From Candidatus Nitrotoga sp. BS (GTDB taxonomy: Bacteria; Pseudomonadota; Gammaproteobacteria; Burkholderiales; Gallionellaceae), in NCBI RefSeq assembly GCF_927797785.1, contig NZ_CAKMLL010000035.1, forward strand, positions 1 to 64,000: DNA of 64,000 nucleotides, read 5' to 3'. Both the position numbers and the translations under genes were made by a program. Below the pieces are notes generated by a model. That model was not told the DNA's origin and did not search any database. It saw nothing but the letters and a program-made list of their open reading frames with translations. Shown here piece by piece: positions 1 through 64,000 of this stretch. Every line of letters begins with the position of its first letter. Positions within the stretch are counted from its first letter, which is position 1.

Positions 1-2
1 CG

Positions 3-128
3 GCGGTGGTTACACCCGTAGCGGGCATACCGACTAGCATTCCCACCCTGTCTGAATGGGGTCTATTGCTGCTGGTTAGTCTGCTCGCGCTACAGGCTCT
101 GGTAGTGCTGAGACGCAAGCCCCGGTAA
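3..128 (+). CDS. C-terminal end of an IPTL-CTERM sorting-domain protein (partial)
   Basis: Only the last 41 codons are present and the gene enters from the left edge. The tail reads Ile-Pro-Thr-Leu-Ser-Glu-Trp-Gly, then a hydrophobic stretch of about 18 residues and a basic end (LRRKPR). This is the layout of the IPTL-CTERM motif: a sorting signal, one membrane helix and a positively charged tail. The family consists of exported surface or matrix proteins, mostly of betaproteobacteria, thought to be processed by an exosortase/archaeosortase-like or rhombosortase-like protease. Nothing can be said about the function of the missing ectodomain. Confidence 0.8.
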   Translation, partial: AVVTPVAGIPTSIPTLSEWGLLLLVSLLALQALVVLRRKPR

Positions 129-162
129 TAGCGGCAATCTTTGTAGCAACATTCACTGCAAC

Positions 163-182
163 ACGCCCACTTCGGTGGGCGT
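163..182 (+). terminator. Hairpin behind the IPTL-CTERM gene
   Basis: Perfect 8-bp stem (ACGCCCAC / GTGGGCGT) closed by a TTCG tetraloop, 34 bases after the stop codon. No clear T-run follows, so it may act as a weak or factor-assisted terminator or as an RNA 3' end stabiliser. Confidence 0.5.
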
Positions 183-666
183 TATCACGTCTGGCAGGCC
201 GACTGACGGTGGGTTCTAATGTTTTTCAACACATGCTTCCAGATTGACTATGTTTGAAAAGCACGGAATATTTTAAAAAGTGGTTTTAAATCTTCTATTA
301 TTTTTCGCACGCAAACTCACCAAACGATTGCGAAAGTTGGCGTCGGCTGTCTGCCGGTTGCCGCTAACCCAAGCAATCACAAGATCTAGTTTCAAGGAGA
401 CAATCGCCTTCAGATCGAGGCCGCACGGCTGCTCACGGCCTTTTGTCATATACTCGCCGAAGCGGCGCGCGCGTGGCGCCCTTCAAGCCGCCGGACTGGC
501 ACCGCAAATTTGCAAACATGGAAGCATTAAATCTTGAAAACCGGGAACTGGTATATATCCTCTAGTTATTTGTACATCAAGCAATGTAGCCTGATAAACA
601 GCAGGAAGAATATTTGCGGCAATAAAATAAAAAATCCAGCATATTCACTGGCTTAACTTACATCAT
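183..666. other. Gene-free stretch before tRNA-Ser
   Basis: About 480 bases with no convincing gene. The one open frame (280–537, plus) starts inside AT-rich sequence, has no Shine-Dalgarno sequence, and its basic, Arg/Ser-rich product resembles no family I know. I treat it as chance. Confidence 0.5.
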
Positions 667-757
667 TGGCGGAGAGGGCGGGATTCGAACCCGCGTTAAG
701 ATATTATCCTAAACACGCTTTCCAGGCGTGCGACTTAAACCGCTCATCCACCTCTCC
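667..757 (-). tRNA. tRNA-Ser (anticodon GGA)
   Basis: Read on the minus strand it starts GGAGAGG at 757 and closes with CCTCTCC at 671, a perfect 7-bp acceptor stem. The discriminator G and an encoded CCA follow (GCCA, 667–670). The anticodon arm contains CTGGAAA, giving anticodon GGA, which reads UCC and UCU. A long variable arm and the T-loop GGTTCGAATCC are present, and the body is 87 nt, as expected for a class II serine tRNA. Confidence 0.96.
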
Positions 758-809
758 GAAGGTCGCGCAGAATAAACCAGAAAGGGTTTTGTCGCAATCG
801 AAAACAATT

Positions 810-1574
810 TCAAAAGTTATTTTTTAAGGTGCGAAGGGCCGTAAAGATACTGATGTCGTCGCTTTCTTTAATTTGCGCCATGCGCAATGTGGTGGCGATG
901 ACTGTTGGCTCAGCACAGCGTAGAAAAGGATTGGTGGCTTTTTCCAGGGCAATAGTCGAAGGTAACGTTGGACGTCCGGCAGCGCGTAACGCCTGCACAT
1001 CTGCTTGACGTTGTTTGAGACTCGCATTGTCGGGTTCGCAAACTAACGCAAAGCGGATGTTGGCCTCGGTATATTCATGTCCACAATATACTTTTGTTTC
1101 GTCTGGTAAATTTGCCAGCTGTTGCAGGGAATGGAATAGTTGCGCAGCCGTTCCTTCAAATAACCTGCCACAGCCGCAACCGAACAGGGTGTCGCCGCAA
1201 AATACGCTGTTGGCGCCAAAATAAGCGATGTGTCCGAGGGTATGACCAGGGATATCAATAACGCTCATCTTTATTTCTAACTCCGGAATTTCAATTACAT
1301 CACCTCCGCCAAGCTTATGATTGGCGCAGGGAATATTTTCAAGCTGTGGCCCATACACAGGCACGTTGTATAATTCAGTCAGTTTTTTTACGCCGCCAAC
1401 GTGATCGTTGTGGTGGTGAGTGCACAAGATGGCGGTCAGTTTGAGTTTGTGCAGGTTGAGATAAGCCAGTACAGGTGCGGCATCACCCGGATCAACTACC
1501 GCAGCATATTGTTTGTCGTGCAGCATCCAAATGTAATTGTCATTGAACGCAGGGATGGGAATAATATTTAACAT
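810..1574 (-). CDS. gloB: Hydroxyacylglutathione hydrolase (glyoxalase II)
   Basis: Hydrolyses S-D-lactoylglutathione to D-lactate and glutathione, the second step of methylglyoxal detoxification in the cytoplasm. The 254-residue length is normal. The metallo-beta-lactamase metal motif THHHNDHVGG lies near residue 52. Further metal ligands follow in the GHTLGH segment near residue 110, in FCGDTLFGCGCGR and in YCGHEY. It is divergent from the methyltransferase gene at 1623 with a 48-bp gap that must hold both promoters. The order gloB–methyltransferase–rnhA–dnaQ matches the E. coli gloB–yafS–rnhA–dnaQ neighbourhood. Confidence 0.96.
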   Translation of the reverse strand: MLNIIPIPAFNDNYIWMLHDKQYAAVVDPGDAAPVLAYLNLHKLKLTAILCTHHHNDHVGGVKKLTELYNVPVYGPQLENIPCANHKLGGGDVIEIPELEIKMSVIDIPGHTLGHIAYFGANSVFCGDTLFGCGCGRLFEGTAAQLFHSLQQLANLPDETKVYCGHEYTEANIRFALVCEPDNASLKQRQADVQALRAAGRPTLPSTIALEKATNPFLRCAEPTVIATTLRMAQIKESDDISIFTALRTLKNNF

Positions 1575-1622
1575 GGATATGTCCGTTTTTTATTTAGCAA
1601 TACTCAATTAAGAGAGTATTGC

Positions 1623-2363
1623 ATGTCAACCAAAAATACGCTGAATGATTGGTTCGCCACGCCTCCGGGGAAATACTTGCTGGAGTGCGAGCAGGTATTG
1701 TTTGATCACAGTGTAACTGACATTTTCGGGTTTAATGCGCTGCAACTCGGGTTGGCCGAACATGATTTTCTGCGTGCCAGTCGTATGCCGCTACGCGCCG
1801 CGGTGGGGAACGAGGCCAGGGTGCAAGTGCGGCTGGATATGGATGAATTACCATTCGAATGCAGTAGCGTGGATTTGGTGCTAATGCCACATGTTCTTGA
1901 ATTCAATGCTTACCCACATCAAATTTTACGTGAGGTTGAGCGTGTGTTAAGGCCTGAGGGAAATGTCATTATCAGTGGCTTCAATCCGCGTAGTCTGTGG
2001 GGAGCTAGGCGTGTGTTGGGTTCGCAGACGAATTTCCCCTGGTGCGGAGATTTTATAGCTTTGTCGCGATTGAAGGATTGGCTGGCATTGCTGGGATTTG
2101 TAGTGGTAACGGGGCGTTTTGCTTGTTATGCACCTCCGCTTACGAATCCAAATTTTCTTAACCGTTTTAATTTTATGGAGCCAGCGGGCGACCGCTGGTG
2201 GGCTGTTTGGGGCGGGGTATATTTTTTGCAGGCGATTAAGCATGTACCGGGGATGAACCTGATCATGCCAAAATGGAACCGAGGACTGGTTGGCAAACTT
2301 TTACCTGCAGCGCCTAAGCTGAATAGAGAAGTATCACAGTGTACTAAAACGGAACCTGAATGA
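1623..2363 (+). CDS. SAM-dependent methyltransferase, YafS-like
   Basis: A 246-residue class I methyltransferase fold. The core carries the acidic strand-2/strand-4 region ([19 protein letters not shown]) and the post-motif-III segment [16 protein letters not shown], typical of the Methyltransf_11 group. Position between gloB and rnhA matches yafS of E. coli, whose substrate is not established, so none is assigned here. It overlaps rnhA by 4 bp (ATGA), so the two are probably translationally coupled. Confidence 0.85.
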
Positions 2364-2833
2364 GCGAACTTGTGGCAGTGAGTGAAGATAGTGTAGAAAT
2401 TTATACAGATGGGGCTTGCAAGGGGAATCCCGGCGTGGGCGGCTGGGGCGCGCTGTTAAAAATTATGGGTAAGGAGCGCGAGTTATGTGGTGGCGAAGCG
2501 CATACCACCAATAATCGCATGGAGTTGCTGGCCGCTATCCGCGCGCTGGAAGCATTGAAACGACCGTGCCGGGTAATCCTGCATACCGACTCAAAGTATG
2601 TGCAACAGGGCATTAGTGTCTGGGTGCATAACTGGAAGCAGCGTGGCTGGAAGACTGCCGACAAAAAACCGGTCAAGAATGAGGACTTGTGGCGTACTCT
2701 GGATAAGCTGGCAAGCAAGCATCATGTTCAGTGGATGTGGATAAAAGGACATGCCGGGCATGATGGGAACGAGCGTGCCGATGAATTAGCCAATCGCGGT
2801 ATTGAGCAATTATTGAATGAAGGCATGAAATGA
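2360..2833 (+). CDS. rnhA: Ribonuclease HI
   Basis: Degrades the RNA strand of RNA–DNA hybrids, removing R-loops and primers. The 157 residues include the type 1 catalytic set: Asp in [11 protein letters not shown] (near 17), Glu in [10 protein letters not shown] (near 55), Asp in HTDSKYV (near 77), and the C-terminal [12 protein letters not shown] His/Asp pair. It starts within the stop codon of the methyltransferase gene and ends overlapping the dnaQ start by 4 bp, so three genes form one compact operon. In E. coli rnhA and dnaQ are divergent; here they run in the same direction. Confidence 0.97.
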
Positions 2834-3549
2834 GACAAATCGTGCTGGATACTGAAACCACCGGCCTGGACCCCAAGAAAGGGCACCGCATCATTGAGCT
2901 GGCGGCTATCGAATTATGCAACCGCAAAGTTTCTGATCGACGTTTTCACCGCTATCTCAACCCAGAACGCGAGATTGATGCCGGCGCGGCCGAAGTGCAT
3001 GGCCTGACGCTGGAGCGTCTACAGGACGAACCAAAATTTGCTGAGATTGCACCAGCGTTGCTTGAGTTTATCCGTGGCGCAGAACTCATCATTCACAATG
3101 CGCCGTTCGATGTCGGGTTCCTTAATGTTGAGCTGGAACTATCCGGACTGCCTGTGTTGAATACCTATTGTGCAAGCGTCATTGACACACTAAAGCTGGC
3201 CAAGGAGTTGCATCCTGGCAAGAAAAATAATCTGAACGCATTGTGTGACCGTTACCAGATAGACAACTCTCACCGCACCTTGCATGGCGCGCTATTGGAT
3301 ACCGAGCTGTTGGCAGAAGTTTATCTGTCTATGACGCGCGGACAGAAAAGTTTACTGGATGAAGAAGGCAATGAACAGGAAGATGAGCCAACCATGGTTT
3401 CTTCAGATTTGTCACGTTTAGAGCTGCGTGTGCTGTCTGCTAATGATGAAGAGCTGGCGCAGCACGCGCAGCAGTTGGCCGATATCGATAAAGCCAGCAA
3501 GGGCGCATGTATATGGAAACAGTTGGAACTTTTGGAGGTGCAGCCGTGA
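2830..3549 (+). CDS. dnaQ: DNA polymerase III epsilon subunit (3'-5' proofreading exonuclease)
   Basis: Proofreading subunit of the replicative polymerase core. The 239-residue protein shows all three DEDDh exonuclease motifs: Exo[10 protein letters not shown] at the N-terminus, Exo[14 protein letters not shown] near residue 92, and Exo[17 protein letters not shown] near 155 with the catalytic His and Asp. The C-terminal tail would bind the alpha subunit. Its ATG overlaps the rnhA stop, indicating co-translation. Confidence 0.96.
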
Positions 3550-3612
3550 GTCCTCATATTAGAAGCATGGCCAAGCTGACAGGCTGTTGAAAGCGGCTAG
3601 TTGTCTGTTGCG

Positions 3613-4863
3613 ATGAGTGTCAATGTGGATGTGTTGATCATCGGTGCCGGCGCGGCTGGCATGATGTGCGCCATTGAGGCTGCACGCCGTGGCCGTTCGG
3701 TGCAGCTGCTTGATCATTCTAAGAAACTGGCGGAGAAAATCCGCATCTCAGGTGGTGGCCGCTGCAACTTCACCAATTTGTACGCCAAGCCGGAAAACTA
3801 TTTATCTGGCAATCCGCATTTTTGTCGCTCCGCATTGGCGCGCTACACCCCCCAGCATTTCATCACATGGCTTAACCAGCATGGCATCGGATATAACGAA
3901 AAAAAACTTGGGCAACTGTTTTGTGACGAAGGATCGGCAGTCATTATTGCGCTGCTAAAAAACGAGTGCGATGCAGCGGGAGTAAGCTGGCTTATGTCTT
4001 GCGAAGTGCATAAGATTGAGCGCCTACCCCCCATTTTTCCGCAAACAGGAGAAGGGCTAAAAGTCAAAAGCAATAGCGGCCCATCAGCCGAACGATTTAG
4101 TTGCAATACCAATCATGGCACTTTTCTCGCGCAGTCCTTGGTGATTGCCAGCGGTGGCCTGTCTATTCCCAAGATTGGCGCAACACCGTTCGGTTACCAA
4201 CTCGCGCAGCAATTCGAAATCCCCGTGACCAAACTAAAGCCGGGGTTGGTTCCATTGAGTTTTCATCCGGATGATTGGGCGCCTTATGTTGATCTCGCCG
4301 GAATTTCTGTGGATGCTGAGGTAAGCTTTGGTGAACAAGTTTTTCGCGAAAATCTCCTTTTTACCCATCGCGGCCTCAGTGGCCCCGCCATCTTGCAAAT
4401 TTCATCTTATTGGGAGCAGGGCCAGCCGCTGCACATAAATTTGCTGCCGGATCACGACACGCTGAAATTGTTCGCGCAGCAACGAGACAGCCGCATGTTG
4501 CTCAGCAACTTTTTTGCGCAATATTTGCCCAAGCGGTTTATTGAAATATGGTGCGCCCAGCTGGCCAGTGCTAATTTTTCCGGTAATAAACCCATTAACC
4601 AATATTCGGACAAGGAGATCGCAGCACTTGCCTCCAAACTGCATAATTGGCAAATAACACCTAGTGGCACATTGGGCTATACCAAGGCTGAAGTTACCTG
4701 CGGTGGTGTTGACACCCATGCCTTATCGTCTAAAACCATGGAAGCCAATGACGTGAATGGCCTGTATTTTATCGGTGAAGTAGTTGATGTAACAGGTCAG
4801 CTGGGTGGCTACAATTTTCAGTGGGCGTGGTCATCTGGATATGCTGCCGGGCAATACTGTTGA
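3613..4863 (+). CDS. Flavoprotein, HI0933/YhiN family
   Basis: NAD(P)/FAD-dependent oxidoreductase-like protein of about 416 residues. An N-terminal Rossmann dinucleotide motif (VLIIGAGAAGMMCAIEAA) is followed by the family signature ISGGGRCNFTN near residue 45. The closing FAD-binding segment GQLGGYNFQWAWSSG lies at the C-terminus. The frame also opens at a TTG at 3601; ATG 3613 puts the start just before the Rossmann strand and is preferred, although neither has a clear Shine-Dalgarno sequence. The physiological substrate of this widespread family is not established. Confidence 0.88.
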   Translation: MSVNVDVLIIGAGAAGMMCAIEAARRGRSVQLLDHSKKLAEKIRISGGGRCNFTNLYAKPENYLSGNPHFCRSALARYTPQHFITWLNQHGIGYNEKKLGQLFCDEGSAVIIALLKNECDAAGVSWLMSCEVHKIERLPPIFPQTGEGLKVKSNSGPSAERFSCNTNHGTFLAQSLVIASGGLSIPKIGATPFGYQLAQQFEIPVTKLKPGLVPLSFHPDDWAPYVDLAGISVDAEVSFGEQVFRENLLFTHRGLSGPAILQISSYWEQGQPLHINLLPDHDTLKLFAQQRDSRMLLSNFFAQYLPKRFIEIWCAQLASANFSGNKPINQYSDKEIAALASKLHNWQITPSGTLGYTKAEVTCGGVDTHALSSKTMEANDVNGLYFIGEVVDVTGQLGGYNFQWAWSSGYAAGQYC

Positions 4864-5477
4864 ATTTTCTGCACAAAATTCTGCATCCACTTTCTGATGT
4901 CAATTCTTCTGACAAAGGCTCTCTTTAGGGTACAGATCAAGGTAAGTTGAGGAGCCGATACCCTAATTAATGGTGAAACAGGGGAAGACTTCCAGAATGC
5001 CAGCACTGGTATCGGATGTGGCGTCAGGGGGTACCCTTTGTTTCGACCTCATCTTAGATTGGTGATTCCTTGCTGGCAACCACGAGCTTGCCAAGCGTTG
5101 GCTTGATCCACATCTCGAAATCACCGATCAGCGAACTCCATCAAGACAGAAGCGAAAGCTTCACCAAAAGTTCGGATGTATGGCAGTAATCTTTACCTTC
5201 ACACAATCATTGATTGAAAGCTTGGCAAAAAGTGGGCGTTCATGTATGCCGTGAGGTAACTTAATTTATTGTTATTCATTGTAAATCAATAGATTGAAAG
5301 ACTATTGTGATCTGTTTTATTACTCTCATCTTAAATCCTTCCTCAGTTTTAATTTTGTATTTATAACGTGAAAATTAAGGTGCTTTCCCATGCTTATTCG
5401 TTCAATAGTCATAGCGCATTGGTGTTTAGTATGTGCTTCGTGGAAGAAGTAGAAACACTTTGAAGGAGGTAAATAAC
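4864..5477. other. Gene-free leader of the flg operon
   Basis: About 610 bases between the flavoprotein gene and flgB without a convincing gene. The minus strand around 5060–5130 reads as a short coding-like fragment (for example DFEMWIKPTLGKLVVAS then stop), but it cannot be extended without stops and I cannot name it. The 3' half is AT-rich and must hold the flgB promoter. I could not find a sigma-28 or a well-spaced sigma-54 site there. Confidence 0.5.
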
Positions 5478-5882
5478 ATGGTCAGTAAAATTGACGATGC
5501 ATTCCAGTTTAATCGAACCGTGCTGGATCTACGCTCGGTGCGTCAGGAGCTCATTGCTTCCAATATCGCTAATGCCGATACACCCAACTACAAGGCAAAA
5601 GATATTAATTTCGCCAAGGCGTTGCAAGGAGCAATTTCAGGTAACACGGCGAAGTTGCAGTTGGCAGGTACCGCGCCTCAACACTTGAGCGGTGGCACAG
5701 GTAAAAACGTAATGGGTGCGCCAGTAATGTATCGCAATGTGGTGCAGCCTAGCGCAGACGGTAACACGGTAGACATGGATGTCGAGCGTGCGCAGTTTGC
5801 TGACAATGCCTTGCGCTATCAAGCCAGCGTGAAATTTGTGGACGCTCAAATAAAAAGTGTATTAACCGCGTTACAAGGATAA
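5478..5882 (+). CDS. flgB: Flagellar basal-body rod protein FlgB
   Basis: Proximal rod subunit, exported by the flagellar type III apparatus. The 134 residues carry the N-terminal rod/hook motif [13 protein letters not shown] near residue 30 and the C-terminal amphipathic helix. ATG 5478 is chosen because an exact GGAGGT Shine-Dalgarno sequence sits 7 bases upstream; the longer frame from GTG 5433 would run through that site. First gene of a co-directional run flgBCDEFGHIJ with gaps of 5 to 90 bp. Confidence 0.95.
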
Positions 5883-5887
5883 TTTTT

Positions 5888-6286
5888 ATGTCTTTATTTA
5901 ATATCTTTAACATTTCAGGTTCGGCGATGGCAGCGCAGTCGCAGCGTCTGAACGTAGTGGCAAGCAATCTGGCCAACGCCGACAGTGCAACGAGTGCAAA
6001 TGGTCAACCCTATCGTGCCAAGGAAGTGATGTTCAGTGCCACGCCGATGGAGGGTGGTGCCGGTGTAAAGGTGTCGGGGGTGGTTGAAAGTGCTGCACCA
6101 ATGCAAGTGCGTTACGACCCCAAACATCCCATGGCCGACGAAAAAGGCTATGTCACCATGCCCAATGTTAATGTGGTTGAAGAGATGGTGAACATGATTT
6201 CGTCCTCGCGTTCCTACCAAAATAATGTGGAAGTGATGAATACCTCCAAGAGTTTGTTGCTCAATACACTGTCTATAGGTCAGTAA
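5888..6286 (+). CDS. flgC: Flagellar basal-body rod protein FlgC
   Basis: Rod subunit of 132 residues, normal for the family. It has the N-terminal motif [20 protein letters not shown] and the C-terminal conserved segment [18 protein letters not shown], which form the D0 coiled coil of axial proteins. It starts 5 bp after flgB and lies 14 bp before flgD. Confidence 0.95.
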
Positions 6287-6300
6287 CGAAAGGATAAACC

Positions 6301-6984
6301 ATGATTAGCGCAATTCAAGATACCAACCCTGCTGCCGCACTTATTTCTTCGCTTAATGCCAATAGTAATTCTGCGTCGAATACTAAAACTACCGCCGCTG
6401 ATACGGAGGATAGATTTTTGAAGCTGTTGGTTACTCAAATGAGGAATCAGGATCCGTTGAATCCCATGGATAACGCGCAGGTGACATCGCAGCTGGCGCA
6501 ACTTAGCACAGTAACCGGCATTGATAAGCTTAATGCCACCTTGCAGGCCTTAAGTGACAGCATGTCCCTTGGACAGTCATTATCAGCCACTAGCATGATA
6601 GGACACGGGGTTTTGATTTCAGGTTCTTCAATTACTTTGAACGATGGCAAGGCAATTGCTGGGATAGAGCTGACTCAGCCTGCTGATAGTGTAAAGGTGC
6701 TGATACAGGATGTTGCAGGTAATCTTATTAGTACATTGCAAATGGGCCCTCAGAAGGCTGGTGTGACAGCACTGGCATGGGATGGCCAGACAGATGCAGG
6801 TACACCTGCCGTAAATGGAACCTACAAATTTTCGGTAGAAGCAATACTGGACGGTAATAAAGTTGACGCTAATGCACTGACCTTTGGCATGGTTAATGCT
6901 GTAACTCCAGGCGTAAATGGCGCTACTTTGGACGTGGGTACAGCAGGTAGCGTTGCGATGTCTGCAGTAAAGCAAATTATCTAA
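6301..6984 (+). CDS. flgD: Hook cap / hook assembly scaffold FlgD
   Basis: Scaffold that caps the growing hook and is displaced by FlgK; exported without a cleaved signal. The conserved N-terminal block reads DRFLKLLVTQMRNQDPLNPM near residue 38, followed by Gln/Leu-rich sequence. The C-terminal half carries FlgD tandem Ig/tudor-like sequence with ALAWDGQTDAGTPAVNGTYKF. Length 227 fits the family. Confidence 0.95.
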   Translation: MISAIQDTNPAAALISSLNANSNSASNTKTTAADTEDRFLKLLVTQMRNQDPLNPMDNAQVTSQLAQLSTVTGIDKLNATLQALSDSMSLGQSLSATSMIGHGVLISGSSITLNDGKAIAGIELTQPADSVKVLIQDVAGNLISTLQMGPQKAGVTALAWDGQTDAGTPAVNGTYKFSVEAILDGNKVDANALTFGMVNAVTPGVNGATLDVGTAGSVAMSAVKQII

Positions 6985-6999
6985 CGCAAGGAGAGTGAC

Positions 7000-8262
7000 A
7001 TGGGATTTCAACAAGGATTAAGCGGATTAAATGCTGCGGCCAAGAGTCTGGACGTAATCGGCAATAACGTAGCTAACGCGAGTACCGTTGGTTTTAAGCA
7101 ATCGCAAGCCCAGTTTGCGGATGTGTATGCCAGTATCTTGGGTGGCTCAGATTCGGCAGCAGGGATTGGCACTAGAGTTTCAACAGTGGCTCAGCAATTT
7201 GGGCAAGGGAATGTCAGTGTAACCAACAACCCCTTGGATATTGCGATTAACGGCCAGGGCTTTTATCAAATGGATAACAATGGCGCGATAACTTACAGCC
7301 GAAATGGCCAATTTCAATTGGATCGAAACGGTTTTATAGTGAACGCGCAGAGCCATAAGTTAACCGGTTTATCAGCTAATCCGTTGACGGGAGCTATCAC
7401 GCAGGGCAGTTCGGCACCCTTGCAAATTTCTACGCAATCTCTTGTTCCCCAATCTACTTCCACATCTTCAGTTGGTGTAAATCTGGATTCTCGACAGTTA
7501 GTGCCTACCACGCCTATTTTTAGCCCGACTGACTCAACCTCTTACAATAGTTCTACCGCATTAACGGTATTTGACAGTTTGGGTAATAGCCATATTGCAA
7601 CTCAGTATTTTGTGAAAAATGCGACTGTGAATACTTGGGATATCCATATGACCGTAGATGACCTCGGTCTGGATGGAGCAGCTGCGACGGCAACGAATAC
7701 CCTGTTAGGGACATCTCCTACCTTAACCTTTAACTCAACCGGTGCTTTAATTACACCAGCAACGGGTGATGTAACGGTGCCTGGTGGCGGCATCGTGTTT
7801 TCGACAGGTTCGACTACACCTCAACCTTTGGTATTAAATTATATTTCTTCTACGCAATTTGGTGCGACATTTGCAGTGAATCAGCTGACTCAAAATGGTT
7901 TTACATCAGGTCAGTTGAGCGGTTTTAGTACCAGTGCAGACGGTACTATTTTTGGTCGCTACACCAACGGTCAATCCAAGGCATTGGGCCAGGTTTTGCT
8001 TGCTAACTTTACTAATCCGCAGGGCTTGCAGCCATTGGGCGGCAATGAGTGGAGTGCTTCCGCAAGCTCTGGTGCACCACTGGTAGGTACACCTGGCAGC
8101 TCAAGTTTGGGCGTGCTCCAGTCTAGCGCAGTGGAAGAATCCAACGTGGATTTAACTGCAGAGTTAGTGAATATGATTGTGGCGCAGCGTGTATATCAGG
8201 CTAACGCACAAACCATCAAGGCACAGGACTCAGTGCTGCAAACGATTACTAACCTGCGCTAA
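7000..8262 (+). CDS. flgE: Flagellar hook protein FlgE
   Basis: Main hook subunit, 420 residues. It opens with MGFQQGLSGLNAAAKSLDVI and the motif GNNVANASTVGFKQS. The FlgE/F/G core segment DIAINGQGFYQM lies near residue 81, and the C-terminal VDLTAELVNMIVAQRVYQAN ends the D0 helix. Ser/Thr-rich D1/D2 domains occupy the middle. Shine-Dalgarno sequence AAGGAG precedes the ATG. Confidence 0.95.
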   Translation: MGFQQGLSGLNAAAKSLDVIGNNVANASTVGFKQSQAQFADVYASILGGSDSAAGIGTRVSTVAQQFGQGNVSVTNNPLDIAINGQGFYQMDNNGAITYSRNGQFQLDRNGFIVNAQSHKLTGLSANPLTGAITQGSSAPLQISTQSLVPQSTSTSSVGVNLDSRQLVPTTPIFSPTDSTSYNSSTALTVFDSLGNSHIATQYFVKNATVNTWDIHMTVDDLGLDGAAATATNTLLGTSPTLTFNSTGALITPATGDVTVPGGGIVFSTGSTTPQPLVLNYISSTQFGATFAVNQLTQNGFTSGQLSGFSTSADGTIFGRYTNGQSKALGQVLLANFTNPQGLQPLGGNEWSASASSGAPLVGTPGSSSLGVLQSSAVEESNVDLTAELVNMIVAQRVYQANAQTIKAQDSVLQTITNLR

Positions 8263-8299
8263 TTAGTTTCCTGATGGCTGGTTAACTGAGGAGAAGACG

Positions 8300-9043
8300 A
8301 TGGACAGGCTTATTTATACCGCTATGAGCGGGGCCGCGCACACGATGCAGCAGCAAGCGACGGTGGGGCAAAACTTATCCAATGTTAATACCCCAGGCTA
8401 TCGTGCTGCCGTTAATGCTTTTCGTGCAGTACCACTGGTTGGCGAAGGTTTGCCAACGCGTACTTTCGTGGTGGATTCCACGGCTGGTACCGACTTTTCG
8501 CAAGGCGCAATGCAGCCAACCGGTCGCAATCTGGACTTGGCGGTACAAGGTAACGGCTGGATTGCCGTTCAACTGGAAAATGGCAGTGAGGCGTATACCC
8601 GTAATGGCAGTTTAAAAGTTTCACCCGAAGGTATTCTGCAGACTCGTAACGGTTTGAACGTGGCCGGTGATACTGGTTTTATTACTATTCCGCCAAATAC
8701 CGAGGTTACCATAGCCACGGATGGCACCATATCCACCGTAACTAGTGGACAGTTGCCTAACCAGGTTGCGGTGATTGGGCGGATCAAGCTCGTGAACCCG
8801 CCGGAAGCTCAGATGGTGCGCGGTGACGATAGCTTGTTTCGCACTCTGGACGGTAAGCCTGTCGCGGCTGATGTAGGAGTGAAAGTAGCGTCCGGTAGCC
8901 TGGAAAGCAGCAATGTGAATACTGTTGATGCAATGGTTAGCATGATTTCGCTGGCGCGGCAATTCGATATGCAGATGAAAATGTTGCAGAGCGCTGACAG
9001 CAACGCCAAGCAGGCCAGCCAATTGCTGAATATGAATGCTTGA
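8300..9043 (+). CDS. flgF: Flagellar basal-body rod protein FlgF
   Basis: Proximal rod subunit of 247 residues, related to FlgG. N-terminal motif GQNLSNVNTPGYRAA near residue 25, core segment LDLAVQGNGWIAVQ near 76, and C-terminal SSNVNTVDAMVSMISLARQF. The gene starts after a GAGGAGAAG Shine-Dalgarno sequence, 37 bp behind flgE. Confidence 0.95.
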   Translation: MDRLIYTAMSGAAHTMQQQATVGQNLSNVNTPGYRAAVNAFRAVPLVGEGLPTRTFVVDSTAGTDFSQGAMQPTGRNLDLAVQGNGWIAVQLENGSEAYTRNGSLKVSPEGILQTRNGLNVAGDTGFITIPPNTEVTIATDGTISTVTSGQLPNQVAVIGRIKLVNPPEAQMVRGDDSLFRTLDGKPVAADVGVKVASGSLESSNVNTVDAMVSMISLARQFDMQMKMLQSADSNAKQASQLLNMNA

Positions 9044-9093
9044 TTTCGGCGTGATTAATCGCGCGCCTATAAATTTTTTAAAGGATAGTGACC

Positions 9094-9876
9094 ATGATAC
9101 GTTCCTTATGGATTTCTAAAACGGGACTGGAAGCGCAGCAAGTTCAGATGGATGTAATCGCTAACAATCTTGCGAACGTTAGCACTGTCGGATTCAAACG
9201 TTCGCGTGCGGTGTTCGAAGATTTGTTGTATCAGACTATACGTCAGCCTGGCGCGCAATCTTCGCAACAAACTCAGATACCTTCCGGTTTGCAGATCGGT
9301 ACTGGCGTGCGTCCGACTGCTTCTGAGCGCATTCAAACCCAGGGTAACGTGCAGCAAACCAGCAACCAGTTTGACGTGGCGATACAGGGAGCGGGTTTTT
9401 TTCAGGTATTGATGCCGGATGGAACGACAGCTTACACACGAAGTGGATCATTCCAGACTGACAACCAGGGGCAACTAGTGACTTCAAGTGGTTTTGCAGT
9501 GCAGCCTGCTTTAACTATTCCTAACAATGCTACCAGCGTCACTATTGCCCGTGACGGTACAGTGTCGGTGACACAGGCCGGGGTTGCGGCACCGGTGCAG
9601 ATCGGTAGTATGCAATTGGCTGTTTTCATTAATCCGGTGGGTCTGCAAAGCCAGGGCGAAAATCTGTTTGTAGAAACTGCATCGTCTGGAACGCCCAACA
9701 CCAATGTACCGGGTACCAATGGTGCTGGACTTTTGACTCAGGGCTATGTGGAAACCTCGAATGTGAACGTAGTTGAAGAACTGGTTAACATGATACAGAC
9801 GCAGCGTGCTTATGAAATCAACTCTAAGGCAATCACGGTTTCGGATCAGATGTTACAAAAATTATCGCAGATGTAA
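9094..9876 (+). CDS. flgG: Flagellar distal rod protein FlgG
   Basis: Distal rod subunit of 260 residues, exactly the usual length from this start. ATG 9094 lies 8 bases after AAGGA, while the in-frame GTG at 9088 is too close to the same site. Motifs: [17 protein letters not shown] near 28, [13 protein letters not shown] near 92 and C-terminal [20 protein letters not shown]. Confidence 0.96.
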
Positions 9877-9893
9877 GTGGAGTGAGATGCGCG

Positions 9894-10568
9894 ATGTGGA
9901 ACTTGTCTAGCTGGATTATATGTGGAGTGATGTTGGTTCTTGCGGGTTGTGCACATACTCCTTCGACCAACATTCATCAGCCGATGACTGCACGTGCGCC
10001 CGATAAAAAAACTGAGACTAATAACGGTTCCATCTTTCAGGCTGGGCAGAATGAGCGGCCACTGTATGAAGGCAAACGCGCGCGTAACGTGGGTGATATC
10101 CTCACCATAATTATTTCTGAAACGACCTCTGCAGCTGGTAAATCGAGTACTGGCGCGGAACACAATGGAAGTATTGCTGTGCAATCGCCGATCATTACGC
10201 AAATTCCGGGCGATAAATTGAAGATGACTGGTATAGGTATTGCTGGTACCACAAATGGCAGTTTAGCGAACAAAAATGATACTACGGGTAACAACACCTT
10301 TACCGGCACGGTCACAGTGACCGTGATTGAAGCTTTAACAAATGGCAATTTATTAGTCAGCGGTGAGAAACAGGTAGGAATTAATCAAGCTCGTGAGTTC
10401 ATCCGTTTTTCCGGCATAGTCAATCCGTATACCATTACTGGCAGCAATACCGTGCTATCTACCCAAGTGGCAGATGCGCACATTGAATACAAGGGTGCCA
10501 ATCATATTGATATGTCGGTAATCTCGAGCATGCTAGGGCGTGTCTTCATGTCTGTATTGCCGTTCTGA
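9894..10568 (+). CDS. flgH: Flagellar L-ring lipoprotein FlgH
   Basis: Outer-membrane ring (L ring) subunit, about 224 residues. A short lipoprotein signal ends in the lipobox LAGC, with the Cys near residue 19 from ATG 9894. Conserved features follow: RPLYEGKRARNVGDILTIII, and the C-terminal NTVLSTQVADAHIEYKG. The frame extends to a GTG at 9882 without a usable ribosome site, so the ATG is preferred. Confidence 0.94.
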   Translation: MWNLSSWIICGVMLVLAGCAHTPSTNIHQPMTARAPDKKTETNNGSIFQAGQNERPLYEGKRARNVGDILTIIISETTSAAGKSSTGAEHNGSIAVQSPIITQIPGDKLKMTGIGIAGTTNGSLANKNDTTGNNTFTGTVTVTVIEALTNGNLLVSGEKQVGINQAREFIRFSGIVNPYTITGSNTVLSTQVADAHIEYKGANHIDMSVISSMLGRVFMSVLPF

Positions 10569-10582
10569 AAAGGATTTGTGTG

Positions 10583-11707
10583 ATGGCTATATCCCAACTC
10601 ATTATGCAAATTACTAGAATAATATTGCTGATATTGCTAGTTACTGTGTCTTCTTACTCATACGCTGAACGTATCAAGGATCTCGCCAGTATTCAGGGTG
10701 TACGGGAAAACCAGTTGCTTGGTTACGGCTTGGTTGTTGGCCTAGATGGCAGCGGTGATATGACTACCCAAACGCCATTCACTGTTCAAAGCGTGATTAG
10801 TATGTTGACGCAAATGGGGGTCAGTCTGCCGCCCGAAATTACCCTGCAATTGAAAAATGTGGCAGCGGTAATGGTGACGGCAATGCTGCCGCCATTTGCG
10901 CGTCCCGGACAAACCATAGACGTTACAGTTTCTTCTATGGGCAATGCAAAAAGCCTGCGTGGAGGAACACTTTTAATGACGCCACTTAAAGGTGCAAACG
11001 GCCAGGTGTACGCTATGTCGCAGGGTAATTTGCTGGTTGGTGGTGTGGGAGCTGCAGTCGGCAATGCCAAGGTGCAGGTCAATCATTTGAGTGTCGGGCG
11101 CATTCCCGGTGGGGCAACCGTAGAACGAGCCGTGCCGACCGTATTGGGGCAGGGCGATTTCATTAATCTTGAATTAAAAGAGATGGATTTCACTACTGCA
11201 TCGCGTCTTGTTGCTGTTATCAATTCGGAACTCTCGCCGGCTACGGAAATTGCTGCTGCATTGGATGGTCGCACTATTCAGGTGCGCGCGCCAATAGGCA
11301 GCGCGCGTGTGGCTTTCGTTTCGCAGGTCGAAAATTTGCAAGTTGACCCCGGGCGGGAGGGGGCGCGTGTGATCGTAAATGCACGTACCGGCACGGTCGC
11401 TATGAATCAGATGGTGACGTTGGAAAATTTCGCGATCTCACACGGCAATCTGACGGTGGTGATTAATTCCGATATCAAGGTGAGTCAACCAAATCCCTTA
11501 TCCAAGGGCAAAACGGTGCAGACAGCCAATACGACGATCGACATTCAGTCCGATAAGGGTGGGTTAGTTATGTTGAATAAAGGCGTATCGTTGGGCGAAG
11601 TGGTGAAGGCGCTGAATTCGATAGGTGCAACCCCGCAAGATCTACTGGCTATCTTGCAGGCAATGAAGTCTGCCGGGGCGTTGCGTGCTGAACTCGAGAT
11701 CATTTAA
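10583..11707 (+). CDS. flgI: Flagellar P-ring protein FlgI
   Basis: Periplasmic P-ring subunit of 374 residues. A Sec signal peptide (hydrophobic core RIILLILLVTVSS, cleavage near SYA-ER) precedes IKDLASIQGVRENQLLGYGL, the family start. Also seen are GQTIDVTVSSMGNAKSLRGG and the C-terminal GATPQDLLAILQAMKSAGAL. GTG 10580 is directly upstream and in frame; ATG 10583 has slightly better spacing to AGGA. Confidence 0.95.
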   Translation: MAISQLIMQITRIILLILLVTVSSYSYAERIKDLASIQGVRENQLLGYGLVVGLDGSGDMTTQTPFTVQSVISMLTQMGVSLPPEITLQLKNVAAVMVTAMLPPFARPGQTIDVTVSSMGNAKSLRGGTLLMTPLKGANGQVYAMSQGNLLVGGVGAAVGNAKVQVNHLSVGRIPGGATVERAVPTVLGQGDFINLELKEMDFTTASRLVAVINSELSPATEIAAALDGRTIQVRAPIGSARVAFVSQVENLQVDPGREGARVIVNARTGTVAMNQMVTLENFAISHGNLTVVINSDIKVSQPNPLSKGKTVQTANTTIDIQSDKGGLVMLNKGVSLGEVVKALNSIGATPQDLLAILQAMKSAGALRAELEII

Positions 11708-11796
11708 TGAGTATTTCACTAAATATTACAACATCCTCTTGTGTTGCTTCAACTGACTATCTAGTTTGGATATTTTAATTCATTGAGATACCGATA

Positions 11797-12714
11797 ATGA
11801 TTAACCCAATCGACATTTCTGGCAAGACCGATGCAACCGGTAGCTTGGCGATGAGTGCGCAAAGCTTGGATAAGTTACGACTGCAGGCCAAACAGTCGCC
11901 AGAGCAGGCACTAAAATTGGTTGCGCAACAGTTTGAAACAGTATTTATGAATATGATGCTGAAATCCATGCGGGAGGCTACACCGCAAGATGGCATGTTT
12001 GATAACGAACAGACCAAAATGTTTACCGGAATGATGGATCAGCAACTGGTGCAGAACATGTCCAGTCGAGGAGTAGGCTTGGCTGATATTATGATCAAGC
12101 AGTTGAGCCGGCCAGCCAGCTCTGATGTTGCTCAGGCACGAGCAGAGCCTGTATTGGCTGAGCCAGTACCAGTGCGCTCAGCTAGTGTGATGCAAACGCC
12201 GTATGGTGACAGCGTTGCGAATGGGATAAAAAATACCCCCTCCCAACCTACCACGCCTCAGCAAGATTTTGTGCGACGCATGACACCTCATGCCGTGCAA
12301 GCGAGCCAGGAAACTGGAGTGCCGACACATCTGGTGTTGGGACAGGCTGCGCTGGAAAGTGGCTGGGGCAGGCGGGAGATACGACAATCGGATGGCAGTA
12401 CCAGCTTTAACTTGTTTGGGATCAAGGCTGGTGGTAACTGGAACGGAAAGGTAGCGAACGTGGTAACTACTGAGTTCCACAATGGAATAGCAAGCAAGCA
12501 GGTAGAAAAATTCCGCGCTTATTCATCTTATAGCGAAGCATTCAGCGATTATGCTCATCTGTTACGAGATAATTCGCGCTACGCTGAAGCGCTAAAGTCA
12601 GGGCAGGGGAGCCATCAGGTAGCCCATGCATTACAGCGAGCGGGTTATGCGACTGATCCTCAATATGCAGATAAATTGGTAAAAGTCATGAATAGGATTA
12701 ATACGATAAGCTAA
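11797..12714 (+). CDS. flgJ: Rod cap and peptidoglycan hydrolase FlgJ
   Basis: Two-domain FlgJ of 305 residues. The N-terminal rod-cap domain (about residues 25–110) has LVAQQFETVFMNMMLKSMRE and DNEQTKMFTGMMDQQL. After a Pro/Ala-rich linker the C-terminal glucosaminidase domain (about 155–305) bears ALESGWGRREI with the catalytic Glu, and SFNLFGIKAGGNW. It cuts peptidoglycan so the rod can pass. It sits 89 bp behind flgI. Confidence 0.94.
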   Translation: MINPIDISGKTDATGSLAMSAQSLDKLRLQAKQSPEQALKLVAQQFETVFMNMMLKSMREATPQDGMFDNEQTKMFTGMMDQQLVQNMSSRGVGLADIMIKQLSRPASSDVAQARAEPVLAEPVPVRSASVMQTPYGDSVANGIKNTPSQPTTPQQDFVRRMTPHAVQASQETGVPTHLVLGQAALESGWGRREIRQSDGSTSFNLFGIKAGGNWNGKVANVVTTEFHNGIASKQVEKFRAYSSYSEAFSDYAHLLRDNSRYAEALKSGQGSHQVAHALQRAGYATDPQYADKLVKVMNRINTIS

Positions 12715-12728
12715 TGGCGTTGCTAAAT

Positions 12729-12755
12729 TCAAGAAATTTTTCAGTGCGTCGATAA
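12729..12755 (+). promoter_or_regulatory. Candidate sigma-28 (FliA) promoter for flgKL
   Basis: TCAAG at 12729–12733, a 14-base spacer, then GTCGATAA at 12748–12755. This compares with the FliA consensus TAAAG-N14-GCCGATAA (4/5 in the -35 core, 7/8 in the -10). It implies a leader of about 140 bases before flgK. Confidence 0.55.
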
Positions 12756-12822
12756 CTTGCATAACGTCATGAACTTTCGGGTTAGATGGATCACTTGTGT
12801 TCACGCAAACAAGGAGAAGATT

Positions 12823-12873
12823 GTGATTGATTATCCCCTTTCATTTTGGGCTAAGTACATACGATCAGTTTAA
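12823..12873 (+). CDS. Possible 16-codon leader ORF before flgK
   Basis: A GTG start at 12823 sits 6 bases after a strong AAGGAG (12811–12816). It opens a 16-codon frame (VIDYPLSFWAKYIRSV) that stops 25 bases before the flgK ATG. The spacing is that of a real translation start, yet the peptide matches nothing I know. It may be an upstream ORF affecting flgK translation or a relic of an earlier start. Confidence 0.25.
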   Translation: MIDYPLSFWAKYIRSV

Positions 12874-12898
12874 ACACGTAAAGTGTGGCGGGGAATTT

Positions 12899-14812
12899 AT
12901 GGGAATCGGAATTTTCGGCAGTGGGGTTAGCGCATTGAATGCAGCCCAAATTGGGTTGTCGACAGTTGAACACAATATTGCCAATGCAAATACGCCCGGT
13001 TTTAATCGACAGGTGATAGTACAGAACGCACGTTTATCTCAGGAGACTGGTGCTGGGTTTATAGGCCAGGGTGTAGAGGTCAGTACTGTCAAACGAATAT
13101 ATAACGAATTTCTGTCTACCCAGGTTTTGCAAGGGCAGGCGCAGGCCAGTCAATTGGAAACCTATTCCCAGCAGATCGGCCAGATCAACAATATGCTGGC
13201 CGATTCCGATGCTGGTCTGTCACCTGCATTGCAGGATCTGTTCAGCGCGGTAAACAATGTTAGCAGTTCGCCCGAGTCGCAAGCCGCACGGGAAGCCATG
13301 CTGGGGAGCGCACAGTTTTTGACGTCGCGATTTCAGTCGTTAGATCAGCGCATGAGCGACATTAGTAATAGCATCAATGGCCAGATTAGCACCAGCGTAT
13401 CAAGCATTAATAGCTATGCGCAGCAGATTGCGTCAATGAACAAGAGTATCGTGCTGGCACAAGCGGCATTCAATGGACAGACACCAAACGATTTGCTGGA
13501 CCAACGTGATCAGCTCGTCTCGCTGTTGAATCAAGAAATCAAGGTAAACGTAGTTAAGCAAAACGATGGCACTCTCAACGTTTTTATCGGATCGGGGCAA
13601 TCATTGGTGGTGGGAGAACAGCCCATTGCTTTGAAGGCCGTTCAGTCGCTCAGTGACCCCTCCAGGACCGAGGTGGCGTTTAGCTCAGGTGCAACCGTTA
13701 TTCGTGCGCAGCAAAATAGTTTTCAGGGTGGCAATTTGGGAGGGCTTTTAGCCTTCCGCAGCGAATCACTGGATGTTGCACAAAATACCTTGGGTCGGGT
13801 GGCCTTGGTATTGGCAGATACGTTTAATCAACAACACCAGCTCGGGCAGGATCTAAATGGCGCTCTGGGCGGCAATTTCTTTACTCAGGCTGTGCCTTTA
13901 GTTAATACCAATGCCGATAATTCAGGTACCGCTACCATTAGCGCCAGCATTACCAGTTCTTCAGCGTTGACCGACAGCGATTATTCGTTACGGTTTGACG
14001 GGGGGACTGCCTATACGCTGACGCGCCTTTCAGATAATACGGTTACGTCCTTGGCTACTTTGCCACAAACGGTGGATGGACTTACGATCGCCACCACTGC
14101 GGGAGCAGTGGCAGGCGATCGCTACATGATACGTCCGACTGTAAATGGAGCACGTGACATTGCTGTTGCTATTAGTGACACCTCCAAAATTGCAGCAGCA
14201 GCGCCAATTCGGACAAATGCATCATTGGCAAATATTGGCTCGGGCCGTATTAGTGCGGGCACGGTCAATGCCGTTTTACCTGTTGATGTCAATTTACAGC
14301 AACCAGTCAGCATTGTTTTCGATAACCCACCGACTACATTTACTGTAACAGGCACTGGTATTCCAGGCTCCCCGGCAGCTGGCGTGGCCTATACCGAGGG
14401 TGCTCCTATCACCTACAATGGCTTTACCTTGCAGATTTCCGGTGCCCCAGCTGCTGGGGATACTTTTGCTGTGACCAGCAATATCAACGCTACAGCTGAC
14501 AATCGTAATGCACTGCTATTGGCAAATTTGCAAACCCAAAACACAGTGGCGGGCGGAACTGCCTCTTATCAGAGTGCTTATGCGCAACTGGTCAGTCAAG
14601 TTGGTAATAAAACTCGCGCACTGGAATTGACCAGCCTGGCGCAAACCAGCATGGTTAATCAGATTATTCAAACGCAACAATCGATCTCTGGAGTGAATCT
14701 GGATGAGGAAGCGGCCAACCTGTTGCGTTATCAGCGTGCCTATCAAGCTGCAGGTAGGGTGATTCAAGTTGCCAATACCTTGTTTGATACTTTGTTAAGT
14801 TTAGGGGGGTAA
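12899..14812 (+). CDS. flgK: Flagellar hook-filament junction protein FlgK
   Basis: HAP1, first junction protein between hook and filament, 637 residues. ATG 12899 gives the canonical start MGIGIFGSGVSALNAAQIGL followed by EHNIANANTPGFNRQ; the longer TTG frame from 12827 adds 24 atypical residues. The C-terminal GVNLDEEAANLLRYQRAYQA is the family signature. Central Ala/Thr-rich D2/D3 region covers about residues 330–540. Next gene flgL follows after 6 bp. Confidence 0.95.
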   Translation: MGIGIFGSGVSALNAAQIGLSTVEHNIANANTPGFNRQVIVQNARLSQETGAGFIGQGVEVSTVKRIYNEFLSTQVLQGQAQASQLETYSQQIGQINNMLADSDAGLSPALQDLFSAVNNVSSSPESQAAREAMLGSAQFLTSRFQSLDQRMSDISNSINGQISTSVSSINSYAQQIASMNKSIVLAQAAFNGQTPNDLLDQRDQLVSLLNQEIKVNVVKQNDGTLNVFIGSGQSLVVGEQPIALKAVQSLSDPSRTEVAFSSGATVIRAQQNSFQGGNLGGLLAFRSESLDVAQNTLGRVALVLADTFNQQHQLGQDLNGALGGNFFTQAVPLVNTNADNSGTATISASITSSSALTDSDYSLRFDGGTAYTLTRLSDNTVTSLATLPQTVDGLTIATTAGAVAGDRYMIRPTVNGARDIAVAISDTSKIAAAAPIRTNASLANIGSGRISAGTVNAVLPVDVNLQQPVSIVFDNPPTTFTVTGTGIPGSPAAGVAYTEGAPITYNGFTLQISGAPAAGDTFAVTSNINATADNRNALLLANLQTQNTVAGGTASYQSAYAQLVSQVGNKTRALELTSLAQTSMVNQIIQTQQSISGVNLDEEAANLLRYQRAYQAAGRVIQVANTLFDTLLSLGG

Positions 14813-14818
14813 CAAGCC

Positions 14819-16048
14819 ATGCGTATTAGCACTAGCAGTATTTACAATGCCAACGTAAGATTGCTTAATCAGCTGCAGTCGCAGCAGTTGCACACCCAAC
14901 AGCAGATCGCCACTCAGCGACGCATCCTCACGCCAGCAGATGATCCGATAGCTGCAGCGCGGGTGCTGATACTATCGCAAGCAGATGCTACCAATTCACA
15001 ATTTGCGATTAACCGGAATACTGTGCAGCATTCCGCCTCGTTGTCTGAGACCGTTTTACAAAGCGTAACTAATTTGCTGCAAGACGTCAGAACAGTAGCG
15101 GTTAATGCAGGTAACGGAGGGTTGACTAGCTCTGATAAGCAAACCCTTGCAACGGATTTGAGTGGGCGTCTGGACGAGTTACTTTCGTTGGCAAACAGCA
15201 CAGATGGAGTAGGTAACTTTCTCTTTTCTGGTTTTCAGGGCAGAACACAACCTTTTTCCAAGAATAGTGTTGGTGTCATCAATTATCAGACAGATGGTGG
15301 TCAGCGCCTGATTCAGGTCGATAGTTCCAAACAATTGGCGGCTAACGATTCCGGCGCAGACATTTTTATGCGCGTCAAGAATGGCAATGGAACGTTTCTT
15401 ACCCAGTCGGCAAACACAAATACTGGGGGTGGCATCGTCAACCAAGGAGCGATTGTTGATCCGGCATTACTTACAGGAAATAATTATGAGGTGACATTCA
15501 CTGTGGCTGCCGGTGTGACAACTTATGGCGTGACAAATACTACGCCGGGAGCATCGGTGCCGGTGCCAATAGCAGCCGGTACTCCTTACGTCAGCGAACA
15601 GGCAATCAGTTTTGATGGCTTGCAGTTTGATGTCTCAGGCACACCAGCGAACGGGGATGTTTTCACTGTAACGCCCAGCACCAACGAAAGTATATTCGAG
15701 ACCATCTCTGGTTTGATAACTGCTCTGAGAACACCTAATCCACTGGGAGGGGCGGTTGCAGCAGCGGCATTTACCAATAGTAACAATCATGCGATAAACA
15801 GTCTGGATCGTGGTATCGATAGTGTGTTGACGGTACGTGCCTCGTTGGGGTCTCGCCTGCGCGAGCTGGATGCGCTGCAAAGTACAGGGGCCGATATGGG
15901 GCTGCAGTTCAAACAGACGTTATCGCAATTGCAGGATGTGGATTTGAACAAGGCGATCAGCGATCTAACCCAGCAAAAAATCACCCTTGAAGCAGCGCAG
16001 AAATCTTTTCTAGCGGTGTCTGGATTATCCCTTTTTGACTTTATGTAA
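14819..16048 (+). CDS. flgL: Flagellar hook-filament junction protein FlgL
   Basis: HAP3, second junction protein, related to flagellin, 409 residues. It begins MRISTSSIYNANVRLLNQLQ, with the conserved RILTPADDPIAAARVL near residue 36. C-terminal D0/D1 reads LNKAISDLTQQKITLEAAQK. Co-transcribed with flgK. Confidence 0.94.
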   Translation: MRISTSSIYNANVRLLNQLQSQQLHTQQQIATQRRILTPADDPIAAARVLILSQADATNSQFAINRNTVQHSASLSETVLQSVTNLLQDVRTVAVNAGNGGLTSSDKQTLATDLSGRLDELLSLANSTDGVGNFLFSGFQGRTQPFSKNSVGVINYQTDGGQRLIQVDSSKQLAANDSGADIFMRVKNGNGTFLTQSANTNTGGGIVNQGAIVDPALLTGNNYEVTFTVAAGVTTYGVTNTTPGASVPVPIAAGTPYVSEQAISFDGLQFDVSGTPANGDVFTVTPSTNESIFETISGLITALRTPNPLGGAVAAAAFTNSNNHAINSLDRGIDSVLTVRASLGSRLRELDALQSTGADMGLQFKQTLSQLQDVDLNKAISDLTQQKITLEAAQKSFLAVSGLSLFDFM

Positions 16049-16098
16049 AAATTTTGTGCTCATGTTCCTGCATTGTTAATTTTAGATGCATTAAATTT

Positions 16099-16135
16099 TT
16101 GAAAAATGTCGTTAAATGTTAACGACGATTTTCAA
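16099..16135 (+). terminator. Long hairpin after flgKL
   Basis: Two 17-base arms (16099–16115 and 16119–16135), 15 of 17 paired, with a 3-base ATG loop, 50 bases after the flgL stop. The symmetrical T/A flanks could allow termination in both directions. Confidence 0.6.
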
Positions 16136-16185
16136 GTTAACACTAGTAGATAATTCCATTAAAAAAATTACAAATAAACCGTAGC

Positions 16186-16276
16186 GGCTCTATGTGAAAT
16201 AGAGTGGGAATCAACTTGAAACTCCCGCAGAAGCGGCATATCCGTTCGTCCTGAGCCTTTCAAAGGATGAACGGAT
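16186..16276 (+). repeat. Hairpin repeat family 2, copy 1
   Basis: Starts with GGCTCTATGTGAAATAGAG and ends with a second hairpin, CCGTTCGTCCT…GGATGAACGG. The same arrangement recurs at 34018–34107 between fliQ and fliR. Resembles an intergenic REP/ERIC-type element. Confidence 0.6.
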
Positions 16277-16373
16277 TTTATTTTCGCCAAATAAAAAACT
16301 CCCCCAGCTGCCTTGCATCGTGATTTCTTTCTTTTTGCAGCTCTAGCCTTTGATTCACATTTCGATTAATAAG

Positions 16374-16553
16374 TACATCTCTACAAATCCAATTTTGCGA
16401 GCAGCCGCTTCGCAGCTTGCCTGCAGACCCTGTTGCGTCACAATATGGTGTTACTCAAAAAATATTATCGCTTATATATCAAATATATGCTGCGCTAAAA
16501 TTTTTTTACTTGTGCCTTGTCTTGCTTAGGAATTTGAATTTTTAGAGGCACCC
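16374..16553 (+). repeat. MITE-like repeat family 1, copy A (full length)
   Basis: About 180 bp. The right end TTGAATTTTTAGAGGCACCC is the inverted, less decayed form of the left end (ACATCTCTACAAAT). The inner segment ATTTTGCGAGCAGCCGCTTC and the block GCGTCACAATATGG recur in copy C at 56389. No coding capacity. Confidence 0.7.
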
Positions 16554-16904
16554 TAAAGCGTTTTCCTGCGTGACACATCCTTGCGATCAATCTAGCTCCA
16601 TCAGTAGGTACGTTTCGGTATAACCCTCGCATTCCCGGGCCTCTTACTGGTCGACGCGTCTTCAAGATTGTCAGTGTGGCCGATGTAACAGCTACCATCT
16701 GCACAGTTGAAATGTATACCCGAACATTTTTTTTCTTTTTAAACCTATCCATCCTTCGACAAAATCAGGAAAACGGACTTATAAAAATTTCGTTCGTTTT
16801 GTCTGTCGAAATTGAATTGATTTTTAACTGATTATTCCTTTCTCGTTAATTCTCTATTTATAGAATGGTTACTCATCACGAATCAAATCGAGACGATTAA
16901 TTAT

Positions 16905-16931
16905 TTAAGATTATTAAATAATGGCCGTTAA
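16905..16931 (+). promoter_or_regulatory. Candidate sigma-28 (FliA) promoter for the chemotaxis operon
   Basis: TTAAGATT at 16905–16912, an 11-base spacer, then GCCGTTAA at 16924–16931. Against TAAAGTTT-N11-GCCGATAA the matches are 6/8 and 7/8. The predicted start is about 48 bases before the mcp ATG at 16986. Confidence 0.65.
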
Positions 16932-16985
16932 CTGTTTGACGATTTCATTTTAATAAAAGCTGAATAGAAAGTTGAGGGAAAAATA

Positions 16986-18224
16986 ATGACAGCACGAAAA
17001 ATTAATTCGGCAGCAGATAAAGCTACTGCAACATTTTGTTGGGGAATTGCTTTGGGTACCGGTTTTGCCGGTGCTTCTATGTTGCTTATTGTGAGTGGAG
17101 TTGGCTTGGCTGGCATTGTGTCTGCTGTAGTGCTGGTTGGAGTATCAGCAGCTCTTGGAGAGTGGGGCGCTCGCCGTCATCGAACCTTGCTTAGGCAAGC
17201 CGTAGCCAATGAGATGGTCAATGTGAAAGCAAAATTTGAAGTCGAACTTGCGAATGCTGGTGTAGGTGGCTTGGAAGATATATGTGCTGAGGTGGTGCCT
17301 ATCTGGTCTAGGCAAGTCGAAACTACTCGTAATCAGACTGAAACAGCTATCACAGAATTGGTAAATCGTTTTGTCGGTATAAACGCAAAACTGGAGGCAT
17401 CGGTCAATGCTTCGCAAAGTGCCGCCGGTAACTTGGCAGGCAATACCGAGGGTGGAGCATTGACGGTAATGACACAAAGTGAGTCATCACTGACCAGCGT
17501 GATTGATTCCATTAGGGATGCGCAGCATAGCCGCAACGATATGCTGAATCAGGTTAGAAGCCTCAATGATTACACTGGCGAACTGAGAGCGATGGCCGTA
17601 AAGGTAGCAGAGATTGCCGCTCAAACAAACTTGCTTGCTTTAAATGCTGCGATCGAAGCTGCGCGTGCCGGTGAAGCTGGTCGTGGGTTTGCTGTAGTGG
17701 CAGATGAGGTACGTAAACTATCTAGTCTTTCAAGTGAAACTGGTAAAAAAATGTCGGGTACGGTGGATATTATCAGCAACGCCATCGCCAGCGTATTCAA
17801 GATCGCTGAAAGCTCTTCCGAACATGACTCCAAGTCAGTTGCAAATTCTGAATCTATTATTCAACAAGTTCTGCAAAGCTTTTCCAACGTCACTACGAAT
17901 TTGTCAGACTCTGCCGAGCAGTTGCAACAGGAAAGTGCAGGTATTCGCGATGAATTATCTGATGTGCTGATTTCACTGCAATTCCAGGATCGCGTCAGCC
18001 AGATACTGGCTCATGTGCGCAACAACATGGAAAAACTGCATCAGCACTTGCAGCAATATAAGCAGGACAAGGCGGCATCTATTCCTGTTAAGCCCCTCAA
18101 TGTTAAAACATGGTTGGCTGAGATGGAAGCGCTTTATGCCACTCAGGAACAAGTACACACCCATCGCGGGAACCAATCCGGCGCGGCCACGAAAGCCACG
18201 AAACAGGAAATCACATTTTTTTAG
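16986..18224 (+). CDS. Methyl-accepting chemotaxis protein without a periplasmic domain
   Basis: 412-residue chemoreceptor. Two hydrophobic stretches (about residues 17–38 and 42–60) are separated by only a few residues, so there is no room for a periplasmic sensor. The rest is cytoplasmic, with the receptor hairpin tip [20 protein letters not shown] near residue 210 followed by [16 protein letters not shown] see no HAMP domain. The input may be internal (redox, energy state) or come through a partner; this is inference. First gene of the che operon, just behind a sigma-28-like site. Confidence 0.9.
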
Positions 18225-18233
18225 GAGGAAGTT

Positions 18234-18602
18234 ATGGGTAAGGCAATATTGATAGTTGATGATTCCGCCAGCGTAAGGCAGGTCGTCAGCATTGCATTGA
18301 AAGGTGCAGGCTACGACGTGATTGAGGGATGTGACGGTAAAGATGCCCTGACAAAACTGAATGGGCAAAAAATTCACCTCATTATCAGCGATGTGAATAT
18401 GCCCAACATGGATGGGATTACCTTCGTCAAAGAGGTAAAAAAGCTAGCCAATTACAAGTTCACGCCGATCATCATGCTTACCACCGAGTCCCAGGAAGGC
18501 AAAAAACAGGAAGGTCAGGCCGCTGGCGCCAAGGCTTGGGTGGTTAAACCGTTTCAGCCGGCGCAAATGCTTGCTGCCGTGTCTAAATTGATATTGCCTT
18601 AG
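18234..18602 (+). CDS. cheY: CheY-type response regulator
   Basis: 122-residue stand-alone receiver domain. The acidic pair is in ILIVDDSASVRQ, the phospho-acceptor Asp in IISDVNMPNMDG near residue 54, the conserved Thr in MLTTES near 84 and the Lys in VVKPF near 106. It would carry the signal from CheA to the FliM/FliN switch, although the neighbouring STAS gene hints it could serve a CheA-specific branch. GGAGGAAG precedes the ATG, 9 bp behind mcp. Confidence 0.92.
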   Translation: MGKAILIVDDSASVRQVVSIALKGAGYDVIEGCDGKDALTKLNGQKIHLIISDVNMPNMDGITFVKEVKKLANYKFTPIIMLTTESQEGKKQEGQAAGAKAWVVKPFQPAQMLAAVSKLILP

Positions 18603-18635
18603 AACGTGGCAATCAGAACTACATAAGGAAATACC

Positions 18636-18968
18636 ATGCCTATTAGCTCAAGAAATAACAATGGACAGTCGCTACTGCATATTGAGGGTGACATGACTAT
18701 TTACACTGCCGCCGACATGAAGGATGAACTAATGAACCATATTGCTCAACCGTGCGACCGAGAAATTGATTTGTCAGAAGTCAGTGAAATGGATAGTGCT
18801 GGCCTGCAAATTCTTATCCTGGCTAAGCGCGATTCTGAAAGGCACGGTACCAGTCTGCGGTTAACCGGGCACAGTCGTGCTGTGCTGGATGTGCTGGATA
18901 TGTGTAACTTGGCGCCTTATTTCGGCGATCCGGTAGTGCTTTCTTGCAATGAGAAAAAGGGACAATAA
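18636..18968 (+). CDS. STAS-domain protein of the chemotaxis operon
   Basis: 110-residue single STAS domain, as in anti-anti-sigma factors. The conserved segment SEMDSAGLQILILAKRDS near residue 50 contains the Ser that is phosphorylated in SpoIIAA-like proteins. The gene lies between cheY and cheA with a 2-bp gap to cheA. STAS proteins occur in several proteobacterial che clusters, where they can modulate signalling, but the mechanism here is not known. GGAAAT precedes the ATG. Confidence 0.88.
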   Translation: MPISSRNNNGQSLLHIEGDMTIYTAADMKDELMNHIAQPCDREIDLSEVSEMDSAGLQILILAKRDSERHGTSLRLTGHSRAVLDVLDMCNLAPYFGDPVVLSCNEKKGQ

Positions 18969-18970
18969 AA

Positions 18971-21181
18971 ATGAGTTTAGATCTTGATCAAGCACTGCAA
19001 ACTTACATCGCCGAAGCACGAGAACTACTGCAAGATATGGAGGATTCGTTGCTGCGGCTTGAAGCGGATCCGAGTGATGCCGACACAATTGGCGCTATAT
19101 TTCGAGCCGCGCATACTATTAAGGGATCAGCGGGTTTGTTCGGATTAGATCCCATCGTCAGTTTCACGCATATTGTAGAAGATGTGCTGGACAGAGTACG
19201 CGATGGAGACGTTGTTATTGAGGCCAATCTGATCGCGGTATTACTCGAAAGCGGCGATCACATGTTACACCTGGTTGACGTAGTTGCCGCTCAAGGTGGG
19301 CAATTGGATGCCGAAGCCATTGCTCGGGAAAGTGGTTTGCGTATCCGGCTGCAAGATTATCAAGCTAATCAGGATAGCTCAAAGTCAAATAATGTAGTTC
19401 AAGTGGAAACTGAAGCTTCATTTCAATCCAGCGGGGGTGGTTTTGTAGAGACAGACAATTGGCACATCTCATTGCGTTTCGGCGAGAACGTAATGAGAGA
19501 CGGGATGGATCCACTTTCTTTTCTCCGTTATTTGTCTACTCTTGGAGAAATTGTTTCCATTACTACCATGTTCGATGCTCTGCCGCCTGCAGATAAAATG
19601 GACGCAGAATCGTGCTATCTCGGTTTTGAAATTGACTTTAAGTCGGATGCGGACAAGGCGACTATCGCGGGAGTGTTTGAATTCGCGCGGGAAGGCAGCC
19701 TTATTCATATTCTGCCGCCGCATAGCAAGCTGACGGAATACATCGACTTAATTCGTTCATTTCCAGAAAATGAAACGCGCTTGGGCGAAATCCTGGTGTC
19801 CACAGGGGCGCTCACCCAACAGGAACTGGAAGATGGGCTAAGCGAACAGCAAACCAGCACCCGTTCGGACGGTTCTACAACGCCGCTGGGTGAAATTTTG
19901 GTAGATCAACGCTCGGTCGAACATGAAGTCGTGCAAGCCGCACTGGATAAGCAAACTCAGTCCAAAGATAGTAAAAGCAAGGAAAACCGTTACATCCGCG
20001 TGCATGCCGACAAGCTGGACGAATTGATCAATATGGTAGGGGAGTTGGTGATAGCCGGAGCGGGTGTAAGTTTGCTTGCCCAACGTGTTAGCGATAACGG
20101 ACTCCAAGAAGCAACTTCAGTGATGTCTGGGCTAGTGGAGGAAATACGCGATGGCGCATTGCGTCTGCGTATGGTGCCCATCGGTGAAACCTTCAGCCGT
20201 TTTCAGCGCGTGGTGCGTGATGTTGGCCGCGAGCTTGGCAAAGACATTGAACTGGTAATTACCGGTGCAGAGACCGAGCTGGACAAGACCGTTGTAGAAA
20301 AGATTGGAGATCCACTTATGCATCTGGTGCGTAATGCAATGGATCACGGTATCGAGTCTGCTTCAATCCGTCAGGCCGTGGGTAAGCCCGCTAAAGGTAC
20401 GTTGCGGCTTAACGCCTACCACGATTCGGGAAGCATCGTGATTGAAATTGTTGATGATGGAGGCGGCCTTAATCGTGACCGAATTTTGCAAAAGGCCAGA
20501 GAACGCGGCTTGATTGCCCCTAATGTAACGCCACCTGATAGTGAAATCTACAACATGATTTTTGAGGCAGGTTTCTCTACTGCAGAAGCGATAACCAATC
20601 TTTCAGGTCGAGGCGTAGGGATGGATGTGGTTAAACGTAACATCACTGCACTGCGCGGCACCGTAAGTTTGGATAGTGCGGTAGGCCAGGGCACTACAGT
20701 CAGTATTCGCTTGCCACTTACCCTCGCGATTATCGACGGCTTTTTGGTAGGGGTAGGAAAGTCCAGCTACATAGTGCCGCTGGACATGGTGCAGGAATGT
20801 ATTGAACTTTCTGAAAAAGATCGCCAGGAGACGCGTGAGCGCAGCTATCTTAATCTGCGCGGCGAGGTATTGCCCTTTGTGAAGCTGCGTGATCATTTTG
20901 AAGTGGAGAGTATTGGTGGCTCGCGGCGTGAGAACGTGGTTGTAGTGAGCTGCGCAGGACAAAAAGCAGGGCTGGTGGTAGATGAATTAATGGGTGAATT
21001 TCAGACCGTGATCAAACCACTGGGCAAAATTTTCAGTACCCTGCGCGGCATCAGTGGCTCGACCATACTCGGTAGCGGCGAAGTGGCGCTGATATTGGAT
21101 GTGCCATCGTTGGTTCACCAGGCGGTCAATCAGGAATCACAAAAGGTTTCAACCAGGCAATTGTCTCATTCAGTAATGTAG
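18971..21181 (+). CDS. cheA: Chemotaxis histidine kinase CheA
   Basis: 736 residues. P1 (HPt) has the phospho-accepting His in FRAAHTIKGSAGLFG near residue 46. The dimerisation domain P3 follows at about 345–405 (DELINMVGELVI). The ATPase P4 carries the N box LVRNAMDHGIES near 455, the G1 box DDGGGLNR near 498 and the G2 box LSGRGVGMDVVKRNI near 545. The CheW-like P5 domain is C-terminal. A degenerate linker of about 250 residues between P1 and P3 includes a repeated motif LGEIL-V at 275 and 313. Confidence 0.95.
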   Translation: MSLDLDQALQTYIAEARELLQDMEDSLLRLEADPSDADTIGAIFRAAHTIKGSAGLFGLDPIVSFTHIVEDVLDRVRDGDVVIEANLIAVLLESGDHMLHLVDVVAAQGGQLDAEAIARESGLRIRLQDYQANQDSSKSNNVVQVETEASFQSSGGGFVETDNWHISLRFGENVMRDGMDPLSFLRYLSTLGEIVSITTMFDALPPADKMDAESCYLGFEIDFKSDADKATIAGVFEFAREGSLIHILPPHSKLTEYIDLIRSFPENETRLGEILVSTGALTQQELEDGLSEQQTSTRSDGSTTPLGEILVDQRSVEHEVVQAALDKQTQSKDSKSKENRYIRVHADKLDELINMVGELVIAGAGVSLLAQRVSDNGLQEATSVMSGLVEEIRDGALRLRMVPIGETFSRFQRVVRDVGRELGKDIELVITGAETELDKTVVEKIGDPLMHLVRNAMDHGIESASIRQAVGKPAKGTLRLNAYHDSGSIVIEIVDDGGGLNRDRILQKARERGLIAPNVTPPDSEIYNMIFEAGFSTAEAITNLSGRGVGMDVVKRNITALRGTVSLDSAVGQGTTVSIRLPLTLAIIDGFLVGVGKSSYIVPLDMVQECIELSEKDRQETRERSYLNLRGEVLPFVKLRDHFEVESIGGSRRENVVVVSCAGQKAGLVVDELMGEFQTVIKPLGKIFSTLRGISGSTILGSGEVALILDVPSLVHQAVNQESQKVSTRQLSHSVM

Positions 21182-21226
21182 TAACCCACAAATTTAATTA
21201 ATAAATAATAACTAAGGATATAAATC

Positions 21227-22867
21227 ATGTTTAAGAATATGAAAATAGGTATGCGTTTGGGATTGGGTTTCGGTCTGGTGGTGATTTTACTGCTGATTAC
21301 TGCGGCCTTAGCTATCACCCGGCTGTCGCAACAGAATGAGACTCTGAATCTGGTGGTGAATGATAGGTATATGAAGTTAGCATTGGTTGGGGAAATCAAG
21401 AGTGGAACCACCGCTATCGCCATCTCATTAAGAAACATGATTCTCACAGATAATCGTGATGACCGCCAGAAACAAGAGGAATCAATCACTAAAGCGCGGA
21501 CAAATATACTAGAAAATGTTGAAAAACTGCAAAAAGTGCTTACTTTGCCACGTGGAAAGGAGTTGTTACAGGGTCTTAATGATGCCAGAGTCAAATATGT
21601 AGATGGCTACAAGTATCTGATTGGGATGATAAATGAAGGTAAAAAAGACGAATCGCGAGCATATTTGAGTAACGAGCTGCGTCCTGTTTTGGCGGCATAC
21701 CAATTAAAGTTGGATGCATTGAGCGACTTTCAAAAAGAGTTAGTGCAGACGTCCGTCAAGGAAGCCGGCGAAAGCTACAACACTGCACGCAGCATGATGC
21801 TGGTGTTAGCGGCCATCGCCTTTGCATTGGCCGTAGGCATCGCTTTCTGGGTTACACGCAGCATAACCGGGCCACTTAATATAGCCGTAAATGTATCAAA
21901 CCGCTTGGCCGAAGGTGATCTGACTGCAAATATAGAGGTGACATCTAAAGATGAGACGGGTCTATTACTTGCAGCCATGCAAAACATGGTGGGTAAATTG
22001 TCACAAGTTGTTACCGAAGTGCGTGGCGCGTCAGACGGTCTTTCCAGTGCTTCTGAAGAAGTAAGTGCGACTGCTCAATCCATAAGCCAGGCTACTAGCG
22101 AACAGGCCGCCAGTGTGGAAGAAACCAGTGCCTCGGTCGAGCAGATGAGTGCTTCCATCAATCAAAATACCGAAAATGCAAAAGTCACCGATGGTATGGC
22201 CAGCAAAGCTGCCAAGGAAGCGACCGAAGGGGGCGAGTCGGTGCAGCAGACCGTGTCTGCCATGAAAGACATCGCCAAAAAAATCAGCATTATTGATGAC
22301 ATTGCCTATCAAACTAATTTGTTGGCACTCAATGCCGCTATCGAAGCCGCACGTGCGGGTGAGCATGGCAAGGGTTTTGCAGTGGTGGCAGCAGAAGTAC
22401 GCAAACTGGCAGAACGCAGCCAGGTGGCGGCGCAGGAAATCGGCGAACTGGCGTCCAGTAGCGTGCATATGGCGGAGAAGGCGGGCAAGTTGTTGGATGA
22501 AATGGTGCCTTCCATCAACAAGACTTCTGACCTGGTACAAGAGATCAGTGCTGCATCGGAAGAACAGTCTTCAGGTGTGGGTCAAATCAATACCGCTATG
22601 AGTCAATTGAGCCAGATCACCCAGCAGAATGCATCTGCATCAGAAGAACTGGCAGCTACCGCTGAAGAAATGAGCGGACAGGCGGAGCAACTACAACAGA
22701 CGATGGAATTCTTTAAAATTGGAACGAATGCCAGCGGCAGTCAACGCAAGGCAGCGGTGAACAGGGTGGCGGCGGACAATAACAAAACTACACGTTCAGC
22801 TAAGGTAAAGACTGGCATGCACGCCCTCGCTGGCATCCCAAATGAAGCTGAATTTGCCAGATTTTAA
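21227..22867 (+). CDS. Transmembrane methyl-accepting chemotaxis protein
   Basis: 546 residues. TM1 near residues 8–30, a periplasmic four-helix-bundle type ligand domain (31–188), TM2 near 189–211, a HAMP domain, then the cytoplasmic signalling domain. The hairpin tip is [20 protein letters not shown] near 365. Glu/Gln-rich methylation helices flank it ([20 protein letters not shown]). No C-terminal CheR/CheB tether pentapeptide is visible. The signalling half is almost identical to that of the receptor at 29915–31534, suggesting duplication. Confidence 0.94.
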   Translation: MFKNMKIGMRLGLGFGLVVILLLITAALAITRLSQQNETLNLVVNDRYMKLALVGEIKSGTTAIAISLRNMILTDNRDDRQKQEESITKARTNILENVEKLQKVLTLPRGKELLQGLNDARVKYVDGYKYLIGMINEGKKDESRAYLSNELRPVLAAYQLKLDALSDFQKELVQTSVKEAGESYNTARSMMLVLAAIAFALAVGIAFWVTRSITGPLNIAVNVSNRLAEGDLTANIEVTSKDETGLLLAAMQNMVGKLSQVVTEVRGASDGLSSASEEVSATAQSISQATSEQAASVEETSASVEQMSASINQNTENAKVTDGMASKAAKEATEGGESVQQTVSAMKDIAKKISIIDDIAYQTNLLALNAAIEAARAGEHGKGFAVVAAEVRKLAERSQVAAQEIGELASSSVHMAEKAGKLLDEMVPSINKTSDLVQEISAASEEQSSGVGQINTAMSQLSQITQQNASASEELAATAEEMSGQAEQLQQTMEFFKIGTNASGSQRKAAVNRVAADNNKTTRSAKVKTGMHALAGIPNEAEFARF

Positions 22868-22879
22868 TAGGAGACAGCC

Positions 22880-23419
22880 ATGGGCGCACTAGTTAAAAAA
22901 GAAATTCATGCAGCCGTTTCGCAGCAGGAAGAGGGGCAATATCTAACCTTCCTGATTGGCGGTGAAATGTTTGCCATCAGTATCTTGGGCATTAAAGAGA
23001 TCATTGAGTACGGTAACCTTACGACCGTACCGATGATGCCGGATTTTATCCGCGGGGTGATTAATTTACGGGGCGCAGTTGTGCCGGTAGTGGACATGTC
23101 GGCGCGCTTTGGTCGCACGACATCCGAAGTTACGCGGCGTAGCTGTATCGTCATAATTGAAGTTGAAGCGGATGAAGAAAAACAGGATGTTGGAGTAGTA
23201 GTGGATTCGGTATCAGAAGTTCTGGAAATACCGGCAGCTGAAATTGAACCGGCACCGAGCTTTGGTGCCAGGATCCGGGCTGACTTTATCAACGGTATGG
23301 GTAAAGTGAATGGCAAGTTCGTCATTATTCTAAATGCTGACCGCGTGTTGTCGGTGGATGAAATGGCCAAGCTTTCAGGGATAAGTAGTTCGGAGATCAC
23401 TCAGGCAGAGCTAGTGTAA
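22880..23419 (+). CDS. cheW: Chemotaxis adaptor CheW
   Basis: 179-residue adaptor linking receptors to CheA. It has YLTFLIGGEMFAISILGIKE near residue 22, the hallmark FIRGVINLRGAVVPVVDM near 56, and VVDSVSEVLEIPAAEIEPAP. Starts 12 bp after mcp behind GGAG. Confidence 0.95.
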   Translation: MGALVKKEIHAAVSQQEEGQYLTFLIGGEMFAISILGIKEIIEYGNLTTVPMMPDFIRGVINLRGAVVPVVDMSARFGRTTSEVTRRSCIVIIEVEADEEKQDVGVVVDSVSEVLEIPAAEIEPAPSFGARIRADFINGMGKVNGKFVIILNADRVLSVDEMAKLSGISSSEITQAELV

Positions 23420-23563
23420 GAGGGATAACACTCACGGTGGACGACGGATGGGAAAATACAGGTGTAACTAACCAGAAATCCAACCTGATGTTCTCTGCTA
23501 CGGCAGTAGCACACATCCTTGGCAGATCAACCATTCACAATTAACGGTAGAACAAAAAAGCTA

Positions 23564-24370
23564 ATGAATACCCAAACTCTAAGAGATGATGAGTTTAATC
23601 AGTTTCGTACATGGCTACATCGTACCGCCGGAATTAATCTTTCTGATGCAAAGAAAGCGTTGGTTGCTGGCCGTCTGTCGAAGCGGCTGAAGCATCATGA
23701 TTTGACCAGCTATGGTGATTATTTCCGGCTGATTACTCAAAGTACACAAGCAGCAGAATTGCAGGTTGCATTAGATCTGCTTACCACCAACGAGACCTAT
23801 TTTTTTCGCGAGCCCAAACATTTCGATTTTCTGCGCGGGCAGGTTTTGCCCAAGGTACAAGCAGGAAAAACATTTCGTTTGTGGAGCGCAGCCAGCTCGA
23901 CCGGCGAGGAACCTTATAGTCTTGCGATGACACTTGCCGATGGCTTGTCTAGCACGCCCTGGGAAATCGTCGCGTCCGACATCAGTGTTCGAGTTCTTGA
24001 AAAAGCCCGCTCTGGCCACTATGACATGGAACGGGCGCACAATATTCCGCAGTCTCTGCTCTCGAAGCATTGTCTAAAGGGTACCGGCTCTCAAGACGGC
24101 ACTTTCATGATTGAGCGCAGCCTGCGCAGTCGCATGCAATTCATGCAGATTAATCTGAATACAGCACTGCCGAAGTTGGGGGAATTTGACGTTATTTTTC
24201 TGCGTAATGTCATGATCTATTTTGATACAGATACAAAACGTCAGGTTGTCGCACGCATGTTGCCGTTGCTGAAGCAAGATGGTTATTTCATTGTCAGTCA
24301 TTCTGAAAGCCTTAACGGGATCACCGATGGGCTGAAATTAGTTACGCCGTCTATATACCGCAAGCCATGA
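23564..24370 (+). CDS. cheR: Chemotaxis receptor methyltransferase CheR
   Basis: SAM-dependent methylation of receptor glutamates. From ATG 23564 the protein has 268 residues: an N-terminal helical domain (DDEFNQFRTWLHRTAGINLS), then NETYFFREPKHFDFLR, the SAM-binding WSAASSTGEEPYSLAM, and DVIFLRNVMIYF. The frame also opens at a TTG (23519), which adds 15 atypical residues. It overlaps cheD by 4 bp. Confidence 0.94.
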   Translation: MNTQTLRDDEFNQFRTWLHRTAGINLSDAKKALVAGRLSKRLKHHDLTSYGDYFRLITQSTQAAELQVALDLLTTNETYFFREPKHFDFLRGQVLPKVQAGKTFRLWSAASSTGEEPYSLAMTLADGLSSTPWEIVASDISVRVLEKARSGHYDMERAHNIPQSLLSKHCLKGTGSQDGTFMIERSLRSRMQFMQINLNTALPKLGEFDVIFLRNVMIYFDTDTKRQVVARMLPLLKQDGYFIVSHSESLNGITDGLKLVTPSIYRKP

Positions 24371-24894
24371 AAATACCGCAAGCCAAGAAAAAACCCGACT
24401 TTGTCCTTGATATATTTTTGCAGCCGGGCGATTTCCATTTCGGCGATGCGGAGACCAGCATCCGCACTGTGCTGGGGTCGTGCATCGCCATTACTGTGTG
24501 GCACCCCAAGCGCCTAATCGGTGGCATGTGTCACTACATGCTGCCGGGTGGGCGGCGTATAGAGCCGGACAGGCTGAACGGCAAGTATGCAGACGAGGCG
24601 ATATTGATGTTTTTGCGTGAAGTAAAGCGCAGTAAAACGATTATTGATGATTATGAAGTCAAGATATTTGGAGGCGGTAACATGTTTCCTAATATCGTTA
24701 AAAAAGAGAATAGCGGGGAGGTCGGGAAAAAAAATGTGCAAATGGCAAAAATACTCACCGATCTGCACGGCTTTAAAGTTATTGCGCACGATGTGGGTAA
24801 AACCGGTCACAGAAATGTGATCTTTGATATCTGGAGCGGTCATGTCTGGGTTAAGCATGTGAGCAAGGCGTTGGAATATCAAAGCCAGGAGTAA
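24367..24894 (+). CDS. cheD: Chemoreceptor glutamine deamidase CheD
   Basis: 175 residues. Deamidates receptor glutamines to glutamates. The catalytic triad positions are visible: Thr in SIRTVLGSC, Cys in GSCIAITVWHP near residue 39, and His in GGMCHYMLPG near 56. Also KIFGGGNMF. Its ATG overlaps the cheR stop and cheB follows after 6 bp, so R–D–B form one unit. Confidence 0.94.
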   Translation: MKIPQAKKKPDFVLDIFLQPGDFHFGDAETSIRTVLGSCIAITVWHPKRLIGGMCHYMLPGGRRIEPDRLNGKYADEAILMFLREVKRSKTIIDDYEVKIFGGGNMFPNIVKKENSGEVGKKNVQMAKILTDLHGFKVIAHDVGKTGHRNVIFDIWSGHVWVKHVSKALEYQSQE

Positions 24895-24900
24895 AATAAA

Positions 24901-25974
24901 ATGAAAAAAATAAAGGTGTTACTGGTTGACGACTCGGCGGTAGTGAGACAGGTGTTGCAAGCGGTATTGGATCAGGAACCGGACATTCATGTCATTGGTG
25001 CAGCATCCGATCCAATTTTTGCTATGGAAAAGCTTACTCGCGAATGGCCGGATGTGATCGTGTTGGACGTGGAGATGCCGCGCATGGACGGCATTACCTT
25101 CCTAAAGAAGATTATGGCCGAACACCCCACGCCAGTGGTAATTTGTTCTACGCTTACGGAAAAGGGCGCGGAAACTACTATGCAGGCGCTTGCGGCCGGA
25201 GCAGTTGAAATTATTACCAAACCCAAAGTCGGGTTGAAAAGTTTTTTGCAGGAATCATCCAACGATCTAGTGGGTGCGGTGAGGGCGGCTGCACAGGCCA
25301 ATGTCAGGCGTCAGGTCAGAGTTGCCGCCCCGTTACCACAAGTGGCGGAGAAACTTAATGCCGATGCCATACTTTCAGCAAGCACAGCTCATTCTATGGC
25401 GCAGACCACTGAGCGTATTGTTGCCATCGGTACCTCGACCGGTGGTACACAGGCTCTGGAAGCCGTGCTGACAGCACTGCCGCGAGTGTGCCCCGGCATA
25501 GTTATCGTGCAACATATGCCGGAAAAATTTACTGCCTTATTTGCTTCACGCCTTAACGGTCTTTGCCAAATTGAAGTGAGAGAGGCAAAAAATAACGATC
25601 GCGTTATTCCAGGTCTCGCCCTGATTGCTCCCGGTGGCAAGCATATGTTACTTAAGCGCAGCGGCGCGTATTACCATGTTGAAGTGGTGGATGGCCCTTT
25701 GGTTAACCGCCATCGTCCGTCAGTGGATGTTCTGTTTCGCTCGGTAGCCAAGTTTGCGGGAAAAAATGCCACCGGCATCATTATGACTGGTATGGGTGAC
25801 GATGGTGCACGAGGACTGAAAGAAATGCTGGACGCTGGTGCTCCCACGGTAGCGCAGGATGAAGCAACGTGTGTTGTGTTCGGTATGCCCAAGGAAGCCA
25901 TTAAGATGGGCGCCGCAAAAAAGGTGGTGCCTTTGCATGAAATGCACTGGGCTATTTTGGGAAAATCCACGTAA
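24901..25974 (+). CDS. cheB: Protein-glutamate methylesterase CheB
   Basis: 357 residues: receiver domain (1–125) with VDDSAVVRQ and the phospho-Asp in [11 protein letters not shown] near 57, a linker, then the methylesterase domain (about 170–355). The catalytic Ser is in [12 protein letters not shown], His in [10 protein letters not shown] and Asp in [11 protein letters not shown]. Last gene of the che operon. No cheZ is present in the window. Confidence 0.95.
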
Positions 25975-25984
25975 CTATAGGCTG

Positions 25985-26129
25985 ATGGAAGATACACGAT
26001 GATACGGTCTTTGTATTGCCTGACCTGAGTCGCCATCTTAAACAGATTGAAAATTATGCTGATGGGTTAAGTCGAGATCAGTTCAGAGTGTTTGCCCAGT
26101 ATTTTATGAGGAAGAGAATGAAATGTTAA
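25985..26129 (+). pseudogene. Coding-like 3' gene remnant (unidentified)
   Basis: Open frame of about 47 codons with no start codon of its own. It contains FVLPDLSRHLKQIENYADGL and a basic helical end, and its stop overlaps the start of the next gene. Composition and helix-like periodicity look protein-coding, which suggests the 3' end of a lost gene. I do not recognise the family. Confidence 0.3.
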
Positions 26130-26839
26130 CTAAAATTAATACGCTTTTGGCATTAACAATATCAAGTTTATTTGTCTCGGGCCCAGTTAATGCTGCAAAA
26201 GATATAAACGATACCCAAACTTGGGGCACTGCAACAGCGACTGGTAGTCTAGCGTCTTTTCATCCAGCATTAACTAATTTTAAATACTGGGCAGAAATTC
26301 AAGGGCGTTTTGGCGATGACACGTCGCGCTTTTCTCAAGCGATCATTCGTTCCGGGATAGGTTATGCGCTGAACAATACAACGAGTGCCTGGGTAGGTTA
26401 TGCTTTTGTTCCCACTGCAGCACCATTTTCAAAAATTACATTCAACGAACGAAGAGTTTGGCAACAATTATTATGGAACGATAAGCTTTCGTTTGGAACT
26501 GCCAGCAGTCGGAGTCGTCTGGAAGAACGTTTAGTGCCTCGTTTAGGTGATGATACCGCACTGCGTTTTCGTCAAATGTTTAAAATATCGGTGCCGCTGA
26601 TTGCAGCTCCATCCTACAGCATAGTGGCAAGCGATGAGTATTTCTTAAATCTCAACAACGTCGACTGGGGGCCTCGTAAAGGTTTCGATCAAAATAGAGC
26701 TTTTATAGGGGTAGGCTACAATTTAAGCAGCAAAATTAAAACCGAAATCGGTTATATGAACCAGTATATTAATAGGCCACTTACCTCAATAAATCGAAAC
26801 GACCATATTTTATCGATTAACTTTTATTTCAATAATTAA
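26123..26839 (+). CDS. Probable outer-membrane beta-barrel protein, DUF2490-like
   Basis: 238 residues with a signal peptide (hydrophobic LLALTISSLFVSGPVNAAKD, cleavage near AA-KD). The mature part alternates short aromatic beta strands: KYWAEIQGRFGDD near 51, NNTTSAWVGYAFVP, RVWQQLLWNDKLSFG, RLEERLVPRLGDDTALRFRQ, ending with a strand rich in Phe/Tyr. The Glu-Glu-Arg and RFRQM pattern resembles the DUF2490 family of small barrel proteins of unknown role. GGAAGAG precedes the ATG. A decayed IS3 element follows 125 bp downstream. Confidence 0.7.
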   Translation: MLTKINTLLALTISSLFVSGPVNAAKDINDTQTWGTATATGSLASFHPALTNFKYWAEIQGRFGDDTSRFSQAIIRSGIGYALNNTTSAWVGYAFVPTAAPFSKITFNERRVWQQLLWNDKLSFGTASSRSRLEERLVPRLGDDTALRFRQMFKISVPLIAAPSYSIVASDEYFLNLNNVDWGPRKGFDQNRAFIGVGYNLSSKIKTEIGYMNQYINRPLTSINRNDHILSINFYFNN

Positions 26840-26964
26840 ATACAATTTCATTCGGATGTCCTCGCCAGAAGCTATCTGGAAGATGCGTTATATCAGCGAT
26901 TTTAACATTGAGAGGTGGCCTCACAAATTCAGACAGTTTGATAAGTGAGGTCGGTTGTCAATAA

Positions 26965-28187
26965 TGGACACCAACGGGTTTATGCCGCCAACCTGTGTTC
27001 ATAGAATTGATGCTCAAATGCGACAGGAGACAGATATCCTAAACGTGCCTGTTTGCGCTGCCGCCGGTAAAATATTTCGATGTATTCGGTGATGGCCTGA
27101 ATGGCCTCGGCGCAGGTCTTGAAGCGCCGGTGGTGCACTAATTCATTTTGAGTAATCCCCAGAAGCTTTCCATGGGGGCGTTGTCGTAGCAGTTTCCCCG
27201 GCGCGACATCGATGGCACCATGCCAAACTGATCGAGCAATTTTCTGTACTTATGAGCGCAATACTGGCTACCCCGATCCGAGTGGTGTATCAGTCCGCGC
27301 GGTGGGCGTTTTGTCGCTATACCGCGAAACAACGATTGGCTGACCAAGTTTTGGTCATGCGCTCGCTCATGACGTAGCCCACCAGATCGCCACTGAACAA
27401 ATCTTTGTGGCCTGCCAGATAGAGCCAACCCTCATCCGTCGGGATGTAGGTGATGTCGGTCACCGAGATCTGATTGGGGGCGGTCGCCTTGAATGTCTGC
27501 TCCAGCAAATTTGGCGCAACCGGCATGACGTGATCCGGGTTCGTCGTCGCCTTGAACTTGCGTTTTTGTTTGCAGCGTACCCCCAATTTCCTACGAATGC
27601 ATTTGATGCTGTGAACACTGGTATTGACGCCATTTTCAGCCAAATCTTCCTTGAGTCGCTCTAGACCATAGGTCTAGCGGGTGTGCTGGTGGGCAGCTCG
27701 GATTTCCACTTCCAGTCGTCCCTCCTTCTGTACCCGTTTTGATGGTGAACGCCCAAGCCAAGCGGTATAACCGCTCGGCGAAACTTCGTAGATATGGCAC
27801 ATAAACGGCACCGGGTCATCCCCCTGACATTCCTTCATCATCGCGTACTTCACCGCACTTCCCTGGCAAAGTACGCTGCCGCTTTTTTTAACAGGTCGCG
27901 CTCCATTTTGATTTCCGCCAGTTCACGTTGGGTCTTGGTTAGGCCCAGTTCAATCTCGGTTAACGGCCGTTGTGTCTTGCCGACATCGCCCAATTTGCAC
28001 GGCCTTTAACCAATACTTCAATGTGGAACAGGCATCGACAAACGCCGCGCCGCTTCCTTCGGGCTTAACCCTTCTTCTGTGACTTGCTTGACCGCCTGTT
28101 CACGAAATTCTTTGCTGTAAATTGTGTTGGGTATTCTTTGCTTCATCTCACACCTCCGTTTCAAGTTTAACAAAACGTTGGTGTCCA
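26965..28187 (-). mobile_element. IS3-family insertion sequence, decayed
   Basis: About 1.22 kb, bounded by the inverted repeat TGGACACCAACG at 26965–26976 and CGTTGGTGTCCA at 28176–28187. It carries orfA/orfB-type transposase reading frames on the minus strand with several disruptions. No obvious 3–4 bp target duplication is seen at the outer edges. Confidence 0.85.
26980..28146 (-). pseudogene. IS3-family transposase (orfA/orfB), frameshifted
   Basis: OrfA starts at 28146 (MKQRIPNTIYSKEFREQAVK, a helix-turn-helix). It breaks after about 35 codons. OrfB is recognisable in pieces: KRKFKATTNPDHVMPVAPN, the first catalytic Asp in VTDITYIPTDEGWLYLAGH, the second in LIHHSDRGSQYCAHKY, the Glu in APMESFWGLLK. 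The last piece, with LVHHRRFKTCAEAIQAITEY and RKQARLGYLSP, is in another frame. A CAG-to-TAG change interrupts the RxTYG segment near 27675. The frame shifts at about 27330 and 27140 mean it is inactive. Confidence 0.88.
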
Positions 28188-28267
28188 TTTCTCTCAGCTT
28201 ACCTCGCACACTGTAGTTGATTGACCTTGAGCTGTAACTTGCTCCCACCTATCTAAAAGTTACTGTG

Positions 28268-29569
28268 TCAGAACGGGAGTGTCGCATCGACTGAAATTAA
28301 CAATTGATCCTTTTTATTGTCAAAAGGCCTGTATGCCTGTCCAATGCCTTCCACTCTGTCGTAGCGTATATTTGGGCGAATATTTAAATTTTGCATGGCT
28401 TTTGACTCAATTTTTAGCTGTTTCGCAGGTTTCCAGTTCATGCCTATGGTGACATCGTAATAATCAGCAGGCTGACATGTAGCCAGGAAGTCGGCCGCAT
28501 AGCTGATGTGTACGCCATTGGTTGCTTGAGCGACCCGGACTGGAGAGCAGACACGGAAGCCATCTTTATCGCGGAACCATTCACTACGAACGCCCACCGA
28601 TAAATCCTCCCTGAGATCATGATGTAACTGCATGTCGACGCCATGCCATGACACATTTTTTGTGCCGTCAGGCACCAAAACCCCTCCCGCGCCTCCCCCT
28701 GTATGGTGTAAAACCAAGAGTGTTTTTGAAGTGATTTTATGTTGAAGTACAAGACTGTAGAAACCCCAAGGCTCATTGCTTCGTGTGGAAGTTCTGCTAT
28801 AGGAGCCGGAGAGATTGACTGAGCTTCGCTTGTCATCACTGGTCCAGGTAGTTCCGGCTAAACCGCCCCAATTACTCAACTCTTTATCCAAACCACCATC
28901 CCAACCGCCAGTTGCGCTACCGGTGATTGCACCGCCCATAAATGCCCAATTCTTGTTGACTGTGTAGTTACCCACCAAGCCGGTGTGGGTAAATGGCTCG
29001 CCATTGCTAAAGGTATAAGAGCGTGTATAAAAGAAGTTGTTGGGGGCTGCAACTGTTTCATAACCGGTTGGTGAATAAAAATGACCAATTTTGAGATTCA
29101 GGCCATTTCCGACGGGAATAAAGGTTTCTATATAAGTTTGTGGTAATGCCATTTTGTAGAAGCGGCTAGAAGAGCAGCATAAATTCAGATCCCAATTGTT
29201 CCTTTTCAAAGGTTGGCCGGTATTCACATCGAGTGCCGGGATGCCGTACGCTTGAGCAAAAATGGCGTCTGTGCCAAACATGAAATCGATTCGGCCTCCG
29301 AAATCCCACGCTTTACCTTCAGTCGCCACGGCGCGCTCCATAAATACATTAAGCTGATTCACTTGAAATTCGTTGGAGCGATCAGCAAAAGTGACAGGGC
29401 CATTGAATCGATTAGCTGGGTTATTTGTGTTGTAAGTTATTCCCGCATTGATCCAGCCGCCGACTTCGATGCCATTTTCTTTTAATAGAGAAGTGGATTC
29501 GTCGGCAGCTGCTGCGGGAAGTACAAACAAAGCACCTAGAGTAATAATGAATAATTTAGTCCTGTACAT
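28268..29569 (-). CDS. Outer-membrane porin, beta-barrel porin-2 (BBP2/OmpL-like) family
   Basis: 433 residues with a signal peptide (FIITLGALFVLPAAAADE). It opens with VGGWINAGITYNTNNP and carries the family-typical blocks DFGGRIDFMFGTDA, LKIGHFYSPTGYETVAAPNN and YTFSNGEPFTHTGLVGNY. The chain ends in Phe (VDATLPF), the usual signal for BAM-mediated insertion. Substrate unknown. It lies between the IS3 remnant and a chemoreceptor gene read in the same direction 345 bp upstream. Confidence 0.85.
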   Translation of the reverse strand: MYRTKLFIITLGALFVLPAAAADESTSLLKENGIEVGGWINAGITYNTNNPANRFNGPVTFADRSNEFQVNQLNVFMERAVATEGKAWDFGGRIDFMFGTDAIFAQAYGIPALDVNTGQPLKRNNWDLNLCCSSSRFYKMALPQTYIETFIPVGNGLNLKIGHFYSPTGYETVAAPNNFFYTRSYTFSNGEPFTHTGLVGNYTVNKNWAFMGGAITGSATGGWDGGLDKELSNWGGLAGTTWTSDDKRSSVNLSGSYSRTSTRSNEPWGFYSLVLQHKITSKTLLVLHHTGGGAGGVLVPDGTKNVSWHGVDMQLHHDLREDLSVGVRSEWFRDKDGFRVCSPVRVAQATNGVHISYAADFLATCQPADYYDVTIGMNWKPAKQLKIESKAMQNLNIRPNIRYDRVEGIGQAYRPFDNKKDQLLISVDATLPF

Positions 29570-29914
29570 GGTGTTTCTTTCTATGATTAAGCGCGCAATA
29601 AAGGAATGCTCAATCAGTCATTAGCATCTTCCATGCCACTATAATTTAATTAATAAAAACAATATATTGATATATTTTATTTATACATTTAAGATTTATA
29701 TGCACCAACTTTATACGCCTTTAAATAGATGTCGCACCAATCAGGTGCTTGGATTTCGTCATTCTCAATAGACGGCACCTTTAAAAATCGCAATTCTGCG
29801 AGCAGTCACTCTGCGGCTTGCCTATTTATTTAGTTTCGAGCGCTTCCGTTTTCACGCTCTTGTTAAAGGCGGACAAAATCGACTTGCGGAACGTCAGTAG
29901 CATCACTGTCTGGC
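29570..29914. other. Gene-free region with a repeat fragment
   Basis: About 345 bases between the receptor and porin genes (both minus strand). The part next to the porin start is AT-rich and probably contains its promoter. A left-end fragment of repeat family 1 lies at 29774–29823. No gene seen. Confidence 0.5.
29774..29823 (+). repeat. Repeat family 1, copy D (left-end fragment)
   Basis: GGCACCTTTAAAAATCGCAA then TTCTGCGAGCAGTCACTC and GCGGCTTGCCT match the first 50 bases of copies A and C. The remainder is missing. Confidence 0.6.
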
Positions 29915-31534
29915 CTATGCTGCGAGGCCTTTGGTACCGACTCTTTTTTTAACAGGTTTTTTGACGGTGGTAGCCGCATTGTTTCCTGCATCTACCTTGA
30001 AAAAAGAAACCAGGTTTTGCAGTTGTTCGGACTGGGCGGACATTTCCTCCGCCGTGGCCGCCAGTTCTTCACTGCCTGCAGCATTTTGCTGGGTGGTCTG
30101 GCTCATCTGCCCCATCGCCGTATTGATTTGCGCTACACCAGTTGATTGCTCTGCACTTGACGCCGCGATTTCCTGCACCAGGTCGGAAGTTTTGTTGATC
30201 GCTGGCACCATTGCATCCAGCAATTTTCCGGCGCGTTCGGCCAGCTCCACGCTGCTGCCGGCCACACCGCCGATTTCCTGCGCCGCCACCTGGCTGCGTT
30301 CAGCAAGCTTGCGAACTTCCGCCGCCACCACGGCAAAGCCGCGCCCGGCATCACCCGCGCGTGCGGCTTCGATGGCAGCATTGAGCGCCAGCAAATTTGT
30401 CTGATAGGCGATGTCATCAATGATGCCGATTTTTTTGGCAATTTCCTTCATGGCTGACACGGTCTGTTGCACCGCTTCGCCGCCTTCGGTGGCCTGTTTG
30501 GCCGCTTGTGAAGCCATGCCGTCCGTCACTTTAGCGTTCTCGGTGTTCTGGTTGACCGAGGCGCTCATCTGCTCGACTGATGCGCTGGTTTCTTCTACAG
30601 ACGCCGCTTGTTCGCTCGCTGCCTGGCTCAAACTTTGTGCCGTGGAGTTGACTTCTTCCGAGGCGCTGGACAGGGCGTCTGCTGCGCTTCTTACCTCACC
30701 GATGACCTGAGAAATTTTTGCGGACATGACCTTGATTGCGGCCAGCATACTGGTTGTGTCGCCTGTAGCGGTTTGGATGTCCACGGTCATGTCGCCGTCC
30801 GCCATCTTGCGCACTACTTCGGTCACATAATTGGGTTCACCGCCAAGCTGTTTGAGCGTGCTGCGCATAATAAAAATGCCGAGCAGTACTAGCAGTATCA
30901 GCGAAATCAGTGCGATGGCAAGCATGAGCTTGTTGGAAATGGCGGCGGCGACGATACCATCCTTGGTAGCGACATTGCCGACATCAACATTAAGATCAAT
31001 GATTTTGCCCAAGGTAATTTCGGCTTTCGCAAAGAAAGGTCTGGCCGCCTCCATGCGCTGGTAGTAATCGACAAACAATTGCTTCTGCTCCTTCTCGGAA
31101 TTGCTGTGATTCAAGGCTGAGATGGTTTCATTAATTCGTTTATCGGCTAGCTTAAAGGCATCCCATTCCAAGAGAAACTGCTTCCACAATACCTCCTCTT
31201 CCTTGGTTTGCGGCAAGGGCTCATAAAGCTTCCACCCTTTGTCAATGCGCTGCCAGATGGCCTCTTTCGCTTTTAAAGAGACGGCAAATTTGTCTTGCGA
31301 GGAGTAGTCGTTTTCGAAGAAGGCGACCCTCCTGTTTTCAGAACGTATCGCAGTCTGTCCTTCATTGACTATGTAAAGGCCGAGAATAGAGGGTAGCCGT
31401 ACCTCGCCGATTTCCTTCATGGATGAGGTTACATTTGAAATGCCGAGCCATCCCGCCATACCGGTAGCAAGCAAAGCGGCAATAGCAACCGCCAGAAGTA
31501 AGGTGAGTTTTGCTTTTATAGTCATATTATTCAT
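29915..31534 (-). CDS. Transmembrane methyl-accepting chemotaxis protein
   Basis: 539 residues from ATG 31534, which lies 6 bases after GGGA; ATG codons at 31546 and 31540 are in frame upstream. TM1 ([20 protein letters not shown]), a periplasmic 4HB-type domain of about 160 residues, TM2 ([20 protein letters not shown]), HAMP, and a signalling domain with [20 protein letters not shown]. The last 300 residues closely match the receptor at 21227. It stands alone inside the accessory block, so it probably feeds into the CheA/CheW of the main operon. Confidence 0.93.
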
Positions 31535-31760
31535 TATCATTCCCATTTATTGTTATTACTCAATATTCATTCACACTGCATTGGCATACATTTGTTTTTT
31601 TAAATTTAGTCTAGTTCCAATGTGGAATTGAATGGGTAGTCGTGTGGGACTAATTCGCACATCAAGTGATATTGCACCACTGCCACGCTCCGGTGGCAGA
31701 ATAGCTACCCGCAGAAACAGAGTACATTTTCATTTTCGGATACATTATCGATTTCTTTAT

Positions 31761-31785
31761 GGCATCTCTAAAAAATTCAGAGCAC
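31761..31785 (+). repeat. Terminal repeat of the IS5-like remnant
   Basis: GGCATCTCTAAAAAATTCAG starts about 110 bases before the IS5-type transposase remnant. Its RC-type counterpart is missing on the right, but the same sequence type (GG-GCCTCTAAAAATTCA) forms the ends of repeat family 1. Confidence 0.5.
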
Positions 31786-31869
31786 TTCAATAAATCCCCC
31801 CAATTTTCTCAAGTGCTGAAAGTTCACTTCGCCTAAAATAGGCACAGCCATTCGACGATATCCACCCCA

Positions 31870-32676
31870 TGCAAAACAGCCTGCTTTACCTTCAAACCCT
31901 TTACGCCAGCCTCTACTGAAGCAGGCGACCGGCTGGAGCAGCTCAACGCCGTCATTGACTGGGAGATATTTCGTTGCTTTCTCACCCGAATCGCCCCCAC
32001 GGAGCGCAAAAGTGCAGCCGGACGCAAGCCCACCTGACGTGTACTCATGTTTAAGATGCTCATCCTGCAACGCCTGCACAACCTGTCAGACGAGCGCCTG
32101 CAATACCAGGTCAGCGACCGCCTGTCTTTGATGCGTTTCCTCGGTCTTGAACTGGCAGGCAACGTACCCAATGCCCGCTTGACGAAGAAAGGCGGGCAAA
32201 GCCACTATGGCTACAAGAACCCCATCAACATCGACAAGGACACCAGGCTCCTCAGCGCCGCCGCCTGACCCGCCGCCAGCAACCATGACAGTCAGGTGCT
32301 CGATGGGGTGCTGCGCGACGAGGCGACAGGCGGCAAAGAAGTGTGGGCAGATAGCGCCTACCGCTCAGACGAACAGGAGCAAAGTCTCAAGGGAAGCCAG
32401 TACGAGAGCCAGATTCATGAATGTGCCTATCGCAACAAACCGTTGATCGAAGCACAAGCGCTGAACAACACAGAGAAATCGCGCGTTCGTGCACGGGTCG
32501 AGCATGTCTTTGGTGCGATGGAAAACTTCCTGCGCAGTATTGGTACAGCTCGCGCCAAGGTGGGGGTGGGTTTGATGAACTTGGCGTACAACCTAAAGCG
32601 CATTGAGAGGCTGATTCGTTTGAAGGTGTTTGACTTCGACAGGATCGGTGCGCCTGTCGCGAAGGCAATGGCATAA
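31870..32676 (+). pseudogene. IS5-family transposase, deleted and frameshifted
   Basis: Pieces in different frames: an N-terminal segment starting MQNSLLYLQTLYAS, then EAGDRLEQLNAVIDWEIF, then LQRLHNLSDERLQYQVSDRL and MRFLGLELAGNVPNA. The C-terminal half is intact in one frame, with GKEVWADSAYRSDEQEQSL (catalytic Asp) and KSRVRARVEHVFGAMENFL (catalytic Glu). Between ELAGNVPNA and RLTKKGGQSHYGYKNPI about 80 residues usual in this family, including the first catalytic Asp, are missing. It is therefore a non-functional IS5-group (IS1106-like) transposase. Confidence 0.85.
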
Positions 32677-32691
32677 AAGAGGGGTGACCAG

Positions 32692-32803
32692 AATGGCACT
32701 AAGTTAAGGGGCTTCAGTATTGATAAAACAACAAGTTAATCAAGTATTGGCACGGATTGCACAATGGTTGAACCTAGCTAAAAAGGCTTAACTTAGTGCC
32801 ATT
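32692..32803 (+). mobile_element. Internally deleted IS remnant with 17-bp inverted repeats
   Basis: A perfect 17-bp inverted repeat (AATGGCACTAAGTTAAG) at 32692–32708 and 32787–32803 encloses only 78 bases. The inner part ends in a transposase-like C-terminus: QVLARIAQWLNLAKKA and a stop at 32791. The flanks share a similar 11–12 base sequence (AGGGGTGACCA left, AGGAGGTGACCA right), which may be a decayed target duplication of the length made by IS4-group elements. The family assignment is tentative. Confidence 0.65.
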
Positions 32804-32945
32804 AGGAGGTGACCACTAAAAATAGCCGACATTGGCTGGGGGAAATGAACAAACTGCAGTAGATATTGTAAGTCTCACCGGAAGATCATCTAAAAATGAA
32901 ATGTGATGACGGTGGGTGGAAATTAACGGGATTTATAGAAGTGTC

Positions 32946-33061
32946 CTTTCGTCACAATGTGGCGCTATTAGAATAGTTATCGCTTACATATCAAGTATAT
33001 GATGTACTTAAATTTTTATCGTGTCTTGTCTTGTCCGGAAACTTGAATTTTGAGAGGCGCC
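32946..33061 (+). repeat. Repeat family 1, copy B (right two thirds)
   Basis: TTTCGTCACAATGTGG, then ATCGCTTACATATCAAGTAT and the right end CTTGAATTTTGAGAGGCGCC, match copies A and C. The left third is absent. It lies 130 bp beyond the fliR stop (33192), so just downstream of the fli operon. Confidence 0.65.
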
Positions 33062-33191
33062 TAAAGGGCTTTATTGCGAATGAACTGTGTGTATGTGATA
33101 TCTTAGTTTGTCTTTAGCAGCATGCTAGAGAAATATATTTTAATCATGCACTTATCGAATTATTATTCACTACGAATTACATGACTCGTTA

Positions 33192-33980
33192 TTACGATTT
33201 GCCAAGTAATTGCATGACGTGCTGTATAGTATTTAGGCTGGCGTGGATGATATTTTCTAGTAGCGGTACGATGTAAGGCAGTGACAGCAGCACTGCTGCA
33301 AAACCGACTGTTAAAGTAATAGGGAAGCCCACCGCTAAGATGTTAAGTTGTGGCGCGCTTCGGGTTAGGATACCAAGCGCCGTGTTGGCCATTAACAGCG
33401 TGCCGATCACTGGCATGCTCAGCTGTAGGGCGTTAGAGAAAATGCTACCGCCCCATGAGACTAAAGTATGCAATGCAATTGCCGAAGAGGTTGTGCTATT
33501 AACGGGAAAGCTACTGAAGCTGTCTATTAACGCTTCCAGCATGAGAAGATGTCCATTTATGCTGAGAAAAATGAGCACGGCAAGGATGCCTAGAAATTGC
33601 GCTATTACTGGTACATAGGTAGCGTTCTTTGGGTCAAAGAAAATGGCAAAACCAAGGCCCATTTGAATTCCGATAATGTCCCCAGCCATTTCTATTGCGG
33701 TGAAGATCAAACGCATAGTAAAACCTATTGCCAGCCCAGCAAGAATCTGTTGAATAATAACTAAAAAACCAAGTGCAGAGGCTGGGTCGACATTGGGCTG
33801 TGTAGTCAAGGTCGGCGCGATAACGATGGTTAACAGTATGGACAGGCCGACCTTTATACGTACCGGAACTTGCCTATTGCCCAGTATCGGTGCACTGGCG
33901 AGCATGGCCAGAATGCGCACAAACGGAAAGATAAACAAGGCGAGCCAGGCGGATAGCTGGGCGCTGGTGACGGTAATCAT
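33192..33980 (-). CDS. fliR: Flagellar export gate protein FliR
   Basis: 262 residues with about six membrane helices; part of the FliP–FliQ–FliR export gate in the MS ring. Family features are an N-terminal TSAQLSAWLALFIFPFVRIL, RQVPVRIKVGLSILLTIVIA near residue 37, and GQ-like IQMGLGFAIFFDPKN near 105. Last gene of the minus-strand fli operon. It is separated from fliQ by a 200-bp gap containing repeat family 2. Confidence 0.94.
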   Translation of the reverse strand: MITVTSAQLSAWLALFIFPFVRILAMLASAPILGNRQVPVRIKVGLSILLTIVIAPTLTTQPNVDPASALGFLVIIQQILAGLAIGFTMRLIFTAIEMAGDIIGIQMGLGFAIFFDPKNATYVPVIAQFLGILAVLIFLSINGHLLMLEALIDSFSSFPVNSTTSSAIALHTLVSWGGSIFSNALQLSMPVIGTLLMANTALGILTRSAPQLNILAVGFPITLTVGFAAVLLSLPYIVPLLENIIHASLNTIQHVMQLLGKS

Positions 33981-34017
33981 TGAGATTGGTTAACGGATTA
34001 GGTCGTAATTTAAAATG

Positions 34018-34107
34018 GCTCTATGTGACATAGAGAGGGTAATCAATTTTCAACCTTTCGACGAAGAATTAAATCCGTTTGTCCTTCGACAAGCGCAGGA
34101 CAAACAG
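34018..34107 (+). repeat. Hairpin repeat family 2, copy 2 (between fliQ and fliR)
   Basis: CTCTATGTGACATAGAG is a perfect 8-bp palindrome with a one-base centre. A second hairpin, CCGTTTGTCCT…AGGACAAACAG, follows at 34075–34107. Corresponds to 16186–16276. It sits inside the operon and could affect fliR expression. Confidence 0.65.
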
Positions 34108-34181
34108 ATGGTTTAGTTGACTTTATTTCTTGTTGTTTTATTAAGTTTATAGATGGTTGTGCATGTTTACATAGAGCCTCA

Positions 34182-34451
34182 TCACCCCACCAACCAAGGA
34201 ATGCTACTGTAAAGGCTCTGAAAATAATCCAGCATCATGCTCACCATCCATGGGCCAGTAATGATCAACATACCGAACATGCAGATCAGTTTTGGAATAA
34301 ACGATAGGGTCATTTCGTTGATTTGGGTAGCAGCCTGGAAAATACTGATTAGAAGTCCGATAAATAGCGCCGTCAGCAGCATCGGAGCCGCTACCATCAG
34401 GGTCAACTCCAGCGCTTGGCGACCAAGTGTCATTACGGTTTCTGGGGTCAT
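34182..34451 (-). CDS. fliQ: Flagellar export gate protein FliQ
   Basis: 89 residues with two membrane helices. Start MTPETVMTLGRQALELTLMV and the conserved AATQINEMTLSFIPKL near residue 37 are typical. Ends directly in the gap that holds the repeat; fliP lies 11 bp upstream in the reading direction. Confidence 0.95.
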   Translation of the reverse strand: MTPETVMTLGRQALELTLMVAAPMLLTALFIGLLISIFQAATQINEMTLSFIPKLICMFGMLIITGPWMVSMMLDYFQSLYSSIPWLVG

Positions 34452-34462
34452 TGTCGTTATCC

Positions 34463-35362
34463 TCAGGTGTAAAAACTATGTACTAGCGACCCGATGAGCA
34501 GATTCCAACCATCTGCCAGCACGAATAGCATGATCTTGAATGGCAATGAAATCAAAGCTGGTGATACCATCATCATGCCCAAGGACATTAATACGCTGGC
34601 CACTACCATGTCGATAATAAGGAACGGGATAAATATGACGAAACCAATCTGGAAGGCGGTTTTTAGCTCACTGATGACATAGGCTGGCACCAGGATTTTT
34701 AGTGGTACCTGATCTGCACTTTGCAACGGCTCGCTATTAGAAATTTGAACGAAAAGGGCGAGGTCTTTTTCACGTGTTTGTCGCAGCATAAATGCCTTGA
34801 GAGGTACACTGCCGGTATCAAATGCTTGTGCCAGCGTAAGTTTATCCTCGCTGAATGGTAGGTAAGCGTCAGTATAAATTTTATCCAGTACTGGCGACAT
34901 AACAAAGAAAGTGAGAAACAAAGCTAGCCCGATTAATACCTGATTGGGCGGAGAGGAGGGCGTCCCGAGAGCGGATCGTAACAGCGATAATACGATGATA
35001 ATGCGGGTGAAACTGGTCATCAGCAGCATTACGGCCGGTAAAAAGCTTAACGATGTGAGCAGAAGTAGCGTTTGCAAGCTAAGCGAGTAGGACTGCCCGC
35101 CCCCAGGGGTGGCTTTGCTGGTAAATGCGGCCAAGCCAGGATCGGCCGCAAATGCTGCGGGGATCAGGCCAAGTAGCAAGGTTGCCAGTAGAAGCGAACA
35201 AACAAGCAATATCCTATTTTTGAATGCGCTGACGGGCGCATTGCGTCGTCGTTTCTCGTTAGTATGGCAAGCCACAATGCTGCACCCGAAATGCGTTACA
35301 TTGCATCCCGCCAGCCCCCCAAAAAAAGGAATATCAGCTATTTTCTTATCCCTGAGCCGCAT
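34463..35362 (-). CDS. fliP: Flagellar export gate protein FliP
   Basis: Gate protein made with a cleavable signal. The recognisable part starts near residue 49 ([20 protein letters not shown], then AFAADPG). Conserved blocks follow: [40 protein letters not shown], and [21 protein letters not shown] 35362 overlaps fliO by 17 bp and gives 299 residues with a polar 48-residue lead before the signal. GTG 35275 is an alternative start closer to the usual length of about 250–270. Confidence 0.93.
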
Positions 35363-35834
35363 TACGTTTTTCCGTCATTTGTTTAAGCCATGTCTGAAAT
35401 TTTCCATTTGCACGTTGATCCATGCTCACTGACGATGCAGGGAACTCGGCTTTCGGCATGCTATGCAGGGTGCGCACCTGTCCGGGAGCAACACCTACTA
35501 CCAGCCAGGTGTCGTTGATTTCAACCAGTACGATGCGTTCGCGCTGGCCTATCGCCACCGAAGCTTGTACTTTAATCAGGTTGCCTGCAGCATGTTGAGG
35601 CAGGTTGATGCGTTTTAATATCCATGCAACCAGTACTACCGCTGCCAATACTAGTAGTAAACTGAAAATGACCTGCAGCATACTGCCGCTCGACATTACT
35701 ACAGGAGGGGGAGGGTTGTAAGCAGGGCGTGTGTTTTGTGCTGTTGCGAGTAGCGGTGTGTAAAGGCAGGTGATGACGCAGAGACGCGCACAGATAAATC
35801 CTGGTATGGTAAACAGGTTGCCGAAAATTTTCAT
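35346..35834 (-). CDS. fliO: Flagellar export assembly protein FliO
   Basis: 162 residues from ATG 35834, which overlaps the fliN stop region. An N-terminal signal or hydrophobic segment precedes a Pro-rich stretch. One clear membrane helix ([20 protein letters not shown], near 70–90) leads into the small cytoplasmic FliO domain with [20 protein letters not shown] and [17 protein letters not shown]. FliO helps assemble the FliP ring. Confidence 0.9.
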
Positions 35835-35835
35835 A

Positions 35836-36303
35836 TCAGCGGCTGAGGCGGCGCAGACGTTCAGATGGGGTGATAACATCGGTGAGGCGGATACCGATCT
35901 TATCATTCACTACGACAACCTCACCTTGCGCGATCAGAAAGCCGTTGATCATTACATCAAGGGGTTCGCCCGCCTGGCCGGTCAGTTCTACTACCGACCC
36001 TTGCGCCAGTTGTAGCAGATTTTTGATTGGCATTTTGGTACGACCAAGCTCAACCGTTAGTTGAACAGGGATGTCCATGATCATATCAAGATCATTTTTT
36101 GCAGTTGTGCCAGTTGTGCTGGCAAATTGCGCGAATGTATGCGGTTGAGCAGCAGGTTGTGATTCACTGGTAGCCTGCTCTGCCATGGCTGCACCCCAGT
36201 CATCGGTTTGGGAGGGTTCGCTGACAGCCTGTTCAGCCATGGCTGCACCCCAGTCATCGGCGCTAATTTGGTCCGTATCGTCGTCAGCCATCATTGTCTC
36301 CAT
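35836..36303 (-). CDS. fliN: Flagellar motor switch protein FliN
   Basis: 155 residues. The C-terminal SpoA domain (about 75–155) is typical: DIPVQLTVELGRTKMPIKNL, then EPLDVMINGFLIAQGEVVVV and KIGIRLTDVITPSER. The N-terminal part carries a tandem duplication of 18 residues, DDWGAAMAEQA-SE twice, at DNA level 54 bp apart (36182 and 36236). It overlaps fliM by 20 bp. Confidence 0.95.
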   Translation of the reverse strand: METMMADDDTDQISADDWGAAMAEQAVSEPSQTDDWGAAMAEQATSESQPAAQPHTFAQFASTTGTTAKNDLDMIMDIPVQLTVELGRTKMPIKNLLQLAQGSVVELTGQAGEPLDVMINGFLIAQGEVVVVNDKIGIRLTDVITPSERLRRLSR

Positions 36304-37285
36304 TAGCCAAATCGCTACTTGTGATGCTCATTATTTTTTCCACTTTAAGGGCGTACTGATTGTTGAAAACGCCGTACTTGCATTGCATTACAGGCACTTC
36401 ATCCACTAGCACAGTGATGCTGTCTGCTATTTCTAATGGGATAAAATCGCCGTTGCGCATTCCCAGCACCTGTTCAAAAATAATTTGAGCGTGACCGAGA
36501 ACGGCAGTCAATTCTATTTCTGCGGACTGCATCTGTTTGGATAGCGTGCGCTGCCAGCGCTTGTCTACGACCGTATGGTCGCCTTGTGTGGTGCTATAGA
36601 GCTGCTCTCGGATGGGCTCTATCATGGAATAGGGAATTAACACATGAAATGCACCGCCAACGCCGCCAAACTCAATGTCAAAAGTGGTGACTACAACGAC
36701 TTCGTTCGGTGTGGCGATATTGGCGAACTGCGGATTCATTTCCGAACGCACAAACTCAAATTTCAACGCATATACAGCTTGCCAAGCTTTGTTATATGCC
36801 TCGAATACAGCAGCCAGTAGTTGTTGGATGATGCGCTGCTCGGTCTGGGTGAATTCGCGTCCCTCCACTCGGGTGTGAAAACGCCCATCACCGCCGAACA
36901 TATTGTCGACTATCAAAAAAATCAGGTTAGGATCGAAGATAAACAGCCCATTACCACGTAAAGGCTTGGCTTGCACGATGTTGATGTTGGTCGGTACAGG
37001 AAGATTACGGAGAAATTCGCTGAATTTCAGTACGCGTATAGGTCCCACTGAAATTTCCGCAGTGCGCCTAATCAAGTTGTATAAAGTAATTCTGAATAGA
37101 CGCGCAAAGCGTTCATTGAGGATTTCCATCGTGGGCATGCGCCCACGTACGATACGTTCCTGTGTACCCATGTTATATGGGCGTACAGTGCCTTCTGGAT
37201 CGGGTGGCGCAGCGACCTCATCAGGCTCACCGGTTACTCCTTTGAGTAGCGAGTCAACTTCATCCTGGGAAAGAAAATCGCTCAT
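36284..37285 (-). CDS. fliM: Flagellar motor switch protein FliM
   Basis: 333 residues. The N-terminal CheY-binding motif is MSDFLSQDEVDSLLKGV. The middle CheC-like domain has a GGxG-type segment (NMFGGDGRFHTRVEGREFT), and the C-terminal SpoA domain reads GDFIPLEIADSITVLVDEVP. It receives phosphorylated CheY and sets rotation direction. 7 bp behind fliL. Confidence 0.96.
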   Translation of the reverse strand: MSDFLSQDEVDSLLKGVTGEPDEVAAPPDPEGTVRPYNMGTQERIVRGRMPTMEILNERFARLFRITLYNLIRRTAEISVGPIRVLKFSEFLRNLPVPTNINIVQAKPLRGNGLFIFDPNLIFLIVDNMFGGDGRFHTRVEGREFTQTEQRIIQQLLAAVFEAYNKAWQAVYALKFEFVRSEMNPQFANIATPNEVVVVTTFDIEFGGVGGAFHVLIPYSMIEPIREQLYSTTQGDHTVVDKRWQRTLSKQMQSAEIELTAVLGHAQIIFEQVLGMRNGDFIPLEIADSITVLVDEVPVMQCKYGVFNNQYALKVEKIMSITSSDLANGDNDG

Positions 37286-37292
37286 GACCTCA

Positions 37293-37973
37293 TTACTGGA
37301 TGATGAAAGAGGTAAATAGAACGCCTATGATGTTGCCATTTTCCTTGCTTTTGGGTTTTGCGTGTGCATCTTGTGAATCACCTGCATCGCTTAAGGCGGC
37401 AGGTGATTCTTTTTCGCTAACAGCTTCCACGAGACTTTCTGCGTTCACGCTCGATATGGCGTCGGGTTTTGCACTTGCACCCGAATTCGATTTAGGGAGA
37501 GCGGGCGAAGTGCGCAGGCCAAGCACAAATTCGGTTTCAGCAATTATTTCATTGACGAGTCTTTTTTTGCCTTGGGACGTAGTCAATTCTGAAGGGTGTT
37601 TACCGGACAGCAGTACCAACAGACGGCTACGAATTTCGGGCAAATTCTGCTTGATTTGTTCTTCTAGCTCTGCCTGAAATATTTTCAGTGAAATGCCGAT
37701 TTGTAAAAATTGATCCGCGTTCTCACGTTGCAAGTTAACCGTAAAAGGTTCCAGTGGAACAAATATTGGTTTTTCGGATAATTTTGCAGCCTTTTTTGCG
37801 CTCTTGTCATTGTGATTGTCGCCCTTGGTAAAATACCATCCTGCGCCGCCTGCTATCCCTAGCATCAAGACACTACCTATGATAATGAGCAATAATTTTT
37901 TGCTTTTTGGTTGTGTCTTGCCTTCAGCTGGCACGGCACTTGGATTTTCTTTTGCTGCTATTGGCTTTGCCAT
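37293..37973 (-). CDS. fliL: Flagellar basal-body protein FliL (with enlarged linker)
   Basis: 226 residues, longer than the usual 150–180. An N-terminal membrane helix (KKLLLIIIGSVLMLGIAGGA near 25–45) precedes the periplasmic stomatin-like domain, with PFTVNLQRENADQFLQIGIS near 75. A Ser/Ala/Glu-rich insert of about 55–60 residues (about 155–212) separates that domain from the conserved end VLFTSFIIQ. FliL stabilises the stator under load. Confidence 0.9.
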   Translation of the reverse strand: MAKPIAAKENPSAVPAEGKTQPKSKKLLLIIIGSVLMLGIAGGAGWYFTKGDNHNDKSAKKAAKLSEKPIFVPLEPFTVNLQRENADQFLQIGISLKIFQAELEEQIKQNLPEIRSRLLVLLSGKHPSELTTSQGKKRLVNEIIAETEFVLGLRTSPALPKSNSGASAKPDAISSVNAESLVEAVSEKESPAALSDAGDSQDAHAKPKSKENGNIIGVLFTSFIIQ

Positions 37974-38184
37974 TACTACTCCTTATTGCTGAGCTGAATT
38001 ATCAGATAAATTCAATTACTGGGATAACTGGAATAAGGCGGAAAATTCCCCCCAACTTGGTATTTAGTAATGCTTTTGTTTGATAGCGTGCTGCTCTATT
38101 CTTTTGACAGGTGGCCGGAAAGTCGTAGGTATCGCTATTTTTCTAGAAGAGGGACTCGACTCATTACCCTATTTTTGTGGCCTA
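37974..38184. other. Gap between fliK and fliL
   Basis: 211 bases without a gene, the largest gap within the fliF–fliQ run. A secondary promoter for fliLMNOPQR could lie here, but I see no convincing motif. Confidence 0.4.
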
Positions 38185-39207
38185 TCAGGCAAACGTATCC
38201 ACTAATCCCTGGTGGTGCCCATATCTGACTTGGGTACCGCCGACGAAAATAGTCTGATCTATTTTTGCTTGCCCGCCTTCTCTTTTGTGTTGTTGATCAG
38301 TCTGTTTCGTTTGCTGCTCTCTGGGGGGGTGGTCACTTACAGTGGCGTTGCCCAGCATGATTCCATTATCGGCCAGCATTTCACGAAGCTTAGGCATTGC
38401 TTGTTCTATCGCATCGCGAACAATGGCATGCGATGAAGTGAAGAGCGCAGTAGCTTGGTCACCGTTTACTTTTATTAATACATCCAGCGGGCCAAGTTGT
38501 GGCGGATTCAGATGCAGCTCTGCACTTTGTCCGTTCTGGGAAGTCACCCAAACGATCTTCTGGCTAAATTCATCAGCCCATGCCTGATTTGTCACGGGTA
38601 TGTTAATGGAAACTGGTATCGGTGAATTCAGGTTCGTGACATTTGACACCGAAGCTTGTAGTGCAACCAACGCCGTTGCATTAGGCTGTGGCGCGTTGAG
38701 CTGTGTGGTGAATTCGGGTGTGAGTTGTGCCTCGGTCAGTAATGTCATGCTTTTTCTGCTATTACCTTCATTAAATATTTCCAGTGCTGTTGCTGATTCG
38801 TTGTACTTTAAAGGCACGTTGCTCGTGGTGATTGATTGTGCATGATTGAGTGATACAGCTTCTGGTTGAGCAGGCTGCGTGCGTCTGATTTCAATTTGTG
38901 CGGCAACGATATTTGGCAACAAAGCTGCCAACATATCGTTGGGTAACGTGCTGACATCATCCGGTGTGAGTGCTTGCAGTTCGACAGGCTCCTCATTGCT
39001 GTCATCAGTTGTGAGTAGGTCATCCGTGGCGAAAGCGACAGGCAGACCGGTGCCAGGAGCATTGGATTTGTCAAGCGGGGCACTATCGGCTAGCTGGCGC
39101 GCCAGCACGTTGCCGAAAGGCTCTGTTGGTGCTGTGTTATTGCCCTCTGCTTTGGGCGTAAGTGTCGGCACAGTTGGCGAGGTCACTGGGATGGCTATGT
39201 TTTGCAT
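38185..39207 (-). CDS. fliK: Flagellar hook-length control protein FliK
   Basis: 340 residues. The N-terminal two thirds is low in conservation, rich in Pro, Thr and Asn. The C-terminal Flg_hook domain (about 215–320) reads WVTSQNGQSAELHLNPPQLG, PLDVLIKVNGDQATALFTSS and REMLADNGIMLGNATVSD, the family signature. Secreted ruler that switches export from hook to filament. It is followed in the operon by fliL and preceded by fliJ. Confidence 0.92.
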   Translation of the reverse strand: MQNIAIPVTSPTVPTLTPKAEGNNTAPTEPFGNVLARQLADSAPLDKSNAPGTGLPVAFATDDLLTTDDSNEEPVELQALTPDDVSTLPNDMLAALLPNIVAAQIEIRRTQPAQPEAVSLNHAQSITTSNVPLKYNESATALEIFNEGNSRKSMTLLTEAQLTPEFTTQLNAPQPNATALVALQASVSNVTNLNSPIPVSINIPVTNQAWADEFSQKIVWVTSQNGQSAELHLNPPQLGPLDVLIKVNGDQATALFTSSHAIVRDAIEQAMPKLREMLADNGIMLGNATVSDHPPREQQTKQTDQQHKREGGQAKIDQTIFVGGTQVRYGHHQGLVDTFA

Positions 39208-39221
39208 GATTACTCCTGATG

Positions 39222-39692
39222 TTAGATTATGTCTTTTGCGGCCATGGCCTCCATGGCCTTGAGTGCTGAGTGGCGCCCTGTGTGCTCGTCCTGTTGCCGC
39301 TGTTCCAGTTTTTCTTCCACTTTTTTTTCGCTTTCTAGATGACGTTGTGCCAACGTATCGAAGGATTTCATTTTTCGCTGCGTATTTGCCAGTTCGTTCC
39401 GTCCGGCGTTCATCGAGAGGCGTATTTGCTCAATGACATCGCGTTGTTGTGCAACTGCTTCGTCCAATCGACGGATAAAATCCTGGAAGTTGCGCAAACT
39501 AATTTGAGTGATACCGTTCTTGACTGATTGTTGCAATTGTGTCTGATAGTCTTTGCGATATTGTTCCAAGGTATGCAGCTTGGTTTGTGCGGCCTGCTGC
39601 TGCTGGATTATCTGGCCGAATTTTCGGGTGGCATCATCGTTTTTTTGATGTGCTAAATGTACTAGCGGCTGCATGGAAAATATCTTGGTCAT
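39222..39692 (-). CDS. fliJ: Flagellar export chaperone FliJ
   Basis: 156 residues, almost entirely coiled coil with heptads of Gln, Leu and Glu and many basic residues, as expected for the FliJ stalk of the export ATPase. Start QPLVHLAHQKNDDATRKFGQ fits the family. Gene order fliI–fliJ–fliK supports the call. Confidence 0.88.
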   Translation of the reverse strand: MTKIFSMQPLVHLAHQKNDDATRKFGQIIQQQQAAQTKLHTLEQYRKDYQTQLQQSVKNGITQISLRNFQDFIRRLDEAVAQQRDVIEQIRLSMNAGRNELANTQRKMKSFDTLAQRHLESEKKVEEKLEQRQQDEHTGRHSALKAMEAMAAKDII

Positions 39693-39704
39693 GGTTTAGT
39701 TGCC

Positions 39705-41150
39705 TCAGTGCAGATTCTCAAATAGATGACTAAATGCGGCGACGCCACTAGCGTAGGGTTCGCGCTCGAACATGCCTTGCTTGAGGAAGCGTTCCATATA
39801 GGGATAGAGCGCAAGCCCTTCGTCTAATAGTGGATCGCTGCCACTGACATATGCGCCGACGCTGATCAAATCGTGGTTGCGTTGGTAATGTGCATACAAA
39901 TGTTTAAAACGGTTTACCAGAGTGAAATGCTGTTCTGTCACAAGACTGCTCATAGCGCGGCTAATAGAGGCTTCTATGTCTATGGCCGGGTAATGACCTT
40001 GTTCAGCCAAGCGGCGCGATAACACGATATGGCCATCCAAAATAGCACGTGCGCTATCGGCTATGGGGTCTTGTTGGTCGTCACCTTCAGTTAGTACAGT
40101 ATAAAATGCGGTGATCGAGCCACCACCTTCCGATCCATTACCGGCACGCTCCACCAGTTGAGGCAGCTTGGCAAATACCGACGGCGGATACCCCTTGGTG
40201 GCGGGCGGTTCACCAATTGCCAGTGCAATTTCACGTTGCGCCATCGCATATCGGGTGAGCGAATCCATAATCAGCAATACATGCTTGCCTTGACCACGAA
40301 AATATTCGGCTATAGTTGTTGCATAGGCGGCACCTTGTAGGCGCATCAGTGGGCTGGTGTCGGCAGGAGCAGCGACCACAACAGAACGCGCCATGCCTTC
40401 AGTTCCCAGAATGTGAGTGATAAATTCCTTCACCTCGCGCCCGCGCTCGCCGATTAATCCCACTACGATGACATCGGCGCTTGTGTACCGTGCCATCATG
40501 CCGAGTAACACACTTTTGCCTACGCCACTACCAGCGAACAGTCCCATACGTTGGCCGCGACCGACAGTGAGTAGATTATTAATCGCTCGAACGCCGACAT
40601 CCAGAACATCTTGGATCGGTGCGCGATTCAGTGGATTGATGGGACGGCTTTGCGAGGGTGCGGTTGTTTCTGCCATTAACGGCCCTAACTGATCCAATGG
40701 GCGACCCGCCCCATCCAGTACTCGGCCAAGTAATTTGTCGCCTACCGGCAAGTGGCGTGTGTGATCAGTCGCACGCCGCCGGAAAGTACGCTGTTTGCCG
40801 CCCAGCAGTGGTGTGCTCATCGGTTCTAGTGGCACTACGCGCGCGCCGGGTATAAGGCCCTGAACATCGTTTTCTGGCATGAGAAATATTTTTTCCCCAG
40901 AGAAACCGACCACTTCCGCTTCGACTCGATTGTTGGGTAATTCGATCACACAGGTGCTGCCAACCGCCATCTTCAATCCGACTGCTTCCATCACAAGTCC
41001 GGTGACCTTGGTTAAGCGGCCACTGATTAACAAAAGTTTGCTCTGCGCGATTAAATCCTGGTTGTCTTGCAAATAGGCTTGCCAATTCTTGGCGTGCTCG
41101 CCCATGGGAGTCAAAATGTCTGAGGGGATCGGGACGATAGGGGAGGTCAT
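39705..41150 (-). CDS. fliI: Flagellum-specific export ATPase FliI
   Basis: 481 residues from ATG 41150 (ATGA overlap with fliH); an ATG at 41162 would add four residues. Walker A is [20 protein letters not shown] near residue 180, Walker [21 protein letters not shown] near 270, and [20 protein letters not shown] near 315 is the signature of type III export ATPases. Forms a cytoplasmic hexamer with FliH and FliJ. Confidence 0.96.
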
Positions 41151-41773
41151 GATTCCAGCCATGCGTTGTCTTGACCTATAGAGGCGACTATTCGATGCCA
41201 GCGTTTGGGCAGAGTAGCGTCAATCTGGCTATGTGCCGTTTCTACACGGCAACCCCCACGTTCAATTTGGTCATCCTCGAAAACTTTCCAACCGGTTTGG
41301 AGCAGTTGCTCACCCATGCTGGTGCGCAGTAATGTTGCATCGTCACTATGCAATACAAGATGGGCGTTTTGATTGAAATATGGCAGTTCACCAATAGCTG
41401 TGCGCACTACACTTAAGAGCAGCTCAGGTTTGATTTTGAGTGATTGTTGAAGCATTTGTTTAGCAATTTCTAATGACATGTTCAGCAAGTCCTGTGCGAT
41501 CTGCTGATCCATTTGCTGCAATTCCTTGCTTAGTGATTCCAGCATCTTTGCTATACGCTGCGTTTCAATGCCAGCCTGTTTCATGCCTTCGGCATAACCA
41601 GCTTGATAGCCTTCTTTTTGCGCCTGTATATGGATATTTTCAATCTCGGCCGCAGTGGGTAGCTCGATCACGGGTGGGGGTGGAGGAGCCGTTTCCTTCA
41701 CTATATCGAAGGCAGGCAGCTCCCAGCGCTGATAGGCGGTGAGGTGTTCCTTGGGGGTGACAGTATCAGGCAT
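41147..41773 (-). CDS. fliH: Flagellar export regulator FliH
   Basis: 208 residues; negative regulator and tether of FliI. A helical AxxxG-rich stretch ([20 protein letters not shown] near 54) and the C-terminal V-ATPase E-subunit-like domain are seen. It overlaps fliG by 8 bp at its start and fliI by 4 bp at its end. Confidence 0.9.
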
Positions 41774-42764
41774 AGGATTCTTCTCCCCCTGGCCCGCCTA
41801 GAGTTATCTGCCCTTCCTCTGCAAGACGTTGTACTGTTCTCAGGATTTCTTTTTGTTCCGCTTCTACTTCGCTTACCTTGACAGGCCCTTTTCCACTCAA
41901 ATCTTCGCGCAGCGCGTCACCGGCGCGTTGCGACATATTTTTGAAGATTTTTTCACGCAATTCTTCGCTCGCACCTTTAAGTGCCACAATGAGCGATTCG
42001 GATTGAACCTCCCGTAGAATGAGTTGAATGCTGCGGTCTTCCACTTCCAGCAGGTTTTCAAAGACGAACATTTGATCAAGAATATTTTGCGCCAAGTCGG
42101 CGTCATGACTGCGGACTATTTCAATGACGAGACCTTCTTGCACACTGCCCATGAAGTTGAGGATTTTCGCTGCGGTTTTAACCCCGCCCTTAATGCGCTT
42201 CTTGTTAACCGCGTTGCCAGTCAATAGTTTGGTTAATACATCGTTAAGTTCACGTAGCGCGGTGGGCTGCACCCCATCCAGCGTGGCAATGCGCAATATA
42301 ACGTCGCTGCGCGTACGTTCGGTCAACAAACCCAGGACACCGGCAGCCATATCCGGCTCGAGATGCACAAGGATGGCAGCTATGATTTGCGGGTGTTCAT
42401 TGGCGACCAGCTCGGCGACCGATGCCGGATCCATCCATTTCAGACTTTCTATGCCACTAGTGTCGCTATTGTGCAAGATGCGATCGAGTAAGCCGGCTGC
42501 CTTGTCGTCTCCCAGCGCTTTGGTCAGCATGGTCCGGATATAATCACTGGCATCCATGCCGATCGTAGTTTTTTGTGCAGCGATCTCGTGAAACTCTTCG
42601 AAAACCTCGCTAACCTGTTCGTGCGTCGTGTTTTTGAGCGTTATCATAGCGGAACTAATCTTTTGCACTTCTCTCGGTTCGAGATATTTAAGTACCTCTG
42701 CTGCCTCGTTCTCGCCGAGTGTCATGAGCAGAATTGCACTTTTAATAACGCCTGCATCACTCAT
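41766..42764 (-). CDS. fliG: Flagellar motor switch protein FliG
   Basis: 332 residues, standard length. The armadillo middle domain has VAELVANEHPQIIAAILVHL (the EHPQ motif, near 118). The C-terminal charged torque helix reads IQLILREVQSESLIVALKGA and EELREKIFKNMSQRAGDALR. Binds FliF, FliM and the stator. Overlaps fliF by 8 bp. Confidence 0.96.
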   Translation of the reverse strand: MSDAGVIKSAILLMTLGENEAAEVLKYLEPREVQKISSAMITLKNTTHEQVSEVFEEFHEIAAQKTTIGMDASDYIRTMLTKALGDDKAAGLLDRILHNSDTSGIESLKWMDPASVAELVANEHPQIIAAILVHLEPDMAAGVLGLLTERTRSDVILRIATLDGVQPTALRELNDVLTKLLTGNAVNKKRIKGGVKTAAKILNFMGSVQEGLVIEIVRSHDADLAQNILDQMFVFENLLEVEDRSIQLILREVQSESLIVALKGASEELREKIFKNMSQRAGDALREDLSGKGPVKVSEVEAEQKEILRTVQRLAEEGQITLGGPGGEESYA

Positions 42765-44394
42765 TATTATTCACCCATCCCTGAACGACTGATGCCACGA
42801 TCTTGGGATCTTGTCCTGCTATAATTTTTGCGTTCTCAATATTATTTTTATGAATGCTATTAACTTGTTGTATTTCGTCTTTCGCTGCGTCATCTTCCTT
42901 AGCCGCAGCTTGCGGGGCAATATCAGTTTCGCTCGCCACTGCTGGTGTAGACGCGGCGGAAAAATTTCTGAGAGCTGGACGAATAACACCGAATAGCAGA
43001 TACAGTCCGATGCCTGTGATTAGCAGATACTTCAGTAAATCCTTTGCCAACGCTATCATCTCTGGCTGTTTCCAGAAGGGTTCTTCTGGAACGATAACTT
43101 CCTGCTCAACACTGAAGGCGCTGTTTAGAACGTTCAGGCTGTCACCGCGACTAACGTTAAACCCCATGGCGTCTTTCACCAGCGCGGTGATTTGCTCTTT
43201 TTCACTGTCGTTAAGCGGTTTAGAGCTTACCTTCCCTTTTTTATCTGTAACGGTGCGATTGTTTAGCACGACTGCAACTGATAAGCGCTTAATGCTGCCT
43301 ACAGGCAATTTGGTGTGGCGGATGGTGCGATCCACTTCATAATTGACGGTGGATTCTTTGAGAGAGCTTGTCACACCAGTAGCTGTTGCAGCTGCCACTG
43401 AGCTGGCCGGGGCGACGATAGGTGCAGTGGCAGGGATTGGTGGCTGATTCGATAATGCGCCTGGTACGCCAGACGCATTTTGGCCACCACCATTCTTCGA
43501 ATCCGTGGTTTGCTGGCTGCGTAAAGTAGAATCTTTCGGATCTTGGTTGGGTTTGTAGCTTTCGGCAGTCTGCTCGGTTTGCGCGAAATCAATGTCTGCT
43601 GTGACTTGCGCTCGCACATTGTTAGCGCCGATCAATGGTGCGATGATGGCTTCAATACGCTTAATATAGTCCTGTTCAATTTGCCGCACGTAACTAATTT
43701 GAGTTGCATCCATCTGCCCAGCTTTGTCAGTTTTGGAAGAGCTTAGCAACGCCCCGCTTTGGTCTACAACGGTAACATTTTTGGCGGGCATATCCGGCAC
43801 ACTGCTGGAAATCAGGTGCACGATGCCGCTTATCTGGCTGCCATCCAAAGTGCGTCCAGGGTACAGTGTTAGCACCACGGATGCGCCTGGTTGCTGCTTT
43901 TCTTTCACAAATACAGTGGGTTTCGGTATGGCTAGATGCACGCGCGCGCTTTGCACCGAAGCCAACGTTTGCACCGAACGTGCTAACTCACCTTCCAAAG
44001 CACGTTGGTAATTCATCTGCTCGAGAAATTGGCTGGTGCCGAATTTCTGATTTTCCATCGACTCGAACCCGACCAAGCTACCCTTAGGTAAGCCCTGTGA
44101 AGCCATGCGCAAGCGCACTTCGTGTACCTGATCGGCGGGAACCAGCAAGGCACCACCGCCTTCAGTGAATTTATAAGGTACGTTCATTTGTTGCAGCGCT
44201 TCGATAATAGCCCCGCCATCGCGATCGGAAAGATTGCCATATAATACGCGGTAATCAGGGGTTTTTCCCCACACCCACATGCCGAATATCAGCGCAGCCA
44301 TGGCCGCAACAGCGACCATTAGGCCTATGCTTTGCTTGCTATTGAACCCGCCTAGCGATTCCATCAATGTAGGGGTTAGATTGTTTTCTGCCAT
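42757..44394 (-). CDS. fliF: Flagellar MS-ring protein FliF
   Basis: 545 residues. TM1 (SIGLMVAVAAMAALIFGMWV near 20–40), the ring-building motifs (YRVLYGNLSDRDGGAIIEAL; GVNEQ-like NYQRALEGELARSVQTLASV), a Ser/Pro/Ala-rich periplasmic insert near 290–345, and TM2 near 440–460. The C-terminal FliG-binding tail is present. First gene of the minus-strand fli operon. Confidence 0.96.
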   Translation of the reverse strand: MAENNLTPTLMESLGGFNSKQSIGLMVAVAAMAALIFGMWVWGKTPDYRVLYGNLSDRDGGAIIEALQQMNVPYKFTEGGGALLVPADQVHEVRLRMASQGLPKGSLVGFESMENQKFGTSQFLEQMNYQRALEGELARSVQTLASVQSARVHLAIPKPTVFVKEKQQPGASVVLTLYPGRTLDGSQISGIVHLISSSVPDMPAKNVTVVDQSGALLSSSKTDKAGQMDATQISYVRQIEQDYIKRIEAIIAPLIGANNVRAQVTADIDFAQTEQTAESYKPNQDPKDSTLRSQQTTDSKNGGGQNASGVPGALSNQPPIPATAPIVAPASSVAAATATGVTSSLKESTVNYEVDRTIRHTKLPVGSIKRLSVAVVLNNRTVTDKKGKVSSKPLNDSEKEQITALVKDAMGFNVSRGDSLNVLNSAFSVEQEVIVPEEPFWKQPEMIALAKDLLKYLLITGIGLYLLFGVIRPALRNFSAASTPAVASETDIAPQAAAKEDDAAKDEIQQVNSIHKNNIENAKIIAGQDPKIVASVVQGWVNNNE

Positions 44395-44784
44395 TTTATT
44401 CGCCGTAATTTTTATTTATTCTATTTTGGAACAAAAGGTAAATATCCTAAGCTGTGCCAGTAGTGCGTTCCATTAAAACAATTAATAATGATTCTGATCG
44501 GATTGAGCTCGTCGAAGCCCAGTATTGGCCTGGGACTAGCGGTTCGACAAGCTCACCTCGACATATCATTACTACTGTAGTGGTGTGTGAGCAGCTCTCA
44601 TGCAAAATGTCTGTTGTTTCATGATCTAAAAGTACATGACTAATCTAGTACACACATGCTATGCATTATCGCTAGACGCATCAAACGCGATACTGTGAAA
44701 AGCGAGAATATTCTGCTGCTTTTCTGACTCTTAAATTGAGAGTGCGGGTGATAACGTGCAAGTTACAAATAGTAGAGGTGAATT
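44395..44784. other. Divergent control region between fliF and fliE
   Basis: 390 bases that must drive fliF leftwards and fliE rightwards. It contains an inverted repeat (44504–44516 TGAGCTCGTCGAA with 44543–44555 TTCGACAAGCTCA, 12 of 13 paired) enclosing a smaller CCCAG…CTGGG hairpin. A GG-N10-GC pair occurs at about 44743–44757, but the other sigma-54 positions do not fit. No gene seen. Confidence 0.5.
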
Positions 44785-45105
44785 ATGAAAGTCTCTGGAG
44801 TGGATAGTTTACTGACTGAAATGCGTGCTGCGATGATCTTGGCGCAGGGTGGGGCTGCACCGAAAGCCGCTACGGGTACAACGACAGATTTTGCCAGCGT
44901 GCTGAAATCTTCACTGGATGGCGTGGCTCAAGTGCAAAATCACGCCATATCCATGCAAAAGGCATTTGTGCGTGGGGATGATAAGGTTAGCTTGAGCGAC
45001 GTGATGATAGATGGGCAAAAGGCGAACATTGCCTTTCAAGCTACTCTTCAGGTTCGTAACAAGGTGATCGCTGCCTATAACGATATTATGAATATGCAGG
45101 TCTAA
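44785..45105 (+). CDS. fliE: Flagellar hook-basal body protein FliE
   Basis: 106 residues; joins the MS ring to the rod. The conserved C-terminal half reads VSLSDVMIDGQKANIAFQAT and VRNKVIAAYNDIMNMQV. AGAGGTG precedes the ATG by 6 bases. It is divergent from fliF, the usual order being fliEFG in one direction, so the operon has been split here. Confidence 0.95.
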   Translation: MKVSGVDSLLTEMRAAMILAQGGAAPKAATGTTTDFASVLKSSLDGVAQVQNHAISMQKAFVRGDDKVSLSDVMIDGQKANIAFQATLQVRNKVIAAYNDIMNMQV

Positions 45106-45174
45106 CACTCGTCGAGCACAGCATGAGATTGATGTAAGCAGTACCCTAAGCTGCATGGAGATGGTTCGTGCGTA

Positions 45175-45936
45175 TTAACCGTGCGTCAGTCTTTCGCTTT
45201 GCAGATGGGTAAGGTAGCGTTGCAGCAGGATAGCCATCGTGCCATTCAAGTGGATGAATTCACATCCGGCACGTTTCTTGACTTCACCATTGTGCATGGT
45301 AATTATAAAAATATTTTTTACGAGTATAGTAGCAGTCAGCAAGCCAACATTCGGCAGTTGAATATTGCAGACTGAATAAACTTTTCCCGGCTGAAATTCG
45401 GTGTCGTGTTCTTCGCATACCAGAGCTACGCCCCCGCCACCGATATCCATGATGGTTGGGCAACACTTGAGAACGGGAGTGCCCGGCTTTGTTGGAATGA
45501 CACAAGTGAGCGGTTTTTTCACGGGGACTAGCAATCGGAAATAATCGCGTCTCTGTATGTGCAACAGGCTATTTGGCATCGGCAAACAAAAAGTTTTTTT
45601 ATTTTTAAAACAAGTGCTCTCGATGCTGTGTGCTACGAACTGCACTTTTACCTGAAGGTATGAACTAACGAAGATTATTTTATTACTTGCTAGAATACGC
45701 AGATTGTCTGTTTCTCTGGGGCTTACATCAAGCCACACATTTTGCTCGTCAACGCCGAGCAGTGAGGTCATGATGAAATCATTTTCATCATCGTAGTAAA
45801 GTGCCGCGAGTGATCTGGTTCGCGCAATGCCGCGCAGGATAGACTGAATTTCAATATTCGAGTGTATGCGGAATTCACTGTCCTCACCATCGGAAAGCAG
45901 TTCTATTTTTAACGGAATTTCTTTTTCTTTGGCCAT
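45175..45936 (-). CDS. YcgR-like PilZ flagellar brake protein
   Basis: 253 residues from ATG 45936 (AGGTG 4 bases upstream); an in-frame TTG at 45951 is less likely. An N-terminal YcgR domain (about 1–110) is followed by a PilZ domain with the c-di-GMP arginines in QRRDYFRLLVPVKKPL near 127 and the second motif TIMDIGGGGVALVCEEHD near 160. It would bind c-di-GMP and slow the motor at FliG/FliM. It converges on fliE. Confidence 0.9.
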   Translation of the reverse strand: MAKEKEIPLKIELLSDGEDSEFRIHSNIEIQSILRGIARTRSLAALYYDDENDFIMTSLLGVDEQNVWLDVSPRETDNLRILASNKIIFVSSYLQVKVQFVAHSIESTCFKNKKTFCLPMPNSLLHIQRRDYFRLLVPVKKPLTCVIPTKPGTPVLKCCPTIMDIGGGGVALVCEEHDTEFQPGKVYSVCNIQLPNVGLLTATILVKNIFIITMHNGEVKKRAGCEFIHLNGTMAILLQRYLTHLQSERLTHG

Positions 45937-46125
45937 GCAGCACCTAATCAAAATTTATACACACTTTAAGTATAGCGATACTTTTTTTCGGCTATGCCTA
46001 AATTAAAGGGGTGTTTTATACGCTTCAAACGGTATTATCAAGTGAAAAGTTTCGCTACGACCAGAGTAAAGTTGCGGCGTTTGATAAAGAGTTGGATTCA
46101 GGTGAATCCGCCGATGGTGTAACCG

Positions 46126-46425
46126 TTACATTTTTTGATCAGATTTTACATTTGCTGGAATTTCCCCATGCTCCAAGCGGTATAGCCAAGCTAGTAGTTC
46201 CGCCACAGCCAGATAAAGCTGCGGTGGAATGTGCTGATCCAGTTCAACCTGCATCAGCAATCCTACCAAATCCTCCGATTCATGAACAAACACGCCATTT
46301 TCTTTGGCGCGTTTGATTATAGCTTGCGCGATTAAGCCACGCCCCTGCGCCACAACTTTGGGAGCAGAATCGTGCCCGTTATAAGCCAGTGCGACAGCCA
46401 TTTGGCGTTTATCGGGTGGATTCAT
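46126..46425 (-). CDS. FlhB C-terminal-like protein
   Basis: 99 residues matching only the cytoplasmic C-terminal domain of FlhB/EscU export-switch proteins: RQMAVALAYNGHDSAPKVVA near the start, then AIIKRAKENGVFVHESEDL and IPPQLYLAVAELLAWLYRL. The NPTH autocleavage site and the membrane part are absent. Such stand-alone copies are known in several flagellated bacteria; their role is unclear. It overlaps the FliK-like gene by 17 bp, so the two are likely made together. Confidence 0.9.
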   Translation of the reverse strand: MNPPDKRQMAVALAYNGHDSAPKVVAQGRGLIAQAIIKRAKENGVFVHESEDLVGLLMQVELDQHIPPQLYLAVAELLAWLYRLEHGEIPANVKSDQKM

Positions 46426-47452
46426 GTTGCGTGACTAGCGTACTGATAATTGGAATTCCCTGATCAGACATGATGGTGACCAATTGCGAACTGGCATTGC
46501 CTAGGGTAGTACGTGTCGCCGTTGTATCTGCATTCAGAGTTAGGCTCAGGCCTAAGCTATTGAAACTTAATGTGGCGGAAACCATGCCTAGATTGGGCAG
46601 GTCAAGATGGATTTGAGTGGTCCATTGCTGCTGGTTTTCATTAGCAGGCGTTTGTGAGGTTTGTTCGTGAATTTCCCATTGCATGGTCTGGTTTGGCCAG
46701 ATGTTACCTTGCCATAGCACCTGCCGTGCTTCAAGGGCATTAAATTGTTGCTGTACAAGTGATTGTAGATGTTCAGGAATAATAGGCATTTTCCCTTCCG
46801 TTGAAGCTGCCGTATCCATTCGACTTGCAGGGGATATATTGCCGCCTAGTATGGATGATGGCTCCTTGTTTGTTGATGGATTGGATCCTGCGGAATTCTG
46901 CGGTTCTTGCAAAAGCTGTTCAGTGCTACGCGCTCCCTGAAGCCATTGAGCCTGGTGTGATTCGTAGAAAAGTCCGCTGTTACCCAAAGTCGCCTGTAAC
47001 AATCCGGCCAATTGCCCGCTTTGCATGGTCTGCGGTGTTATCAATAGTGGCGTGCTTTGCATCGCGTGCATAGTGTTTTTTTCGCGTGGTTGCTGTGACA
47101 GGGAAGACAGCAGTCGCGCAATCGAACTTAATTGCTCATTTGTGGATACTGGGTTAGTTGAAGCGGACATACTGAAGGTCAGGCGGGGGGTGGTGGCGAT
47201 GACTTGCAGCTTTATTGTGTCGCCAGTGCGGATAAAAGCAGGAAGCGGCATTTTGGTAAGCTGGTCACCAATACGCACATTAAACACTCCGGGGGATACC
47301 TGGGTTTGCACAATGCCCTGAATTTTTTGTCCCGGCTCAAGCTGACCAGTTTTGGACGTTACATCAGCTGTAGCAGCCGGGAGTGTTTTTTGTGCGAATG
47401 CAAACTCTTTGAGTATGTTCTGAAGTTTGACAGGCAAAACGTTTATTGGCAT
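46409..47452 (-). CDS. FliK-like hook-length control domain protein
   Basis: 347 residues. The N-terminal part includes VKLQNILKEFAFAQKTLPAA and a beta-rich PGVFNVRIGDQLTKMPLP. The C-terminal domain has WTTQIHLDLPNLGMVSATLS and TLGNASSQLVTIMSDQGIPI, a Flg_hook-like arrangement. It is distinct from the operonic fliK at 38185. Co-encoded with the FlhB-C-like protein; together they look like a second substrate-switch pair, which is an inference from context. Confidence 0.75.
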   Translation of the reverse strand: MPINVLPVKLQNILKEFAFAQKTLPAATADVTSKTGQLEPGQKIQGIVQTQVSPGVFNVRIGDQLTKMPLPAFIRTGDTIKLQVIATTPRLTFSMSASTNPVSTNEQLSSIARLLSSLSQQPREKNTMHAMQSTPLLITPQTMQSGQLAGLLQATLGNSGLFYESHQAQWLQGARSTEQLLQEPQNSAGSNPSTNKEPSSILGGNISPASRMDTAASTEGKMPIIPEHLQSLVQQQFNALEARQVLWQGNIWPNQTMQWEIHEQTSQTPANENQQQWTTQIHLDLPNLGMVSATLSFNSLGLSLTLNADTTATRTTLGNASSQLVTIMSDQGIPIISTLVTQHESTR

Positions 47453-47522
47453 GTTATGCAGAATATCGCACTATTACGCAGCATTTCTGATGCACGGTCA
47501 TGGCCGCGCGCATTATCAGTTG

Positions 47523-47846
47523 TTAATATTCACTGGAGTAGGACTGCTGCAAACGGATTTCTTGTCCCGTGCTATGCATGATGCGCTGTAATTGAGCCAT
47601 CCATGGTTCAGTCTGATTGCGGATTTCCGCATCGTCCGCAAGGATTTGTCGGATCAATTGCACTTTTCGCAATCGCGTATTTTCGTCAGGCGAGATGCCA
47701 ATATCTTGATTTTTCATGATTTCTACATGCCGACTACACTTTTTCTCTAATTCCACTAACTGATCCCAATGGCCGTGTGTGGCAGCTACGCGCATCTGAG
47801 TGGTGATTGATGAAAGAAATTCGTAATTTTCGATGGCTGGATTCAT
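47523..47846 (-). CDS. fliT: Flagellar chaperone FliT
   Basis: 107 residues, all helical, with YEFLSSITTQMRVAATHGHW near the start and HWDQLVELEKKCSRHVEIMK, as in FliT, the export chaperone of FliD. Placed after fliS–fliD in the reading direction, the usual fliDST grouping. Low sequence conservation in the family keeps the certainty moderate. Confidence 0.8.
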   Translation of the reverse strand: MNPAIENYEFLSSITTQMRVAATHGHWDQLVELEKKCSRHVEIMKNQDIGISPDENTRLRKVQLIRQILADDAEIRNQTEPWMAQLQRIMHSTGQEIRLQQSYSSEY

Positions 47847-48049
47847 GGCTTATTTCCTTCAATTTTGGTTTGTTGATCGCGGCACTGTGTCGCGATCATT
47901 TCGATATACCTGCATATTGTAGATGCAATCAAGCACATTTTTTCAAAAGATTGGCTAGAGTTTTGATTGCTTTAGCTTGGTTCCCATTGCTTTTATCATC
48001 TTTGTTCCATAATACCTGAGGGGAAGGGCTAATAGATATTTGCTCAGTG

Positions 48050-48583
48050 CTAGACACTTCCGTAAGTTGACATTGCATGTCTGCCGATTGCTGACTGTGG
48101 CGCAGTTGTTGTTGCCTGGACGATGAATGCTTGTGACTTAACAGCAGGAATAACGTTTCGTTGGCCGATGGTAGTGGTGGCAGGCAAGGCAGTAGAGACT
48201 TCCGAACGAATACTTTCCCACGCACCTTTAAGATCGGTCAATAATTGGTTCACTTCGTCCAGAATGCCAGTATCATTTTTCAGGTTGGCATGTAATAGAC
48301 GCTGGTTCATATAGTCATACAGGGAAAAAAGATTCTGAGCCAGTTCACCACCAGTTTTCATGTCGAGGCTGGCTTTCAGTCCTCCGTCAATAATCGTAAT
48401 AGCCTTAGAGATAGATGCGCCTTTGGCGGCTGTTTCCTTGCGCAAAATTTGGTTCTTGGCTGATATTGTGGCCAGTAATGCGCCTTGATATAGCATCAAG
48501 ATAAGCTTGTGTGGATCCGCCGCATTCACACCTGATTCGATATCAATTTTGTTATAGGCATTGATTGCAGTAGTGGACATCAT
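48050..48583 (-). CDS. fliS: Flagellin chaperone FliS (with C-terminal tail)
   Basis: 177 residues. The first 125 are a typical FliS four-helix bundle: AINAYNKIDIESGVNAADPH, KLILMLYQGALLATISAKNQ and ELAQNLFSLYDYMNQRLLHA. About 50 further residues, rich in Ala, Thr and Gln, extend beyond the usual end. It binds flagellin before export. A second ATG lies at 48580. The 203-bp gap to fliT contains an open frame continuing in another phase. Confidence 0.92.
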   Translation of the reverse strand: MMSTTAINAYNKIDIESGVNAADPHKLILMLYQGALLATISAKNQILRKETAAKGASISKAITIIDGGLKASLDMKTGGELAQNLFSLYDYMNQRLLHANLKNDTGILDEVNQLLTDLKGAWESIRSEVSTALPATTTIGQRNVIPAVKSQAFIVQATTTAPQSAIGRHAMSTYGSV

Positions 48584-48598
48584 GGTAATTCTCCTAAA

Positions 48599-50590
48599 TT
48601 ATAGATTGGCGAGTTGTGCGAGTTGTTGCGTTAAAAATATGCTGGTTTGGTTCATGCTGCTCAACAAAACATCCAGTGCGGTAAATTGAGCGCGAAGACG
48701 CCTTTCGGTGCTGACTAAACGAGTTTCCATAGCATCACGGCGGTTACCTATATCCTTAATGGAATTGTTAATGCCATCCGTTTGATTGGCAAGCACGCCG
48801 TTGTTGTTCAATATTGAGCTTGCAAATTTTTCGAGTGTAAATGCAAAGCCATTTGAAAAATTTAACTGGCCTCGGTCGCCTAATGCCCCCCCGTTAACGG
48901 TGATACTCAAGCCTTGCGAGCCGATTAATGTTTGACCGGAGCCAGTGCTGCTTACGCCACCGATGGATCCCGCAACGTTTACCCCAGCGAGTTGTGTCGG
49001 ATTCGCGCCAAGCAAGTCGCTGGCACCTATCCCGCCGATAGCAACGCTTGAGCTTGAGCCATAGCTAGACGAAGTGATCGAGAACACACCACTGCTTTGC
49101 GCAACCGCAACTGAAATGCCTGCGGTGCTAAACGCGGTTGCACCATTGATCTTGGCTTGTAATTCGGCAGCCAATGTTTGAGAAGTAAAAGTCCCGCTAT
49201 CCAGGATAATTGAAGCGCTCACACCATTAATAACCACATCCAGCGCATTATTTGCGCCTGTAATAATCGTGTTGGCGGCACTATTTCCGAGAGTGTAGCC
49301 TTGTGTGGCAATTTGGGTAATATTCACTGGAAAGCTACCAGGCTTGGTGCCGCTGGCGGCGGAGTTAAAGGTAACTAAACTATCCGTTCCTTTGCCGACG
49401 GAAGCAAATAAACTGGCAATGTCTTTGATATTGCTGGCTATTGCACTATTTAGTTTGTCATTGTCCAGCCCGAGGGATCCGTCTTTTTGGAATGAAATGC
49501 CTATTTGTGACAACGTGGACAGCGCGCCAGAAGCCCCTACGACTGGAGATCCGAGCGCGCTTCGCATCTGTGATTGCAGGGAACGCACGGTGCTATCGCC
49601 CTGCAAAATGGCCGCTTCTCCGGTTGCTGGGTTGTAAGCAGAAAGATCACTCAGTGTTTTGCTAAAGTCGTTGTAAGCTTGCACAAAGCTGGAGGCCGCT
49701 TTACTTATAGCGGTCGTGTCAGGAGCCACGGTTAACGTTGTCGGTGTTGTGGTGGTGTTTTTTAAATTGAGTGTAACGCCCTGTATTACATCGAAGACAG
49801 AATTGGAGGTCTTGCTGACTGATACGCCATTCACTTTGAAGTTAGCATTTGTCGCGGTAACCGTCTCGGACAAATTTTGTGTAGCCGCAGGATCGTGCGC
49901 TAACAGATTACTTACTTCTGCATCGCCGCTTACGGAAATTTTCAGATTGTTACTGACGCCTTTAGTGTCTGATGAAAGTGCAAGTCGAAATGGTGTGCCA
50001 CTGCCGTCATTGATGATGGTCGCTGTGACTCCAATTTTGGCGGCATTTATGGTATCGCGTATGCCTTGTAGCGAATTATTACTGCTGTCTATGGTAATAC
50101 TTTTGGTGCCATTACCGTTTGAGCTAAACGAGGTAACACCGGTATATTTTTTGGTTTCCGGATCCAGCGTCCCACCGTTGATGGTGCCGAAATCAAAAGT
50201 AACCGTAGTTTCAGTGCCATCGCCGATGGCGGCAGTGCTACTGGTTTGACCCGTGGCAGCAAGTTGCTGTGACTGAGCCAGGCTGTTTACTTCTAAAGAA
50301 TATGTTCCTGCAAACGCAATACTACTGGCGGTAGCAGACAAAACAGTGTCATTGGAAGAAGTGGCATTAAGACGGATAAACTTGCTCGAGCTGCTCAAAT
50401 CCTGCATGGTAGTTTGAAAGCTGGCCATGCCCCCTTTTATGCTACCGTAGGCAGTAAGCTTGGTTTGGTAGCTTGCTTCCGTAACAGCGAGTCTGTCGAG
50501 TGGTTGCCGCTCGACCACCATCAACTGACTTACAATGCTATTTACATCAAGGTTGGTTGATGAGCTAGCTGACGTGGTTGAGGTTACCAT
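48599..50590 (-). CDS. fliD: Flagellar filament cap protein FliD
   Basis: 663 residues. N-terminal coiled-coil region with LDVNSIVSQLMVVERQPLDR and the D1 start; Flagellin_IN-like motifs recur (GTYSLEVNSLAQSQQLAATG near 105; GNGTKSITIDSSNNSLQGIR near 162). C-terminal end NRRDAMETRLVSTERRLRAQ and FTALDVLLSSMNQTSIFLTQ is the family signature. Somewhat longer than average (about 450–600), with the extra length in the Ser/Gly/Ala-rich D2/D3 region. Confidence 0.94.
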   Translation of the reverse strand: MVTSTTSASSSTNLDVNSIVSQLMVVERQPLDRLAVTEASYQTKLTAYGSIKGGMASFQTTMQDLSSSSKFIRLNATSSNDTVLSATASSIAFAGTYSLEVNSLAQSQQLAATGQTSSTAAIGDGTETTVTFDFGTINGGTLDPETKKYTGVTSFSSNGNGTKSITIDSSNNSLQGIRDTINAAKIGVTATIINDGSGTPFRLALSSDTKGVSNNLKISVSGDAEVSNLLAHDPAATQNLSETVTATNANFKVNGVSVSKTSNSVFDVIQGVTLNLKNTTTTPTTLTVAPDTTAISKAASSFVQAYNDFSKTLSDLSAYNPATGEAAILQGDSTVRSLQSQMRSALGSPVVGASGALSTLSQIGISFQKDGSLGLDNDKLNSAIASNIKDIASLFASVGKGTDSLVTFNSAASGTKPGSFPVNITQIATQGYTLGNSAANTIITGANNALDVVINGVSASIILDSGTFTSQTLAAELQAKINGATAFSTAGISVAVAQSSGVFSITSSSYGSSSSVAIGGIGASDLLGANPTQLAGVNVAGSIGGVSSTGSGQTLIGSQGLSITVNGGALGDRGQLNFSNGFAFTLEKFASSILNNNGVLANQTDGINNSIKDIGNRRDAMETRLVSTERRLRAQFTALDVLLSSMNQTSIFLTQQLAQLANL

Positions 50591-50601
50591 GATCTGTCTC
50601 C

Positions 50602-51015
50602 TTAGGCCTTTTGTTCCAGTAATAAGCCCTGCTGAAATTTGCCTATTGCACTAGCAATATCCAACATTTGTTCAGAGGGAAACTGGCGAATCAAATCACC
50701 CGTTTCTGTATCTATCAATTTAACTATTGATTTTTGAGTGTCCGCGTCTACACTAAACTCCAAGCTCTGGTTTGACTGCTGCAGCGCTTTGTTGGCATCG
50801 TTGACCACGTTTTTCAACTGGGCAAGAGAGACGGGTTGCTCGGCAACCTGCACTGCTGATAACTGAGGTGGCGCAGGTGGTCCAACAGATTGGGCGGCGC
50901 TATTAGAGGGAGGGGCGGAAACGACAACAGACTGGCTATTACTAGCGAGTCTATCGTTTGAAACTTTGGCAAGCGGTGAAGCTTGAGCCAGGTTACTAGA
51001 AATTTGGGGAAGCAT
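50602..51015 (-). CDS. flaG: FlaG family protein
   Basis: 137 residues. The conserved C-terminal half reads LKNVVNDANKALQQSNQSLE and then FSVDADTQKSIVKLIDTETG with IRQFPSEQMLDIASAIGKFQ, the FlaG signature. The first 60 residues are Ser/Pro/Ala-rich. FlaG is linked to filament length control. Lies between fliC and fliD, separated from fliC by a hairpin. Confidence 0.93.
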   Translation of the reverse strand: MLPQISSNLAQASPLAKVSNDRLASNSQSVVVSAPPSNSAAQSVGPPAPPQLSAVQVAEQPVSLAQLKNVVNDANKALQQSNQSLEFSVDADTQKSIVKLIDTETGDLIRQFPSEQMLDIASAIGKFQQGLLLEQKA

Positions 51016-51036
51016 TTTGTTCTCCTTTCTTGTTAC

Positions 51037-51068
51037 AAGTACCGGCCAAATTGCTTTGGTCGGTACTT
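51037..51068 (-). terminator. Hairpin between fliC and flaG
   Basis: 14-base arms (AAGTACCGACCAAA / TTTGGCCGGTACTT), 13 of 14 paired, with a GCAA tetraloop, 13 bases after the fliC stop. No T-run. Probably a partial terminator or a 3' stabiliser that lets flagellin mRNA outnumber the downstream flaG–fliD messages. Confidence 0.7.
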
Positions 51069-51081
51069 ATCGTTTAACCTT

Positions 51082-53925
51082 TTATCTCAACAGTGATAAT
51101 ACGGTGTTTGGCAACTGATTCGCTTGTGCCAGCATCGCCGTACCTGCTTGTTGCAGGATCTGATTACGGGTTAGAGAGGCAGTTTCCATTGCGAAGTCGG
51201 TGTCCTGGATACGGCTACGGGAAGCCGACAGGTTCTCGATGGACGAGGACAGGTTGGCAACCACTGAGCTGAAACGATTCTGAATCGCACCCAGATTCGC
51301 GCGTGAGGTGTTCACCGTGGATAAAGCACCGTCAATCGTAGCCAAGGCGGCGGTCGCCAAGGCAGCGGTGGAGATGTCGATTTGCGAGAGTGCGGAAATT
51401 GATGTTGAGACAGACGCTGTAGTGGTACCAGCAGTAAGTCCAGCATTGCCAACCGCTGCGCCGCCGATCACGATACCGGCTTCGCTGATGCTGTTCAAAT
51501 CAATCGAGCCGTGGTTATTAGTGGCAACGGCTGCTACCCCAGCCAGTCCCGCTGACGCCTGCGTTCCCAGTTGAGCTGCGGTAAGTCCGGTTTGAGTGAC
51601 CAGTAACGCCTTGTTGGCTGCAGCAGTAGTTGCATCCGCAGCTGTACCACCGATATGTAAATTCAAACCGCCGGCGGCAGTTCCTGCCGTGATGGTGAGT
51701 TTCCCGTTAACGTCTGCTGTCGCCGTGCCGTTGACAGCAGCGCCACCAACAGCACCAGCCAGCGCGGAATTGATAGCTAATGCAATCGCATCGCCGTTTT
51801 GTTTAGCTGTGTTGCCGGCAGTCAGCGAAATAGCGCCGATGCTGATCGACGTGGTACCAGACGTCGCAACCAAAGTGCCTGCGGCGATAGTGGTGGTGGC
51901 TGCGCCGCTGGCAGCAGCGTCAAGGCCACCCACCAGAGTTCCTCCTGGGGTAGCGCCGATACCGGCAGTGGCGATAGTGCCTGCTATCGAAGTCACCAAT
52001 GCCGATGCCTTCGTTCCTAGTTGAGCAGTGGTGAATCCGGTCAGGGTAGACAGCGTGGCTCGGTCGGTCGTGGCAGTGGCTGAATCAACTGCCGTACCAC
52101 CCATGGCGAGCGTGTTGACGCCATTTGTACCTGCCGTGAACGTGATGATGCCAGCACCGTCTGCAACTGCAGAGCCATTGGCGGCGGCCCCGCCCGCTGC
52201 AGCGACAAACGCAAGATTCATTGCGGCTGCAATTGCGTCGCCGTTTTCTTTGGCCGTGTTCGCAGCGGCCAAGGTGATCTGTCCGAAGGTGATCGTACCA
52301 GCTGAATTGACCATCGTCAGCGCACCGGCGGCGATCACTTTTTCTGTACCTCCGCTGGCAGCCGCAGCCGCAGCCGCAACTTTTGTTCCTGCTGCGGCGG
52401 TAACAGAGCCATCTACCTTTGTTACTGCCACTTCACCTATCGTTCCCAATTGAGCCACAGTGAAGCCGGTTCTGCTGCTCATGGTAGCTTGATTGACCGT
52501 AGAGGTTGCGCTCATGCTGAGCTGAGCTTGAGACGATCCCGCTGTGAGGGTGACGGCTCCTGTTGTCCCATTTACCGTCGCAACGCCGTTGACCGCCGCG
52601 CCGCCCGCTGCGGCTGTCAGCGCGGTATTGAGCGCGAGTGCAATTGCATTACCGTCTTCTACTGCAGTGTTGGCGCCACCCAGCGAAATGGTACCGACAG
52701 AAATGGTGCCAGTACTCGTAACGACATTTAAGTCACCCGCAGCGATAGTCAAAGCAGTAGCTGGAGATGATGGCGCAATGCCCGTGAGCGCCCCTGACGT
52801 GGCGGCGGTGGCTGCGCTGGCTGTTGTGCCGTTTGCCACTGATATCACTGCTGTACCGGCAGTTGCTTTTGTCCCGACATTGTTAGAAGCGAAACCGGTC
52901 TTGGTCAGGAACGTAGCCTTGTCTGCCGCAGCTGTTGTAGTGTCAACTGAGGCGCCGTTCAGGCCGATGGCGATATCGCGCCCATCGGCTGCGGTCAGGG
53001 TGACCGCGCCGGAGGTGGCATCGGCCTTGGCGGACACACCGGTCTGAGTGGACACGTTATTGATCGCGGCGGCCAGATTGGCGCCCTGACCGGCTGCACT
53101 GCTGCCGGCAACGACTGTGCCGACATTGACGCCGTTAATGTTGAAAGTGTTAGCCGCAATTGCGGTGAACGCAGTTGCAGCGGTACCGGTGACGGTTGCG
53201 GCATTAGAGGTTGCAGTTACACCGGAGCTGGTGGACACGGCATTGATCGCTTGGGCAATCGAAAACGCACTGTTGGTACTTTGACCTGGCAAAGGCCCTG
53301 CCACAGAAGCCCCTACTTGTTGACCATTCAGGGTCAAGTCACCGGTACTCAATGCAACAAGCGATGAGTTACCAGTCACCGATGCAGAAACCCCCGTCGC
53401 TACGCCTCCCAGTTGTGAGGTGCGGGCGCTGGAGATGGATGAAATCTGGATGTTGTCGTTGGAGGTGCTGTTCGCGCCGACTTGGAAGTTTTGCGCGATA
53501 AACGAGCCGTCGAGCAGCTTCACGCCGTTGAACGTGGTGTTTTGCCCGACGCGGTCAATTTCGGAAAGCAGCTGGGTCACTTCGACCTGTAACGCGGCGC
53601 GGTCGGAAGCGCTGTTGGTGGCATTGGCTGACTGAATGCTTAATTCACGGATACGTTGCAAGTTGTTGGTTACTTCAGACAGCCCGCCTTCAGCGGTTTG
53701 TGCCAGTGAGATGCCATCATTGGCGTTACGCGAGGCTTGTTGGCTACCACGAATCTGGGAAGTCATCCGTTCAGAAATTGCCAGACCCGCAGCATCGTCT
53801 TTAGCACTGTTGATACGCAGGCCAGAAGACAGACGTTGCAAAGATGTTTCCAGTGCACTTTGTGATCTTGTTAGATTACGTTGCGAATTGAGAGAGGCAA
53901 CGTTGGTGTTAATTACTGCAGCCAT
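51082..53925 (-). CDS. fliC: Flagellin FliC, very large (947 residues)
   Basis: Filament subunit. N-terminal D0/D1 (about 1–170) is canonical: [40 protein letters not shown] and [21 protein letters not shown]-terminal D1/D0 (about 845–947) has [20 protein letters not shown] and [20 protein letters not shown]. The middle of about 670 residues is Ala/Gly/Thr-rich and built of four related modules. No frameshift is seen and both ends are intact. Most flagellins have 270–550 residues. A sigma-28-like site lies about 100 bp upstream. Confidence 0.96.
51562..53157 (-). repeat. Repeated modules in the flagellin variable region
   Basis: Four modules, ending at residues 352, 495, 638 and 788, so spaced 143, 143 and 150 residues. 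The last three share AAG-L…, an I(S/T)…G-I(S/T)L-(G/A)-NTA motif, a helix of the type [17 protein letters not shown] and a closing G(F/L)T-AQLGT. The first is shorter ([20 protein letters not shown]). Similar to flagellin hook IN motifs. Confidence 0.85.
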
Positions 53926-54022
53926 GATAGTTCTCCTTATAACTGGTTCGTTTGCGGCATTGTTGCCGATTACTTCGGTTGTCTTCAGATTGCGCTTGAC
54001 TAATCAACCTTAGTTGCACCAG

Positions 54023-54049
54023 TTAACGGAAAGAGCGGAAAAAACTTTA
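54023..54049 (-). promoter_or_regulatory. Sigma-28 (FliA) promoter of fliC
   Basis: On the minus strand TAAAGTTT (54049–54042) is followed by 11 bases and TCCGTTAA (54030–54023). The -35 matches the FliA consensus 8/8 and the -10 (GCCGATAA) 6/8, with ideal spacing. It leaves an untranslated leader of about 90 bases before the ATG at 53925. Confidence 0.85.
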
Positions 54050-54150
54050 GGGAACACTTGATTTTTTTTATGAAGTGTAGTTGTTTTAGGGTAAGTGGGC
54101 GGCCGTATTGTTTGATGATGGACTTTATCCGTGTGTGCTTGGTAACTTTA

Positions 54151-54322
54151 TGGCACTTCTAAAGTCGCACATTCAGAAGTGCCATTGTATTGGCACTTGC
54201 GGACACCTCTAAAAAACCAAACTTCGCCTCATAACGGTGAGAATTTTTCCTCAATTTCCCAAATTTTCGCTTCGAAATCATAAGTCCGACAGGCTCCTGG
54301 AAAATTGAATTTTTGAGGTGTT
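54151..54322 (-). repeat. Decayed inverted-repeat sequences upstream of fliC
   Basis: A perfect 10-bp inverted repeat (TGGCACTTCT / AGAAGTGCCA, 54151–54160 and 54175–54184). It is followed by a 120-bp segment bounded by ACACCTCTAAAAAA (54203) and TTTTTGAGGTGTT (54310–54322). These ends resemble the terminal repeats of family 1. No gene between 54050 and 54347. Confidence 0.5.
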
Positions 54323-54347
54323 CCTGGAGATGTGTTCCTGGATTTTA

Positions 54348-56030
54348 TTAATCGGCCGCGAATACACGATTTTTACCAGCCCGTTTAGCTTTGTACATGG
54401 CGCCATCTGCTCGCCCGATTGTTGATTCAGGTTCTTCGCCGCTAGCATGTAATGCGACCCCTGCACTAAAGGTAATTAGCTGTCGTGCATTGTTATACAG
54501 GAAATAACTTTTGGTAAGCTCACGCTGTAGGCGGGTTATGGTCGCCATTGCCTCTTCCAAACTGGTATCTATCAAAATAATTAGGAATTCTTCGCCACCA
54601 TAACGTGCCACTTCATCGGTCGGACGCAGAGCATTCTTAACTACTTGAGTTAAATGAATGAGAGCCTCGTCACCACCCTGATGACCCAAGGAGTCGTTCA
54701 GTTGTTTGAAATTATCAATGTCGAGTAGTGCAACACTAACGGGCGTTTTCTGGCGCTCAGCGCGTTTAATTTCGCGATCCAGCACATCATCAAGTCCACG
54801 CCGGTTGAGTGCGCCGGTAAGTTTGTCTTCGCGTACTAATTCACTTACATGTTCCAGTTCTTGCTCTAATTGTTTGACACGCTCTTCGGCAATTTGCGCC
54901 TGTTGTCGTGTGCTGATCAGCTCTTCATGAGAGCGCATTGAACTAGCTTGGATGATGCGCGTATCTTGCATTATGTCATCCAGGATACGGCTTAATTCAG
55001 TGATGTTATCTGTCTGCCCGATTTTCAGGCTATAACCTTCAATTTTAGTGTGATATGCGCCCGTGTCATCGGTCATTTCGCTCAGACGATCGATGAAGCT
55101 GGTCATCAGGCTTTTAAGTGTGATCTTGGCTTCGATCATGTTTTGCTTTAGCAAGCTTTGCTTGATGATCGTGCTGCGCAAATTGCGTTCTGCCGTGGCG
55201 ATAGTGTGTTTGCTGACTGGGTGCTCGATGATTGCCTGTAGGCTAAGAATCTGGTCATGCAGCCATCTGTCTTCGGTCACCAGTTCGCCGACGTTTTCCA
55301 CCACTAGGCGAAACAGGCGCATCAATCCTTCCTGAATGAAGAAATGGTCTTTGTAGCTTAATTTCAGATTGGCCCAGAACTTGCGTAATTGCTTATTCAG
55401 CTTAATGGCTTGGCCATAATCGTTGGTGGTGCGCGCTTGTTGCGGCAATGACAGAAGTTCAATCTTCAGATCGGGATTTTCGCAGTGTGTGGATTCAAGA
55501 GATTGCGCTAGCAACTCACGCAGCTGCTCTACCAGTTTAATGTCTATGGTAGCGACAATAGGCGTGTCCAGAATGTTTTCTGAGGCAGGGGAAATAGAAA
55601 TTTTCTCTGCTGCTGATTCCATAGTTGCCGGTATTTGCTCATTAGGACTGGGCGTAGCTGCCACTCCCCAGGAAGCTATTAACAGCTGTAGCTTAGAAAA
55701 TAGAACATCAGCATCATTGTTGAATTTGTTCAGCACGGTTCCCACGCCTTGTTTTTTGCGTGTGAGAGTGACGCCTTTATGCGAGGCATCCATTTGTGTG
55801 AGCAGGTCATTGATCAGCTTCGGCCACGCTAGTTTTAGTTTGTCGTCAATCGATTCCTGAAGAGGTTGCGCATCCAATGCCACAGTTTTGTCCGCGCTAT
55901 CGGCCGCTGGCTTTCCGCAAATTTCCTGATACAGGCGCGCATAATTGTCCGGCGTAGGAGCAATCTTGCGTTCGGCCAAGGTGCTCAGGGTTTTTCGTGC
56001 GATTTGGGATGGAGTAGTGTCATTAGTCAT
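54348..56030 (-). CDS. Diguanylate cyclase (GGDEF domain protein)
   Basis: 560 residues, no membrane segment. The first 370 are helical and unlike any sensor I know, starting TTPSQIARKTLSTLAERKIA; a coiled coil near 370–400 (AEERVKQLEQELEHVSELVR) leads into the GGDEF domain. That domain has TGALNRRGLDDVLDREIKRA, DIDNFKQLNDSLGHQGGDEA, and the active-site GGEEF near 480. An RxxD inhibitory site (RPTDEVARY) sits five residues upstream, so product inhibition is expected. It probably makes c-di-GMP. Confidence 0.92.
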   Translation of the reverse strand: MTNDTTPSQIARKTLSTLAERKIAPTPDNYARLYQEICGKPAADSADKTVALDAQPLQESIDDKLKLAWPKLINDLLTQMDASHKGVTLTRKKQGVGTVLNKFNNDADVLFSKLQLLIASWGVAATPSPNEQIPATMESAAEKISISPASENILDTPIVATIDIKLVEQLRELLAQSLESTHCENPDLKIELLSLPQQARTTNDYGQAIKLNKQLRKFWANLKLSYKDHFFIQEGLMRLFRLVVENVGELVTEDRWLHDQILSLQAIIEHPVSKHTIATAERNLRSTIIKQSLLKQNMIEAKITLKSLMTSFIDRLSEMTDDTGAYHTKIEGYSLKIGQTDNITELSRILDDIMQDTRIIQASSMRSHEELISTRQQAQIAEERVKQLEQELEHVSELVREDKLTGALNRRGLDDVLDREIKRAERQKTPVSVALLDIDNFKQLNDSLGHQGGDEALIHLTQVVKNALRPTDEVARYGGEEFLIILIDTSLEEAMATITRLQRELTKSYFLYNNARQLITFSAGVALHASGEEPESTIGRADGAMYKAKRAGKNRVFAAD

Positions 56031-56388
56031 GATTTTAGTTAAAAACTAAGTAAACGAAAATTTTGCTTTCTCACTGTTCCCTCTGTCGAATTTGAGAGAA
56101 TGTTTGCGTTATCGTGCGAGATTAAATTTAAATCAGAAGGCGTCATAAAACATTGTTGGTCATCATTAGAATGGAGCACATTGTAGGGTATGCAGTGGGT
56201 GCTTTAAGCTATGATTAAAAGCTGTTTTCCATTGTAATTCACCCCGGCTGCTTTATAATTTCGCATGATGATCTTGCAGCAGTCTAATTTAGGGGAAAAC
56301 TCAAGGGGCCATTTTTCTGCTAGGGAGAGGAAATGCTAAGGAATGTGTAACAGTAAAAATTTGGTTGCTATGTTCGGGATGACTTACA
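56031..56388. other. Gene-free region upstream of the GGDEF gene
   Basis: About 360 bases of AT-rich sequence between the GGDEF start and repeat copy C. It must hold the GGDEF promoter; I find no sigma-28 site with correct spacing. Confidence 0.4.
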
Positions 56389-56566
56389 GGTGCCTCTAAA
56401 GATCGCAATTTTGCGAGCAACCACTTTGCAGCTTGCCTGCTAACCCCGTTTCGTCACAATATGGCATTACTCGAAAAAATTAGCGATTACATGTCAGTTA
56501 TATGCCGTGCTAAAATTTTTGCTCATGCCTTGCCTTGCTTAGATACTTGAATTTTTAGAGGCGCCC
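56389..56566 (+). repeat. MITE-like repeat family 1, copy C (full length, best preserved)
   Basis: 178 bp starting GGTGCCTCTAAAGATCGC and ending CTTGAATTTTTAGAGGCGCC, so the ends form a terminal inverted repeat. The interior shares ATTTTGCGAGCA, GCAGCTTGCCTGC and CGTCACAATATGG with copy A. It ends 20 bp from the ispB stop and could serve as a terminator between the genes. Confidence 0.75.
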
Positions 56567-56585
56567 TTACCTAAAATTAGCCTAA

Positions 56586-57554
56586 TCAAAATTGCCGTGT
56601 TGCGGCGAAATAAGCTAATTGCAGTAGAGAGTGTTTGTAAGTAGTGTCGGGCAAAATAGACAATGCCGCGCATGCCGCATCTGACTCTCTTTGTGCTTGT
56701 TGCCGAGTAAACTTAAGGGCGCCGGTTTGTTTTATTACCTGTAATACTTGGGCAAAACTTTCGATGTTGCCTTGCTCGATGGCTAGCTTAACTACAGCAG
56801 CCTGACTGGCGTCACCATGCTGCATGGCATAAATAAGCGGCAGTGTAGGCTTGCCTTCAGATAGGTCGTCCCCTAAGTTTTTGCCAGTTGCTTGTTCATC
56901 ACCAGAATAATCCAGAATGTCGTCCACCAATTGGAATGCTGTTCCTAAGTGCATACCATACTTTGCCACAGCTTCTTCGGTGGCGGTATCAACCTGTGCC
57001 AGAATAGCACCCAGACGCATCGACGCCTCGAATAGCTTGGCTGTTTTGCAATAAATCACGCGCAAATAACTGGTGGTATCCACACTCGCGTCATGACAAC
57101 TTAGCAATTGTAATACTTCACCTTCTGCAATAGTGTTGGTAGCGTCTGCCAATGTTTGCATCACACGCATGTCATTTACTTCCACCATCATTTGAAAAGC
57201 TCGCGAATATAAAAAATCGCCAACTAGTACACTCGCTGCATTACCAAATAGGGCGCTGGCAGTTGCTTGCCCACGGCGTAGCTCTGATTCATCCACCACG
57301 TCGTCGTGCAGCAACGTGGCGGTATGAATGAACTCCACTACCGCCGCCAGGCTGTGATGATATTCACCAGCGTAACCTAATGCATTGGCGGATAACACCA
57401 CTAATGCCGGGCGTAGCCGTTTGCCGCCATTGTTGATGATGTACTCGCTCATCTGATTGACTAGTGCCACATCAGAATGCAAACGGGTACGGATGATCCT
57501 GTCCACAACGGACATATCTGAGACAAGAGATTGTTTTATGGTTTCGAACGGCAC
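56586..57554 (-). CDS. ispB: Octaprenyl diphosphate synthase
   Basis: 322 residues. Makes the long prenyl side chain of ubiquinone (or menaquinone). First Asp-rich motif LLHDDVVDESELRRG near residue 80, second VDDILDYSGD near 210 with FQL upstream. GGKRLRPAL near 40 binds the diphosphate. Start ATG 57554; a sigma-70-like promoter lies about 40 bases upstream. Confidence 0.94.
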   Translation of the reverse strand: MPFETIKQSLVSDMSVVDRIIRTRLHSDVALVNQMSEYIINNGGKRLRPALVVLSANALGYAGEYHHSLAAVVEFIHTATLLHDDVVDESELRRGQATASALFGNAASVLVGDFLYSRAFQMMVEVNDMRVMQTLADATNTIAEGEVLQLLSCHDASVDTTSYLRVIYCKTAKLFEASMRLGAILAQVDTATEEAVAKYGMHLGTAFQLVDDILDYSGDEQATGKNLGDDLSEGKPTLPLIYAMQHGDASQAAVVKLAIEQGNIESFAQVLQVIKQTGALKFTRQQAQRESDAACAALSILPDTTYKHSLLQLAYFAATRQF

Positions 57555-57594
57555 AACAAACTCCCGATGATGGTAATGAACATGAAATACTACG

Positions 57595-57624
57595 ATGGTA
57601 TGGATTGTACAGAAGCCGTGTCAA
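57595..57624 (-). promoter_or_regulatory. Candidate sigma-70 promoter for ispB
   Basis: On the minus strand TTGACA (57624–57619), an 18-base spacer and TACCAT (57600–57595), 40 bases before the ispB ATG. The -35 is exact and the -10 matches 4 of 6. Confidence 0.45.
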
Positions 57625-57762
57625 GCAAACATGATTTTGCGGTAGCATTTTTGCATGGAATCACGTGCCGAAATAGCACTATGGAAAACTCATTGCGAAC
57701 GTCATTTGAAATTATTAATTCGACCGGAAGCGAGGTTTGGGACATAGATTAATTGTTCTCAA

Positions 57763-59259
57763 TTATCCCTGTCTGCCCATCCTGCGATACTGTATAGCCT
57801 CGGCGATGTGAGCAGCCAGGATGTTTTCGCTGCCTTCCAGATCGGCAACAGTGCGCGCTACTTTCAGTATGCGGTGATAGGCGCGAGCAGATAAATTCAG
57901 ATGGCTGATCGCTTGTTGCAACAGCGCTGCACCTTGTGCATCGGGCGCACAGAGAACGTCAATCTCGCCCACAGTGAGTTGTGCATTCGGTTTATTCTGT
58001 CGGGTTAGTGCGCGTTGCCGCGCTATATTCACACGTGCTTGAATATCATTATTTGTTTCTCCATCAGCCTGTTTAAGCAAGGTTTCCTGTGGCACTGCGG
58101 GAACTTCGATCTGAATGTCTATGCGATCTAACAGTGGGCCAGAAATTTTGCCGCGATAGCGTGCAATTTGATCGGGTGTGCAACGGCACTTGCCGTTGTA
58201 ATGGCCAAGATAGCCGCACGGGCAAGGATTCATTGCAGCAAGTAACTGAAATTGCGCGCGAAAATCTGCTCGGCGCGCAGCGCGCGAGATGGTGATGCGT
58301 CCACTCTCAAGTGGCTCACGCAGCACTTCCAGTACATGACGCTCAAATTCCGGCAATTCATCAAGGAACAGTACGCCGTGCATTGCGATAGATATTTCAC
58401 CGGGACGTGGATTGCTGCCGCCGCCGACCATAGCGACAGCTGATGCAGTGTGATGTGGTGAGCGGTATGGTCTGGTTTTCCACCGACTTACATCAAACAT
58501 ACCCCCTAACGATTGCATGGCTGCGCTTTCCAATGCTTCAACTTCAGTCATTTGCGGCAGAATGCCGGGGAAACGCGCCGCCAGCATTGATTTACCGGTG
58601 CCGGGCGGGCCGCTCATCAGCACGCTATGACCACCAGCAGCGGCAATTTCAAGCGCGCGCTTGGCCTGTCCTTGACCCTTCACTTCGCGCATGTCTGGAT
58701 AGTCGGGCATAACCGGCTGTGTACTGGCGACTTGACGTGTGAGTGCAGTGCGACCAGATAAATGAGCCGCCACCTGCAACAAGGATAGTGCAGGATATAC
58801 TGCAGCATCTTCTACCAGCGCCGCTTCGACGGCATTTATTTCAGGAAGAATAAATGCCCGCCCGTTGGATGCTGCGTGATAGGTCATTGCAAGCGCGCCG
58901 CGTATCGGCCGTAGCTCACCGGTAAGCGCCAGCTCACCGGCAAACTCATATTCGACAAGGCGGTTTGTGGGGATTTGTCCAGATGCAGCGAGAATACCTA
59001 GCGCAATGGGTAAATCAAAACGTCCGCTTTCTTTGGGTAGGTCGGCTGGTGCGAGATTAACCGTGATGCGGCGGCTGGGGAATTCAAACTGGCAAGTCAG
59101 CAAAGCCGCACGGACACGATCTTTGCTTTCTTTGACTTCGGTTTCCGGCAGGCCGACAATAGTAAAGCTGGGCAGGCCGTTGGCGAGATGCACTTCGACA
59201 GTGACCAGCGCGGCATCCATGCCGGAGAGGGCGCGGCTATATAAAACCGCGAGGCTCAT
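57763..59259 (-). CDS. comM: YifB/ComM family Mg-chelatase-like AAA+ ATPase
   Basis: 498 residues. N-terminal Lon-protease-like S5 fold (MSLAVLYSRALSGMDAALVT and VNLAPADLPKESGRFDLPIA) followed by the ATPase with Walker A MSGPPGTGKSMLAARFPGIL near 216 and Walker B GVLFLDELPEFERHVLEVLR near 300. A Cys-containing segment AAMNPCPCGYLGHYNGKC is typical. ComM acts in branch migration during natural transformation in some species. It directly abuts ubiK (TAA then ATG). Confidence 0.93.
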   Translation of the reverse strand: MSLAVLYSRALSGMDAALVTVEVHLANGLPSFTIVGLPETEVKESKDRVRAALLTCQFEFPSRRITVNLAPADLPKESGRFDLPIALGILAASGQIPTNRLVEYEFAGELALTGELRPIRGALAMTYHAASNGRAFILPEINAVEAALVEDAAVYPALSLLQVAAHLSGRTALTRQVASTQPVMPDYPDMREVKGQGQAKRALEIAAAGGHSVLMSGPPGTGKSMLAARFPGILPQMTEVEALESAAMQSLGGMFDVSRWKTRPYRSPHHTASAVAMVGGGSNPRPGEISIAMHGVLFLDELPEFERHVLEVLREPLESGRITISRAARRADFRAQFQLLAAMNPCPCGYLGHYNGKCRCTPDQIARYRGKISGPLLDRIDIQIEVPAVPQETLLKQADGETNNDIQARVNIARQRALTRQNKPNAQLTVGEIDVLCAPDAQGAALLQQAISHLNLSARAYHRILKVARTVADLEGSENILAAHIAEAIQYRRMGRQG

Positions 59260-59502
59260 TTATTCAGGGGTTGCTTGTGCTTCGAGGGCGGAAACCCGCG
59301 CTTCCAGTGCCGTCATTTTCTCAATTGTGTGTGATAGCAGTTGGGTTTGCACATCGAATTCTTCGCGCGTCACCAGATCCAGCTTGGTAAATCCTTGCGC
59401 CAGCAAGGCGCGGGCATTCTTCTCAACATCTTTTGCCGGGCTGTTAGCCACCGCTTTGCTTACCTTGGCGGAAATTTCATCGAAGAATTTTGCATTGAAC
59501 AT
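59260..59502 (-). CDS. ubiK: Ubiquinone biosynthesis accessory factor UbiK
   Basis: 80 residues (BMFP/YqiC family). Conserved N-terminal FDEISAKVSKAVANSPAKDV, then VTREEFDVQTQLLSHTIEKM and a C-terminal coiled coil. Assists the soluble Ubi complex. It is placed upstream of comM, a common betaproteobacterial pairing. Confidence 0.92.
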   Translation of the reverse strand: MFNAKFFDEISAKVSKAVANSPAKDVEKNARALLAQGFTKLDLVTREEFDVQTQLLSHTIEKMTALEARVSALEAQATPE

Positions 59503-59834
59503 CGTGTATCTCCATACTTATGCATGAGGCATATAGTGTAGCAAACTTTTCTTTAGCTATAGATGTGTCTAAAAGGAGTTTTACCAAAGTGCTTTACCTT
59601 AGGTTTCGCCAAGAATGCCGGTTGCACATTTGCTTGTCTCGAAATCGATTGATGGCAGAGATGCCCCCATAGCAGGCGAGTGGTGGGCAAAAAAGTCCAA
59701 GGAAGCAGCCCGAAAAGGAAAATAAAAATGGTTTGAACTTACTTTTTTTCGTAATCACGCCTATTTCGTTATTGGAATTTTGGAAATGCGGGGTTAATGC
59801 AGCGTAGCCATAAATAGTTTTGGACAAATTTAAC
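59503..59834. other. Gene-free region before the RpfE-type gene
   Basis: About 330 bases between divergent ubiK and the RpfE-type gene. Not convincingly coding; a basic frame on the plus strand around 59650–59730 is open only briefly. Holds the two divergent promoters, which I could not pinpoint. Confidence 0.4.
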
Positions 59835-60875
59835 ATGAGAAATGTAGATATCGTTATCCTTGATTTATTTTTGCCGCAAGAGATTGCCAAGGACGCTTGC
59901 GCCGGTCTGACTGTACCTGTCCTTGAGAAATTGCTAGCGCGTGCCAAGCATGCATTGTTGCCTTTAGAAATTTGTTCAACAGGTACGCTGGAAGAGTGGC
60001 TATGCCAGACTTTTGGTGTCACACGACAATTGGACGAAGAACCCATCGCACCGATTACCTTGATGGCGGACGGGATACAGCCAGGTTCGGGCCATTGGTT
60101 ATGTGCTGACCCAGTGCATCTGCAACTGCAACGCACGCAATTGTTTTTGCATCCGGATGTGCCATTGAATGCTGATGAAGCGGCTCAGTTATGCAGCAGT
60201 TTAAATACGCATTTTGCTGATGAAGGTTTACGTTTTTTTTCGCCTCATCCGCAGCGTTGGTATCTCCAGATGGAGAGCAGTTCAGGTATCGTAACGCGTC
60301 CTTTGTCGCAGGTGGCAGGCAGGAATGTACAAACGTATTTGCCGAAAGGACCCAGTGCCTTGCGCTGGCATAAGGTTTTCAATGAAATCCAAATGTTATT
60401 TTTCGAACACGCTGTTAATCAAGCGCGAGAGGCGCGTGGTGAATTTCCCATAAACAGTATATGGCTGTGGGGAGGAGGGCAAGCAGTCGAGCATTTGGTG
60501 CGGCCATATACGAAGGTTTGTGGCGACAGTTTTCTGGCTGGGGCTTTCGCTCAGGCGGCAGGCATTTCCTACGAAATATTGCCGGATGATTTAACCTTGT
60601 GTGCTGATGATAATGAAGATGACGTACTAATCGTCTGGGAAGGTTTGCGCCGTTCATTTCAACAAGGCGACCTGCAAGGCTGGCGTGATTCAGTGCAATG
60701 CTTGGAGCAAAGTTATCTTACATCATTGTGGAAAGCATTGCGAAACGGGCGCATTAAGCAGCTTAGTTTGATTGTACTTAGTGCGGGCGTTGCACATCGA
60801 TTTGTGTTGACGCGTAGTGCGGTGTGGAAACCATGGCGCTTGTCCAAATCTTTGACGCAATATGCGCTGGCATAG
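59835..60875 (+). CDS. RpfE-type conserved protein (phosphoglycerate mutase-like annotation)
   Basis: 346 residues from ATG 59835 (an in-frame TTG at 59820 is possible). N-terminal VDIVILDLFLPQEIAKDACA and VPVLEKLLARAKHALLPLEI, then RPLSQVAGRNVQTYLPKGPS, the block INSIWLWGGGQAVEHLVRPY near 205, and C-terminal FVLTRSAVWKPWRLSKSL. This resembles the RpfE-type family (COG4255), sometimes labelled cofactor-independent phosphoglycerate mutase. Its function is not established, so the enzymatic label should not be trusted. Confidence 0.65.
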   Translation: MRNVDIVILDLFLPQEIAKDACAGLTVPVLEKLLARAKHALLPLEICSTGTLEEWLCQTFGVTRQLDEEPIAPITLMADGIQPGSGHWLCADPVHLQLQRTQLFLHPDVPLNADEAAQLCSSLNTHFADEGLRFFSPHPQRWYLQMESSSGIVTRPLSQVAGRNVQTYLPKGPSALRWHKVFNEIQMLFFEHAVNQAREARGEFPINSIWLWGGGQAVEHLVRPYTKVCGDSFLAGAFAQAAGISYEILPDDLTLCADDNEDDVLIVWEGLRRSFQQGDLQGWRDSVQCLEQSYLTSLWKALRNGRIKQLSLIVLSAGVAHRFVLTRSAVWKPWRLSKSLTQYALA

Positions 60876-60986
60876 CATAAATAGTTAGACTGAATTTTTT
60901 CGGTAGTGCAGTAAATTTTATCCAGGCTCTTTGGCCTGGCTAGTCAGATACTGTATCATTTGAGTCCGCAAATAAATACGAAATAT

Positions 60987-61952
60987 ATGAAAGCCGTCTT
61001 CTTGGATTTTGAGCAGCCCATTGCAGAACTGGCAGGCAAAATTGAGCAGCTTCGCTTTGTACAGAATGATTCTGCACTTGATATTTCCTATGAGATTAAC
61101 CGTCTGCAAATAAAAAGCCAGGCGTTAGCCAAAGATATTTACGCCAAGCTCACGCCGTGGCAAATATCACAAGTATCACGCCATCCACAGCGCCCCTACA
61201 CGCTGGACTACATTCAACATTTGTTTACTGATTTTGAGGAGCTGCATGGAGATCGTTCCTATGCCGATGATCCGGCTATAGTCGGAGGGTTGGCGCGTTT
61301 TAATGGCCAAAGTGTGATGGTGATTGGACATCAAAAAGGGCGTGATACCAAGGAGCGACAATATCGCAACTTTGGCATGCCTCGTCCCGAGGGCTACCGC
61401 AAGGCAATGCGGTTGATGCGGCTGGCGGAGAAATTCGACATTCCCATTATGACTTTTATTGATACCCCAGGCGCTTACCCTGGAATTGGTGCCGAAGAAC
61501 GTGGTCAGTCTGAAGCTATCGGCAAAAGCTTGTATGTTATGGCAGAACTGCGCGTGCCATTGATTTGTACGGTGATTGGAGAAGGTGGTTCTGGTGGCGC
61601 ACTAGCCATTGCGGTAGGGGACGCATTATTGATGCTGCAATACGCTACATATTCGGTCATCTCGCCAGAAGGTTGTGCTGCTATCCTTTGGAAAAATGCG
61701 GGCAAGTCGGCCGATGCGGCGGAAACCCTGGGGATCACTGCTACCCGATTAAAGGCTTTGGGGTTGATCGACGAGATCGTTAACGAACCGCTGGGCGGAG
61801 CTCACCGTGACTACCAGGCAATGATGTTAACCTTGAAAAAAAGCTTACAAAGCACCCTTAAACAGGTGCAATCTCACTCCATAGACAAGCTGTTGCAAAT
61901 CCGTTTCAATCGCGTAATGGGCTATGGCAAATTCAAGGAAGTCGAGCTTTGA
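60987..61952 (+). CDS. accA: Acetyl-CoA carboxylase carboxyltransferase subunit alpha
   Basis: 321 residues from ATG 60987; the frame opens earlier at TTG 60960. First committed step of fatty-acid synthesis, with AccD. Motifs: [20 protein letters not shown] at the start, [20 protein letters not shown] near 85, [18 protein letters not shown] near 128, [20 protein letters not shown] near 158 and [20 protein letters not shown] near 200. The 3' end overlaps tilS by 29 bp. Confidence 0.95.
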
Positions 61953-63297
61953 TTTAACAGAGCGCGTTGCTGACGCGCTCGCCCCCAAGCTTCCTGCGGG
62001 CAGCTACATCCTGCTTGGACTTAGCGGTGGCGTTGATTCGGTCGTCCTGCTGCACCTGCTAAAACAACTTTCCCTCCGTTATTCATGGCGTTTAAGTGCA
62101 TTACATGTACATCATGGAATTAGTCCTCAAGCGGACGTTTGGGCGGCATTCTGTGCTGATTTGTGCGCTCTCTATGATGTCTCTCTGCAAATAGAGCATG
62201 TAAATATCGCGCCGCTACGCTCGCTAGGTATTGAGGCAGCGGCGCGCAAACTTCGTCACGCCGCGCTTGCACAACAGCAGGTGGATTTTATAGCTTTGGC
62301 GCATCACCTTGATGACCAGGCAGAAACTTTGCTGCTGCAATTGCTGCGCGGGGCTGGCGTGCGCGGCGCAAGTGCCATGCCAGCCATAAAGCATCACGCG
62401 AATGTCCCAACACTGTTGCGCCCTTTGCTTAATGTTCCTCGTTCCATATTGCTGAAATACGCTCAACATCATGCACTTCAATGGGTGGAAGATGAAAGTA
62501 ACACTGATGATACTTACCCGCGCAATTTTTTACGTCATCGGATACTGCCACTGTTGGAACAACGCTTTCCAGCCTACCGAAAGACTTTAATGCGCAGCGC
62601 GCAGCATTTTGCCGAGGCAACGGAACTACTTGACGAATTGGCACAGCAGGATGCGGAGGGGGTAATAGCGAATAACCGTTTGGATATTATTAAATTACGT
62701 GTGTTGGGCATCGTACGGGGAAAGAATCTATTGCGTTATTTTCTGGCGGCTCAAGGGGCACCCATTCCAGACAGTACACGGTTACAAGAAATGCTGCGCC
62801 AACTATGCAATGCTCGCCAAGATGCGCAGGTGTGCATCGACTGGCGTGGCTGGCAAATACGTCGATATCGCGATCATGCTTACACTATGCCTGCTTTACC
62901 GCCCCCAGCTGATTTCACCATTATGTGGCATGGTGAAGCAGAGATATTATTGCCTCAGTCACACGGTGTACTTCATTTTAAACATGCAACTGGGCAGGGT
63001 ATCAGTTTGGCAAAACTTCAAGTCGGAATTGCCAGAATTAATTCGCGTCGTGGTGGCGAAACCATTCGGGTAGATGCTGCTCGTCCTCTACGAAACTTGA
63101 AAAATCTACTGCAGGAGCATGAAATGCTGCCGTGGCAACGCGATTTATTGCCCTTGCTTTTTTGCGATACTGACTTAGTGTGTGTCCCGGGTATAGCAAT
63201 AGCCAATACATATCAAGCTCAACCGGATGAAGCTGGAGTAATGGTTATTTGGTGTGTAGATCCAATGCGGGATGAATACGCTACTGAGTTGGAATGA
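61924..63297 (+). CDS. tilS: tRNA(Ile)-lysidine synthase
   Basis: 457 residues. Modifies C34 of tRNA-Ile(CAU) to lysidine so it reads AUA. The PP-loop is [20 protein letters not shown] near residue 32, with [20 protein letters not shown] near 63 and [20 protein letters not shown] near 127. C-terminal TilS domains follow ([32 protein letters not shown]). accA–tilS adjacency is common in betaproteobacteria. Confidence 0.95.
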
Positions 63298-63387
63298 TAA
63301 TTGTGGCGGGGATGTTCTACATTTTGTATAAAGGATGTTTAGATTAACAAACTGAATTTGTAAATCAATTCCTATATCAACTGTGCA

Positions 63388-63489
63388 TCAAAGCGGGCGA
63401 TGGTCGCTTCGATATTCTTCAATATGACGCATGATTTCGTCGTGGGTAAAACGATGATTGACGGTCAACTCGCCGTGCAGCGCATCAAA
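63388..63489 (-). pseudogene. 3' gene remnant (unidentified)
   Basis: A short stretch ending in TGA that reads FDALHGELTVNHRFTHDEIM followed by an RHIEEYRSDHRPL end. Its amino-acid pattern looks coding, but upstream it runs into a stop. I do not recognise the family. Confidence 0.35.
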
Positions 63490-63542
63490 TCAGCGCCTCA
63501 CGGGCCACCTTGAGTGCCCCGGCCCGTGGGGCCATAACACCG

Positions 63543-63626
63543 TTCGTAAAGATTCTAACAGACAACGGGAGTCAGTTCGCGGATCGCTATACCAGCAAGG
63601 ATAAACGCGCCACAGGCGAGCATGTG
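63543..63626 (+). pseudogene. Transposase fragment, IS481-type DDE domain
   Basis: 28 codons reading FVKILTDNGSQFADRYTSKD and KRATGEHV. The TDNGSQF block around the second catalytic Asp is typical of the IS481/rve integrase core. The rest of the transposase is absent on both sides. Confidence 0.6.
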
Positions 63627-64000
63627 TTGATGTCAGGTTCGCCGAGATGGGTATAACGCTCGTCTGTCACCACCTGGTCAGTCTCACCAATAACATAGTG
63701 AAGTGTTTTAATGGGCGCACCAGAGGCGTGGGGAGCTAACTCGCTTTGCCTCAGTTTAGGTCTTGAGACGACTTCGACACTGTTGATAACCATCATTGTC
63801 AGCATCGTGCTTTGAATCACTTGACACCCATTCAGCCCTTGAAAAATGGTACACAGAAGAACCAGATTTATTTGTTAAGCGCGTTTATAAATAGGTGGGA
63901 TTTGACAAGTAGGGAATATATTGCGAGGTTTTGAAGGCTTTGCGCAGACACACGTAAACGACTAGCTTGCTGTTGTCCTGTAGACCACTTCTTTGAATTT

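Follow-up and report, generated by a model that had tools for sequence, protein, structure and literature searches.

The flagellin of Candidatus Nitrotoga sp. BS is 947 aa long, about twice the usual flagellin length, and it reached this length through tandem copying of an outer module. The gene was located at positions 51082-53925 on the minus strand of the window (the whole stretch of DNA that was analysed, 64,000 nucleotides), where it forms a single open frame of 947 codons with no internal stop. A Pfam scan of the whole protein returned Flagellin_N (PF00669) at residues 5-141 (E 8e-45; 152.7 bits against a cut-off of 26.6) and Flagellin_C (PF00700) at residues 862-946 (E 5e-24; 85 bits against a cut-off of 23) and no further domain, confirming the 947 residues and the intact ends described in the earlier note; these ends we take to be the parts named D0/D1. 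The strong Flagellin_C match and the length of 947 aa ruled out a hook-associated protein. A broken gene was likewise ruled out by the one open frame together with the promoter-like and ribosome-binding-like sites (Table 1). The promoter-like site was found with what we take to be the sigma-28-type consensus, for which 0.34 matches with up to two mismatches are expected by chance in the window. The gene adjoins fliD in a flagellar cluster, as indicated by Pfam on the neighbour at 48599-50590. In the genome (a draft of 3.1 Mb in 121 contigs, 99.23% complete), Flagellin_N matched the 947-aa flagellin and a 411-codon frame at 14825, which looks like FlgL, and Flagellin_C matched the 947-aa flagellin only. 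As a single gene carries both flagellin domains, the filament of this bacterium is probably built from the 947-aa protein alone.

Table 1. Positions in the window of the flagellin gene, its parts and the neighbouring features.
Feature	Position	Strand	Basis
Flagellin gene	51082..53925	-	Open frame; PF00669 and PF00700 above cut-off; the genome's only gene with both
N-terminal D0/D1 part, residues 1-170	53416..53925	-	Flagellin_N at 5-141
Short IN-like unit I1, residues 171-250	53176..53415	-	Flagellin_IN 19.8 bits; BLASTP to A, E 2e-5
Module A, residues 251-352	52870..53175	-	Flagellin_IN 26.0 bits alone; A4 E 3.1e-11, residues 227-352
Module B, residues 353-495	52441..52869	-	Self-comparison; A1 and A4 profile matches
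Module C, residues 496-638	52012..52440	-	Self-comparison; A1 and A4 profile matches
Module D, residues 639-788	51562..52011	-	Self-comparison; A1 and A4 profile matches
Return segment and C-terminal D1/D0 part, residues 789-947 and stop	51082..51561	-	Flagellin_C at 862-946
Sigma-28-type promoter-like site	54023..54049	-	97 bases upstream of the ATG; 0 mismatches to the typed consensus
Ribosome-binding-like AAGGAG	53933..53938	-	Read off the sequence
Neighbouring fliD (cap protein), 663 aa	48599..50590	-	FliD_N and FliD_C; without the module

The central region of the flagellin holds homologous repeated units, recognised by their z scores for B, C and D and by profile for A. B, C and D are tandem copies of one module, 143, 143 and 150 aa long, with pairwise identities of 46-55%. 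Pairwise BLASTP gave E values of 2e-9 to 4e-18. Smith-Waterman scores were 261-303, corresponding to z of 15.8-21.4; when each pair was shuffled 500 times, mean scores were 86-95 and the highest 123-143. The repeats are rich in Ala (25.7%), Thr (17.4%) and Gly (14.4%); since z lies far above that of shuffles of the same composition, this bias alone cannot account for the similarity. The self-alignment of the middle region, proposed earlier as a check, was significant among B, C and D. The earlier note had placed the module ends at residues 352, 495, 638 and 788, which was correct. Its regular spacing of 143 residues holds for the first two repeats, whereas the last spacing is 150, and its AQLGT closings occur in three modules but not in A, which closes otherwise.

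Pairwise similarity of A to B, C and D was weak (Smith-Waterman z 3.2-6.9). Two profiles were also used: A1 was made from the three copies B, C and D, and A4, with 11 rows, was widened with seven modules from FliD and one from the flagellin of another genus, A being excluded. The A4 profile recovered A alongside B, C and D, and hhalign of a set of the same stretch as A from 14 flagellins against A4 gave a score of 56, whereas 100 column shuffles did not exceed 18 and the reversed profile gave 23.4. Scanned alone, A exceeded the Flagellin_IN (PF07196) cut-off of 22.7 bits, and the stretch 171-250 fell below it (Table 1). This stretch contains a fifth, shorter IN-like stretch at approximately 187-242, which is similar to A. 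Flagellin_IN was reported neither in the whole 947-aa protein nor in any of the 11 A4 rows, including B, C and D, at E of 10 or less. B-D do not reach the curated cut-off for membership, and their kinship with Flagellin_IN runs through the profile comparison with A alone; they look like long, diverged IN-type units. In our reading, the protein would have five IN-type units: a tandem array of three that are long and diverged, and two short ones belonging to the outer part that flagellins have in common.

In a tree of the modules, A fell with its counterparts from three other flagellins (92/96), the seven FliD modules grouped together (100/99), and B, C and D lay on a shared branch with the last modules of two flagellins from another genus, G091 and G100 (99/97). 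A group of A with B-D was rejected (AU p 0.0024). Judged by these comparisons, A is an older part common to other flagellins, shorter than B-D and outside their group. Of the four related modules originally described, A is thus linked by the A4 profile but falls outside the group of the other three and has fewer residues. B, C and D did not form a clade by themselves in the tree, although such a clade was not rejected (AU p 0.275). With this point undecided, the duplications may be older than the lineage itself, or the array may have been imported as a block.

Within the family, the A1 profile matched 11 of 158 genomes and A4 matched 12 of 158, namely the present genome, G091, G100 and nine genomes from two further genera. 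The module lies inside the flagellin in G091 and G100, the latter being matched by A4 and not by A1. Each of the nine (G021, G032 and G142-G148) carries one module copy in a frame of 865-896 codons. The G145 frame, the one scanned with Pfam, was confirmed to have FliD_N and FliD_C; the other eight are called FliD-like on the basis of similar starts, similar ends where the locus reaches, and a flagellin alongside. In these proteins (loci L043-L051 and L053-L056), the module sits soon after the N-terminal part. The flagellin frames of the nine genomes have at most 292 codons among the matches listed, a bound that leaves aside frames of 401 (G021) and 410 (G145) codons with weaker Flagellin_N matches and a FlgL-like look. 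All A1 and A4 matches in the present genome fall inside the flagellin, and its own FliD has no module. FliD_C in this 663-aa FliD spans residues 246-648 against a profile of 236 positions, indicating that this protein has a separate insertion. At E 0.001, neither A1 nor A4 matched any of the 18 congeners. The case that the earlier note had named as speaking against duplication, relatives with an equal number of unrelated domains, was not observed. In the order sample, A1 matched 1 of 399 genomes, the present one. In the phylum sample, A4 matched 2 of 398, the present genome and G692 (E 6.8e-4). The G692 frame lies opposite another long frame, peptidase-like by eye, and is therefore most likely a chance frame; we judged this match spurious. 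A plasmid search with residues 353-788 returned no match.

Of these results, we had least expected to find one module in both flagellin and FliD. It could mean that filament subunit and cap protein have exchanged a single outer module in this family, some members carrying one FliD-like copy beside short flagellins and others multiplying it in the flagellin with none elsewhere. We consider such an exchange quite unlikely; if true, a surface property that one lineage shows at the tip alone would extend over the full length of the filament in another.

Flagellin_N matched in at least 13 of the 18 congeners, and the 11 flagellins that could be read whole were 497 aa (G005, G006, G007 and G015), 632 aa (G013) or 716-717 aa (G002, G008, G009, G012, G017 and G018) long. 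A contig end truncates the flagellin of G014, and G016 has a 259-codon frame alone among the matches listed. The four 497-aa proteins matched residues 2-343/345 and 791/799-947 of the present protein, and the two matching pieces lay no more than 21 bases apart, as expected if B-D were inserted. The 717-aa proteins have a different outer region without strong repeats (z of 3.1 or less in the two tested). Gene order was conserved where the loci reach far enough, with what we take to be a GGDEF gene, then the flagellin, a gene that we take to be FlaG, and FliD. In G018, a second flagellin-like gene with frames of 107 and 664 codons, apparently in pieces, lies about 8 kb from the intact one (contig 4, 84310-86464).

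The ends of the present flagellin (1-120 and 906-947) are nearer the 717-aa congener type, a likeness that is clearest at 1-40 and 81-120, and its inner part (121-905) is nearer the 497/632/770/486-aa type, which hints that the gene is a mosaic. In two-part trees, the alternative placement, and with it a single history of the gene, was not rejected in either part (p 0.125 and 0.114), and a stricter grouping of the present flagellin with the 497- and 632-aa congeners alone was rejected in both (p 0.0018 and 1.3e-5). An AccA tree placed the species with G012, a genome with a 717-aa flagellin (95/89). Passages of PMC7018530 discuss how outer regions of flagellins are replaced when the conserved ends recombine.

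We compared eight further flagellins from this family whose frames exceed 600 codons (G133, G180, G026, G127, G128, G139, G151 and G102). Whole-protein BLASTP self-comparison was uninformative, as it returned nothing even for the present flagellin, the positive control. Internal repeats were therefore scored by Smith-Waterman comparison of protein segments with one another, each pair being set against 60 shuffles, and here the same protein works as a control. Strong internal repeats were found in G133 (approximately 1276 aa, locus L090; z up to 28.5) and G180 (approximately 932 aa, locus L092; z up to 22.5). The z reached 7.1 in G026 (approximately 717 aa) and 4.4 in G127 and G128, and stayed below 4 in G139 (approximately 897 aa), G151 and G102. 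The A4 scan, which covered these long flagellins except G139, gave no match in G133 or G180, and when the present protein, G133 and G180 were compared with each other over their central regions, z was only 1.1-2.5. The G180 unit is a tandem repeat of approximately 88 aa with a strand-NG-strand-helix pattern by eye. Because the three sets of repeats are mutually dissimilar, long flagellins in this family seem to have grown more than once, from different units. The size of the present flagellin is accordingly not unique, as the family also holds proteins of approximately 1276 and 932 aa with other repeats. With at least three long flagellins built on different units, the family is suited to asking why outer domains are added and to testing length against filament width or behaviour.

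This repeated growth from different units would also fit neutral growth, in which tandem duplication is simply tolerated in the outer region and the array serves no particular function, as would the variation of module number, and even of the outer region itself, between close relatives. We regard this as a minor possibility; this apparently sole flagellin has kept its frame open over approximately 1.3 kb of repeats that have diverged, and on general reasoning a longer subunit is costlier to make.

The reading that we prefer, and hold to be quite probable as a whole, is that of a sole subunit with an ordinary core and five IN-type outer units, of which B-D were duplicated in tandem, giving a thicker filament. 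The middle of a flagellin chain faces the outside of the filament. This position is also described in parts of PMC6248924 and PMC8931119. The D0/D1 ends would form an ordinary filament core, and from the position of D2 the chain would run outward through the two short IN-type units (approximately 187-352) and then B, C and D before returning to the core. The last three would have arisen by in-frame tandem duplication followed by divergence to about half identity, and each is probably a separate small domain with the order strand-strand-helix-strand-strand-helix. Every subunit would thus carry a string of outer domains, which, packed round the filament, would add to its radius and give a bulky or sheath-like surface. 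Such a surface may in turn change stiffness, waveform, drag or surface properties. We infer separate folding, outward projection, a thicker filament and any benefit, the projection and the greater thickness being drawn from general flagellin architecture and one published case. Two structure models had mean pLDDT of 42.6 and 44.6, from input alignments of three rows each, and at this confidence they do not establish the fold; both predicted helix and strand runs at the expected places. A search for solved relatives of the module with A4 returned eight chains at E of 1 or less, the best at E 0.014, which we judged to be chance. The most likely effect of B-D is to make the filament thicker or sheathed. 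The suggestion in the earlier note that the domains could change resistance to mineral encrustation found no support: MtrB_PioB, the single iron marker tried, had no match in the genome, a result that leaves the metabolism unsettled.

B-D could instead be adhesive, binding surfaces, sugars or minerals, and have been multiplied for attachment and not for filament mechanics. The same type of module in FliD-like proteins of nine genomes, whose flagellins have at most 292 aa among the matches listed, fits a surface-exposed part, and the weak profile matches included two pilus-protein chains (E 0.2-0.27, not significant). However, B-D contain no binding or enzyme domain of Pfam, and IN-type units are structural parts common in flagellar axial proteins. 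We think adhesion unlikely and favour the thicker filament made by tandem duplication.

That the repeats are an assembly artefact (a false tandem join) or a chance likeness of Ala/Thr/Gly-rich sequence is extremely improbable, since, despite the draft genome of 121 contigs and the strongly biased composition, z stands 16-21 above shuffles of the same composition, related modules occur in 11 other genomes, and B, C and D are only 55-57% identical in DNA with no exact shared run longer than 11 nt, so that reads would not be easily confused. The GC content of the modules (0.584-0.590) matches the 0.586 of the adjoining stretch 171-352, and their third-position GC (0.51-0.53) is somewhat lower than that of the remaining gene (0.57-0.59). 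Self-alignment, DNA identity, profiles and the module tree thus support duplication followed by divergence, as had originally been proposed.

The modules resemble Flagellin_IN in that A alone is above its cut-off and is tied to B-D by profile comparison; they differ in that B-D have 143-150 aa against a motif of 55 positions, which Pfam did not report in them. Among flagellins with several outer domains beyond the core, those of EHEC H7, EPEC H6 and Achromobacter (there D2-D4) are described in parts of PMC8931119 as pairing these domains into a sheath round the core, with a more stable intermediate waveform. The word "tandem" is absent from that text, whereas the present flagellin is built of tandem modules. 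A further close likeness is to the large and giant flagellins of Oceanospirillales (Bermanella marisrubri and Oleibacter marinus), whose central region, according to passages of PMC6248924, is enlarged by internal duplication and whose filaments are at least 30 nm thick; the authors call the advantage of this unclear, a view that we share for the present flagellin. As in those passages, the D0/D1 ends are kept while the centre is enlarged by duplication of internal repeats, relatives form a stepwise size series, and the genome has no flagellin besides the long one. The lineage is unrelated to the Oceanospirillales cases and, by description, the units differ, with two DE regions and in some a DX insert there and three long and two short IN-type units here. 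In the classes used there, 947 aa is "large" (above 800) and short of "giant" (above 1000). With large flagellins through internal duplication already in print in PMC6248924, this mode of growth is known, and the present gene is one more clear example of a flagellin lengthened by tandem duplication.
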